From: a virus
Reading direction: 5' to 3' (one strand)
Virus record (IMG/VR): IMGVR_UViG_3300028025_001340
Span: 1-37,532 of that record
DNA length: 37,532 nt
Below are positions 1 through 37,532 of the stretch, one piece after another (position 1 is the stretch's first letter; every line of letters begins with the position of its first letter). Position numbers and translations under genes: made by a program. Under the pieces are notes generated by a model that made no database searches, was not told the origin of the DNA, and saw only the letters and a list, made by a program, of their open reading frames with translations.

Positions 1-2
1 AG

Positions 3-377
3 CGTTTCGACCAGTACCTTCCACATGACGTTGAAGTCCGTGAGATGGGGACAGGAAAGAGTCGCAAGGAAGTCCTCCAAGAAGCAGGACTAGAGATTAC
101 CGTAGCTCCTAGACTATCTGTGGCTGATGGCATACAGGCAGTGCGTAGGTTGCTACCACGTTGTTGGTTTGATAAGGACAAGACTAAGCAGGGCGTTAAT
201 GCTTTACGTAACTATCGTAGGGAATATAACGAGAAGCAGAACGTGTACTACGAGAAACCGCTACATGATTGGGCATCTCACGCTTCAGATAGTTTCAGGT
301 ATTTAGCGATAACACTTGACGAATCAGACGATTCATGGTCATCAAATATCACAATTAATACTAAATGGGTTGTATAA
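3..377 (+). CDS. terL: Terminase large subunit, C-terminal part (cut by window start)
   Basis: The reading frame is open from the first base, so the gene starts outside the window. The 124 residues match residues 296-419 of the full TerL at 33540-34799 exactly. They cover the end of the nuclease domain, including the late acidic motif ASDSFRYLAI. It ends TAA-TAA, 29 bases before the portal start. An internal ATG at 45 is not a real start. The role is described under the full copy. Confidence 0.95.
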   Translation, partial: RFDQYLPHDVEVREMGTGKSRKEVLQEAGLEITVAPRLSVADGIQAVRRLLPRCWFDKDKTKQGVNALRNYRREYNEKQNVYYEKPLHDWASHASDSFRYLAITLDESDDSWSSNITINTKWVV

Positions 378-392
378 TAAGCAAAATATCCG

Positions 393-409
393 CATAGGGT
401 TTAGCTATG
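393..409 (+). promoter_or_regulatory. Small hairpin over the portal start codon
   Basis: Bases 393-397 (catag) can pair with 405-409 (ctatg), which contains the portal ATG at 407. The short gap between terL and portal holds no strong Shine-Dalgarno sequence, so folding could tune portal translation. The motif tccgcataggg here resembles tccgtataggg upstream of the scaffold gene. The stem has only 5 base pairs, so function is a guess. The identical copy is at 34815-34831. Confidence 0.3.
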
Positions 410-2500
410 GATTCAGGACAAGTAAAAGGTATTTTAGAGAACGAGATTGAGAATGCAATCGGCTTTATCGACTCTGAAACTACTGACGAACGGACAAGAG
501 CATTACAGTATTACTTACGTGAACCTTACGGTAACGAGGTTGAAGGTCGCTCACAGATCGTAACAGGCGAGGTAGCTGAAGCTGTTGATGGCGCATTGCC
601 ACAGCTCCTACGTGTCTTTACGACAACAGAGGACATCGTTTACTTTGAACCTAAGTCACCTAATGACGAGGAAACAGCTAAGCAAGCTACTGAATACTGT
701 AACTGGGTGTTCTATCGTGAGAATGATGGTCTGCTGATCCTGCATAACTGGTTTAAGGATGCGCTCCTGCAAAAGACAGGTATTGTTAAGTCTTATTGGG
801 ATTCGCAAGAAGATGTAGTCAAAGAAAAGTACAAGAACCTAACAGAAGAAGAACTTGCCTTATTGCTATCTGACGAGACGATGGAAGTCGTGCGTCAAAA
901 GGTAGAGATGGTAGAGGCAGGAGTTGATGAGATGGGTATGCCTATTATGGCTCCGTCTTATTCTGTAACGGTAAAGAAGGTTAAGAAGTCTGGTCAGGTA
1001 AAGATAGAGAACGTGCCACCAGAGGAGTTCTTGATCTCTAAGTCAGCCAAGACTATTGACGATTCTCCATTCGTAGCTCACAGACGCTTAATGCCTCGTA
1101 GTGATCTTATCGCTATGGGTTACAGCAAAGACGTAGTTGACAGTCTGCCAACGTATGACGATCTAACCTACAGTCCTGAGCGTATTGCACGATTTAACCA
1201 AGACGAGCAGCCTGATTCAGCTCCTAGCCTAGACTTCTCGATGCAGACACTTGAGGTATACGAGTGCTATATACGTATTGACGAGGACGAGGACGGTATC
1301 GCTGAGTTACGCAGGATTGTTTACTGTGGCTCTGAGATTCTGGATGACGAAGAAACAGACGTTATTCCGTTCCATTCGATCTGTCCGATCCCAATTCCGC
1401 ATAAGTTCTTTGGGCAGTCATTAGCTGATAGAACGATGGACATTCAGTTAATCAAGTCCACGTTAATGCGTCAGACTTTGGATAACTTGTATCTAACGAA
1501 TAACGCTCGTGTTGGTGTCGTGGACGGACAAGTGAACCTGGACGACATGCTTAATGCTACGCCTGGTGGCATTATCCGAGTAAAGAATCCTAATGCTCTG
1601 ATACCGTTACAAGTGCCTAGCGTAACAGGTCAGGCATTCCCAATGTTTGAGTATCTGGACGGTGTAGCAGCTAAGCGTACAGGCGTTACAGACGCATCAG
1701 CAGGTTTAGACCCAGACGTACTGTCTAACGTCACAGCAACGGCTGTAGCGGCTATGATGAAGTCTAATAGCGGTAAGTTGGAGTTGATCGCTCGTGTGTT
1801 TGCTGACACTGGTGTTAAGTCGTTGTTCAGAGGTATTCTGCATCTATTGGGCAAGTATCAGGACAAGGCAAAGCTAGTCCGTATGCGTGGTAAGTACGTA
1901 CAGTACGATCCTAGAACTTGGGCGAATGAATACGACATTAGCATTAACGTAGGTCTTGGCTCTGGTGACAGAGATCAGAAGTTAGCTATGTTGCAGATGA
2001 TTCTAGCGAAACAAGAACAGATATTGCAGCAGTTTGGCCCATCTAATCCGCTAGTATCGGTAGGTCAGTATCGCACCACGTTAGCAAAGTTTATCGAGTC
2101 AGCAGGGTTTAAAGATGCAAACGCATTTCTTAACGAGATTACTCCTGAACAAGATGCTGCTCTTGCACAGCCTCAGCCTCCATCTCCCGATGCACAGGCA
2201 GAGGTTGCTCAGATGCTTGCGAACGTTGAACGAGAGAAGATCGCTGCGAAGGCGCAGATCGACAATGAGAAGCTAAAGTTAAAGCAGCAGGAACTAGAGG
2301 CTCAATATACCCAAAAGGGTCTAGAGATGGCTATGAAGAATCAGCAGCAACAGGCTGACATCAAGATTAAAGAAGCACAGTTAGCTGTTCAGCAGTTACA
2401 GGCAATTCTAACGATGGATATGGCAGACGAGCAGATGCGTCAGAAGCAAGCTGAGATTGTCCTGAAAGCGATTAAAGAATTAGGTGGTTTAGTCCAATGA
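407..2500 (+). CDS. Portal protein, SU10-like (variant 1)
   Basis: A 697-residue portal protein, expected to form the dodecameric ring at the head vertex through which DNA is packaged and ejected. Recognition rests on the N-terminal region (the GRSQIVTGEVAEAVDGALP stretch), the EFLISKSAK stretch, position after terL and before scaffold and capsid genes, and a size normal for podovirus portals. The last ~130 residues are a Gln/Lys/Glu-rich coiled coil (about 590-690). The stop overlaps the next start as ATGA. It differs from the copy at 34829 by about 12 conservative residues, for example T versus V in the SMQTLEV stretch and PQPPSPD versus PQPKSPD. Family assignment is from memory of these families. 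Confidence 0.9.
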   Translation: MDSGQVKGILENEIENAIGFIDSETTDERTRALQYYLREPYGNEVEGRSQIVTGEVAEAVDGALPQLLRVFTTTEDIVYFEPKSPNDEETAKQATEYCNWVFYRENDGLLILHNWFKDALLQKTGIVKSYWDSQEDVVKEKYKNLTEEELALLLSDETMEVVRQKVEMVEAGVDEMGMPIMAPSYSVTVKKVKKSGQVKIENVPPEEFLISKSAKTIDDSPFVAHRRLMPRSDLIAMGYSKDVVDSLPTYDDLTYSPERIARFNQDEQPDSAPSLDFSMQTLEVYECYIRIDEDEDGIAELRRIVYCGSEILDDEETDVIPFHSICPIPIPHKFFGQSLADRTMDIQLIKSTLMRQTLDNLYLTNNARVGVVDGQVNLDDMLNATPGGIIRVKNPNALIPLQVPSVTGQAFPMFEYLDGVAAKRTGVTDASAGLDPDVLSNVTATAVAAMMKSNSGKLELIARVFADTGVKSLFRGILHLLGKYQDKAKLVRMRGKYVQYDPRTWANEYDISINVGLGSGDRDQKLAMLQMILAKQEQILQQFGPSNPLVSVGQYRTTLAKFIESAGFKDANAFLNEITPEQDAALAQPQPPSPDAQAEVAQMLANVEREKIAAKAQIDNEKLKLKQQELEAQYTQKGLEMAMKNQQQQADIKIKEAQLAVQQLQAILTMDMADEQMRQKQAEIVLKAIKELGGLVQ

Positions 2501-2727
2501 GTAAAGCAGATTGGGCGGCTCGGATACTTCAAGATGAGCGATTCATTGAAGTAATGAACGAGCTAAAAGAGTTAGAGATACAGAAGTTTAGAAGTACAGA
2601 TTACAGCGACATGGAACTACGTGAACAAGCGTATCTACGCCTCCGAGTTCTCGAGGATATAGAAGGTTATATTCAAGGGCTTACTAACCAAAAGCTCATT
2701 GACGCAAAAAGATGGAAGATTTTGTAG
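2497..2727 (+). CDS. Small conserved protein between portal and scaffold
   Basis: A 76-residue, charged, probably all-helical protein with no recognised domain. It starts inside the portal stop (ATGA), so it is translationally coupled to the portal. The copy at 37251-37481 is identical in protein sequence despite several silent base changes, which shows purifying selection and supports a real gene. Its place next to portal and scaffold suggests a minor head or assembly role; that is inference. Confidence 0.75.
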   Translation: MSKADWAARILQDERFIEVMNELKELEIQKFRSTDYSDMELREQAYLRLRVLEDIEGYIQGLTNQKLIDAKRWKIL

Positions 2728-2731
2728 TCCG

Positions 2732-2750
2732 TATAGGGCGGTTCCCTATA
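2732..2750 (+). promoter_or_regulatory. Perfect 7-bp hairpin upstream of the scaffold gene
   Basis: tataggg (2732-2738) and ccctata (2744-2750) are perfect inverted repeats around the loop cggtt. No T-run follows, so a classical terminator is unlikely. It lies 19 bases before the scaffold start and is conserved in the second copy at 37486-37504. A translation-control or RNA-processing site is possible. Confidence 0.45.
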
Positions 2751-2769
2751 TAATTATGGAAATGAAAAC

Positions 2770-3744
2770 ATGAGCGATACTGAAAGCACCACTCCAGAGG
2801 GAAGTGCGCAGTTAGATGTAAATGGTGCAGCTAACGCTATTTTGGGATTAATGGGTACTGATGACGGCTCCGAACAGGAACAACCAGAACAGCGCACAGA
2901 ATCCAACGATAGCGATGCCGAATCAGAGGAATACGAGGAATCGGACGAATCTGAGGTAGAACAAGAAGAAGCTGATGAGTCAGAGGAACCCCAAAAATTC
3001 CGAGTGAAAGCTGCGGGAGAAGAACGTGAGGTAACCCTAGATGAACTCATTAAGTCGTATCAACTTGGCACTGATTATACAAAGAAATCGCAAGCTGTAG
3101 CGGAAGAACGTAAGGCGGTTGAGGCCGAACGCCAAGCAGTTCAAGAAGCGAAGCAACTCCGTGATACTTATGCGGAGAGGTTGCAGTATATCGAGCAAGC
3201 CTTGATGCAGCCTCAAGAAACAGAGAATCTGGAATACCTGAAAGAGACTGATCCAATTGGATACGCTGTTAAGGTTGCAGAGATGTCTCAGAGGGAAAAG
3301 CAGTTAGCGCAGGTTCGTGCTGAGAGAGCGCATATAGCTCAACAGCAAGAATACGACAGACAGCAGCAACTACGTGCAACGGTCGCACAGGAAGCTGAGA
3401 AGTTAGTCAGTGCGTTACCTGAATACGCTGATCCTGTTAAGGGTGAAGTGATCCGTAAAGAGATACGCAGCTACGGTAAACAGGCTGGATTCTCGGATGA
3501 TGAACTAGCGAATGTATTTGATTCACGTGCTGTATTAACGCTTTATAAAGCTATGCAGTACGATAAATTGAAAGCATCGCAACCAGCTATTGCTAAGAAG
3601 GTAAATGATGCGCCTAAGACAATGAAGTCAGGTGTATCACAACCAAGAGATAGCGGAGCTGAGGATATGAAAAAACTGAAGGCTAGAGCTAAACAATCTG
3701 GAAGGATTGCTGATGCCGCAGCCGCTTTTGAACGCTTTTTATAG
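2770..3744 (+). CDS. Head scaffolding protein
   Basis: A 324-residue protein directly before the major capsid gene, the normal place for a scaffold that guides procapsid assembly and then leaves the head. The N-terminal ~75 residues are very rich in Glu, Asp and Ser. A short segment typical of phage scaffolds follows (FRVKAAGEEREVTLDEL, then a Gln/Glu/Lys/Arg coiled coil from about 100 to 220). The C-terminus is basic, which would suit binding to the capsid's inner surface. The start has ggaaatga just upstream. Function is inferred from composition and position. Confidence 0.8.
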   Translation: MSDTESTTPEGSAQLDVNGAANAILGLMGTDDGSEQEQPEQRTESNDSDAESEEYEESDESEVEQEEADESEEPQKFRVKAAGEEREVTLDELIKSYQLGTDYTKKSQAVAEERKAVEAERQAVQEAKQLRDTYAERLQYIEQALMQPQETENLEYLKETDPIGYAVKVAEMSQREKQLAQVRAERAHIAQQQEYDRQQQLRATVAQEAEKLVSALPEYADPVKGEVIRKEIRSYGKQAGFSDDELANVFDSRAVLTLYKAMQYDKLKASQPAIAKKVNDAPKTMKSGVSQPRDSGAEDMKKLKARAKQSGRIADAAAAFERFL

Positions 3745-3753
3745 GAAATTATC

Positions 3754-4698
3754 ATGCCAACTTATCAAACATTTACCGCTATCGGTATGCGTGAAGATTT
3801 ATCTGATGTTATCTATAACATCAGCCCAACTGATACACCAATTATGTCGTCTATCGGTAAGACTAGCGCAACTGCTGTTTACCACGAGTGGCAGACTGAC
3901 AGCTTGGCTGCTGCTACTACCGCTAACGCTGCTGTTGAAGGTGCAGACGCAACTAGCGCAACTTTAGCTCCAACAACTCGTGTAGGTAACTACACCCAGA
4001 TCGTACAAAAGACTGTACAAGTTTCTGGTACTTTGGACAAAGTAAACAAAGCAGGTCGTAAGTCAGAAAAGGCTTACCAGTTAGCTAAGGCTTCTGCTGA
4101 ATTAAAGCGTGACTTAGAGACAATCATCACTGCTAATCAGGGTCGTAGCGCAGGTACATCAACCGTAGCCCGCACAATGGGTTCGTTGTTGTCATGGATC
4201 AAAACCAACAGCTCACAAGGCAGTGGTGGTTCTGCTCCTGCAACTTCAGGCGTATCTACCCGTACCGATGGTACACAGCGTACTGCTACTGAAGCATTAT
4301 TAAAAACTGTTGTTGCTTCGATCTTCGATCAAGGCGGTTCTCCTAAAGCTGTATTCGTTGGTTCAGCAGGTAAGCAAAAGGTATCTACATTTGCTGGTAT
4401 CGCTGTAAATCGTTATCAGATCAGCAAGCCTGAAGCTGGCGTTATCATCGGTGCGGCAGACATTTATCAATCTGACTTCGGTCAATTGTCTATCGTTCCA
4501 GATCGTTTCATGCGTGATCGTGATATGTTGATTCTCGATCCTGAGTACGCAGCAATGGCTTACTTACGTCCATTCATGACTAATGAATTGGCTAAGTCTG
4601 GTGACTCTGAGAAAACTCAGATTCTTGCTGAAGTAACTTTGGAAGTTAAGAACGAAGCAGCTCACGGTATCGTAGCTGACTTGAACTTCGCACTGTAA
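3754..4698 (+). CDS. Major capsid protein, SU10-like
   Basis: A 314-residue major head protein, expected to have the HK97 fold. The N-terminal segment with DLSDVIYNISPTDTPIMSSI, then YHEWQTDSL, and the later QILAEVTLEVKNEAAHGIV are typical of the family once called DUF5309 and later linked to SU10 heads. It follows the scaffold by 9 bases with aggaaatt as ribosome site. It ends with tandem stops (TAA-TAG) and a strong terminator, as expected for the most highly expressed virion gene. Codon use looks cleaner and more uniform than in the neighbours. Confidence 0.93.
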   Translation: MPTYQTFTAIGMREDLSDVIYNISPTDTPIMSSIGKTSATAVYHEWQTDSLAAATTANAAVEGADATSATLAPTTRVGNYTQIVQKTVQVSGTLDKVNKAGRKSEKAYQLAKASAELKRDLETIITANQGRSAGTSTVARTMGSLLSWIKTNSSQGSGGSAPATSGVSTRTDGTQRTATEALLKTVVASIFDQGGSPKAVFVGSAGKQKVSTFAGIAVNRYQISKPEAGVIIGAADIYQSDFGQLSIVPDRFMRDRDMLILDPEYAAMAYLRPFMTNELAKSGDSEKTQILAEVTLEVKNEAAHGIVADLNFAL

Positions 4699-4704
4699 TA
4701 GACT

Positions 4705-4735
4705 AGCCCTCTGCCTAACGGTAGGGGGCTTTTTT
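4705..4735 (+). terminator. Rho-independent terminator after the capsid gene
   Basis: An 11-bp stem (agccctctgcc with ggtagggggct, two G-U pairs), loop taac, then six T. It begins 7 bases after the capsid stop. It should limit read-through into the tail genes and help keep capsid the most abundant product. It is the only classical terminator I see in the window. Confidence 0.9.
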
Positions 4736-4744
4736 GAGGGACTA

Positions 4745-5044
4745 ATGGAAAACTATCGTACTCAGACGGTTCATGCGGACGGTGATGGTGGGATTATCAT
4801 CGAAACTAATCAAGATATATCTGACATCCTAGAGCGCAATAAAGTGCTTCAGGAAGTTGACAAGGCTAGGACAGGAGCAACAGAAGATTTACATTTAATA
4901 GGCTCAATACCTTTTACGGCTATTGATAAGCTCAATCAAATGGGAATCATGCGTGGATTTGCGATAATGGACGAGGTAGCTTTTAAGAAGTGGCTCAACC
5001 ATCCTGAACAAGCACCGTTAAAGATATATCGAGGAACAGTATGA
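4745..5044 (+). CDS. Conserved hypothetical head-region protein
   Basis: A 99-residue protein of unknown function, just after the capsid terminator with gaggg as ribosome site. No signal peptide or membrane segment is visible. Its stop overlaps the start of the glycosyltransferase-like gene (ATGA). The position between capsid and adaptor suggests a head-completion or accessory role, but nothing in the sequence proves it. Confidence 0.65.
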   Translation: MENYRTQTVHADGDGGIIIETNQDISDILERNKVLQEVDKARTGATEDLHLIGSIPFTAIDKLNQMGIMRGFAIMDEVAFKKWLNHPEQAPLKIYRGTV

Positions 5045-5694
5045 GAGTTGGCGTTTGTATTCCATGTAGAGACGAAGTACATACAGGTTTTGCGTTTGAT
5101 TTTGCTAGGATGGCTGCACATGATGCGTCTGTTCGATGCAAGGACGGTAAGGGTGGTCTAAGCCTCTATACGATGCCTGGAACGCTTATATTCGATCAGC
5201 GTGAGAAGTTAGCTCAGGTAGCATTAAAAGAGGGCTGTGACGCTGTTCTGTACATTGATAGCGATATGCGTTTTCCTCCTGATTTGATAACGATTATGTT
5301 ATCTCGTGAGGTTGGAATTGTAGGTGTCAATGCTGTCACTAGACGTAAACCATGTATGCCAACGGCTAAACTGTTAGTTAAGTCTGAGGATGAGAAGGGT
5401 ATTCGCCATCATTGGTCTAATGTCGATTCTCGTGGTAAGGAAGGTATTGAGAAGATTACTGCTGTTGGTTTTGGGGCGGTAATGATTCGTAAGGAAGTGT
5501 TTGAGAAGGTTCCTCAGCCGTGGTTTGATGCAGGATGGGGGCCAACTGGTGTAGTAGGTGAGGATGTTCACTTTTGCGTTAAAGCTGGTGACAATGGCTT
5601 TGATACTTGGGTGGATCACGAGCTGTCTATGCACATCAAGCACGTAGGTACGTATGAGTACGGCTGGGATGATTTTGAGCAACTAGAGGAATAA
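5041..5694 (+). CDS. GT-A type glycosyltransferase-like protein
   Basis: A 217-residue protein with a glycosyltransferase A pattern: an N-terminal strand with a CIPCRDE nucleotide-sugar-binding start, a DSD metal-binding triad at residues 73-75 (VLYIDSDMRFP), and a later Gly-rich acceptor segment (WGPTGVVGEDVHF) with GEDVHFC in the place of the usual catalytic ED. It would transfer a sugar from a nucleotide donor. It sits inside the head-tail module, coupled to the genes on both sides, so the acceptor may be a virion protein or a surface glycan. Substrate is unknown. Confidence 0.75.
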   Translation: MRVGVCIPCRDEVHTGFAFDFARMAAHDASVRCKDGKGGLSLYTMPGTLIFDQREKLAQVALKEGCDAVLYIDSDMRFPPDLITIMLSREVGIVGVNAVTRRKPCMPTAKLLVKSEDEKGIRHHWSNVDSRGKEGIEKITAVGFGAVMIRKEVFEKVPQPWFDAGWGPTGVVGEDVHFCVKAGDNGFDTWVDHELSMHIKHVGTYEYGWDDFEQLEE

Positions 5695-5695
5695 T

Positions 5696-6316
5696 ATGGC
5701 TTTTAGTACATACAGTGACTTAAAGACTACGATAGCTAGTTACTTAGCTCGTAGTGATTTAACGGCTATGATTCCTACTTTCATCCAGTTGGCTGAATTA
5801 CGTCTGCGTAGAGAACTCAGAACTCGTCAAATGTTGGTTGTAGCTACAGCAAATACGACAGGTGGAGACTCTACCGTAGGATTACCTACTGACTTCCTAG
5901 AGATGCGTGATATTCACGTAAATACTAACCCTATAACGACACTAGCTTATAGTGCGCCTAACTCGTTCTATAACTCTTACAGGGCTACAGAATCAGGTAA
6001 GCCTACTGACTATACTGTATTAGCGACAGAGCTTCAATTGTCTCCTGTTCCTGACAGCACTTATCAGTTACAAATGCTCTACTACGCTCAGCCGTACTTC
6101 TTGAGCGACACGAATCAAGGTAATGTATTCTTAACTAACTTTCCTGATGCGTTGCTGTACGCTGCTTTAGGTGAGGCAGAACCGTATCTAATGAATGACG
6201 CAAGATTACAGACTTGGGCTAGTTTGTACGATAGGGCAATATCATCAATAACGATTGCAGACCAGAGTAGTGAGTACAGTGGTCAGCCAATGTCAATGAA
6301 CTATAACGTGAGGTAA
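5696..6316 (+). CDS. Head-tail adaptor protein, SU10-like
   Basis: A 206-residue protein with the N-terminus usual for podovirus adaptors (TYSDLKTTIASYLARSDL, then IQLAELRLRRELRTRQM), followed by a beta-rich part. Such proteins form a ring below the portal and connect it to tail and fibres. Start is 2 bases after the upstream gene with gagga as ribosome site. Family identification rests on the helical N-terminal pattern plus position. Confidence 0.82.
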   Translation: MAFSTYSDLKTTIASYLARSDLTAMIPTFIQLAELRLRRELRTRQMLVVATANTTGGDSTVGLPTDFLEMRDIHVNTNPITTLAYSAPNSFYNSYRATESGKPTDYTVLATELQLSPVPDSTYQLQMLYYAQPYFLSDTNQGNVFLTNFPDALLYAALGEAEPYLMNDARLQTWASLYDRAISSITIADQSSEYSGQPMSMNYNVR

Positions 6317-6321
6317 CAATT

Positions 6322-6708
6322 ATGGCAGAAATGTCGAACTATTTAGAAAATGCTCTAATTAACGCTACCTTGCGTAATACGAGCTACACAAGTCCTGCGA
6401 CTGTTTACATCGGTCTATATACATCTGATCCTACTGATGCCAATACTGGCACTGAAGTATCTGGTGGTTCTTATACACGTACTGCGGTAACGATGGGTGC
6501 GCCTAGTAACGGTGTATCTACTAATACTGCTGCTGTAGAGTTTCCACAGGCTTCTGGTTCATGGGGAACAGTTGGTTGGATCGGTATTCTTGATGCTTCT
6601 TCTAGCGGTAACTTGCTTTACCACACAGCATTAGACACATCTAAAACTATTTCTTCTGGAGATATCTTTAAGATAGCTATTGGCGGTCTTAGCGTAACTC
6701 TGGCGTAA
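6322..6708 (+). CDS. Small beta-rich virion protein
   Basis: A 128-residue protein with the pattern VYIGLYTSDPTDANTGTEV, then GGSYTRTAVT, found in many phage tail or decoration proteins. It is predicted to be mostly beta strand, ends in a hydrophobic strand, and has no signal peptide. gagg lies before the start. It sits between the adaptor and a run of beta-rich tail proteins. Whether it is a tail-fibre part or a head decoration protein cannot be told from sequence alone. Confidence 0.7.
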   Translation: MAEMSNYLENALINATLRNTSYTSPATVYIGLYTSDPTDANTGTEVSGGSYTRTAVTMGAPSNGVSTNTAAVEFPQASGSWGTVGWIGILDASSSGNLLYHTALDTSKTISSGDIFKIAIGGLSVTLA

Positions 6709-6718
6709 GGGGTAAATA

Positions 6719-7219
6719 ATGGCACTAGTTGTCGCAGATCGTGTCAAGGAAACATCTACCACTGCTGGCACTGGTACGCTAACGCTTGCTGGTGCTAGTT
6801 CTGGGTTTCAATCCTTTGCTATAATTGGTAATGGCAATACTACCTACTATTCTATTGTTGATAGCACTGCTAGCACATGGGAAGTAGGTATCGGCACGTA
6901 CACATCTTCAGGTACTACGTTATCTCGTGATACGGTACTAGCTAACAGTTTAGGCACTACCGCTAAGATTGACTTTGCTTCTAATAGCAAGGATGTATTT
7001 GTTACGTATCCAGCTACTAAGTCAGTTCATGAGGACGCTACTAATACTGCTTACTCAGATCAATTTGCCGCATCTAACGGTATCGTATTAAATAACCTCA
7101 CTGTAGCTACAACGTTCTCTATTCCTAGCGGATATTCAGCTATGAGTGCTGGCCCTATTACGATTAATAGCGGTGTAAGCGTAACTGTACCGAGTGGGTC
7201 TAAGTGGGTGGTGTTCTAG
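6719..7219 (+). CDS. Tail protein with a shared C-terminal cap
   Basis: A 166-residue, Ser/Thr/Gly-rich, beta-structured protein. The N-terminal half (ADRVKETSTTAGTGTLTL, then SRDTVLANS) is a pattern common in phage structural proteins. The last ~30 residues (MSAGPIT, then VTVPSGSKWVVF) closely match the C-terminus of the fibre-like protein at 15214-15789. The next gene starts immediately after its stop. Most likely a minor tail or fibre part. Confidence 0.7.
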   Translation: MALVVADRVKETSTTAGTGTLTLAGASSGFQSFAIIGNGNTTYYSIVDSTASTWEVGIGTYTSSGTTLSRDTVLANSLGTTAKIDFASNSKDVFVTYPATKSVHEDATNTAYSDQFAASNGIVLNNLTVATTFSIPSGYSAMSAGPITINSGVSVTVPSGSKWVVF

Positions 7220-7939
7220 ATGTTTGGTTTATCGGCATACTCACAAGCTCCGTATTCGTCATTAGCGGGTGATTCAGGGAATGTCGTATTAGCCACTGCT
7301 GCGGTAGATGCTTTTGCCACAGTAACGGCAAACGCTTTTGCTGTTTATAACGGTGCAGGAAGTATTAACGGCTCTGCTACTGTTTCTGCTGTAGGTATTA
7401 GGATTCAGACTGCTACAGGCTCTATAAATGCAACTGCGGTAGTAACTGCGGCTGGTGGCATTATTTATAGTGCTACTGGCTCAATAATTGGAACCGCTAC
7501 TGTAACTGCTAATGGTGGGTTAATCATACTTGCCACAGGTGCTATAAACGGCACAGCAACGGTTACGGCAGAAGCTACTAGAGTTTTATTCTTTACTGGT
7601 GCTATTGATGGTACTGCTACGGTTACGGCTGACGGCATACGAGTTCAGGTAGGTACTGCTGCTATTGACGGAACGGCTACGGTAACATCAAGTAGCGAAG
7701 TTGATTATAGTGGCACTGCTTCAGTTGATGCTGTTGCAGAGGTTTCATGTTTAGCAATAGCTGTATGGAACGCTATAGCAGGTATAGAAGGAAATGCAGA
7801 TATAAGCGCAGACGGTCATGTAATTGGTGACGAGTGGGATAACGTAGTAGAACAACCGAATACTTGGACTATTGTTCCTTCTGGTGATAACACATGGACA
7901 GTAGTTTCATCGCAATCTGATACTTGGACAAGGCAATAA
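7220..7939 (+). CDS. Repeat protein with nine exact 20-residue units
   Basis: A 239-residue protein built from a 20-residue repeat with a core like GAIDGTATVTA. Equivalent triplets fall exactly 60 bases apart at 7298, 7358, 7418, 7478, 7538, 7598, 7658, 7718 and 7778, with no insertion or deletion. This suggests a beta-solenoid or stacked-strand rod. The C-terminus carries three short Trp repeats (NTWTIV, NTWTVV, DTWTRQ). The stop overlaps the next start (TAATG). A structural tail or fibre role is inferred from position; no family is recognised. Confidence 0.7.
   Translation: MFGLSAYSQAPYSSLAGDSGNVVLATAAVDAFATVTANAFAVYNGAGSINGSATVSAVGIRIQTATGSINATAVVTAAGGIIYSATGSIIGTATVTANGGLIILATGAINGTATVTAEATRVLFFTGAIDGTATVTADGIRVQVGTAAIDGTATVTSSSEVDYSGTASVDAVAEVSCLAIAVWNAIAGIEGNADISADGHVIGDEWDNVVEQPNTWTIVPSGDNTWTVVSSQSDTWTRQ
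7258..7797 (+). repeat. Nine 60-bp tandem coding repeats
   Basis: A periodic coding repeat: an element of the form ggtgctattgatggtactgc recurs with exactly 60-base spacing through the gene at 7220-7939. Bases vary while the glycine, alanine and valine pattern stays, so the array is old and kept at protein level rather than recently expanded. Outer limits are approximate. Confidence 0.85.
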
Positions 7940-9360
7940 TGGCTAAACAACGAATAATATTTGGTGAATGGCTACCAGATCAGCCTGGAGTTACAGGTGC
8001 TTTAACGGATGCGGTCAACTGTTATCCAGTTACTAATGGATACGCTCCAATTCTTGATGAGGTTGAGTATTCTGACGATGCTAACGCTGATTTATTGACT
8101 TGTTTTGCAGGTAAAACAGCAGGAACGGTATCATTATTTGGTGCTTCTGCTAGTAATCTGTACAAGTTTACGCCTGGTACTCGTGCGATGGCTCCATTAA
8201 CCACCACTGGTTACGGAACTGTTGAGTATTGGGACGCTGTTCAGTATGGCGATAAGATGATTATGGCTAACGGTGACAGCAAATTACAGCAATACACGCT
8301 AAATGTATCTACTTACGCTACAGATTTGGCTGCTGCTGCTCCTGAAGCTAAGTATGTGACGGTAGTTAAGGACTTTGTAGTCGCTGCTAACGTGCTAGGC
8401 GAAGAAAATAAGGTTTACTGGTCTGACATTAACGATGAAACAGATTGGACTCCTGGTCTTGCTAGTCAATCTGACTCTCAAGTGATACCTGACGGTGGTG
8501 ATATTACAGGTTTAGCTGGTGGTGAATACGGATTAGTATTCTTAGAACGTGCAATCTATCGTATGACGTATGCAGGTAGTCCGTATTTCTTCCAGTTTGA
8601 CGCTATTAACCGTACTTTAGGCTGTATTTCTGCCGGATCAATCATTAACTTTGCAGGATTAACATATTTCCTAGCTGATGATGGTTTTTACGTGTGTGAT
8701 GGTCAGACAACCAGAGGAATCGGCACAGAAAAGATAGATCGATGGTTCTTTGATAATGCTAATCTAACGGCAATTAAGCTAGGAATGTCATCTGCTGTGG
8801 ATACAGAGAAAAGACTGATTGTTTGGTTATTCCCTGCACAGAATGGTGACAATTTACTGCTGATTTATAACATTTCGCTAAACAAATGGTCATATGCAGA
8901 GACTACTGCTGACAGTGTATCGTTTGCTCTAACGCCAACAGTAACGCTAGAAGGATTAGACGCATTTAGCACAAGCATAGACTCGTTAGGTATCTCTTTA
9001 GATGATCGTCAGTGGGTTGGTGGTTTACTACTATTGTCTGCAACGAGAGGCCCTAATATCGTTACCTTTAGCGGTCAGTACAAACAGGCTGCTTTAACGT
9101 CAGGCGATATAGATGTTGGTCATTCAGTCATTACTTTAGGCAGACCGATTGTGGACGCTGGTAGCGGCTCTGTAGCGGTCGCAAGTCGTGAGTTATTGGA
9201 TGATGCTATTACCTTTGGAACTGCCTCTGTAGCCGATTCTGAGGGTCGCTGTGGGCTGCGTTCTGCTGGTAGGTATCACAGGGTTAAAACTAATCCTAGC
9301 GGGGCGTGGAGGACTGCTGTAGCGGTTGAAATAGACATAGCAGGTCAGGGTAATCGATGA
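7939..9360 (+). CDS. Tail nozzle-like beta-propeller protein
   Basis: A 473-residue protein starting at the ATG that overlaps the previous stop (TAATG); an upstream in-frame TTG at 7924 is unlikely. It opens with FGEWLPDQPGV and shows repeated strand motifs usual for podovirus nozzle or P22 gp10-like proteins: NKVYWSDINDETDWTPG, GLVFLERAIYRM, TYFLADDGFYVCDG, IYNISLNKWSY. These form a propeller that plugs the tail and holds packaged DNA. The stop overlaps the next start (ATGA). Role by analogy with short-tailed phages. Confidence 0.75.
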   Translation: MAKQRIIFGEWLPDQPGVTGALTDAVNCYPVTNGYAPILDEVEYSDDANADLLTCFAGKTAGTVSLFGASASNLYKFTPGTRAMAPLTTTGYGTVEYWDAVQYGDKMIMANGDSKLQQYTLNVSTYATDLAAAAPEAKYVTVVKDFVVAANVLGEENKVYWSDINDETDWTPGLASQSDSQVIPDGGDITGLAGGEYGLVFLERAIYRMTYAGSPYFFQFDAINRTLGCISAGSIINFAGLTYFLADDGFYVCDGQTTRGIGTEKIDRWFFDNANLTAIKLGMSSAVDTEKRLIVWLFPAQNGDNLLLIYNISLNKWSYAETTADSVSFALTPTVTLEGLDAFSTSIDSLGISLDDRQWVGGLLLLSATRGPNIVTFSGQYKQAALTSGDIDVGHSVITLGRPIVDAGSGSVAVASRELLDDAITFGTASVADSEGRCGLRSAGRYHRVKTNPSGAWRTAVAVEIDIAGQGNR

Positions 9361-10154
9361 CGAGAACAGTCCAGTTTCAGACGTTACCTCCTTTTGGTGG
9401 AGATCAGCGACAGGTTGCTGAGGTCGTTCGTGGGATTATGGACGGCAAAACGAATAACACTGGCAAGGTCACTTTAGCTACAGGCAATGCGACTACAACG
9501 ACTATATACGATAGCCGTATAGGTAACGAGAGCTTGATATTCTTGGTTCCTGTATCTGCTGCTGCGGAGGCTGATTCTGCGCCCTATGGAGCGTTTCAGG
9601 ATACTACAGATCAGTCTGCTGCTAATACGACTACAGCTTACGCTATAACGTTAAACACAACGGATTACTCTAACGGAGTATATCTATCGAATAGTTCAAG
9701 AATGAACGTCAGAAATTATGGCGTGTATAACATTCAGTTTTCTATTCAATATAAAAATACTACTAACGATGCACAAGACGTAGATATTTGGTTTATGAAG
9801 AACGGAACGAATGTTGACGGCTCAAATAGCAGGTTTAGTATGCCAGCTAGAAAAAGCTCAGGCGATCCTAGCCATTTGATAGCAGCACTTAATTTCTTTT
9901 TGGAATTGCAAGCCAATGATTATGTTGAGATAATGTGGCGTGTTTCTGATATTGGAGTATCCATCGAGCATTACGGTACTAGCACGAGTCCTACAAGACC
10001 GTCTATTCCTAGTGTGATAGCTACGATGCAATACATAGCGCCATCAGCGACAAGTAACGTTTACGTTTCCTCACAAACTCAAGGGAGTGCAACTTTGACA
10101 CATTGGTCTAACAATACAGCAGATAAAACTTACGGCTACATAGTGGTGGGCTAA
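9357..10154 (+). CDS. C1q/TNF-like tail protein
   Basis: A 265-residue protein. The centre reads like a jelly-roll of the C1q/TNF type: GVYNIQFSIQYKN, then VDIWFMKNGTNV, then LELQANDYVEIMWRVSD. Phages use such domains as trimeric tips or fibres that contact the host. Coupled to the nozzle-like gene (ATGA) and to the following gene (TAATG), so it is probably made with the tail. Domain call is by pattern only. Confidence 0.6.
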   Translation: MTRTVQFQTLPPFGGDQRQVAEVVRGIMDGKTNNTGKVTLATGNATTTTIYDSRIGNESLIFLVPVSAAAEADSAPYGAFQDTTDQSAANTTTAYAITLNTTDYSNGVYLSNSSRMNVRNYGVYNIQFSIQYKNTTNDAQDVDIWFMKNGTNVDGSNSRFSMPARKSSGDPSHLIAALNFFLELQANDYVEIMWRVSDIGVSIEHYGTSTSPTRPSIPSVIATMQYIAPSATSNVYVSSQTQGSATLTHWSNNTADKTYGYIVVG

Positions 10155-10552
10155 TGGAATTTAGACATATACCAGTAGCAGATATTCGGAAATGGTGGGC
10201 ATCAATTAAAGCACCATTGGACAAAATTAAAGGGTATAGCCCAGAGGATTGGATAGTAGAAGATGTCTATGCAGATTTAATCTCTAATAGATCACTTCTA
10301 TGGGTAGTTTTGAAGGAGCAGAGGTTTGGTGGCTTCTTTATATTGCAGCCATCTGGACTACATCTACACGTTTGGGCGGCTTGGACGTTAGAAAATGATT
10401 ATCAAATGGTTGAAGATGGGCTAAAATACATAAAAGGCTTGGCAAGTCAAGCTAATGCAAAATATGTAACTTTCTCTAGCCATCGACAAGGTTGGCAACG
10501 TAGGGCGAAACAATTAGGTTTCCGTCCTAAACAGTGGATTTGCGAGGTGTAA
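10154..10552 (+). CDS. GNAT-like acyltransferase-fold protein
   Basis: A 132-residue protein resembling the GNAT-like proteins found in podovirus virion modules (compare the acetyltransferase-like internal protein gp13 of T7). It has a central strand pair with a GGFFIL turn and an ending KYVTFSSHRQGWQRRAKQLGF, typical of the last part of the GNAT fold. The acetyl-CoA loop is not clearly preserved, so it may be structural rather than catalytic. It leads into the probable ejection-protein genes. Confidence 0.6.
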   Translation: MEFRHIPVADIRKWWASIKAPLDKIKGYSPEDWIVEDVYADLISNRSLLWVVLKEQRFGGFFILQPSGLHLHVWAAWTLENDYQMVEDGLKYIKGLASQANAKYVTFSSHRQGWQRRAKQLGFRPKQWICEV

Positions 10553-10553
10553 T

Positions 10554-11276
10554 ATGGGCGGTGGTGGCGGAGGTAGTACAACGACAAGTGGTATAGATCC
10601 CACAATCAAGCCTTACGTAACGTATGGTCTTGAAGAAGCTAAACGTCAATATGAAGCACCTGGAGCAGCGTTCTTTCCTGGTCAGACTTATGTATCTCCA
10701 AGTGAGGCTACTCAGTCGGCATTACAGGCTGCTCAAACTAGAGCTATGTCAGGTTCTCCAATTCAGCAAGCAGCGCAGCAAGAATATCTATCCACAGTTC
10801 AAGGTAGAGGTGTTAATCCATTCCTAGAGGGTGCATTAGCTGGAACTACTCGTCAGGCTCAAGAGGCTTATACTCGTGGCGTACAGGGCTTACAATCTAG
10901 AGCTTCATCAATGGGTCGTTATGGCTCTAGCGCAATGGGTCAGCAGGTAGGTCAGGCTCAGGATGTATTCGGTCGAAACCTAGCGGAAACTGCTGGAAAT
11001 CTAGCTTATCAATCTGCTGAGGCAGAGCGTAATCGTCAAATGGCTGCTGTGCAAGGTGCGCCAGCGTATGCTCAAGCTGATTACATGGATATTCAGAAGC
11101 TATTAACGGCAGGTCAGGGTCAAGAATCGTATCAGCAGAAAGCTCTGCAAGACGCTATCAACCGTTACAACTACGAACAAACTCTGCCACAGCAGAAGCT
11201 ACAGCAATTCACGAATCTATTCACTAGCGTTCCTTCTGGTGGAACTAGTACAAGTACACAAACAGGGGGCAAATAA
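10554..11276 (+). CDS. Gly-rich probable internal virion protein
   Basis: A 240-residue protein with an N-terminal poly-glycine run and a long Gln/Ala/Arg helical body (QSALQAAQTRAMSGSPIQQA; later RYNYEQTLPQQKLQQF). No enzyme motif or membrane segment is visible. It starts 2 bases after the upstream gene and overlaps the next (TAATG). Such proteins are common in short-tailed phages ahead of large ejection proteins; I infer a role in the head core or ejection apparatus. Confidence 0.6.
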   Translation: MGGGGGGSTTTSGIDPTIKPYVTYGLEEAKRQYEAPGAAFFPGQTYVSPSEATQSALQAAQTRAMSGSPIQQAAQQEYLSTVQGRGVNPFLEGALAGTTRQAQEAYTRGVQGLQSRASSMGRYGSSAMGQQVGQAQDVFGRNLAETAGNLAYQSAEAERNRQMAAVQGAPAYAQADYMDIQKLLTAGQGQESYQQKALQDAINRYNYEQTLPQQKLQQFTNLFTSVPSGGTSTSTQTGGK

Positions 11277-11965
11277 TGGGCGGAGCAGCTAATCCTATTC
11301 TTGGATCTTTTTTAAATGGTATTGGCACAAACATTCTAGCTGGGAATGATCCAGTTAAAGGTGCTTTGATAAATGCCTCAGCGTTGGCTGGTAGCGGCAA
11401 TATGGGGGGAGCTATGTCCTCTGCTGCGCCTTCTGCTATTCCTCCACCTACTTCAGTAATACCTGGAATTAATGGTGGCCCAACTGCTGCGTTTTATACT
11501 CCTGCCTCGTCTACTGCTGCTGCATCTCAGTATCAAATTCCTGGACTTGTAGGCGGATCTAATCAGGTATTTTCTAATCCTGCTGTTATGTCTCCTCCTC
11601 CTATTCAGGGTTTGGTTGGTGGCCCTTCTAACGTGTTTTCTAACCCATATACAGCACCAACTGCATCTCAAACTTTTCCATTAGCTTCTGCTAGTAATGT
11701 TCCTGCTCCTATTGTTGAAATGGGGACAAAAGCTACATCTCCATCATATTGGGAGCAATTTAAAGGATTTAGTAGAGAAAATCCTATGCTAACGCAAATG
11801 GGTTTTGCTACAGCTAAAGATGTTCTTACTCCAGAGCAGATAGCTCAAGCTCCTGCTGTTCCAGTACAGGCTAGAGGTCAGTTAAGAGATTACAACCCAA
11901 TGGCATCAATGGATCCGTACAGACAATCAGTAATTAGCAATCAACCGATTTCACTATTAGGGTGA
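11276..11965 (+). CDS. Low-complexity Ala/Pro/Ser-rich virion protein
   Basis: A 229-residue protein with a hydrophobic Gly/Ala N-terminus (ANPILGSFLNGIGTNILAG) and a Pro/Ser/Ala-rich middle with two copies of an IPGLVGG/IQGLVGG-(S/P)(N/S)-VFSNP motif (residues about 90-127). No known domain. The flanking genes suggest a member of the internal or ejected protein set. Function unknown. Confidence 0.55.
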   Translation: MGGAANPILGSFLNGIGTNILAGNDPVKGALINASALAGSGNMGGAMSSAAPSAIPPPTSVIPGINGGPTAAFYTPASSTAAASQYQIPGLVGGSNQVFSNPAVMSPPPIQGLVGGPSNVFSNPYTAPTASQTFPLASASNVPAPIVEMGTKATSPSYWEQFKGFSRENPMLTQMGFATAKDVLTPEQIAQAPAVPVQARGQLRDYNPMASMDPYRQSVISNQPISLLG

Positions 11966-11968
11966 TAT

Positions 11969-13348
11969 ATGGCAATACAAGATTTAACACCGTTCGGAAC
12001 TTTACCTAGTGCTTATAAAGGTTTATTAAGCACAGAGGAAACTGATGCGCTACAAAAAAGAGCGCAGATACAGGGATTACTAGGTGCAGGTTTAGCATTA
12101 GCTAGAGGTATGAGTTCAGGTGGTGCGCCACGTTCAGCATTGCAAAACATTTTAGGTGCAGTAGCGGGTGGATTTGAGGCTTCTGGCGGTGCTTACGAGG
12201 GCGGTATTAAGCAAAGAATGTCAGCGCAACAAATGCTACAGCAGCAGAGAATGATGCAAGGCGCAGAACAGCTAAAGATGAAGTATCCAGATTTAGCGAC
12301 TATGATTGACACTAATCTACCTGGCGCTATGCGTATTATTGCTGACATGGAACAGGAAAAACGTCAGCCTAAATTAACAGCAGCAAAGCCTGGTGAAGTA
12401 TTAGTTGATCCTACAGGTAGAGTTGTTTATGAAGCTCCTGTTGGTGCTGGCAGACAAGGCGGTGTATTAACAAAAGAAGAAGCTGCTGCATTAGGATTAC
12501 CTACTGGAGTTATATATCAAAAAACTGCTGACGGTAAGATTATGCCTATTGAAGGCACGGGCGCAAAAGCTCCTGATATACGTGATTTTGCTGATGGCAC
12601 TACTCGTCAATACAATCCTGCAACTCAATCATGGACAGTAGTTGCTCGTAAACCTATGGGCGAAGGTGGCACTAAGTCAATGTATGACAGATCAACTGAT
12701 GCTCAGGGAAATCTAGTTTGGCTTCCTAAAGATCCAAGAATGTCTGTTTTAGATGCTATGGGTAAGCCAATACAAGGTTATAAGGCTCCTATAAATCAAA
12801 AGCCAATACCAACAGCAATTCAAAAAGCTGAAGATGAAGATTATGAAGCAGGTCAAGCAGCAGCTAATTTAGCTAATGATGCAAATAAATACTTAAATAG
12901 CATTAAGCGTGGAACTATACCGTTTGGGCTAAGAGCTAGAGTATTTGTTGGAGCGTCTAACATTGTTGGCGGTGAAAATCCTGAAGTTATTGCAAGAAAT
13001 GACTTTGAGAGATTTAAAACTCAGTTGGTAAATGAATCTTTACGATTAAATAAAGGTACTCAAACTGAAGGTGATGCGGTACGTGCAGCTAAAGAATTGC
13101 AAGGTGCTGAATCTGCTGCTGATGCTGGTAAAGCAATCCAAGTATTACGTGATTTAAATGCTAGAAAAGCACAAGATTTACAGTCATCAATAATTCGTAG
13201 GCGTTCAAACGCAAAACTTGAGGCTCCTGAAGTACCATTAGAGGTTCCTAAATTTGAGCCTCATGTATTTACTGATGCTGATTACGCTAATTTACCTAAA
13301 GGGACTACATTTGTTGATCCTAAAGGGGTTAGAAGGGTTAAACCATAA
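11969..13348 (+). CDS. Large helical internal virion protein
   Basis: A 459-residue protein. Residues 30-75 hold an amphipathic Gly/Ala segment (LLGAGLALARGMSSG, then LGAVAGGFEASGG); 75-120 are Gln/Met-rich coiled coil; a Pro/Gly-rich linker follows, then a helical C-terminal half. The stop overlaps the next start (TAATG). Position between tail and fibre genes matches proteins that podoviruses eject into the cell envelope. No catalytic motif is visible. Confidence 0.6.
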   Translation: MAIQDLTPFGTLPSAYKGLLSTEETDALQKRAQIQGLLGAGLALARGMSSGGAPRSALQNILGAVAGGFEASGGAYEGGIKQRMSAQQMLQQQRMMQGAEQLKMKYPDLATMIDTNLPGAMRIIADMEQEKRQPKLTAAKPGEVLVDPTGRVVYEAPVGAGRQGGVLTKEEAAALGLPTGVIYQKTADGKIMPIEGTGAKAPDIRDFADGTTRQYNPATQSWTVVARKPMGEGGTKSMYDRSTDAQGNLVWLPKDPRMSVLDAMGKPIQGYKAPINQKPIPTAIQKAEDEDYEAGQAAANLANDANKYLNSIKRGTIPFGLRARVFVGASNIVGGENPEVIARNDFERFKTQLVNESLRLNKGTQTEGDAVRAAKELQGAESAADAGKAIQVLRDLNARKAQDLQSSIIRRRSNAKLEAPEVPLEVPKFEPHVFTDADYANLPKGTTFVDPKGVRRVKP

Positions 13349-15210
13349 TGGCAAACGCATGGGAACAAGCTCCTGTAGTTGAGCAAGCACAAACTCCTGC
13401 AACTTCTGTATTTCAGCCTAAAGTGCCTTATTCTGGTGCTGCTGAAACGACTAGAACAGCAGCTCAAGGTCTTACATTTGGCTTTGCTGATGAGTTAGAA
13501 GCTGCATTACGTTCTGGTGCTATTAGCGGAAAAGAATACGAGTCAATCAGAGATAGATTAAGAGCGCAACAAGGTCAATACAATATAGATTATCCTGGCT
13601 TTTCTACTCCGTTAGAATTGTTAGGCGGTATGGCTATGCCTTTGGGCGCATTAAAAGCATTAAAAGGTACAAGTGGAGCTACTCAGGCTGCTGTTACTGG
13701 TGAGACATTAGGTGGTCAGATAGCTCGTGGTACTGGCGTAGGAGCTGCTACAGGCGCATTAACTGGTGCTGGTACTGCTGAAAAAGATACGTTACAAAAT
13801 GCTGCTGTAACTGGTGCTGTTGGTGGTGTATTAGGCGGTACTTTACCTGTGGCTATCAAAGGCGCAGGTAGTATGATTCGTGGTGCGCTTAACGCTGCTG
13901 GTATTGGCGATCAAACTACTGCTGCAAACAAGATACTAGCTAACACATTAAACAAAGACAATCTAACTCCTGATGAAGCTCAAGCAGCTTTAGCTGAGTT
14001 ACAGAGATTAAATGTTCCTCGTCCTGTATTGGCTGATATATCAAAGAGCTTACAAGACTTGTCTTACGCTGCTTATGTAGTGCCATCAAGTCAAAAAAGT
14101 GCTACTGCTAGATTCTTAGAATCACGCATGATAGACCAGCCTAGCGATATTGTTAGTGGTTTAGTAAAACGTGCGGGATTAGGTAAAAACGTCAATGGTT
14201 ACGAATACCTTGATTTCTTAGCTAAGAATCAACAATCTGCTGCGTCTGCAAAGTATCCGTTAGCTTATGAGAAGGCTGTAGATGCTCGTGATTTCCGTAA
14301 ATATGTAGATCGTCCAGTATTCCAAGACGCTTATAAAGAAGCTCAAAGACGAGCTGGCGTTTACGGTGATACGTTGCCTGATTTAGACCAGATTCGTAAT
14401 GCTCAGTTTGTTCCTACTAACGTACTGCACCAGATTAAGATTGGTTTAGATCGAGTAGTAGAGAAAGAGATTGATCCTGTAACTGGCAAGATGACTAGTT
14501 ACGGTAGAGATGTTTCTAACGTAAAGCGTGAGTTCAACGACTTAATCAAAGAAAAGAACCCTATTTATGCTAAAGCAAATAAAGAGTTTGCTGATAATGA
14601 GCGTATTCGTTCTTCATTTGAGAGTGGTCAAAAGTATCAAAAGATGGAATACAAGGAAGTCTTAGATGATCTGAAGAAGATGAATGATTCAGAAAAAGAG
14701 GCTTTCCGTCTAGGTATGATGGCAGATGTTAATTCTCGTCTTGAGAACTTTAAAGGTGGTGACTTTTCTCGTCAGATATTTAAGAGCGATAAACAGAAGT
14801 CTCTCTTACGTTATGCCTTTACTGATAACAACCAATATAATGATTTTGTCCGTTACGTTGATGCTCTTGGTGAGCAAACTAAGACAGGCAAGGCGATCAT
14901 GGGTGGCTCGCAAACTGGTGAGCGTTTAGCTACTAGCGAAGGTTTAGGTGGTACTGCTGCTGTAGCGCAAAGTCTAGCATCTGGTGGTTTAGCTGGTGGT
15001 GCTATGCAATTATTAAGACAAGGCGCAGCTAGAGCTAAAGGTATTAGCGGAGAGACATCTGCTGAGTTACAGAAACGCCTATTTGCTACTGATCCTATTG
15101 AACAAGCAAGAATATTACAGGAATTGAAATTACGCACACAGCGCAAGCCAGTAGGATTAGTTCCTGGTTCTGCTGCTATCGGAACCACTACAGGTCTGCT
15201 TGGAGATTAA
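13348..15210 (+). CDS. Probable ejection or internal core protein
   Basis: At 620 residues the largest protein in this module. The N-terminal part contains AAQGLTFGFADELEAALRSG, then EYESIRDRLRAQQ and PLELLGGMAMPLGAL, a pattern I know from large internal virion proteins of podoviruses. Residues about 100-180 are Gly/Ala-rich and could insert into membrane; the remainder is long charged helices. I see no lysozyme or transglycosylase motif. Expected to leave the head with the DNA and help it cross the envelope; function is inferred. Confidence 0.65.
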   Translation: MANAWEQAPVVEQAQTPATSVFQPKVPYSGAAETTRTAAQGLTFGFADELEAALRSGAISGKEYESIRDRLRAQQGQYNIDYPGFSTPLELLGGMAMPLGALKALKGTSGATQAAVTGETLGGQIARGTGVGAATGALTGAGTAEKDTLQNAAVTGAVGGVLGGTLPVAIKGAGSMIRGALNAAGIGDQTTAANKILANTLNKDNLTPDEAQAALAELQRLNVPRPVLADISKSLQDLSYAAYVVPSSQKSATARFLESRMIDQPSDIVSGLVKRAGLGKNVNGYEYLDFLAKNQQSAASAKYPLAYEKAVDARDFRKYVDRPVFQDAYKEAQRRAGVYGDTLPDLDQIRNAQFVPTNVLHQIKIGLDRVVEKEIDPVTGKMTSYGRDVSNVKREFNDLIKEKNPIYAKANKEFADNERIRSSFESGQKYQKMEYKEVLDDLKKMNDSEKEAFRLGMMADVNSRLENFKGGDFSRQIFKSDKQKSLLRYAFTDNNQYNDFVRYVDALGEQTKTGKAIMGGSQTGERLATSEGLGGTAAVAQSLASGGLAGGAMQLLRQGAARAKGISGETSAELQKRLFATDPIEQARILQELKLRTQRKPVGLVPGSAAIGTTTGLLGD

Positions 15211-15213
15211 GCA

Positions 15214-15789
15214 ATGGCAAAAACAAAGATCAGCGAATTTAGCGCAACAGCAAGCTCAAATACTGATATTGACGGTATTAACTTAGCTGAAGGCATGGCT
15301 CCTAGCCTTGTCAATAACGCAATTCGTGAATTAATGGCGCAGTTAAAGGATCAGCAGGTAGGTACTTCTGGCGATCCATTTACGGTAGCTGGTACTTTCA
15401 CAGCATCAGGCGCAACGGTCATAGGAAGCACTACAACGTCCTCTGTGACGATTAACGCAGCCACTATAGACGTACCTACTACCTTTGCAATAAACAGCAC
15501 TGGAGCTGTTAGAGTGCCTGTAGGAACGACTGCACAAAGACCATCGTCAGCCACAGGTCAGTTACGATATAATTCAACTTTAGCAATACTTGAGACGTAT
15601 GACGGTGCTAACTGGACTCCAGTAGGCGGTGCTAACGGTGGTGGTGGAGCTATCTTTGAGAACGCTAATACGGTATCAGCTAACTACACGATTACTACGA
15701 ATAAGAACGGAATGAGTGCTGGCCCGATAACGGTGGCTTCTGGTGTAACGGTAACAGTACCTAGTGGTTCAAGATGGGTAATTGTCTAG
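15214..15789 (+). CDS. Tail fibre-like protein with shared C-terminal cap
   Basis: A 191-residue protein. Its start (TKISEFSATASSN, then LAEGMAPSLVNNAIRELMA) is the virion-attachment pattern seen in many fibres. A Thr/Val-rich beta region follows, then QRPSSATGQLRYNSTLAILE, a fibre motif, and a C-terminal cap (MSAGPIT, then VTVPSGSRWVIV) shared with 6719-7219. It probably forms a short trimeric fibre or an adaptor for the later fibre proteins. Confidence 0.75.
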   Translation: MAKTKISEFSATASSNTDIDGINLAEGMAPSLVNNAIRELMAQLKDQQVGTSGDPFTVAGTFTASGATVIGSTTTSSVTINAATIDVPTTFAINSTGAVRVPVGTTAQRPSSATGQLRYNSTLAILETYDGANWTPVGGANGGGGAIFENANTVSANYTITTNKNGMSAGPITVASGVTVTVPSGSRWVIV

Positions 15790-15806
15790 TCGATAAGGAA
15801 TAAATA

Positions 15807-16469
15807 ATGGCAAATATTATTACGGCTGGCAACAGCACAAATGGCGGCACACAGATCACTACAGACACTAGTGGTACGCTAAATATTGTTACTGGATCAG
15901 GCTCAGGTGCTAACGCAATAACTATTGATGCTAGTCAGGTTGTAACAATACCTGGTAATTTAACTGTTACTGGTACTTTAACTGCTTCTGGTGGTGTATC
16001 TGGTGGAGTTACAAGAGCAACTGCTGTCACATCAACATCGGGGACAAGCATAGACTTTACTTCTATTCCTAGTGGAGTAAAGCGTATTACTGTTATTTTA
16101 AGTGGCGTTAGTACAAACGGAACAAGCAATATGCAGATTCAAATTGGTTCTGGATCTGTTTCAACATCTGGTTATTTAGGCTCTTATGTTCAACTTGCAA
16201 CTGGTGGTAATAGTGTTGGAGCTATGACAACTGGATTTATGGTTTCATTAGTAGATGCTACAGCAGCTCAAGTAGGACACGCAGTTATAACTAATATTAC
16301 TGGAAATGTTTGGGTATGTTCGTCAATGTTTGGTAGAACTAATCAAAACGTTGTTATGAATTCTGCTGGAAATATTTCTCTTGGTGGTGTTCTTGATAGA
16401 GTACGTATTACTACAGTAAATGGCACAGATACATTTGATGCCGGAACAATTAACATTTTTTACGAGTAA
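15807..16469 (+). CDS. Tail fibre-like protein
   Basis: A 220-residue protein opening with a Gly/Thr repeat region (NIITAGNSTNGGTQITTD, then VVTIPGNLTVTGTLTASG), a segment common in phage fibres. The C-terminal half is beta-rich (KRITVILSGVSTNG, then NISLGGVLDRVRITTVNGTD) and probably a receptor-facing domain. No attachment domain like that of 15214-15789 is present. A very small gene follows 3 bases after its stop. Confidence 0.65.
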   Translation: MANIITAGNSTNGGTQITTDTSGTLNIVTGSGSGANAITIDASQVVTIPGNLTVTGTLTASGGVSGGVTRATAVTSTSGTSIDFTSIPSGVKRITVILSGVSTNGTSNMQIQIGSGSVSTSGYLGSYVQLATGGNSVGAMTTGFMVSLVDATAAQVGHAVITNITGNVWVCSSMFGRTNQNVVMNSAGNISLGGVLDRVRITTVNGTDTFDAGTINIFYE

Positions 16470-16472
16470 ATC

Positions 16473-16631
16473 ATGCACAGAACAATCGTTAATGTACAAA
16501 CTGGTGAAGTTACTCAAGTCGAATATACGGCTGAAGAACAAGCGGCTTACGATGCTGCCAAGATAGTAAATGATGAAGCAGCTAGATTAGCAGAAGAAGC
16601 TAAGTTAGCAGAACAAACTCAAGGAGCATAA
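16473..16631 (+). CDS. 52-residue protein, candidate fibre chaperone
   Basis: A short gene from ATG 16473 to TAA 16631. It begins MHRTIVNVQTGEVTQVEYTA, a strand pattern found in small proteins next to phage fibre genes, and ends in an Ala/Glu/Lys helix. It is packed tightly between two fibre genes (3 bases from the first, 2 bases before the second). A fibre-assembly chaperone role is inferred from position. Confidence 0.6.
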   Translation: MHRTIVNVQTGEVTQVEYTAEEQAAYDAAKIVNDEAARLAEEAKLAEQTQGA

Positions 16632-16633
16632 TC

Positions 16634-17704
16634 ATGCCGTATGGCCAAATTTTATCTGACTCAATAACAGACTCTAGCGGTGGCGTACTTGCTCCTAGTT
16701 CTTCAGTATTCCGTAACAGGATTATTAACGGTGACATGAGAATAGATCAGCGTAATGCTGGTGCGAGTGTTACTCCTACTAATGGGCAATATTTAGTAGA
16801 TAGATGGGTTGCTGCTTTAACACAGGCATCTAAATTTACTGCACAACAAAATGCAGCCTCAGTAACTCCTCCTGTAGGATTTACAAACTATCTTGGAATG
16901 ACATCATCATCAGCATATTCTGTTATTTCTTCAGATGTGTTTTTTATAAGACAGCCTATAGAAGGTTTAAATGTTTCCGACTTAGCGTGGGGTACTGCTA
17001 ATGCTCAATCTGTAACTTTATCGTTTTGGGTTCGTAGTTCATTAACTGGAACATTTGGTGGGTCTTTAAATAATTCTGCTCAAAATAGAAGTTATCCATT
17101 TACTTATACGATTAATTCTGCAAATACTTGGGAAAAAGAAACCATAACTATTGCTGGTGATACATCTGGAACATGGCTAACTACAAATGGCGTTGGAATT
17201 TATTTAAATCTTAGTTTAGGAGTTGGCTCCACAGGCTCAGGAACAGCAGGAGCGTGGGCAGGAAGTGCTTTATATTCAGCCACAGGCGCAACATCAGTAG
17301 TAGGCACTAACGGAGCTACGTTCTACATTACTGGTGTACAACTAGAGAAGGGTAGTACAGCTACTAGCTTTGATTATCGTGATTACGGTCGTGAATTAGC
17401 GATGTGTCAGAGGTATTGTTATGTTCCGTCAAACACTCCAACTTTTTCGCTTGCTTGGTCAGGTGGTTCTCTATCGTGGGTAGGTCATGTCATACCTCAC
17501 CTTCAACCTATGAGAGCAGCCCCAACCATTTCTGGTGTGACTAGTTTCACTATTCAAGGAGTAACATCTTCTGCTGTAGGGTTTTCTTATAGCGCATCAG
17601 CAAACTATCTTAGTTTGGGAAGCACCAGCAGCAACAGTCAGGCTGATGGAGCTTTGCGTTCCGTTAATGCCAATCAAATACCAATTATAAGCGCGGAGTT
17701 ATAA
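16634..17704 (+). CDS. Tail fibre or carbohydrate-binding tail protein
   Basis: A 356-residue protein with a widespread phage pattern: [18 protein letters not shown] near residue 30, [17 protein letters not shown], and [20 protein letters not shown] near 240, followed by [10 protein letters not shown]. The central jelly-roll-like region resembles carbohydrate-binding modules, so it may bind host glycans. The last ~90 residues probably form the tip. Specific receptor is unknown. Confidence 0.75.
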
Positions 17705-17706
17705 TC

Positions 17707-17862
17707 ATGTATCAACTTATTCAAATGCCAAGTTTTTTTCAGCAGGTTATCAAACGCCTTGCCGACAACGCCTACATACCATTTGATCCAGATAACACAG
17801 ACTACCAAGCCTATTTAGTCTGGCTTGCAGAAGGCAACACACCATTACCTGCGGATGAATAA
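17707..17862 (+). CDS. 51-residue protein, candidate fibre assembly protein
   Basis: A short gene from ATG 17707 to TAA 17862. Its C-terminal part ([20 protein letters not shown]) is a motif I know from small proteins at fibre loci and from ends of fibre-assembly proteins. Its stop overlaps the next fibre start (TAATG), so the two are coupled. A chaperone role is inference. Confidence 0.65.
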
Positions 17863-18863
17863 TGCCTACTATTATTTCTGGAACTGATGGCGTAACTTTC
17901 CCTGCTGGTGGCGTAGGCAATCCTGCAGGTGCAGTCGTTGGCACTACAGATACTCAGTCAGTATCTAATAAAACGCTCGCAGCAGGTACTTTGGTAGGAG
18001 CTGGTACTTCTACCTTAGTTCCTATAGATTTCGCTTCTGGCACACTTGTAACGACTCCTATAGCGGGTGCTTTTGAGTATGACGGATTAGCTCCTTACTT
18101 TACTCCTGTAGCTTTACAGCGTGGAGTTATGCCATCAGGTCAATTATATAGATTGAATACTGCTGATCCTGTTAGTTTAAGTTTAGCGTCTATTCTTCAA
18201 CCTGTATTTAATGCTGCGACATCTACCGCATCTTCAATATCAACTACTGTTTTAACGGTAGGTGGTACGGTAACTGGAACATTTGGAGTAGGTCAGGTTA
18301 TATCTGGAACTGGAATTGCTTCAGGAACTAGAATAATTTCTTTAGGAACTGGAACTGGTGGGGCAGGTACTTATAATCTTAATAACTCTCAAACAGTATC
18401 AAGTACAGCAATACATTCAGCCAGAGGCGTAAATTTATCTGCATCTACAGTTTATGCGTTTGAAGCAATTTATATGCTTAATAGAACTGCTGGTGCGGCT
18501 TCTAGTCATTCTATTGCTTTAGGTTTTGGTGGTACTGCAACAATTAATAATATTGCTTATTTTGTTACTAGTGGAGCAAGTGCTTCTGGTTTTAATCAAG
18601 TTACAAATAACACAAACTTTACTACTGGTGCTATTACTCAAACTACTGCTACTACTGTTAGTCCTAACTATACAGGTAATGTTTATGAGCCAATTCAGAT
18701 ACGAGGGACTGTATCTATTAATGCGGCTGGTAGTTTTGTTCCTTTGCAGCAAACAAGTTCAGCTCCTGGAACTAATGGATATTCAAGTGCAATAGGAACA
18801 TATTTTTACATTTATCCAATTGGTGCTTCTGGTTCTAATCTTTCAATAGGTAACTGGGTATAA
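17862..18863 (+). CDS. Tail fibre-like protein
   Basis: A 333-residue protein. The N-terminus ([17 protein letters not shown], then TDTQSVSNKTLAAG) is a common fibre start. Residues about 120-185 hold a widespread Gly/Thr module (VGQVISGTGIASGTRI, then GTGGAGTYNLNNSQTVSS). The remainder is beta-rich with an aromatic C-terminus. It is the last gene of the fibre region and probably forms the distal, host-facing fibre. Confidence 0.7.
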   Translation: MPTIISGTDGVTFPAGGVGNPAGAVVGTTDTQSVSNKTLAAGTLVGAGTSTLVPIDFASGTLVTTPIAGAFEYDGLAPYFTPVALQRGVMPSGQLYRLNTADPVSLSLASILQPVFNAATSTASSISTTVLTVGGTVTGTFGVGQVISGTGIASGTRIISLGTGTGGAGTYNLNNSQTVSSTAIHSARGVNLSASTVYAFEAIYMLNRTAGAASSHSIALGFGGTATINNIAYFVTSGASASGFNQVTNNTNFTTGAITQTTATTVSPNYTGNVYEPIQIRGTVSINAAGSFVPLQQTSSAPGTNGYSSAIGTYFYIYPIGASGSNLSIGNWV

Positions 18864-18865
18864 TC

Positions 18866-19051
18866 ATGTCTGACATTAACTTATCTGACGCTCAAATAGA
18901 AGCTATAGCTGAACGTGCTGCTGAGGTAGCATTTAAGAAGATTTACGAGGAAGTCGGTAAGTCTGTCGTTAAGAAGATATTCTGGATAGTTGGTGCAGGT
19001 GCATTATTCCTATTAATGTGGTTAGGCTCTAACGGTCAGATTCCAAAATGA
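18866..19051 (+). CDS. Small single-pass membrane protein
   Basis: A 61-residue protein: an amphipathic helix (SDAQIEAIAERAAEVAFKKIY) followed by one membrane segment (IFWIVGAGALFLLMWL, about residues 38-53). It starts 2 bases after the fibre gene and overlaps the next start by 4 bases. First gene of the lysis region, so it could be a pinholin-like or antiholin-like regulator, but it has no diagnostic feature. Confidence 0.6.
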   Translation: MSDINLSDAQIEAIAERAAEVAFKKIYEEVGKSVVKKIFWIVGAGALFLLMWLGSNGQIPK

Positions 19052-19569
19052 TTGAAGTAGCGGTAGCCTTTGCTGCTGCGGAGGCTGCTGTTGCTGGAGT
19101 CAAGAGAGCCATCGCACTAGGAAAAGAGATACAAGAGTGTTATCACGACATCTCTACGTTCTTTGAGAAACAAGCCGAAATTAAGTCTGTTGCTGTTGTT
19201 GATACGGTAGCTAAGAAGAATCCTAATATAACGCTATCGCAAGCCACTAAGCAAGCACTAGACGCTACCTTTGCATCACGTAAGCTATATCGGCTAGAAG
19301 TCGAGCTACGTGAAATGCTTATCTACAATAACTCAGGTGAGACAGGTCTATATGAGGAGATGTGCGCTCGTAGAGATGCTATTGTAGCTGCTGCTAAAGA
19401 AGAAGCTGAGGAAGAAGCTCGTATAGAGCGTATGAGGCTCAGAGAGATCGCTAGAAGGCGTGCTGAGAGGATTCAGTTAATTCAGAACATTATTGCTGCT
19501 ATCGTTGGCACTGCTTGCGCTACGGCAATTATTTATTTTATTTGGAGTATGTTTCACTGGAGGGAATGA
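19048..19569 (+). CDS. Coiled-coil protein with C-terminal membrane anchor
   Basis: A 173-residue protein with a helical N-terminal region, a long Glu/Arg coiled coil (about residues 110-145, with EEAEEEARIERMRL), and a C-terminal membrane segment (IIAAIVGTACATAIIYFIW). The stop overlaps an ATG at 19566, the old start of the holin gene. It may be a membrane-anchored partner in lysis or in DNA entry. No family recognised. Confidence 0.6.
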   Translation: MIEVAVAFAAAEAAVAGVKRAIALGKEIQECYHDISTFFEKQAEIKSVAVVDTVAKKNPNITLSQATKQALDATFASRKLYRLEVELREMLIYNNSGETGLYEEMCARRDAIVAAAKEEAEEEARIERMRLREIARRRAERIQLIQNIIAAIVGTACATAIIYFIWSMFHWRE

Positions 19570-19622
19570 TGATTGGACTAGACGCAATTTTAAATATCGG
19601 TGGAAAGTTAATTGATAAGTTA
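19566..19622 (+). pseudogene. Remnant of an original holin start, cut by the endonuclease insertion
   Basis: From ATG 19566 (ATGA overlap with the upstream stop) or 19569 the frame reads MIGLDAILNIGGKLIDKL, then runs into antisense endonuclease sequence. GGKLIDKL matches ASKLIDKI near the start of the intact holin at 20067, whose next residues are LPDPEQ. So an ancestral gene starting MIGLDAIL and continuing into PDPEQ was probably split here. The long open frame beyond 19622 is only the antisense shadow of the endonuclease gene. Confidence 0.55.
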
Positions 19623-20075
19623 ACTTTGCAATGCTTGCTCTGGCGTTTTTCCTGCTCTCAATCTAAGATAAACAGTGTAATAGGACAAACCAGTTTTTTC
19701 ACACCATTCAGATATAGTCAAAGTCTCTCCAAAAGCGGTAATAAAACGTGTGTTTCGTCTATTTTTAGCTTGATCTTTTCTATTAGCCCATTTGCAATTT
19801 TCAGGGTTATATCCCTTATTGTTATCAATACGCTCAATGCAAAGATTATCTGGTCTTTCTCCCATATCGCTCAAAAAATTAGCAAAGTCAAGCCAACTGT
19901 CACAAATTGTTATGCCTCTGCCTCCGTAATTTTTGTAAGCCTTGCATTTTGGACTCGTACATCTTTTTTTAATTCCTTCCCATATTTGATACGTAGAGGA
20001 TCGTTTTCCTCGCAAAGCGTGTCCATGTGAAAAACTTGGGTTTTTAGAACCAGAAAGGTCTTTAATATGCTTCAA
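19620..20075 (-). CDS. HNH-type homing endonuclease, antisense in the holin locus
   Basis: A 151-residue protein on the minus strand, alone among plus-strand lysis genes. It carries a pattern of free-standing phage endonucleases: YQIWEGIKKRCTSP, YKNYGGRGITICDSW, MGERPDN, ERIDNNKGYNPENCKWA and a C-terminal helix-turn-helix (about 115-150, EWCEKTGLSYYTVYLRL) for DNA recognition. No ATG fits; TTG at 20075 has gggag 7 bases upstream. Its first 9 bases overlap the holin start, and its stop lies at the edge of the holin remnant. Likely a selfish homing gene that cuts uninterrupted holin loci. Confidence 0.8.
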   Translation of the reverse strand: MKHIKDLSGSKNPSFSHGHALRGKRSSTYQIWEGIKKRCTSPKCKAYKNYGGRGITICDSWLDFANFLSDMGERPDNLCIERIDNNKGYNPENCKWANRKDQAKNRRNTRFITAFGETLTISEWCEKTGLSYYTVYLRLRAGKTPEQALQS

Positions 20076-20465
20076 GCACTTCTCCCATTTGCATCAAAAT
20101 TGATAGATAAAATTCTACCTGATCCAGAGCAAAAAGCAAAGGCTCAATTAGAGTTAGCAAAATTAGCTCAAGACGGTGAATTAGCTAAGATGGCTAATGA
20201 CTCCAAGATGTACGAGGTTGAGCAGACTAATCTGACTCAGCGTATGCAAGCTGACATGGCTAGTGATTCTTGGTTATCTAAGAATATTCGTCCATTAACG
20301 CTAATCTACATACTTGTTGCTTATTTGATATTAGCTATCCTTGATGCTGCTTTAGTTGATATAGCTGACTCATTTGTTGAGCTACTTGGTCAATGGGGTA
20401 TGTTGGTGATGTCGTTCTATTTCGGTGGTCGCACACTTGAAAAGATTATGGATATGAAGAAATGA
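20067..20465 (+). CDS. Holin, three membrane-segment type
   Basis: A 132-residue protein. A charged N-terminal half (KLIDKILPDPEQKAKAQLEL, then GELAKM) precedes membrane segments in the last ~55 residues (LTLIYILVAYLILAIL, then WGMLVMSFYFGG), matching phage holins of the 3-TM family. It opens the inner membrane so the endolysin reaches the wall. Its first codons overlap the antisense endonuclease gene, so the present start differs from the old one at 19566. The stop overlaps the endolysin start (ATGA). Confidence 0.8.
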   Translation: MLQALLPFASKLIDKILPDPEQKAKAQLELAKLAQDGELAKMANDSKMYEVEQTNLTQRMQADMASDSWLSKNIRPLTLIYILVAYLILAILDAALVDIADSFVELLGQWGMLVMSFYFGGRTLEKIMDMKK

Positions 20466-20926
20466 AGCTATCAGAAAACTTTAGCCTACAAGAATTAACT
20501 AAGAGCGAGACTGCTTTACGCTTTGGCATGAAGAATGAGCCAACTGAAGCAGATATACAGAATCTAAAGACATTATGCGAGAAGGTACTACAGCCTATTC
20601 GTGATAACTTCAAAACTGGCGTTAAGGTGAATTCAGGCTATCGTCATCCAGAGGTTAACGCTAAGGTCGGAGGATCGAAGTCCTCTGATCATTGCAAAGG
20701 ACAGGCTTCAGATATAGAGATACCTGGTATTCCTAACGCTGATCTAGCGCAGTGGATTTCGGATAACCTAAGTTATACGCAGTTAATATTAGAGTTTTAT
20801 ACTCCTGGCGTTCCTGATTCCGGCTGGGTTCACGTATCTTACGATGCTAAGAATCTAAAAAAGCAAAATTTAACCGCAACTTCTAAGAACGGAAAGACTA
20901 TTTATTCAAATGGATTAATAGCTTAG
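20462..20926 (+). CDS. Endolysin, M15 peptidase
   Basis: A 154-residue zinc peptidase that cuts peptide bonds in peptidoglycan. Family M15 motifs are complete: SGYRHPEVN, SSDHCKGQASDI with His77 and Asp84 as zinc ligands, LILEF with Glu111 as probable catalytic base, and GWVHVS with His124 as third ligand. There is no signal peptide, so export depends on the holin just upstream. A lone catalytic domain of this length is typical for phages of Gram-negative hosts. Confidence 0.92.
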   Translation: MKLSENFSLQELTKSETALRFGMKNEPTEADIQNLKTLCEKVLQPIRDNFKTGVKVNSGYRHPEVNAKVGGSKSSDHCKGQASDIEIPGIPNADLAQWISDNLSYTQLILEFYTPGVPDSGWVHVSYDAKNLKKQNLTATSKNGKTIYSNGLIA

Positions 20927-20935
20927 GGGACATTT

Positions 20936-21142
20936 ATGAAGTGGATTGTTATATTTTTTATGTTTAGTGTTGCAACCGCAGCAACTTTAGATAATAATGG
21001 CAATCTGTTGTTATCCAAGCAAGAAGTAGAAAATACTCGTGAGCTTTTTAATGAACTCAACAGAGTTATTCAGTACCAAGATCATCGTATTGAAGAACTA
21101 GAAAAGGCTGTACAAGATGTCGAAAAAAGGAAGTGCCTCTAA
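20936..21142 (+). CDS. Spanin-like membrane coiled-coil protein
   Basis: A 68-residue protein with an N-terminal hydrophobic segment (IVIFFMFSVATAATL) and a charged coiled coil (LLSKQEVENTRELFNELNRV and onward). A gene with one N-terminal membrane or signal segment and a periplasmic coil directly after the endolysin fits an inner-membrane spanin of the Rz type. No lipobox partner is clear. The next gene starts within its last codons in another frame. Confidence 0.6.
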   Translation: MKWIVIFFMFSVATAATLDNNGNLLLSKQEVENTRELFNELNRVIQYQDHRIEELEKAVQDVEKRKCL

Positions 21143-21332
21143 GATTCCTGATGATTGTATGCCGATGTGCCGAACTTGTGCCTTCTTTAAGCCAGATAAA
21201 GAAGCAAGTTTAGGCGAATGTCACCGATTCCCCCCTACTGTGCTACCTGAAGATAATGGTGGCGTTTCTTTTTCCTTTGCACTAACCGCCTCTGATGAGT
21301 GGTGCGGAGAATATATACGGAGAGTAAACTAA
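21117..21332 (+). CDS. Small zinc-binding-like protein
   Basis: A 71-residue protein with four Cys and one His spaced like a metal site (Cys14, Cys18, Cys21, Cys35-His36: CMPMCRTCAFF, then GECHRFPP). It overlaps the spanin-like gene by 26 bases in a different frame, and its stop overlaps the next ATG (TAATG). Similar small Cys proteins occur in many phages; function unknown. Confidence 0.6.
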   Translation: MSKKGSASKIPDDCMPMCRTCAFFKPDKEASLGECHRFPPTVLPEDNGGVSFSFALTASDEWCGEYIRRVN

Positions 21333-22294
21333 TGCCAGCTAAATTATGTAGTGATGACGAGTTTATATCTATATGGAATAAAAATCCATCAGTAGCAGAA
21401 GTGGCAAAGATTTTAGGTTGCCACATAAGATCAGTTAATTTAAGAAGAAGAAGTATAGAAAATAGGCTTGGAGTAATATTAAAAGCTACCGATAAACGTA
21501 GTCCAGATTTTAAAGTAACGCTACCAGCAAATGGAGTTAGAACTTTAGTTGATATGCCTGATGGCTGCATTATTGTAGGGTCTGATTGTCATTACTGGCC
21601 TGACGATATATCAACTGGTCACAGGGCATTTGTCCATGTTGTAGATATGCTAAAGCCTAATATCGTTGTGATGGCGGGGGACGTATTCGATGGTGCTAGT
21701 ATTAGCAGACATCCATCATCAGGCTACGAGGTACTGCCAAACGTCAAACAAGAACTAGATGCCTGTCAAGATAGGTTAGCAGAGATTGAGGCTGTAGCTG
21801 GTAACGCAAAACTACTGTGGACGTGGGGAAATCACGATATAAGATTCTCGGCTAGGATCTCTAACCAAGTTGGTGATGCCTATAAAGACGTTGTAGGATT
21901 TAATCTGCCAGATCACTTTCCTCGCTGGAAATTTTCTACATCAATTGTTGTAAACAATAATACACAGATCAAGCATCGCAACTACAACGGAATTCACGCA
22001 GCATATAACGCAACCTTGAAGTCAGGTATGTCAACTGTGAACGGGCATCTTCACTCCCCAAAAATCTTCCCCTGGTCAGACCTGACAGGCACGAGATACG
22101 GGGTCGATTGCGGTTCATTAGCTAATGTTTGGGGACAACAATTTGCTTATACGGAAGATGGTACACGCAACCATCGCTCTGCTTTTGCTATCCTTACTTA
22201 CTATAATGGAAAGCTAATGCCACCAGAATTGTGTGAAGTTATTGACGAAGAAGCAGGACTTGCGTTCTTTAGAGGGCAAGTGATTAAGGTTTAA
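21332..22294 (+). CDS. Calcineurin-like metallophosphoesterase with N-terminal HTH
   Basis: A 320-residue protein starting at ATG 21332, which has ggagag 6 bases upstream and overlaps the previous stop. Residues 8-45 look like a helix-turn-helix (VAEVAKILGCHIRSVNLRRR). The rest is a two-metal phosphoesterase with all core motifs: DCH (85-87), GDVFD (116-120), GNHD (166-169) and GHLH (238-241). It should hydrolyse a phosphoester, perhaps nucleic acid or nucleotide. The HTH hints at DNA binding. It ends back to back with the leftward operon. Confidence 0.85.
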   Translation: MPAKLCSDDEFISIWNKNPSVAEVAKILGCHIRSVNLRRRSIENRLGVILKATDKRSPDFKVTLPANGVRTLVDMPDGCIIVGSDCHYWPDDISTGHRAFVHVVDMLKPNIVVMAGDVFDGASISRHPSSGYEVLPNVKQELDACQDRLAEIEAVAGNAKLLWTWGNHDIRFSARISNQVGDAYKDVVGFNLPDHFPRWKFSTSIVVNNNTQIKHRNYNGIHAAYNATLKSGMSTVNGHLHSPKIFPWSDLTGTRYGVDCGSLANVWGQQFAYTEDGTRNHRSAFAILTYYNGKLMPPELCEVIDEEAGLAFFRGQVIKV

Positions 22295-22498
22295 TTACTT
22301 TCCACAAGCTCTCTTTCTAGCTGCTTCCAGATCAGACTGAAACCACCATTTAATACACAGGTTATCAACTTGTCTCGTATTTAACGAGTGCATACCGTCC
22401 TGATAACCACGTTCGTATTCACGCTCTAGCTTGTCCTGTATGGCTAACGTAATGCCTAACAGCATTAGGCTAACTCCTAGTAGAAATAGAATTCTCAT
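22295..22498 (-). CDS. Small membrane-anchored protein
   Basis: A 67-residue leftward protein with an N-terminal membrane segment (ILFLLGVSLMLLGITLAI) and a charged tail with RGYQDGMHS. It starts within the stop of the HTH gene (ATGA) and is the last gene of the leftward operon. It could modify the host membrane early in infection, for example in superinfection exclusion; that is a guess. Confidence 0.55.
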   Translation of the reverse strand: MRILFLLGVSLMLLGITLAIQDKLEREYERGYQDGMHSLNTRQVDNLCIKWWFQSDLEAARKRACGK

Positions 22499-22686
22499 AG
22501 TAATTTCTTTATATCCTTAATTGTCATTCCAAACGTCTCGTGGATAGCAATAATCATATCTGCGCTAACTGGATACTTTCCTGTACGAATCTTAGATAAC
22601 GTAGGTGTGCTAAATCCTAGTTTTATTGCAAGCTGACGGTCATTTTTAACGTCATAAGTCTTTTGTAAATAATCTAACAGTTTCAT
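22495..22686 (-). CDS. Cro/C1-type HTH regulator
   Basis: A 63-residue DNA-binding protein that is almost only a helix-turn-helix: NDRQLAIKLGFSTPTLSKIRTGKYPVSADMI. The start is taken at ATG 22686 because aaagga precedes it; an in-frame start at 22713 lacks a ribosome site. There is no oligomerisation domain, so it is more like Cro than a full CI repressor. It probably controls the divergent early promoters near 24221-24300. No integrase accompanies it. Confidence 0.8.
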   Translation of the reverse strand: MKLLDYLQKTYDVKNDRQLAIKLGFSTPTLSKIRTGKYPVSADMIIAIHETFGMTIKDIKKLL

Positions 22687-22703
22687 TGTTTTCCTTTGTA
22701 AGT

Positions 22704-22777
22704 GCAGGGTCACTACCGAGAGTGTTCCGAAGGAGACGAATAGCCCCTGCTGCCGATGTTATAAAGCCACTATCGGC
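22704..22777. other. Inverted-repeat cluster between SSB-like and HTH genes
   Basis: The 102-base gap 22687-22788 holds no gene but is rich in inverted repeats: gcaggg (22704-22709) with ccctgc (22745-22750), inside it cact with agtg (22711-22724), and next to it gccgat (22752-22757) with atcggc (22772-22777). In the leftward transcript this could fold into two adjacent hairpins ahead of the regulator gene. It may act as attenuator, RNA stabiliser or operator. There is no T-run on either side. Confidence 0.4.
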
Positions 22778-22788
22778 TTGGCTATACA

Positions 22789-23034
22789 TCAGAACGGAAT
22801 AGAATCTAAATTATCATCAATAAACTTCTCAGCTTTTGGCTTTGCTTGTTCGTCTTTTAACTTAAACGAGCAGCTCATAAACTTGCCTGACTTGCCTTCT
22901 TTTAACCAAGCACTAACCCAGATCGCATTGCCGTCTGCGTCCTTGCCGTCTCCACGATAATCGGGGTGTTTGTCTGATTCTTTCTTGTCATTTTTAAACA
23001 GGGAAAATGTACCTGGTTTCGCTTCATATGCCAT
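22789..23034 (-). CDS. SSB-like single-stranded DNA-binding protein
   Basis: An 81-residue protein with a short beta-barrel-like sequence (GTFSLFKNDKKESDKHPDY, then AIWVSAWLKEGKSGKFMSCS) and an acidic end DDNLDSIPF. The final IPF with preceding Asp residues copies the tail by which bacterial SSB recruits partner proteins. It directly follows the ERF annealing protein gene, the usual setting for a phage SSB. Shorter than typical SSB, so the fold call is tentative. Confidence 0.65.
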   Translation of the reverse strand: MAYEAKPGTFSLFKNDKKESDKHPDYRGDGKDADGNAIWVSAWLKEGKSGKFMSCSFKLKDEQAKPKAEKFIDDNLDSIPF

Positions 23035-23038
23035 TTAT

Positions 23039-23680
23039 TTATCCTTTAGCTTCTTGATTCATTGTTTTTAATGTACTGCGACATTTACTGCTTAATTGCC
23101 CCCATACTGCCGTTGATGCATCAGCGTCATAAGTAGTCTTATCTCGTAAATCCCATGCTTCAAACGCAGCCCATTCATTACCTGCATCGAACTGTGCCTG
23201 AATATGACTCGATAACTTGTCCACTAAGGCTGCTAAACGAGCGTCTAAGGCATCTTTTGCACCATCTGTAGCGGATATAGTGGCTTTCTTTTCCTTTAGC
23301 GGTTCAGACGAATCTACCGAGTCATGTTCGCTGACAGCAAGCGCAAGGCAAAGTAGGTATCTCGAAATATAGGTCAAGCTACCACCTAGATTTTGGACTG
23401 GCTGACATCCTTTTAATACGGCTGATTCCATAGGACAGCAGAACTTAATTGAGCTGCCTGTATCTACATCTATCACAAACATATTTGCCATATCTCGATC
23501 AAACTGCAACGAGTAGCAAAGTCCGTAGATGTCAAATAACGTGTTAACAGCTGGCAAGAAGTCGCCTAGCTCAAAGTAACGGTATCCGGCAAACTTATTG
23601 TGTCCTGATTTCTTCAATTCCATGTTCTGCAACTCTACACGGCACTTCTGTAACTTAGCGTAAACTTTAAAATCTTCCAT
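23039..23680 (-). CDS. ERF-family single-strand annealing protein
   Basis: A 213-residue recombination protein that should anneal complementary single strands, helping circularisation and recombination. The ERF pattern is clear: KKSGHNKFAGYRYFELGDFL, then VLKGCQPVQNLGGSLTYISRYLL and ALAVSEHDSVDSS. The C-terminal ~80 residues are a variable domain. aggag lies 9 bases upstream of the start. It pairs with the SSB-like gene downstream. Confidence 0.85.
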   Translation of the reverse strand: MEDFKVYAKLQKCRVELQNMELKKSGHNKFAGYRYFELGDFLPAVNTLFDIYGLCYSLQFDRDMANMFVIDVDTGSSIKFCCPMESAVLKGCQPVQNLGGSLTYISRYLLCLALAVSEHDSVDSSEPLKEKKATISATDGAKDALDARLAALVDKLSSHIQAQFDAGNEWAAFEAWDLRDKTTYDADASTAVWGQLSSKCRSTLKTMNQEAKG

Positions 23681-23696
23681 TTATTTATCTCCTGAA

Positions 23697-23780
23697 TTAA
23701 TCAAAACTTGAACACACTACCCACAACGCTAAAAGGATTCCAATTATAACTACTTGATGCTCATCTAACCATTTAATCAT
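23697..23780 (-). CDS. 27-residue membrane microprotein
   Basis: A very short leftward gene: ATG at 23780, TAA ending at 23697. The peptide MIKWLDEHQ is followed by one membrane segment (VVIIGILLALWVVCSSF). Its start overlaps the upstream stop as ATGA, the same coupling used by real genes of this operon, which is the main support. Function unknown. Confidence 0.5.
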   Translation of the reverse strand: MIKWLDEHQVVIIGILLALWVVCSSFD

Positions 23781-23956
23781 TCTTCATTCTCCATTTCGTT
23801 AACCATCCAATGTATTTCTTTCGGTGGTAATGCTAATGCTCTGTAAGCCATCATAAGCACTTCATGTTCGCTAGGTGATAATTCTCTACGCTCAAACTTA
23901 TCTACCATTAGGCGCAGAACATAAGTCATTTCTGCCATCATCCATTTGTCTATCAT
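23777..23956 (-). CDS. Small hypothetical protein
   Basis: A 59-residue leftward protein. The start at 23956 is chosen because it overlaps the upstream stop (ATGA) and has ggag 7 bases before it; an in-frame ATG at 23971 is badly spaced. It is helical and Met-rich (DKWMMAEMTYVLRLMVDKFE). No domain recognised. Early operon member. Confidence 0.55.
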   Translation of the reverse strand: MIDKWMMAEMTYVLRLMVDKFERRELSPSEHEVLMMAYRALALPPKEIHWMVNEMENEE

Positions 23957-24186
23957 GGCCATACTCCACATTTAGATTTGTAATCCATAGCTCTTTCGAA
24001 TTCAGCAATTCTTTCAGAATCCCATAAATCCATATCGTTATCAATACGATCAAGCTCTATCTGCATTTTTTCTTCACACTCATAATCTTCAGCAGGTCTG
24101 CCTAGTAACGTATCGTCTAAGTCGTTAAGGAAATCAATATCTATATTTGGTAGATCAGGCATTTGCTTGTATATTGTTAAGTCCAT
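23953..24186 (-). CDS. Acidic small protein, first gene of leftward operon
   Basis: A 77-residue acidic protein (DLPNIDIDFLNDLDDTLLG, then LDRIDNDMDLWDSERIAEFE). gggag precedes its ATG, and the promoter at 24221-24249 lies 35 bases upstream, so it should be among the first proteins made. It could bind a host protein or mimic nucleic acid, but no family is recognised. Confidence 0.6.
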   Translation of the reverse strand: MDLTIYKQMPDLPNIDIDFLNDLDDTLLGRPAEDYECEEKMQIELDRIDNDMDLWDSERIAEFERAMDYKSKCGVWP

Positions 24187-24220
24187 TTATTTCTCCCTCG
24201 TTGTGTTAGTTGATGTACGA

Positions 24221-24249
24221 ATCATAGTTACGTTTGTAAACATGGTCAA
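24221..24249 (-). promoter_or_regulatory. Leftward early sigma70-type promoter
   Basis: On the minus strand TTGACC and TATGAT are separated by exactly 17 bases, near the bacterial consensus. The start codon of the first leftward gene is 35 bases downstream of the -10 box. The spacer contains tgtaaaca, a partly symmetric sequence that could be an operator for the Cro-like protein. Confidence 0.75.
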
Positions 24250-24345
24250 CAACTATTTATTAATAGAAACATGGAAATCAATAGAAATAATTTATAAGAC
24301 GAAACATCAAAAGTATGGCAAGCTATCCGTTCATTGGAGGTGACA
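24250..24345 (+). promoter_or_regulatory. Divergent control region with weak rightward promoter
   Basis: This AT-rich gap between the divergent early operons contains a -10-like TATAAG at 24293-24298 without a good -35 box, and two copies of aatagaaa (24262-24269 and 24280-24287). A strong ribosome site (ggagg, 24336-24340) follows for the first rightward gene. The rightward promoter is probably here and may need an activator; no phage RNA polymerase gene is visible. Confidence 0.35.
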
Positions 24346-24453
24346 ATGATTAAAAAAATACTAATTTGGCTGTATTTGTCGGTAGCGTTAGGGGTATTTT
24401 TTGCTGTAACAATCTTTGGTACAGTAGCAATTTTGCAAACAATCTTTAGATAG
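24346..24453 (+). CDS. 35-residue membrane microprotein
   Basis: A short gene from ATG 24346 to TAG 24453, with the best Shine-Dalgarno of the region (ggagg, 5 bases upstream). After MIKK comes a single membrane segment (ILIWLYLSVALGVFFAVTIF). It is the first rightward early gene. Such phage microproteins often act on the host membrane; the actual role is unknown. Confidence 0.6.
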   Translation: MIKKILIWLYLSVALGVFFAVTIFGTVAILQTIFR

Positions 24454-24462
24454 GAGACTTAA

Positions 24463-24687
24463 ATGAAAGCATTTCCAATATTAGTTGGAAACCCAGATAA
24501 ATCTTTTAGCTGCAATCAAGGCATGGACTTACGTGATTACTTTGCAGCTAAGGCTATGCAAAGTTTTTTGACGATAACACCTGAAGAATGGTATGAAATG
24601 TTTCCTGAGTCAGAATCTATGAAGGTTAATATTCCTAAACTTTCGTATGAATTTGCAGAGGAAATGATGAAAGCGAGGGAGAAATGA
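24463..24687 (+). CDS. Conserved small phage protein
   Basis: A 74-residue protein with the motif GMDLRDYFAAKAMQSFL, which I know from many phages of Proteobacteria without a function. ggag precedes the start; the stop overlaps the next ATG. Likely early. Confidence 0.7.
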   Translation: MKAFPILVGNPDKSFSCNQGMDLRDYFAAKAMQSFLTITPEEWYEMFPESESMKVNIPKLSYEFAEEMMKAREK

Positions 24688-24842
24688 GAGATCCAATATG
24701 GTTTAGAGAGTTCGAGCGTGAATATAACGAGCGTGAAGATCGCTTAGACGAGATACGTGAGAACACAAGGAAATTCAAGGAGCAAATGGCTAAGTCAGAG
24801 TCATTGTGGCGTAAGCGTCAGGTAGAGGATAAAGATGAGTGA
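24684..24842 (+). CDS. 52-residue charged helical protein
   Basis: A short gene from ATG 24684 (ATGA overlap) to TGA 24842. It is almost one Arg/Glu helix (FEREYNEREDRLDEIRENTR). It overlaps the next gene start by 8 bases. Coupling on both sides supports expression. No function recognised. Confidence 0.55.
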   Translation: MRDPIWFREFEREYNEREDRLDEIRENTRKFKEQMAKSESLWRKRQVEDKDE

Positions 24843-25272
24843 TATGTTTCAAGAGCTGCCAAAGGAAGGCACTAAAAGGTGGCGAATCTGCATGAATTTT
24901 CTAAAGAACCATCCGCTAAGTCCTGAGCAGTTTGTCGAGGCTTACGGAATGATGAACGCTCCCACATTAGCGAATCTTAGGTGCGAGTTTGACGAGCTGG
25001 TAAGGGAAGGGTTGCTAAAGGAGTTTAAAGGCTCCTACAGCCCTTCTGGCAAGCTCAAACAGGGTATCAAGATAGAATGTGTGGAGTACGTTAAACCACG
25101 TGAACCTAAGCCGTTTACGCCATTATCAAGCAAGTATTTTTTACCAAAGGTATCACCAAGAGGTCAGGTTCTACGAGACTTCTGCCACATAGGATTAAGC
25201 AATGGAGCAAAAGAAGAAGCAGGAAACGACTTATCAGTTCTCAACGAGGTTATGTCCAGTCTGCAAACGTAG
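24835..25272 (+). CDS. Hypothetical protein, possibly winged-helix
   Basis: A 145-residue protein. Residues 15-75 could form a small winged-helix domain (PEQFVEAYGMMNAPTLANLR, then LVREGLLKEFKGSYSPSG). The C-terminus is Lys/Pro-rich then loosely helical. It lies just before the replication genes, so a DNA-related role is plausible but unproven. Its end overlaps the next small gene in another frame. Confidence 0.55.
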   Translation: MSDMFQELPKEGTKRWRICMNFLKNHPLSPEQFVEAYGMMNAPTLANLRCEFDELVREGLLKEFKGSYSPSGKLKQGIKIECVEYVKPREPKPFTPLSSKYFLPKVSPRGQVLRDFCHIGLSNGAKEEAGNDLSVLNEVMSSLQT

Positions 25273-25342
25273 TCGGTCGATAATCCAGTTTAAGAGTAGT
25301 GATATTTGCAAGACTTGCAGGATTAGGAACAAAAGCGTATAG
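25202..25342 (+). CDS. 46-residue zinc-ribbon protein
   Basis: A short gene from ATG 25202 to TAG 25342 that overlaps the previous gene by 71 bases in another frame. It has two Cys pairs (LCPVCKR and ICKTCR), 15 residues apart, in a basic protein: a minimal zinc ribbon. The large overlap lowers certainty, but the paired CxxC motifs are hard to explain by chance. Confidence 0.5.
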   Translation: MEQKKKQETTYQFSTRLCPVCKRSRSIIQFKSSDICKTCRIRNKSV

Positions 25343-25346
25343 TTCT

Positions 25347-25430
25347 ATGGGAATGGCTAGGGAGTGCAACCCGAAAAGACGATTCGTTACCGTCCTGCCT
25401 TATCCCACCTACTGTAACGACTACCAATAA
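25347..25430 (+). CDS. Possible 27-residue peptide
   Basis: An ATG-to-TAA frame filling the gap between the zinc-ribbon gene and the initiator gene, starting with MGMARECNPKRR. There is no convincing ribosome site, so it may be an untranslated spacer. The rest of the gap (25431-25442) holds gtgagg, the ribosome site for the next gene. Confidence 0.2.
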   Translation: MGMARECNPKRRFVTVLPYPTYCNDYQ

Positions 25431-25442
25431 CGTGAGGTATAT

Positions 25443-26069
25443 ATGATGCTGCGCCCAAAAAACTGGTCTGAATATCAACATTACAAAGACCGTAACCCTC
25501 CCTGGATTAAATTGCATCGTGATCTGTTAAATGATCGTGATTTTATGTGCTTGCCAATTGCTAGCAAAGCGATAGCACCGTTACTCTGGCTGCTAGCATC
25601 TGAAGCTAAAAATGGAGAATTTAATGCTGATGTTGTCGAATTAGCATTTAGGTTGCGTATGACTACAAAAGAAGTTAACGATGGACTTAAACCATTGATT
25701 TCTAAAGGATTCTTTGTTAATGCTAGCGGAGTGCTAGCAGACTGCAAGCAACTTGCTATCCCAGAGACAGAGACAGAGAGAGAGGGAGAGGGAGAGGCAA
25801 AAGAAAAGAAACCAAAAAAAGTAGAAAAGCAAGAAACTCAAATTCCTGATGATTTTGTCGCTAATGCTACAGCTATAAATTTAGCTAAAGAATTAAATGT
25901 ATCGTTAAGTGATGAGTTTCCTAAGTTTATAGATTTCCATAAAGCAAAAGGAAGTGTGTATAAAGATTGGGATGCTGCTTTACGTACATGGATAAGGAAC
26001 TCAGTAAAGTTCAACAGACCGCTATCGAAACAAGCATCATTTGATGGCAGACTGAGAGGTGCTAAATGA
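25443..26069 (+). CDS. O-like replication initiation protein
   Basis: A 208-residue protein. The N-terminus (PPWIKLHRDLLNDRDFMCL, then WLLASEAKNGEF and LRMTTKEVNDGLKPLISKGF) is a winged-helix of the kind in phage replisome organisers. A Glu/Lys linker follows, and the C-terminal part (FIDFHKAKGSVYKDWDAALR) resembles the DnaT-like helicase-loading domain. It should bind the origin and load the helicase at 27305. The start has gagg upstream and a double ATG. The stop overlaps the next gene. Confidence 0.75.
   Translation: MMLRPKNWSEYQHYKDRNPPWIKLHRDLLNDRDFMCLPIASKAIAPLLWLLASEAKNGEFNADVVELAFRLRMTTKEVNDGLKPLISKGFFVNASGVLADCKQLAIPETETEREGEGEAKEKKPKKVEKQETQIPDDFVANATAINLAKELNVSLSDEFPKFIDFHKAKGSVYKDWDAALRTWIRNSVKFNRPLSKQASFDGRLRGAK
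25763..25797 (+). repeat. Purine-rich gaga simple repeat inside the initiator gene
   Basis: A run of gagaca and gagagg units codes for the ETETEREGEGE linker between the two domains of the initiator. Phage O-type initiators often have origin repeats inside this gene, but this tract is a two-letter repeat rather than clear iterons. It may simply be a slippage-prone linker. Confidence 0.6.
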
Positions 26070-26890
26070 GAGATCCATTCATAATTGACGAACCAACTTG
26101 CATCTCGTTCTCTGGCGGTAGAACTTCAGCGTATATGCTTTGGAGAATCCTACAGGCTAACAAAGGATTACCAGAGGAAGCTATCGTATGCTTTGCTAAT
26201 ACAGGTAAGGAAGATGAGGCTACCTTAAAGTTTGTTAAGGATTGTCAGGATAACTGGAACGTAGAAATACATTGGCTTGAATACACTAACGATGATCCTA
26301 AGTTTAAGCGTGTCACTTACGAAACAGCTAGTCGTAATGGTGAACCTTTTGAAGCATTAATTATAAAAAGACAATACTTGCCTAATCCTGTAACTAGATT
26401 TTGTACTATTGAATTAAAGATTAGGACTATCCATAAATACCTAAAGTCATTAGGATGGGAAGGTCATAACGAAAATTGTGATTGGGTTGGTATTCGTGCT
26501 GACGAAATGCGTAGAGCTAGAAAGATGCTGCCAGAAAGAGTGCCACTTGTAGCTGCTGGCATAACGGTGCATGATGTTAATGACTTTTGGTCTAAGCAAC
26601 CTTTTAATTTAGAGCTGACTACCTACAAAGGTAAAACTCTGGCAGGTAATTGTGACTTATGCTTTTTAAAACCTGCTAACCAAGTAGCTACATTAATTCA
26701 AGAAAAGCCAGAACGAGGAATATGGTGGGCAAAAATGGAGGCTTTAGCATTGTCTATAGCATCTAAGCCTAGTGGTGCAGTATTTCGTGCTGACAGACCT
26801 TCTTATGCGTCTATGATTAAATTTAGCGAGGATCAGATGAAGATGTTTGATCCTGACGAAGAAGGCATTTCTTGCTTCTGTGGAGATTAA
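26066..26890 (+). CDS. PAPS-reductase-family ATP pyrophosphatase-like protein
   Basis: A 274-residue protein of the adenine nucleotide alpha-hydrolase fold. The PP-loop is clear (SFSGGRTSAYML, residues 14-25), followed by CFANTGKEDEATLKFV, then RKMLPERVPLV and a Cys-rich C-terminal part (NCDLCFLKP and the end CFCGD) that could hold iron or zinc. Relatives include PAPS reductase and the DNA sulfur-modification enzyme DndC. It lies in the replication operon (ATGA coupling), so a role in nucleic acid or sulfur chemistry is possible; substrate unknown. Confidence 0.75.
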   Translation: MRDPFIIDEPTCISFSGGRTSAYMLWRILQANKGLPEEAIVCFANTGKEDEATLKFVKDCQDNWNVEIHWLEYTNDDPKFKRVTYETASRNGEPFEALIIKRQYLPNPVTRFCTIELKIRTIHKYLKSLGWEGHNENCDWVGIRADEMRRARKMLPERVPLVAAGITVHDVNDFWSKQPFNLELTTYKGKTLAGNCDLCFLKPANQVATLIQEKPERGIWWAKMEALALSIASKPSGAVFRADRPSYASMIKFSEDQMKMFDPDEEGISCFCGD

Positions 26891-26891
26891 T

Positions 26892-27308
26892 ATGAGTGTA
26901 GAAACATTGCTGCAACGTCTAACGAAAGTAAAAGGTGGTAGAGGCAGGTGGACTGCTTGTTGTCCTAGCCATGAGGATCGTAGTCCTTCTTTAGCGATAA
27001 GAGAATTAGAAGATGGTCGTATCCTATTGAAATGCTTTGGTGGTTGTTCTGTACAGGAAATAGTCGGTGCTATCGGTATGGATATAGGTGAGTTATTCCC
27101 ACCTGACGATAAGTTATCTCATCACAAGCCTAAAGTTAAAAATGCTTTTTACGCAACAGACTTACTTAGGGTTATTGAGTTTGAGTCCGTACTGGTATCT
27201 GTAGCTGCAAGTAATCTAGCTAACGGAGTTAAATTAACTGATAATGACAGATCACGTTTAAGACAAGCACAAGAACGGATCATAGAGGCAGCGAGGCACA
27301 TAAGATGA
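26892..27308 (+). CDS. Primase-type zinc-binding domain protein
   Basis: A 138-residue protein starting at ATG 26892, one base after the upstream stop. Residues 22-55 form the CHC2 zinc finger of DnaG-like primases (CCPSHEDRSPSLAI, then LKCFGGCS; ligands near Cys24, His27, Cys48, Cys52). The TOPRIM catalytic domain is absent, so it cannot make primers alone. It may bind template and work with host DnaG or with the helicase coupled just downstream (ATGA). Confidence 0.8.
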   Translation: MSVETLLQRLTKVKGGRGRWTACCPSHEDRSPSLAIRELEDGRILLKCFGGCSVQEIVGAIGMDIGELFPPDDKLSHHKPKVKNAFYATDLLRVIEFESVLVSVAASNLANGVKLTDNDRSRLRQAQERIIEAARHIR

Positions 27309-28312
27309 CTACAAACTTAGAATTAGTAGCAGTACAACTAGACGTTGAGCGTAAGGCAAGACTAGTAAAGTCACAGGATATTGACGTAGAAAAGTATTTA
27401 AAGAATAACGATGTAGGTCAGAAGGTTCGTATTGTTTCAGATTGGCTTGATGAGATCACAGAGAACTACATCAATCCACCTGTTAACGATAATGCAAAAA
27501 TGCCCTGGACTAAGACGCAAGATGATTTTTCGTTTCGTTTAGGTGAGGTTACTTTGTACGCAGGTGGTAACGGTGGCGGTAAGTCTCTAATCACAGGTCA
27601 GATAGCGTTACATTTGATTAAGCAGAAACGTAAATGTGTTATAGCGTCATTTGAGATGAAGCCTACTTCTACCATTCACAGGATGCTAAGACAGTTCGCA
27701 GGTGAGTTTATTGACGATCCGCTTACTAACGATAAAGAGAAGTACATCAAAGGACTGACTCAGCGATTTAACCAGTTCGCAGGTGAGCATTTATACATCT
27801 ACGATCAGCAGGGTTCTACAACTCCGAATCAGACTATTGCTATGGCTAGGTATTGTGCGGTTGAGTTAGGTATCGAGCATATTTTTATTGACTCGTTAAT
27901 GAAAGTTTGTAATGCTGAGGATAATTTTAACGAGCAGAAATACTTTGTCGATGAGCTAACAGCATTGGCAAGAGATCATAACGTACACATTCATTTAATC
28001 CACCATATCCGCAAGTTACAGTCTGAGGAAGTTCAGCCTGGTAAGTACGATATTAAAGGCACTGGAGCTATAACGGATCAGGTTGATAACGTATTCTTAA
28101 TGTGGCGCAATAAGCAGAAAGAGAATCGTAAGCGTAACGGTGAGAAGTACGAGGAGGATTTACCTGACGCTTACTTGATGTGCGAGAAACAGCGTAACGG
28201 TGAGGCTCAGGAAATGTACGGACTTTATTACCATCAAGGTAGCCAGCAGTTTATTGAGACTTGGGGTGGAGCTACGATGGACTTTGATAACAAAGGTAGA
28301 TTCCGTGGATGA
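27305..28312 (+). CDS. DnaB-like replicative helicase domain
   Basis: A 335-residue RecA-fold ATPase. Walker A is AGGNGGGKS (residues 86-94), Walker B is HIFIDSLMK (Asp196), and HIHLIHHIRK with KGTGAITDQVDNVFLMWR matches later DnaB motifs. The N-terminal domain of bacterial DnaB is missing or reduced. It should unwind the fork as a hexamer. Together with the zinc-domain protein it looks like a split primase-helicase. No DNA polymerase is encoded, so it must serve the host enzyme. Confidence 0.88.
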   Translation: MTTNLELVAVQLDVERKARLVKSQDIDVEKYLKNNDVGQKVRIVSDWLDEITENYINPPVNDNAKMPWTKTQDDFSFRLGEVTLYAGGNGGGKSLITGQIALHLIKQKRKCVIASFEMKPTSTIHRMLRQFAGEFIDDPLTNDKEKYIKGLTQRFNQFAGEHLYIYDQQGSTTPNQTIAMARYCAVELGIEHIFIDSLMKVCNAEDNFNEQKYFVDELTALARDHNVHIHLIHHIRKLQSEEVQPGKYDIKGTGAITDQVDNVFLMWRNKQKENRKRNGEKYEEDLPDAYLMCEKQRNGEAQEMYGLYYHQGSQQFIETWGGATMDFDNKGRFRG

Positions 28313-28523
28313 GACAATTGATACCAGTAGCGAAGAATACAGACACAAAAATGAAGTTTGGACTGTACTACGATGGAGAGCGCAGGATAGAAACAAGTCA
28401 TCAGATTACTTACAGCTAGTACGTAAGATGCGAGGTAATAACGCAGCCGACAAACTAGAGAAGGATTGCAAAGATCAGTGGACTCGTGGAAACAGAGGCT
28501 TAAAAGGAGATTGGCGTGAGTAA
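28305..28523 (+). CDS. DUF7696-like small protein
   Basis: A 72-residue protein with GTG start at 28305, chosen because aaaggtag lies upstream and the start overlaps the helicase stop by 8 bases. The pattern YRHKNEVWTVLRWRAQ, then YLQLVRKMRGNNAADKLEKD fits a small phage family I know as DUF7696. Function unknown. Confidence 0.6.
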   Translation: MDETIDTSSEEYRHKNEVWTVLRWRAQDRNKSSDYLQLVRKMRGNNAADKLEKDCKDQWTRGNRGLKGDWRE

Positions 28524-28737
28524 TGTAATTCGTATGGCAGAAGAAGCCGGATTCTCACAAGAAGATGACAATATGTTTATTTGCGGAATAGAGCATATAC
28601 AAAAATTGTTAGAGGCAGAACGTGAGGCGTGTGCTGCTGTTTGTCTTGATCTTGCGAAATGGCACAGCGAAACTGTTATGGCTGCTTTTGAATCTGCTGC
28701 TGACGCTATTAAAGCTAGGGGTAGCAATGACGTATAA
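28516..28737 (+). CDS. Small conserved phage protein
   Basis: A 73-residue protein with a GTG start (28516) and aaaggaga 7 bases upstream. The pattern IRMAEEAGF, then LLEAEREACAAVCLDLA, then AADAIKARG recurs in many phages without known function. It is coupled on both sides by overlaps. Confidence 0.65.
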   Translation: MSNVIRMAEEAGFSQEDDNMFICGIEHIQKLLEAEREACAAVCLDLAKWHSETVMAAFESAADAIKARGSNDV

Positions 28738-29026
28738 GAGGGTGGACGATAATCAAAGTAAGATCGTCAAAGCATTGCGAGCTGAGGGTTGGTCAGTTAC
28801 ACATTTACATTCAGTAGGTAAGGGTTGTCCTGATTTACTAGTTGGATTAAATAAGAACGGTGCTAAGTACAACTTTCTATTAGAGGTGAAAGATGGCAGT
28901 AAGTTCTGGAAGTTAACTCCAGATCAGGTTATCTGGCACTACAACTGGCAAGGTCAGGCTGATGTGGTAACTAGTCCAGAGGATGCTATTGCAACAATTA
29001 ACAATTTACTAAAGAACAGCAAATGA
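28727..29026 (+). CDS. VRR-NUC-like nuclease
   Basis: A 99-residue protein starting at ATG 28727. It has the small PD-(D/E)XK resolvase-like pattern: RVDDNQSKIVKALR, VGKGCPDLLVG with Asp36, LLEVKDG with Glu53 and Lys55, then KLTPDQVIWHYNW. It probably cuts branched or structured DNA during replication or before packaging. Confidence 0.82.
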   Translation: MTYKRVDDNQSKIVKALRAEGWSVTHLHSVGKGCPDLLVGLNKNGAKYNFLLEVKDGSKFWKLTPDQVIWHYNWQGQADVVTSPEDAIATINNLLKNSK

Positions 29027-29184
29027 ATAAAGTTGCTAATTTGCCTATTGAGGATCAAATAAAGCACTACAAGGAGTTGGCTGCTGTATTGCCAATGAAT
29101 AAAGGAATACCAATTCTAAAGAAAATAATTGAGTTAGAAAAATTACAGAAGGAAAAGAATGAGCGATCCACACGCAGCAATTGA
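29023..29184 (+). CDS. 53-residue hypothetical protein
   Basis: A short gene from ATG 29023 (ATGA overlap with the nuclease stop) to TGA 29184. The protein is helical and Lys/Glu-rich (MNKVANLPIEDQIKHYKEL). It overlaps the next start by 26 bases. No family recognised. Confidence 0.5.
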   Translation: MNKVANLPIEDQIKHYKELAAVLPMNKGIPILKKIIELEKLQKEKNERSTRSN

Positions 29185-29482
29185 TTTCATAATCAAACAT
29201 TCAAAGGAATACGCTAAGGCTAAAGCTGACGTTACTTACTTGTCAGAATTCCGTAAGACTAAGAAGGCATTATGTTTTCAAAATAGCATGAAAAGTACGA
29301 TGGCAGAGAAGGAAGCTGATGCTTACGCTCATCCAGAGTATCAAGCAGTATTAGAAGGGCTTAGGGAGGCTGTAGAAAGGGCTGAGACGCTACGATGGAT
29401 GCTCATAGCGGCTCAGGCTAGGGTGGATGTCTGGCGTTCTCAGGAAGCCTCTAATCGGTTTGTAGACAAGTCTACGTTTTAG
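29159..29482 (+). CDS. Conserved helical phage protein
   Basis: A 107-residue, all-helical protein with AEKEADAYAHPEYQAVLEGL, then LRWMLIAAQARVDVWRS, a pattern very common in phages near recombination or nuclease genes. A link to DNA metabolism is often presumed but not proven. gaagg lies upstream. Its stop overlaps that of the leftward acidic gene by 4 bases. Confidence 0.7.
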   Translation: MSDPHAAIDFIIKHSKEYAKAKADVTYLSEFRKTKKALCFQNSMKSTMAEKEADAYAHPEYQAVLEGLREAVERAETLRWMLIAAQARVDVWRSQEASNRFVDKSTF

Positions 29483-29676
29483 ATTTCATCTTCGAAATAA
29501 TCGAACTCGTCTGCGTACCACTCGTCATCATCTTCGCAGTACCAGTACCAGACTTCTTCTTCTTCATCGAAAGACCAAGCAATGCCTTCTTCATCGTACT
29601 CAAAGTCATCATCAGCAAACTCAACTTCATCGGATTCTACGTAAACAACTACATCGCCAACGGTAATCGTAACCAT
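29479..29676 (-). CDS. Extremely acidic small protein, candidate DNA mimic
   Basis: A 65-residue protein with 28 Asp or Glu, 15 aromatic residues and no Lys, Arg or His. The start is ATG 29676, with ggaga 6 bases upstream; an in-frame TTG 12 bases earlier is less likely. A short basic-free strand segment (MVTITVGDVVVYVES) precedes a Trp/Tyr/Asp/Glu-rich body. It is the only leftward gene in this region. Charge and size suit a DNA-mimic inhibitor (compare Ocr of T7) or an inhibitor of a nucleic-acid-binding host protein. No sequence family is recognised. Confidence 0.65.
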   Translation of the reverse strand: MVTITVGDVVVYVESDEVEFADDDFEYDEEGIAWSFDEEEEVWYWYCEDDDEWYADEFDYFEDEI

Positions 29677-29768
29677 AATTTTCTCCAAGTAAACACAGCC
29701 CGAACGCTGTAAAAGAATGCTACCAGATAATTATGACTGCTCAATAAATAGGCATTAACAAAAAGACA
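29677..29768. promoter_or_regulatory. Gap between divergent acidic-protein and YbcO genes
   Basis: This 92-base gap must hold the promoter of the leftward acidic gene and perhaps one for the rightward genes. On the minus strand cataat with ttaatg 17 bases upstream is a weak candidate. acagc and gctgt around ccgaac form a 5-bp inverted repeat near the leftward ribosome site. Neither signal is strong. Confidence 0.3.
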
Positions 29769-30062
29769 ATGATATATAGGAACAAAACATTACTTGAGAT
29801 CGTTAGAGATATACCTTGCCAACATTGCGAGATAGCAGATGGAACAGTAGTAGCTGCTCATTCAAACCAGTTGCGAGACGGTAAAGGACGTGGTATAAAA
29901 TCACATGATTACCGCATAGCTGCTTTATGTTACGCCTGTCACATGGAACTGGATCAAGGCAAGAATCTAAGTAAACAAGAGCGTGTCGAGATGTGGGAAG
30001 AAGCGCATAGAAAGACAATTGGGTTACTCTTTGATAACGGTAAATTACAGGTGATTAAATGA
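29769..30062 (+). CDS. YbcO-like nuclease (DUF1364)
   Basis: A 97-residue nuclease with the YbcO pattern: DIPCQHC (Cys17, Cys20), VVAAHSNQLRDGKGRGIKSH, then AALCYACHMELDQG (Cys54, Cys57, His58). It belongs to the HNH-like group found in lambdoid recombination loci and probably cleaves DNA during recombination. The start lacks a clear ribosome site. Its last codons overlap the next gene. Confidence 0.85.
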   Translation: MIYRNKTLLEIVRDIPCQHCEIADGTVVAAHSNQLRDGKGRGIKSHDYRIAALCYACHMELDQGKNLSKQERVEMWEEAHRKTIGLLFDNGKLQVIK

Positions 30063-30226
30063 TGAAGAAAACTAAAGCAGCTAAGAAGGTCAGCAAGGTA
30101 ATGAAGGAGTTCGGTAAGGGTGAACTTCATTCAGGTAAAGGTGGCCCTGTAGTTAAATCTCAGAAGCAAGCTGTGGCGATCGCACTTAGCGAGGCGGGTA
30201 TGGCTAAGAAGAAAGCAAAGAAATGA
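30059..30226 (+). CDS. Lys-rich protein, DUF6496-like
   Basis: A 55-residue protein from ATG 30059 (a second ATG follows at 30062) to TGA 30226, with 16 lysines. KVMKEFGKGELHSGKGG, then KSQKQAVAIALSEAG matches a small phage family I know as DUF6496. Likely binds nucleic acid through its charge; function unknown. First of four tightly coupled basic genes. Confidence 0.65.
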   Translation: MMKKTKAAKKVSKVMKEFGKGELHSGKGGPVVKSQKQAVAIALSEAGMAKKKAKK

Positions 30227-30372
30227 AAGCCGGACTATACAGCAATATCGCAGCAAAGCGTAAGCGCATAGCTGAGGGTTCAGGCGAGAAGATGCGTAAA
30301 GTTGGTAGTAAAGGTGCGCCAACTAAAGCAGACTTCAAGTTAGCTGCTAAGACTGCGAAGAAAAAGAAATGA
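30223..30372 (+). CDS. 49-residue Lys-rich protein
   Basis: A short gene from ATG 30223 (ATGA overlap) to TGA 30372. It is strongly basic, with KRKRIAEGSGEKMRKVGSKG and an ending KTAKKKK. The overlap with both neighbours supports translation. Possibly a nucleic-acid-binding mini-protein. Confidence 0.55.
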   Translation: MKAGLYSNIAAKRKRIAEGSGEKMRKVGSKGAPTKADFKLAAKTAKKKK

Positions 30373-30620
30373 TTAAGCGAGGAAAAGAAGAATTTGCGGG
30401 CTATAACAAGCCTAAGAAAACTCCTAGTCATCCAACGAAAAGCCATGCTGTACTGGCTAAGTCAGGTGATGAAGTAAAGCTAATCAGATTCGGTCAGCAA
30501 GGTGTCAAAGGTAGTCCTGATGGTAGTGCTAGGAATGAGTCATTCAAGGCTCGTCACGCTTCCAATATCGCTAAAGGCAAGATGTCTGCGGCATATTGGG
30601 CTAATAAAGTTAAATGGTAA
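30369..30620 (+). CDS. Conserved basic phage protein
   Basis: An 83-residue protein with GYNKPKKTPSHPTKSHAVLA, then LIRFGQQGVKG and SAAYWANKVKW, a well-kept phage pattern of unknown function. It is rich in Lys, Arg and Gly. It starts within the upstream stop (ATGA). Confidence 0.7.
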   Translation: MIKRGKEEFAGYNKPKKTPSHPTKSHAVLAKSGDEVKLIRFGQQGVKGSPDGSARNESFKARHASNIAKGKMSAAYWANKVKW

Positions 30621-30630
30621 GGGGAAAGCA

Positions 30631-30807
30631 ATGAAAGGCATGAAATCTTGTCCTAAATGTAAGGGTGGTGAGTGCAAAGGCGGTAAGGGTTGCATGATGG
30701 AAGATAAAGAAGAAAAGAACGGCAAGAAGAACGGCAAGATCGAGATTGAGATTAGCCTTCCAATGCGTGGTTCACGTACAAAGACAAACAAAGCCAAAAA
30801 GAAGTAA
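30631..30807 (+). CDS. 58-residue Cys/Lys-rich protein
   Basis: A short protein starting at ATG 30631 with aagggg upstream. The N-terminus (KSCPKCKGGECKGGKGCM) has four Cys that may bind zinc; the rest is highly basic and ends KAKKK. Its stop overlaps the acetyltransferase start (TAATG). Confidence 0.55.
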   Translation: MKGMKSCPKCKGGECKGGKGCMMEDKEEKNGKKNGKIEIEISLPMRGSRTKTNKAKKK

Positions 30808-31316
30808 TGCGCTACACATACGGACTAGAGAATATTAGAGTTCGTGATTGGGGAGAAGGAGCTGATGTAAAGGTAGGCTCCTTTTGTTCGATTGCTGATA
30901 ACGTAACGATCTTTATAGGTGGTAATCACAGGACTGATTGGGTAACGACTTATCCGTTTGGACACATCCACAAAGACGTATTTAATCATCACGGCAAAGG
31001 TCATCCAGCTACTAAGGGTGACGTAGTCATAGGTAATGATGTATGGATAGGCTCAGGGTCAACAATATTGTCTGGGGTAACGATTGGAGACGGGGCGGTA
31101 ATTGCTGCCAACTCTGTGGTCGTAAAGGATATTCCGGCTTATGCAATTGCAGCAGGAAATCCGGCAATAGCTCTAAAGTTCAGGTTCACTCGGAGTCAGA
31201 TAGAGAGACTGCTAGAAAACCCGTGGTGGGAACTACCAGATAGCCGTATAAACGATTTAATTCCTTTGCTTTGCTCTAACGATATAGAGGCTTTAATTGC
31301 TGCCAAAAACGCTTAA
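30807..31316 (+). CDS. Hexapeptide-repeat O-acetyltransferase (XAT/CatB-like)
   Basis: A 169-residue left-handed beta-helix acetyltransferase. The XAT pattern is clear: VKVGSFCSIADNVTIFIGG, NHRTDWVTTYPF with His41 as likely catalytic base, then hexapeptide repeats (DVVIGNDVWIGSGSTILSG, then AVIAANSVVVKDIPAYAIAAG). It should move acetyl from acetyl-CoA to a sugar or small hydroxyl compound. It is followed by methyltransferase- and glycosyltransferase-like genes, suggesting a sugar-modification set. Confidence 0.88.
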   Translation: MRYTYGLENIRVRDWGEGADVKVGSFCSIADNVTIFIGGNHRTDWVTTYPFGHIHKDVFNHHGKGHPATKGDVVIGNDVWIGSGSTILSGVTIGDGAVIAANSVVVKDIPAYAIAAGNPAIALKFRFTRSQIERLLENPWWELPDSRINDLIPLLCSNDIEALIAAKNA

Positions 31317-31815
31317 TTTAGGATCAGGTAAAGACTGGCGAGATGAGTGGTTTAACGCTGATATACAGGCTAGAACTAAGCCTGACTGGCACGTAGATAT
31401 TACTCACGTAAAGTTCGGTGAGGTAATTGATACTAGGTTTGGTAAGGTAGAGATAAAGAAGGGAATGTTTAACCAGATAGTCGCTAATGACGTACTGGAG
31501 CATATACCTGATCTGGTAACGGCAATGACGAACTGCAAGGACTTGCTAGAGAGTGGTGGCGAGTTCCACATTCAAGTACCGTATGACTTGAGTTTAGGTG
31601 CGTGGCAGGATCCAACTCACGTAAGAGCATTTAACGAAAACAGCTTTTTATACTATACTGATTGGCACTGGTATCTAGGATGGGAAGATAGATTTACGGT
31701 CAAGACAATGGAGTTCGGTATATCTGAGTACGGTCAAACGATACAGGATCAGGAGACACTGCTTAGAACGCCAAGAGCAATAGATTTTATTCGAGTAATC
31801 TTAACAAAGAGCTAA
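31297..31815 (+). CDS. SAM-dependent methyltransferase-like protein
   Basis: A 172-residue protein with TTG start at 31297, supported by gagg 6 bases upstream; it overlaps the acetyltransferase by 20 bases. LNLGSGKDW (residues 6-14) is the SAM-binding loop, NADIQ the acidic loop, and ANDVLEHIPDLVTAM and FHIQVPYD the later motifs of class I methyltransferases. Shorter than most, with an aromatic segment (DWHWYLGW) near the acceptor side. Substrate unknown, perhaps a sugar. Confidence 0.7.
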   Translation: MLPKTLNLGSGKDWRDEWFNADIQARTKPDWHVDITHVKFGEVIDTRFGKVEIKKGMFNQIVANDVLEHIPDLVTAMTNCKDLLESGGEFHIQVPYDLSLGAWQDPTHVRAFNENSFLYYTDWHWYLGWEDRFTVKTMEFGISEYGQTIQDQETLLRTPRAIDFIRVILTKS

Positions 31816-31820
31816 CAAGC

Positions 31821-31887
31821 CTGAGAATTAGGATGTTGTATTTGTTTACAGCAAAAAAGCGATGGGAATCCTTTCCCTAGTTCTCAG
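31821..31887 (+). ncRNA. Candidate structured leader RNA, three-way junction
   Basis: The 86-base gap before the glycosyltransferase gene can fold into a compact form. An outer stem pairs 31821-31832 (ctgagaattagg) with 31876-31887 (cctagttctcag), 12 bp with one G-U. Inside are a hairpin 31834-31840/31847-31853 (tgttgta/tacagca) and a hairpin 31864-31868/31873-31877 (gggaa/ttccc), which competes with two outer pairs. An A-rich joining segment (31854-31863) lies between. No T-run follows and the gene lacks a ribosome site, so a regulatory leader is more likely than a terminator. No known class recognised. Confidence 0.5.
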
Positions 31888-31901
31888 ACTTATTAATAAT
31901 T

Positions 31902-32588
31902 ATGCAAGCTATCGTTATTTGTAGCACAGGAAACGTAGGATTAAACATACTGCTTTTAAGCATAAAGGCGTATTGTCCGAACATACCTGTATATCTATCC
32001 AGTAAAAATACTGAGGACGCTGAACTTGTAGATACATGGATATACAACGTAGCTACAAACTTTGGTGATGCGTATAACGAAGCTATGAGCAAGGCGTTCT
32101 ACGATGGATACAAAGAAATCATTATCGCTAACGATGACGTTGTTATAACTCCGACAACATACAAGAATCTACAGTCAGATATAGCATTACTAAAGAAGCA
32201 TACCGATAAACTAGGTTTTGTAGGAGCAAGAAGTGACTATGTACTTTGGGATCAAAATATTCGTTGTAGTATTACTAATGATTCTATCGTTGGGTTAAAA
32301 TACGAATCAGAAGATCACATCAAAGAAGTAGGGGTTATTGCGCCTATTTTTGCTTACATCAATAAACAGGCGTTTGACGTAGCAAGATTCCCTAGCACCA
32401 ATTGGTATTCAGACAACATTATGTGCGATGATCTATCTAAAGCAGGGTTCAGTCATTATGTAAGCACAGCCTATGTCCATCATGCGGGATCGCAGACAGT
32501 AGGAATGGACTACGCAAAGTGCCACGAGGAACCTAGAGCTTGGATAAAAGAAAATAGACCAGATGTGTACGATAAGTATTACGCATGA
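31902..32588 (+). CDS. GT-A type glycosyltransferase
   Basis: A 228-residue protein. It starts with a Rossmann-like strand (MQAIVICSTGNVGLNILL); IIIANDDVVITPTT holds the DD metal site (residues 78-79), and YVHHAGSQTVG is a late motif of family 2-like enzymes. It should add a sugar from a nucleotide donor. No Shine-Dalgarno is visible before the ATG; the sequence upstream is AT-only, preceded by the structured leader. It belongs with the two preceding modification genes. Confidence 0.75.
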   Translation: MQAIVICSTGNVGLNILLLSIKAYCPNIPVYLSSKNTEDAELVDTWIYNVATNFGDAYNEAMSKAFYDGYKEIIIANDDVVITPTTYKNLQSDIALLKKHTDKLGFVGARSDYVLWDQNIRCSITNDSIVGLKYESEDHIKEVGVIAPIFAYINKQAFDVARFPSTNWYSDNIMCDDLSKAGFSHYVSTAYVHHAGSQTVGMDYAKCHEEPRAWIKENRPDVYDKYYA

Positions 32589-32606
32589 CACCAGAAAGGT
32601 AATGCA

Positions 32607-32999
32607 ATGGAAGAAGTAGAAAAAAGACCAGTAGGCAGACCATCAGAGTATGATCCTTCATATTGCCAAAAAGTTATCGAACTAGGAAAACTAGGCAAGT
32701 CATTTGAGCAAATGTCAGCTCAACTCAATATATCGTATAGAACATTATGTAGGTGGAGAGACTCTATTGAGGAATTTTGTCATGCCTTGGAGGATGCTCA
32801 CGCATATAGTCAGGCATATTGGGAAGAACTGGCTCAAAGCCACCTGATTGAGACAAAAGACATGCCAAGAATCAATACTGGTTTATGGTCAAGAAGCATG
32901 GCGGCTAGGTTTCCTAAGAATTACTCAGAGCGCATAAAGCAGGAACTTACTGGTGCGGATGGCGGTGCAATGCAACATAGTGTGACGTGGCAGAAGTAA
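32607..32999 (+). CDS. terS: Terminase small subunit
   Basis: A 130-residue protein with the pattern of TerS proteins: KRPVGRPSEYDPSYCQKVIE, then a helix-turn-helix (FEQMSAQLNISYRTLCRWRD), a helical middle (FCHALEDAHAYSQAYWEELA) and a short tail. It recognises the phage packaging site and passes DNA to TerL. The gene pair is split by an endonuclease gene. agaaagg precedes the start. Confidence 0.85.
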   Translation: MEEVEKRPVGRPSEYDPSYCQKVIELGKLGKSFEQMSAQLNISYRTLCRWRDSIEEFCHALEDAHAYSQAYWEELAQSHLIETKDMPRINTGLWSRSMAARFPKNYSERIKQELTGADGGAMQHSVTWQK

Positions 33000-33003
33000 T
33001 ACT

Positions 33004-33032
33004 TTGAATATTTGTTAAAAAAGTATTAAAAT
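33004..33032 (+). promoter_or_regulatory. Sigma70-type promoter for the homing endonuclease gene
   Basis: TTGAAT (33004-33009) and TAAAAT (33027-33032) are 17 bases apart, close to consensus. It starts 5 bases after the terS stop and lies just before the endonuclease, with aggag at 33042-33046 as ribosome site. The inserted gene therefore seems to carry its own early-type promoter, which may also drive terL. Confidence 0.7.
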
Positions 33033-33052
33033 ATATCCATTAGGAGAATCTT

Positions 33053-33571
33053 ATGGATAGAAAAGCCAGAGTTGTAGAACTAAATGGTTTAGAGCATCAC
33101 CATTGCGGTAAGTGCAAAACATATAAATTACCAGAAGAATTTTATTTAAACGCAAGATCGCTTACTGGTAGAGGCTCATATTGCAAGCCATGTATGAGCG
33201 ATTACACAAAGACAGAAAAATGGTCTAACTGGAGAAAAGAAAAGTATTACAAAAATCCATCAAGATCAATTTGGATAGAAGCTAGAAACAGAGCTAAAAA
33301 AGCTGGATTGCCTTTTAATATTGATCCAGAGGATTGTGAGATTCCAGATTTATGTCCAGTTTTAGGGATAAAGTTAATTAATAAGGGATTTGGCACAAGA
33401 AATGATGCTACTCCTACTTTAGATAGAATTAGAAACACAGAAGGATATGTTAAAGGGAATGTGAAAATTATTTCTTGGAAAGCAAATAGGCTTAAGTCTG
33501 ATTGCAATGACTACAATGTTTTTTTAGCGATAGCGGAATATGTCAGAAATAATAATCCCTTACAAACCTAG
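33053..33571 (+). CDS. HNH homing endonuclease between terS and terL
   Basis: A 172-residue protein. Two Cys pairs (HHCGKCKTYK, residues 18-21, and SYCKPCMS, 44-47) form a zinc site; ATPTLDRIRNTEGYVKGNVK followed by ISWKANRLKSD is a known pattern in phage endonucleases of the HNH class. It splits the normally adjacent terminase genes. Its last 32 bases overlap the terL start in another frame. It is AT-richer than the terminase genes, in line with mobile origin. Confidence 0.8.
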   Translation: MDRKARVVELNGLEHHHCGKCKTYKLPEEFYLNARSLTGRGSYCKPCMSDYTKTEKWSNWRKEKYYKNPSRSIWIEARNRAKKAGLPFNIDPEDCEIPDLCPVLGIKLINKGFGTRNDATPTLDRIRNTEGYVKGNVKIISWKANRLKSDCNDYNVFLAIAEYVRNNNPLQT

Positions 33572-34799
33572 ACCACAGCAGTTAATCCTGCATGATGCTC
33601 TTGATAACAATAGATTTGTTGTTGGAGTTATGCACAGAAGATTCGGGAAAACTGTGGCTGCGATTAACCAGCTTATCAAAAAAGCAATAGAGTGTGAGCT
33701 AGATGATCCTAGATTCTGCTACGTTGCTCCTACTTACACACAAGCCAAGAGGATAGCGTTTGACTACTTGGTTAAGTTTACAAGACCATTGGGTGCTAGC
33801 GTAAACATCTCTGAGCTGCGTGTTGACTTTTGGGGTAGAAGAATCTCGTTGCATGGTGCAGATAATCCAGATTCATTACGTGGAACTTACTACGATGGAT
33901 GTGTCCTAGACGAAGTAGGAGACATGAACCCAAAGGTATGGAATGAGGTTCTTAGACCGAGTCTGAGTGATAGATTAGGCTGGTGCTTATTTATCGGAAC
34001 TCCAAAAGGTCGGAATCATTTTGCAGACTTCAGAGATCGAGCTGAGGAAACTGATGGGTGGAAGTTGCTAGAGTTTAAAGCTAGTGAAACTGGGATTATT
34101 CCTGAGTCAGAACTTAACGCAGCTCGTGCTGAGATGGGCGAGGATAAGTACCAACAAGAGTTCGAATGTAACTTTAACAGTGCCGTAGAAGGAGCTTACT
34201 ATGGGCAGATTATCAACGATCTTGAGGCAAAGGGTCGTATCACCACTGTTGACCGTGATGATCTTTGCAAGTCTTATGTGGCTTGGGATTTGGGTATGGG
34301 TGACTCTACTTGCTTGTGGGTGGCTCAACTGGTTGGCAAGGAAGTCAGGCTCATTGATTTCGTGGAAAACCACGGGGTCGGGCTTGATTGGTATGTCAAT
34401 TGGCTCAAAGAAAATAGATATGAGCGTTTCGACCAGTACCTTCCACATGACGTTGAAGTCCGTGAGATGGGGACAGGAAAGAGTCGCAAGGAAGTCCTCC
34501 AAGAAGCAGGACTAGAGATTACCGTAGCTCCTAGACTATCTGTGGCTGATGGCATACAGGCAGTGCGTAGGTTGCTACCACGTTGTTGGTTTGATAAGGA
34601 CAAGACTAAGCAGGGCGTTAATGCTTTACGTAACTATCGTAGGGAATATAACGAGAAGCAGAACGTGTACTACGAGAAACCGCTACATGATTGGGCATCT
34701 CACGCTTCAGATAGTTTCAGGTATTTAGCGATAACACTTGACGAATCAGACGATTCATGGTCATCAAATATCACAATTAATACTAAATGGGTTGTATAA
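33540..34799 (+). CDS. terL: Terminase large subunit
   Basis: A 419-residue packaging motor. The ATPase domain has Walker A HRRFGKT (residues 32-38), Walker B CVLDE (121-125) and the coupling motif GTPKGRNHF (153-161). The nuclease domain has an Asp in AWDLGMGDST (Asp250) and the late acidic motif ASDSFRYLAI (Asp391). It cuts concatemers and pumps DNA through the portal. The start at 33540 lies inside the endonuclease gene and has only a weak ribosome site (agcgga). Its last 124 residues are repeated exactly at 3-377. Confidence 0.95.
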   Translation: MSEIIIPYKPRPQQLILHDALDNNRFVVGVMHRRFGKTVAAINQLIKKAIECELDDPRFCYVAPTYTQAKRIAFDYLVKFTRPLGASVNISELRVDFWGRRISLHGADNPDSLRGTYYDGCVLDEVGDMNPKVWNEVLRPSLSDRLGWCLFIGTPKGRNHFADFRDRAEETDGWKLLEFKASETGIIPESELNAARAEMGEDKYQQEFECNFNSAVEGAYYGQIINDLEAKGRITTVDRDDLCKSYVAWDLGMGDSTCLWVAQLVGKEVRLIDFVENHGVGLDWYVNWLKENRYERFDQYLPHDVEVREMGTGKSRKEVLQEAGLEITVAPRLSVADGIQAVRRLLPRCWFDKDKTKQGVNALRNYRREYNEKQNVYYEKPLHDWASHASDSFRYLAITLDESDDSWSSNITINTKWVV

Positions 34800-34814
34800 T
34801 AAGCAAAATATCCG

Positions 34815-34831
34815 CATAGGGTTTAGCTATG
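34815..34831 (+). promoter_or_regulatory. Second copy of the hairpin over the portal start
   Basis: The same catag/ctatg inverted repeat as at 393-409, again covering the portal ATG (34829). It is within the fully identical part of the repeat, so its conservation carries no extra weight. Confidence 0.3.
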
Positions 34832-36922
34832 GATTCAGGACAAGTAAAAGGTATTTTAGAGAACGAGATTGAGAACGCAATCGGATTCATCGACTCTGAA
34901 ACTACTGACGAACGCACGAAAGCACTACAGTATTACTTACGTGAACCTTACGGTAACGAGGTTGAAGGTCGCTCACAGATCGTAACAGGCGAGGTAGCTG
35001 AAGCTGTTGATGGCGCATTGCCACAGCTTCTACGTGTCTTTACGACAACAGAGGACATTGTTTACTTTGAGCCTAAGTCACCTAATGACGAGGAATCAGC
35101 CAAGCAAGCTACTGAATACTGTAATTGGGTGTTCTATCGTGAGAATGATGGTCTGCTGATTCTGCATAACTGGTTTAAAGATGCGCTCCTGCAAAAGACA
35201 GGCGTTGTTAAGTCTTACTGGGATTCGCAAGAAGATGTAGTCAAAGAAAAGTACAAGAACCTAACAGAAGAAGAACTTGCTTTATTGCTATCTGATGAGA
35301 CGATGGAGGTTGTGCGTCAGAAGGTAGAGATGGTAGAGGCTGGTGTTGACGAGATGGGTATGCCGATAATGGCTCCGTCTTATTCTGTTACGGTAAAGAA
35401 GGTTAAGAAGTCTGGTCAGGTAAAGATTGAGAACGTGCCACCAGAGGAGTTCTTGATCTCTAAGTCAGCTAAGACTATTGATGATTCTCCGTTCGTTGCT
35501 CACAGACGTTTAATGCCTCGTAGTGACTTAATCGCTATGGGTTACAGCAAAGACGTAGTTGACAGTCTGCCAACGTATGACGATCTAACCTACAGTCCTG
35601 AGCGTATCGCACGATTCAACCAAGACGAGCAGCCAGATTCCTCGCCTAGCCTAGACTTCTCGATGCAGGTGCTTGAGGTATACGAGTGCTATATACGTAT
35701 TGACGAGGACGAGGATGGTATCGCTGAGTTACGTAGGATTGTTTACTGTGGCTCTGAGATTCTGGATGATGAGGAAACTGACGTTATTCCGTTCCATTCA
35801 ATCTGTCCAATCCCAATCCCGCACAAGTTTTTTGGTCAGTCATTAGCTGACAGAACGATGGACATTCAGTTAATCAAGTCCACGTTAATGCGTCAGACTT
35901 TGGATAACTTGTATCTAACGAACAATGCTCGTGTTGGCGTGGTTGACGGTCAGGTTAACCTGGACGACATGCTTAACGCTACTCCTGGTGGCATTATCCG
36001 TGTTAAGAATCCTAATGCTCTGATTCCAATGCAAGTACCTAGCGTAACTGGTCAAGCGTTCCCAATGTTTGAGTATCTGGACGGTGTAGCAGCAAAGCGT
36101 ACAGGCGTATCAGACGCTAACGCAGGTCTTGATCCAGATATATTATCTAACGTCACAGCAACGGCTGTAGCGGCTATGATGAAGTCTAATAGCGGTAAGT
36201 TGGAGTTGATCGCTCGTGTGTTTGCTGACACTGGCGTTAAGTCTTTGTTCAGAGGTATCTTGCATTTATTGGGCAAGTATCAGGACAAGGCAAAGCTAGT
36301 CCGTATGCGTGGTAAGTACGTACAGTACGATCCTAGAACTTGGGCGAACGAATACGACATTAGCATTAACGTAGGTCTTGGCTCTGGTGACAGAGATCAG
36401 AAGCTGGCTATGTTGCAAATGATTCTAGCTAAACAAGAGCAGATATTGCAGCAGTTCGGCCCATCTAATCCGCTAGTATCGGTAGGTCAGTATCGCACCA
36501 CGTTAGCAAAGTTTATTGAGTCAGCAGGGTTTAAAGATGCAAACGCATTTCTTAACGAGATTACTCCTGAACAAGATGCTGCTCTTGCACAGCCTCAACC
36601 TAAGTCTCCCGATGCACAGGCAGAGGTTGCTCAGATGCTTGCGAACGTTGAACGAGAGAAGATCGCTGCGAAGTCGCAGATTGACTCGGAGAAGCTAAAG
36701 TTAAAGCAGCAGGAACTTGAAGCTCAATATACCCAAAAGGGTTTAGAGATGGCTATGAAGAACCAGCAGCAACAGGCTGACATCAAGATTAAAGAAGCAC
36801 AGTTAGCTGTTCAGCAGTTACAGGCAATTCTAACGATGGATATGGCAGACGAGCAGATGCGTCAAAAGCAAGCTGAGATCGTCTTAAAAGCGATTAAGGA
36901 ACTTGGAGGGCTAGTTCAATGA
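34829..36922 (+). CDS. Portal protein, SU10-like (variant 2)
   Basis: A 697-residue second version of the portal at 407-2500, equal in length and about 98 percent identical in protein, with 12 conservative changes and many silent base changes. Silent changes clearly outnumber replacements, as expected for two natural strains under purifying selection. The stop again overlaps the next start (ATGA), but the next gene is a different one (36919-37254). Confidence 0.93.
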   Translation: MDSGQVKGILENEIENAIGFIDSETTDERTKALQYYLREPYGNEVEGRSQIVTGEVAEAVDGALPQLLRVFTTTEDIVYFEPKSPNDEESAKQATEYCNWVFYRENDGLLILHNWFKDALLQKTGVVKSYWDSQEDVVKEKYKNLTEEELALLLSDETMEVVRQKVEMVEAGVDEMGMPIMAPSYSVTVKKVKKSGQVKIENVPPEEFLISKSAKTIDDSPFVAHRRLMPRSDLIAMGYSKDVVDSLPTYDDLTYSPERIARFNQDEQPDSSPSLDFSMQVLEVYECYIRIDEDEDGIAELRRIVYCGSEILDDEETDVIPFHSICPIPIPHKFFGQSLADRTMDIQLIKSTLMRQTLDNLYLTNNARVGVVDGQVNLDDMLNATPGGIIRVKNPNALIPMQVPSVTGQAFPMFEYLDGVAAKRTGVSDANAGLDPDILSNVTATAVAAMMKSNSGKLELIARVFADTGVKSLFRGILHLLGKYQDKAKLVRMRGKYVQYDPRTWANEYDISINVGLGSGDRDQKLAMLQMILAKQEQILQQFGPSNPLVSVGQYRTTLAKFIESAGFKDANAFLNEITPEQDAALAQPQPKSPDAQAEVAQMLANVEREKIAAKSQIDSEKLKLKQQELEAQYTQKGLEMAMKNQQQQADIKIKEAQLAVQQLQAILTMDMADEQMRQKQAEIVLKAIKELGGLVQ

Positions 36923-37254
36923 ATTACGGAATATCTCCAGATCAAGCAGGTAAGATAGTTGATAGATTGGCAAATGCTAGGAATAATCCTATTACTGCGC
37001 CATCCGAAGCTACTATGCCTTCTAACGGTCAGTTCTTTAAGATGAGCGAAATGGCTGCTCCAGTTGATTTTATGAATGATCCACGTTATCAGCCTATACA
37101 AAGCAATAGTCCTATTTATACGCCTACAATTGAGCAACCACAAGAAGATCAATTTGCAAAGTTTGGAGCATTTGGAGATTTCTTTAGATTGCTTAGTAAT
37201 AGTGGTGGTGTAGCACCTAATGGTCAGTTTGTTAATAGAAACGTATCTAAATGA
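36919..37254 (+). CDS. Extra 111-residue protein present only beside portal variant 2
   Basis: A 111-residue protein inserted exactly between portal and the 76-residue gene, with ATGA overlaps at both ends. The other copy joins those two genes directly with one ATGA. The protein is rich in Asn, Pro, Phe and Ser (SPDQAGKIVDRLANARNN, then EDQFAKFGAFGDFFRLLSNS) and has no recognised domain or membrane segment. A variable minor head or assembly factor is likely. Confidence 0.7.
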   Translation: MNYGISPDQAGKIVDRLANARNNPITAPSEATMPSNGQFFKMSEMAAPVDFMNDPRYQPIQSNSPIYTPTIEQPQEDQFAKFGAFGDFFRLLSNSGGVAPNGQFVNRNVSK

Positions 37255-37481
37255 GTAAAGCAGATTGGGCAGCTCGAATACTTCAAGATGAGCGATTCAT
37301 TGAGGTAATGAACGAGCTAAAAGAATTAGAAATACAGAAGTTTAGAAGTACAGATTACAGCGACATGGAACTACGTGAACAAGCGTATTTACGCCTCCGA
37401 GTTCTTGAGGATATAGAAGGTTATATTCAAGGGCTTACTAACCAAAAGCTCATTGACGCAAAAAGATGGAAGATTTTGTAG
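37251..37481 (+). CDS. Small conserved protein, second copy
   Basis: A 76-residue protein identical to that at 2497-2727, with a few silent base changes. Here it is coupled to the extra gene rather than to the portal. Identity of the protein across two diverged variants supports a needed function, probably in head assembly. Confidence 0.75.
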   Translation: MSKADWAARILQDERFIEVMNELKELEIQKFRSTDYSDMELREQAYLRLRVLEDIEGYIQGLTNQKLIDAKRWKIL

Positions 37482-37485
37482 TCCG

Positions 37486-37504
37486 TATAGGGCGGTTCCC
37501 TATA
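37486..37504 (+). promoter_or_regulatory. Second copy of the 7-bp hairpin before the scaffold gene
   Basis: The tataggg/ccctata inverted repeat of 2732-2750 is kept unchanged in the second variant, although neighbouring coding sequence has silent changes. Confidence 0.45.
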
Positions 37505-37523
37505 TAATTATGGAAATGAAAAC

Positions 37524-37532
37524 ATGAGCGAT
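37524..37532 (+). CDS. Scaffolding protein, first three codons (cut by window end)
   Basis: The window ends after MSD, the same first residues as the scaffold gene at 2770. It shows the second copy continues into the normal gene order. Confidence 0.8.

Follow-up and report, generated by a model that had tools for sequence, protein, structure and literature searches.

An HNH endonuclease gene lying antisense at the start of a phage holin gene appears to be part of a mobile element that supplies its target with a new 5' end. Comparison of metagenome contigs strongly supports the view that this element has entered the holin starts of unrelated phages at least four times, replacing the start of the gene on repeated invasion. 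The original holin start, displaced to the far side of the endonuclease gene, is probably not dead, as it opens a reading frame that selection seems to keep free of stop codons through the antisense strand of the HNH gene.

The window, by which we mean the whole stretch of 37,532 nucleotides analysed, is a 37.5 kb virus record encoding an SU10-type portal, major head protein, scaffold and terminase, as well as a DnaB-like helicase and an Erf-like annealing protein. Its ends overlap (1-2500 matches 34423-36922 with 94.8% identity, 2496-2778 matches 37250-37532 with 97.5%), and the portal proteins of the two end copies (1-2778 and 34423-37532) are 98% identical. This suggests a circular or permuted genome whose assembly ran on past the origin and combined two strains. 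A 111-aa ORF in the portal/scaffold interval (36919-37254) is found in the right-hand copy only, as a strain-specific indel, and had no match in PHROG or isolated-phage searches.

The holin locus and its uninterrupted relatives

The lysis cassette consists, in this order, of an upstream gene, the displaced holin start, the antisense HNH gene, the holin and an M15 peptidase. The features of the locus are as follows:

19048-19569, plus strand: upstream lysis-cassette gene of unknown function, PHROG 32327; stop codon and old holin start overlap as ATGA
19566-19622, plus strand: original holin start MMIGLDAILNIGGKLIDKL, now displaced; strong Shine-Dalgarno sequence; matches uninterrupted holin starts
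19566-20030, plus strand: open frame from the old start, running antisense through the HNH gene in codon register, ending at TGA 20028-20030
19605-19622, plus strand: left KLIDKL copy, the recipient's own
19620-20075, minus strand: HNH endonuclease, 151 aa, TTG start at 20075, PHROG 3377 (E 5.8e-52)
20010-20075, minus strand: codons 1-22 of the HNH gene, with predicted disorder and suppressed synonymous change, lying opposite the holin leader
20052-20058, plus strand: AGAAAGG, probable weak Shine-Dalgarno sequence of the new holin start, spacer 8 nt
20067-20117, plus strand: replacement holin start MLQALLPFASKLIDKIL, travelling with the HNH gene, 90% DNA identity to contig L082
20067-20465, plus strand: working holin, GTA_holin_3TM PF11351 (2.1e-11), PHROG 3427 holin (1e-24)
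20082-20086, minus strand: GGGAG, HNH Shine-Dalgarno sequence, within the new holin codons
20097-20114, plus strand: right KLIDK(I) copy, at the right edge of the element
20462-20926, plus strand: M15 peptidase, probable endolysin, overlapping the holin as ATGA

A sequence-only reading of this DNA had proposed an antisense HNH insertion at the holin start, with the working holin beginning inside the first codons of the endonuclease gene. Both points were confirmed: the HNH gene lies between the displaced start (19566) and the working holin (20067), and the start regions of HNH and holin overlap head-to-head by 9 bp. The old start (DNA ATGATGATTGGA / ATGATGATTGGACTAGACGCAATT...) is preceded by the Shine-Dalgarno sequence GGAGG, and its ATGA overlap with the stop of the upstream gene is as expected for a coupled lysis gene. 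The stop codon of the HNH gene is formed on the complement of a Leu codon of the relic. The working holin opens with MLQALLPFASKLIDKILPDPE, and its beginning reads MLQALLPFASKLIDKILPDPEQ. Each of the two gene starts has its ribosome-binding site inside the codons of the other gene (AGAAAGG in the holin leader opposite HNH, GGGAG in the holin codons), so that they share about 100 bp. The Shine-Dalgarno sequence of the new holin start is weak compared to that of the relic (-3.9 versus about -10 kcal/mol). At the new start, RNA structure was not significantly more stable than in shuffled sequences, and we therefore propose no hairpin model.

Uninterrupted relatives reveal the gene before insertion. 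Eighty of them begin, unbroken, with M[IL]GLDALL.[IV]GGKLIDKLIPDPE or a close variant, and alignment of the holin starts, the check proposed by the earlier reading, indeed shows M[IL]GLDALL.[IV]GGKLIDKL joined directly to IPDPE. An empty site was identified in contig L010, where the counterpart of the upstream gene (61% identity) is syntenic and adjoins an uninterrupted holin. Window positions 19046-19623 correspond to L010 4469-5046 and positions 20097-20449 to 5028-5380, the two alignments flanking the insert overlapping by 19 bp. Among 241 uninterrupted loci (near-copies included), the presumed target GGKLIDKL[IVL]P occurs in 195 and DKILP in none. HNH-free relatives starting with MLQALLPF would have spoken against an insertion, but this objection fails: LLPFA starts without HNH occur in only three contigs (L014, L072 and L077), all of other lineages, and the MIGLDAIL stretch belongs to no unrelated gene. 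The element is present or absent at one conserved site of homologous genes, as for homing-type elements. The uninterrupted holins of L014, L072 and L077 natively start with M..LLPFA.KI.DK, and holins of this type are a possible source of the replacement start.

The endonuclease was assigned to a homing family by matches to PHROG 3377 and PHROG 374 (E 2.7e-47 for the latter), both HNH endonuclease. A Pfam search gave no match, and sequence and fold searches of the PDB gave no significant one; the family carries ERIDN at the DH position of canonical HNH proteins. Among the copies in the window, L082 and L083, dN/dS is 0.06-0.09, which indicates at the sequence level that the gene is maintained under purifying selection. 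The 21 N-terminal residues are predicted to be disordered and are mostly missing in the sister copies described below. In codons 1-22, pS is 0.14-0.28 versus 0.62-0.80 elsewhere, and 0 of 108 other windows were as low; recent recombination confined to this part could be an alternative cause.

Recurrence of the element and mosaic holin genes

The element is known here from metagenome contigs only, as three copies (window, L082, L083) and two sister copies (L094, L095). Contigs L082 and L083 share the HNH (87% and 79-80% identical) and its head-to-head overlap with the holin, and their holins have a start of the same kind (MIQELLPFAAKLIDKILPDPE and MLQELLPFASKIIDKILPDPE, respectively, with the shared pattern MLQ.LLPFA.KLIDKILP). 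The relics differ by contig, with MFPLAALMDVGGKL in L082, MIGLDALINVGGKLV in L083 and MFPLSA (six codons) in L094. The sister copies, with HNHs 67-71% identical in the alignment, lie 45 bp upstream of holins starting with MIGIDTILSIGEKIID[KR]VLP. Their starts have 52 of 60 bases in common, whereas their holin-body proteins are just 40% identical. All four closest relatives of the HNH (67-87% identical) are antisense at holin starts, versus 0 of 76 more distant relatives in the same search. A search of isolated phages returned 1085 records, all below 60% identity, and in the two best-covering holin records of isolated phages no annotated nuclease adjoins the holin. In bacterial genomes a single distant match was found, away from any holin.

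Two of the copies have peculiarities of their own. In L095 (2486-3333), the sister HNH is truncated at the C-terminus and precedes a holin of a divergent type, and no relic is visible; this copy is either decaying or near the ancestral arrangement. In L083 (3466-3943, minus strand), small genes are found between the relic and the 3' end of the HNH gene, and DNA like that of the first of them is present elsewhere in L265. They may represent a composite insertion at the same site.

The holin genes of element-bearing contigs are mosaics. Compared with L082, the window has a DNA identity of 81-87% in the HNH gene and 90% in the replacement start (20067-20117), then 60% in the holin body, and GC content in L082 jumps from 33% to 59% right after the new start. 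The bodies have their closest kin elsewhere. That of L083 is 99% identical to the uninterrupted holins of L262, L259 and L263 (start MIGLDA[LI]LNVG), that of L082 is 95% identical to uninterrupted L180 (start MFPL), and that of the window is closest, at 88%, to uninterrupted L002 (MLGLDALLGIGGKL). Each relic is of the start type seen in the uninterrupted kin of its own body. Relic and body together restore the recipient's gene type in L083 and L082, and the window relic fits the same pattern. A holin-body tree forces four changes of state and rejects a single clade of the window, L082 and L083 bodies (AU p 1.2e-56), so that the element has spread horizontally, independently of the host gene. 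Taken together, the joint travel of HNH and new start, the separate body lineages, the rejected clade and the match between relics and kin point to a mobile element by which the 5' end of the target gene is exchanged. The native terminus lies displaced beyond the nuclease gene in the window, L082, L083 and L094, and the carried terminus restores the target in frame.

The junctions vary. Left relics comprise about 19, 14, 14 and 6 codons, and homology on the right resumes at codon 11 (L083) or 18 (L082), which fits recombination rather than transposition as the presumable mode of entry. The sequence-only reading had left it open whether the insert brought or recreated the beginning of the gene; since the new start is common to three HNH copies with unrelated holin bodies, it was brought and not recreated. 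The repeat of KLIDK on both sides, on which that reading had relied, is real and not due to chance. It did not, however, arise by target-site duplication, since the left copy belongs to the recipient and the right one, in whole or in part, to the element.

The antisense frame of the HNH gene

The frame that begins at the old start is closed by TGA at 20028-20030, 36 nt before the new holin ATG. It can be open through the insert only if the HNH gene avoids the codons TTA, CTA and TCA. In the holin-associated HNH clade (excluding codons 1-16 of window-type copies), these make up 0 of 36 Leu and 1 of 32 Ser codons, that is 1 of 68 as compared to 225 of 555 in control HNHs with GC below 48% (Fisher 3.6e-13; the five HNHs are related, so that neither these counts nor the probabilities below are fully independent). 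In-register antisense stops occur at 0.2 per 100 codons, whereas the two remaining antisense frames have ordinary densities of 5.5 and 6.2. Based on the codon usage of the phage itself, the probability of an open frame is 2.4e-5 for the window, 0.06 for L082, 0.009 for L083 and 7e-4 for L094. The L082 phage rarely uses TTA or CTA, and its open frame alone is thus unremarkable.

The position at which the frame ends is similar among copies. In the window, L082 and L083 its stop is formed by the TCA at HNH codon 16 and precedes the new ATG by exactly 36 nt; in L094 its stop overlaps the new ATG (ATGA). In L083, where the small genes part the relic from the HNH gene, a fresh in-frame ATG abuts the stop of the upstream gene (TGAATG). 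The HNH of L095 has one in-frame TCA. Overall, there is good statistical support for selection that keeps the antisense frame open.

Two other explanations of the open frame have to be weighed, both of which we consider improbable. The avoidance of TTA, CTA and TCA could reflect the codon usage of an original host of the element. Such hosts exist, as the L082 phage uses TTA/CTA for only 8% of Leu, but these HNH genes otherwise strongly favour codons ending in A: Leu TTR codons are 0A:16G, against 130A:27G in other NNR families (p 2e-11). Moreover, TTA/CTA account for 61-63% of Leu codons in the window and L094 phages. Synonymous sites are close to saturation (pS 0.55-0.70), so that an inherited codon usage should have drifted, and the TCA at codon 16 has been kept in all three window-type copies. 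Alternatively, the frame could encode a functional protein, perhaps an antiholin, made of the old holin N-terminus and a hydrophobic antisense tail. It does begin with the codons of a holin start, whose Shine-Dalgarno sequence is strong, and it contains a hydrophobic stretch (maximum Kyte-Doolittle 2.35 over 19 residues). However, its amino-acid identity among copies is just 0.44-0.60 versus 0.74-0.88 for the HNH, its translation has no match in PHROG, and the L083 frame opens with unrelated codons. The low identity suggests that openness, and not a protein, is conserved.

In eight control loci (L099-L178) with HNHs antisense to both neighbours, in-register antisense stop codons are fewer, at 17% versus 35% of Leu/Ser codons, a comparison that is confounded by GC. 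Avoidance of in-register stops may be a wider signature of antisense HNHs.

Nature of the element and comparison with known systems

We regard it as likely that the insert is a free-standing homing-type element composed of an HNH gene and a replacement 5' end of its target gene. Insertion, replacement of the start, repeated independent invasion, purifying selection on the HNH gene and the stop-free antisense frame are seen in the sequences, while we infer cleavage, homing, resistance and translation through the insert. Transfer of the HNH gene along with an entire foreign holin, in which case the relic would merely be the end of the old gene, is very unlikely. The HNH gene does adjoin the holin in all cases, and blastn matches to L082 and L083 run from HNH into the holin body, but identity and GC content change exactly past the new start, the L083 and L082 bodies are nearly identical to those of uninterrupted holins with relic-matching starts, and the window body has such kin in L002. 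For L082 and L083, the drop in identity, the kinship of the bodies and the rejected clade refute whole-holin transfer. A self-splicing intron with an antisense HNH, whose splicing would join the old start to the body and make the new start irrelevant, is least probable of all: the KLIDK repeats flanking the insert would permit in-frame splicing, but no Rfam match was found on either strand with E up to 5, the HNH ORF fills the insert and leaves no room for a ribozyme core, and the replacement start has its own Shine-Dalgarno sequence and is conserved in three contigs with different left junctions. The element was thus not classed with intron-encoded homing endonucleases.

Under the homing model, the HNH would cut holin genes at the conserved GGKLIDKLIPDPE codons, near GGKLIDKLIPDP in the uninterrupted allele. 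Repair from an element-bearing phage would then insert the HNH gene in antisense orientation together with a new in-frame holin start of the form MLQ.LLPFA.KLIDKILP, which would restore the holin and presumably resist cutting. The recipient's own start would be pushed upstream and stay as a relic with its ribosome-binding site. Since the relic keeps this site and a stop-free frame, ribosomes entering there could cross the insert; they would stop at the new holin start or 36 nt before it, keeping translational coupling and avoiding polarity in the lysis operon. With moderate confidence, we favour the interpretation that the complementary strand of this selfish endonuclease gene, placed antisense in an essential operon, has been selected to be transparent to translation, with termination timed just before the replacement start. 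The suggestion of the sequence-only reading that a selfish gene here repairs its target is thereby supported, with the corrections given above.

The closest parallel is provided by the WHO elements of yeast at FBA1, where the 3' end of the gene is replaced and the old end displaced (Coughlan et al. 2020, PMC7282813). In both systems a replacement end for the target gene is carried along with an endonuclease gene, the native end is displaced to the far side, and the target is a chimera with discordant trees. The replacement confers resistance in the case of WHO, and probably also in the phage element; cutting has been shown for WHO, whereas the phage element is known here from sequence. WHO elements encode intein-like proteins that have a zinc finger, and they exchange a 3' end, while the phage element has an HNH enzyme and swaps a 5' end in antisense orientation, with overlapping start regions and an antisense strand that is kept open. 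It was accordingly not counted as a WHO member and only works alike. In fungal mitochondria, mORF hybrids (Allomyces atp6; Glomus atp6, atp9, cox2 and nad3; PMC3630166) similarly arise when a foreign terminus, carried in by a mobile endonuclease ORF, takes the place of the native one in frame and displaces it. These are mitochondrial cases that concern C-termini and LAGLIDADG or GIY-YIG enzymes, unlike the 5' end in the phage, and no antisense overlap of the present kind is described for them. Free-standing homing endonucleases that split phage genes, Aeh1 mobE in nrdA and T4 mobA in gene 60 (PMC2988022), likewise lie within an essential gene whose function survives, but there the target is split into two polypeptides that must assemble, whereas here the lost piece is replaced by the element.

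End replacement by homing elements is therefore already documented for fungal 3' ends. In the open-access literature, we found no phage case of a carried replacement start; what appears to be new here is a phage case that concerns the 5' end of an essential lysis gene and is repeated in separate holin lineages. The element shows a route by which a selfish gene can enter the coding region of an essential gene while its carrier stays viable. The stop-free antisense strand hints at a further adjustment, one that was not expected, to the translation of the invaded operon, and its signature, the avoidance of TTA, CTA and TCA, can be searched for in other antisense selfish genes.
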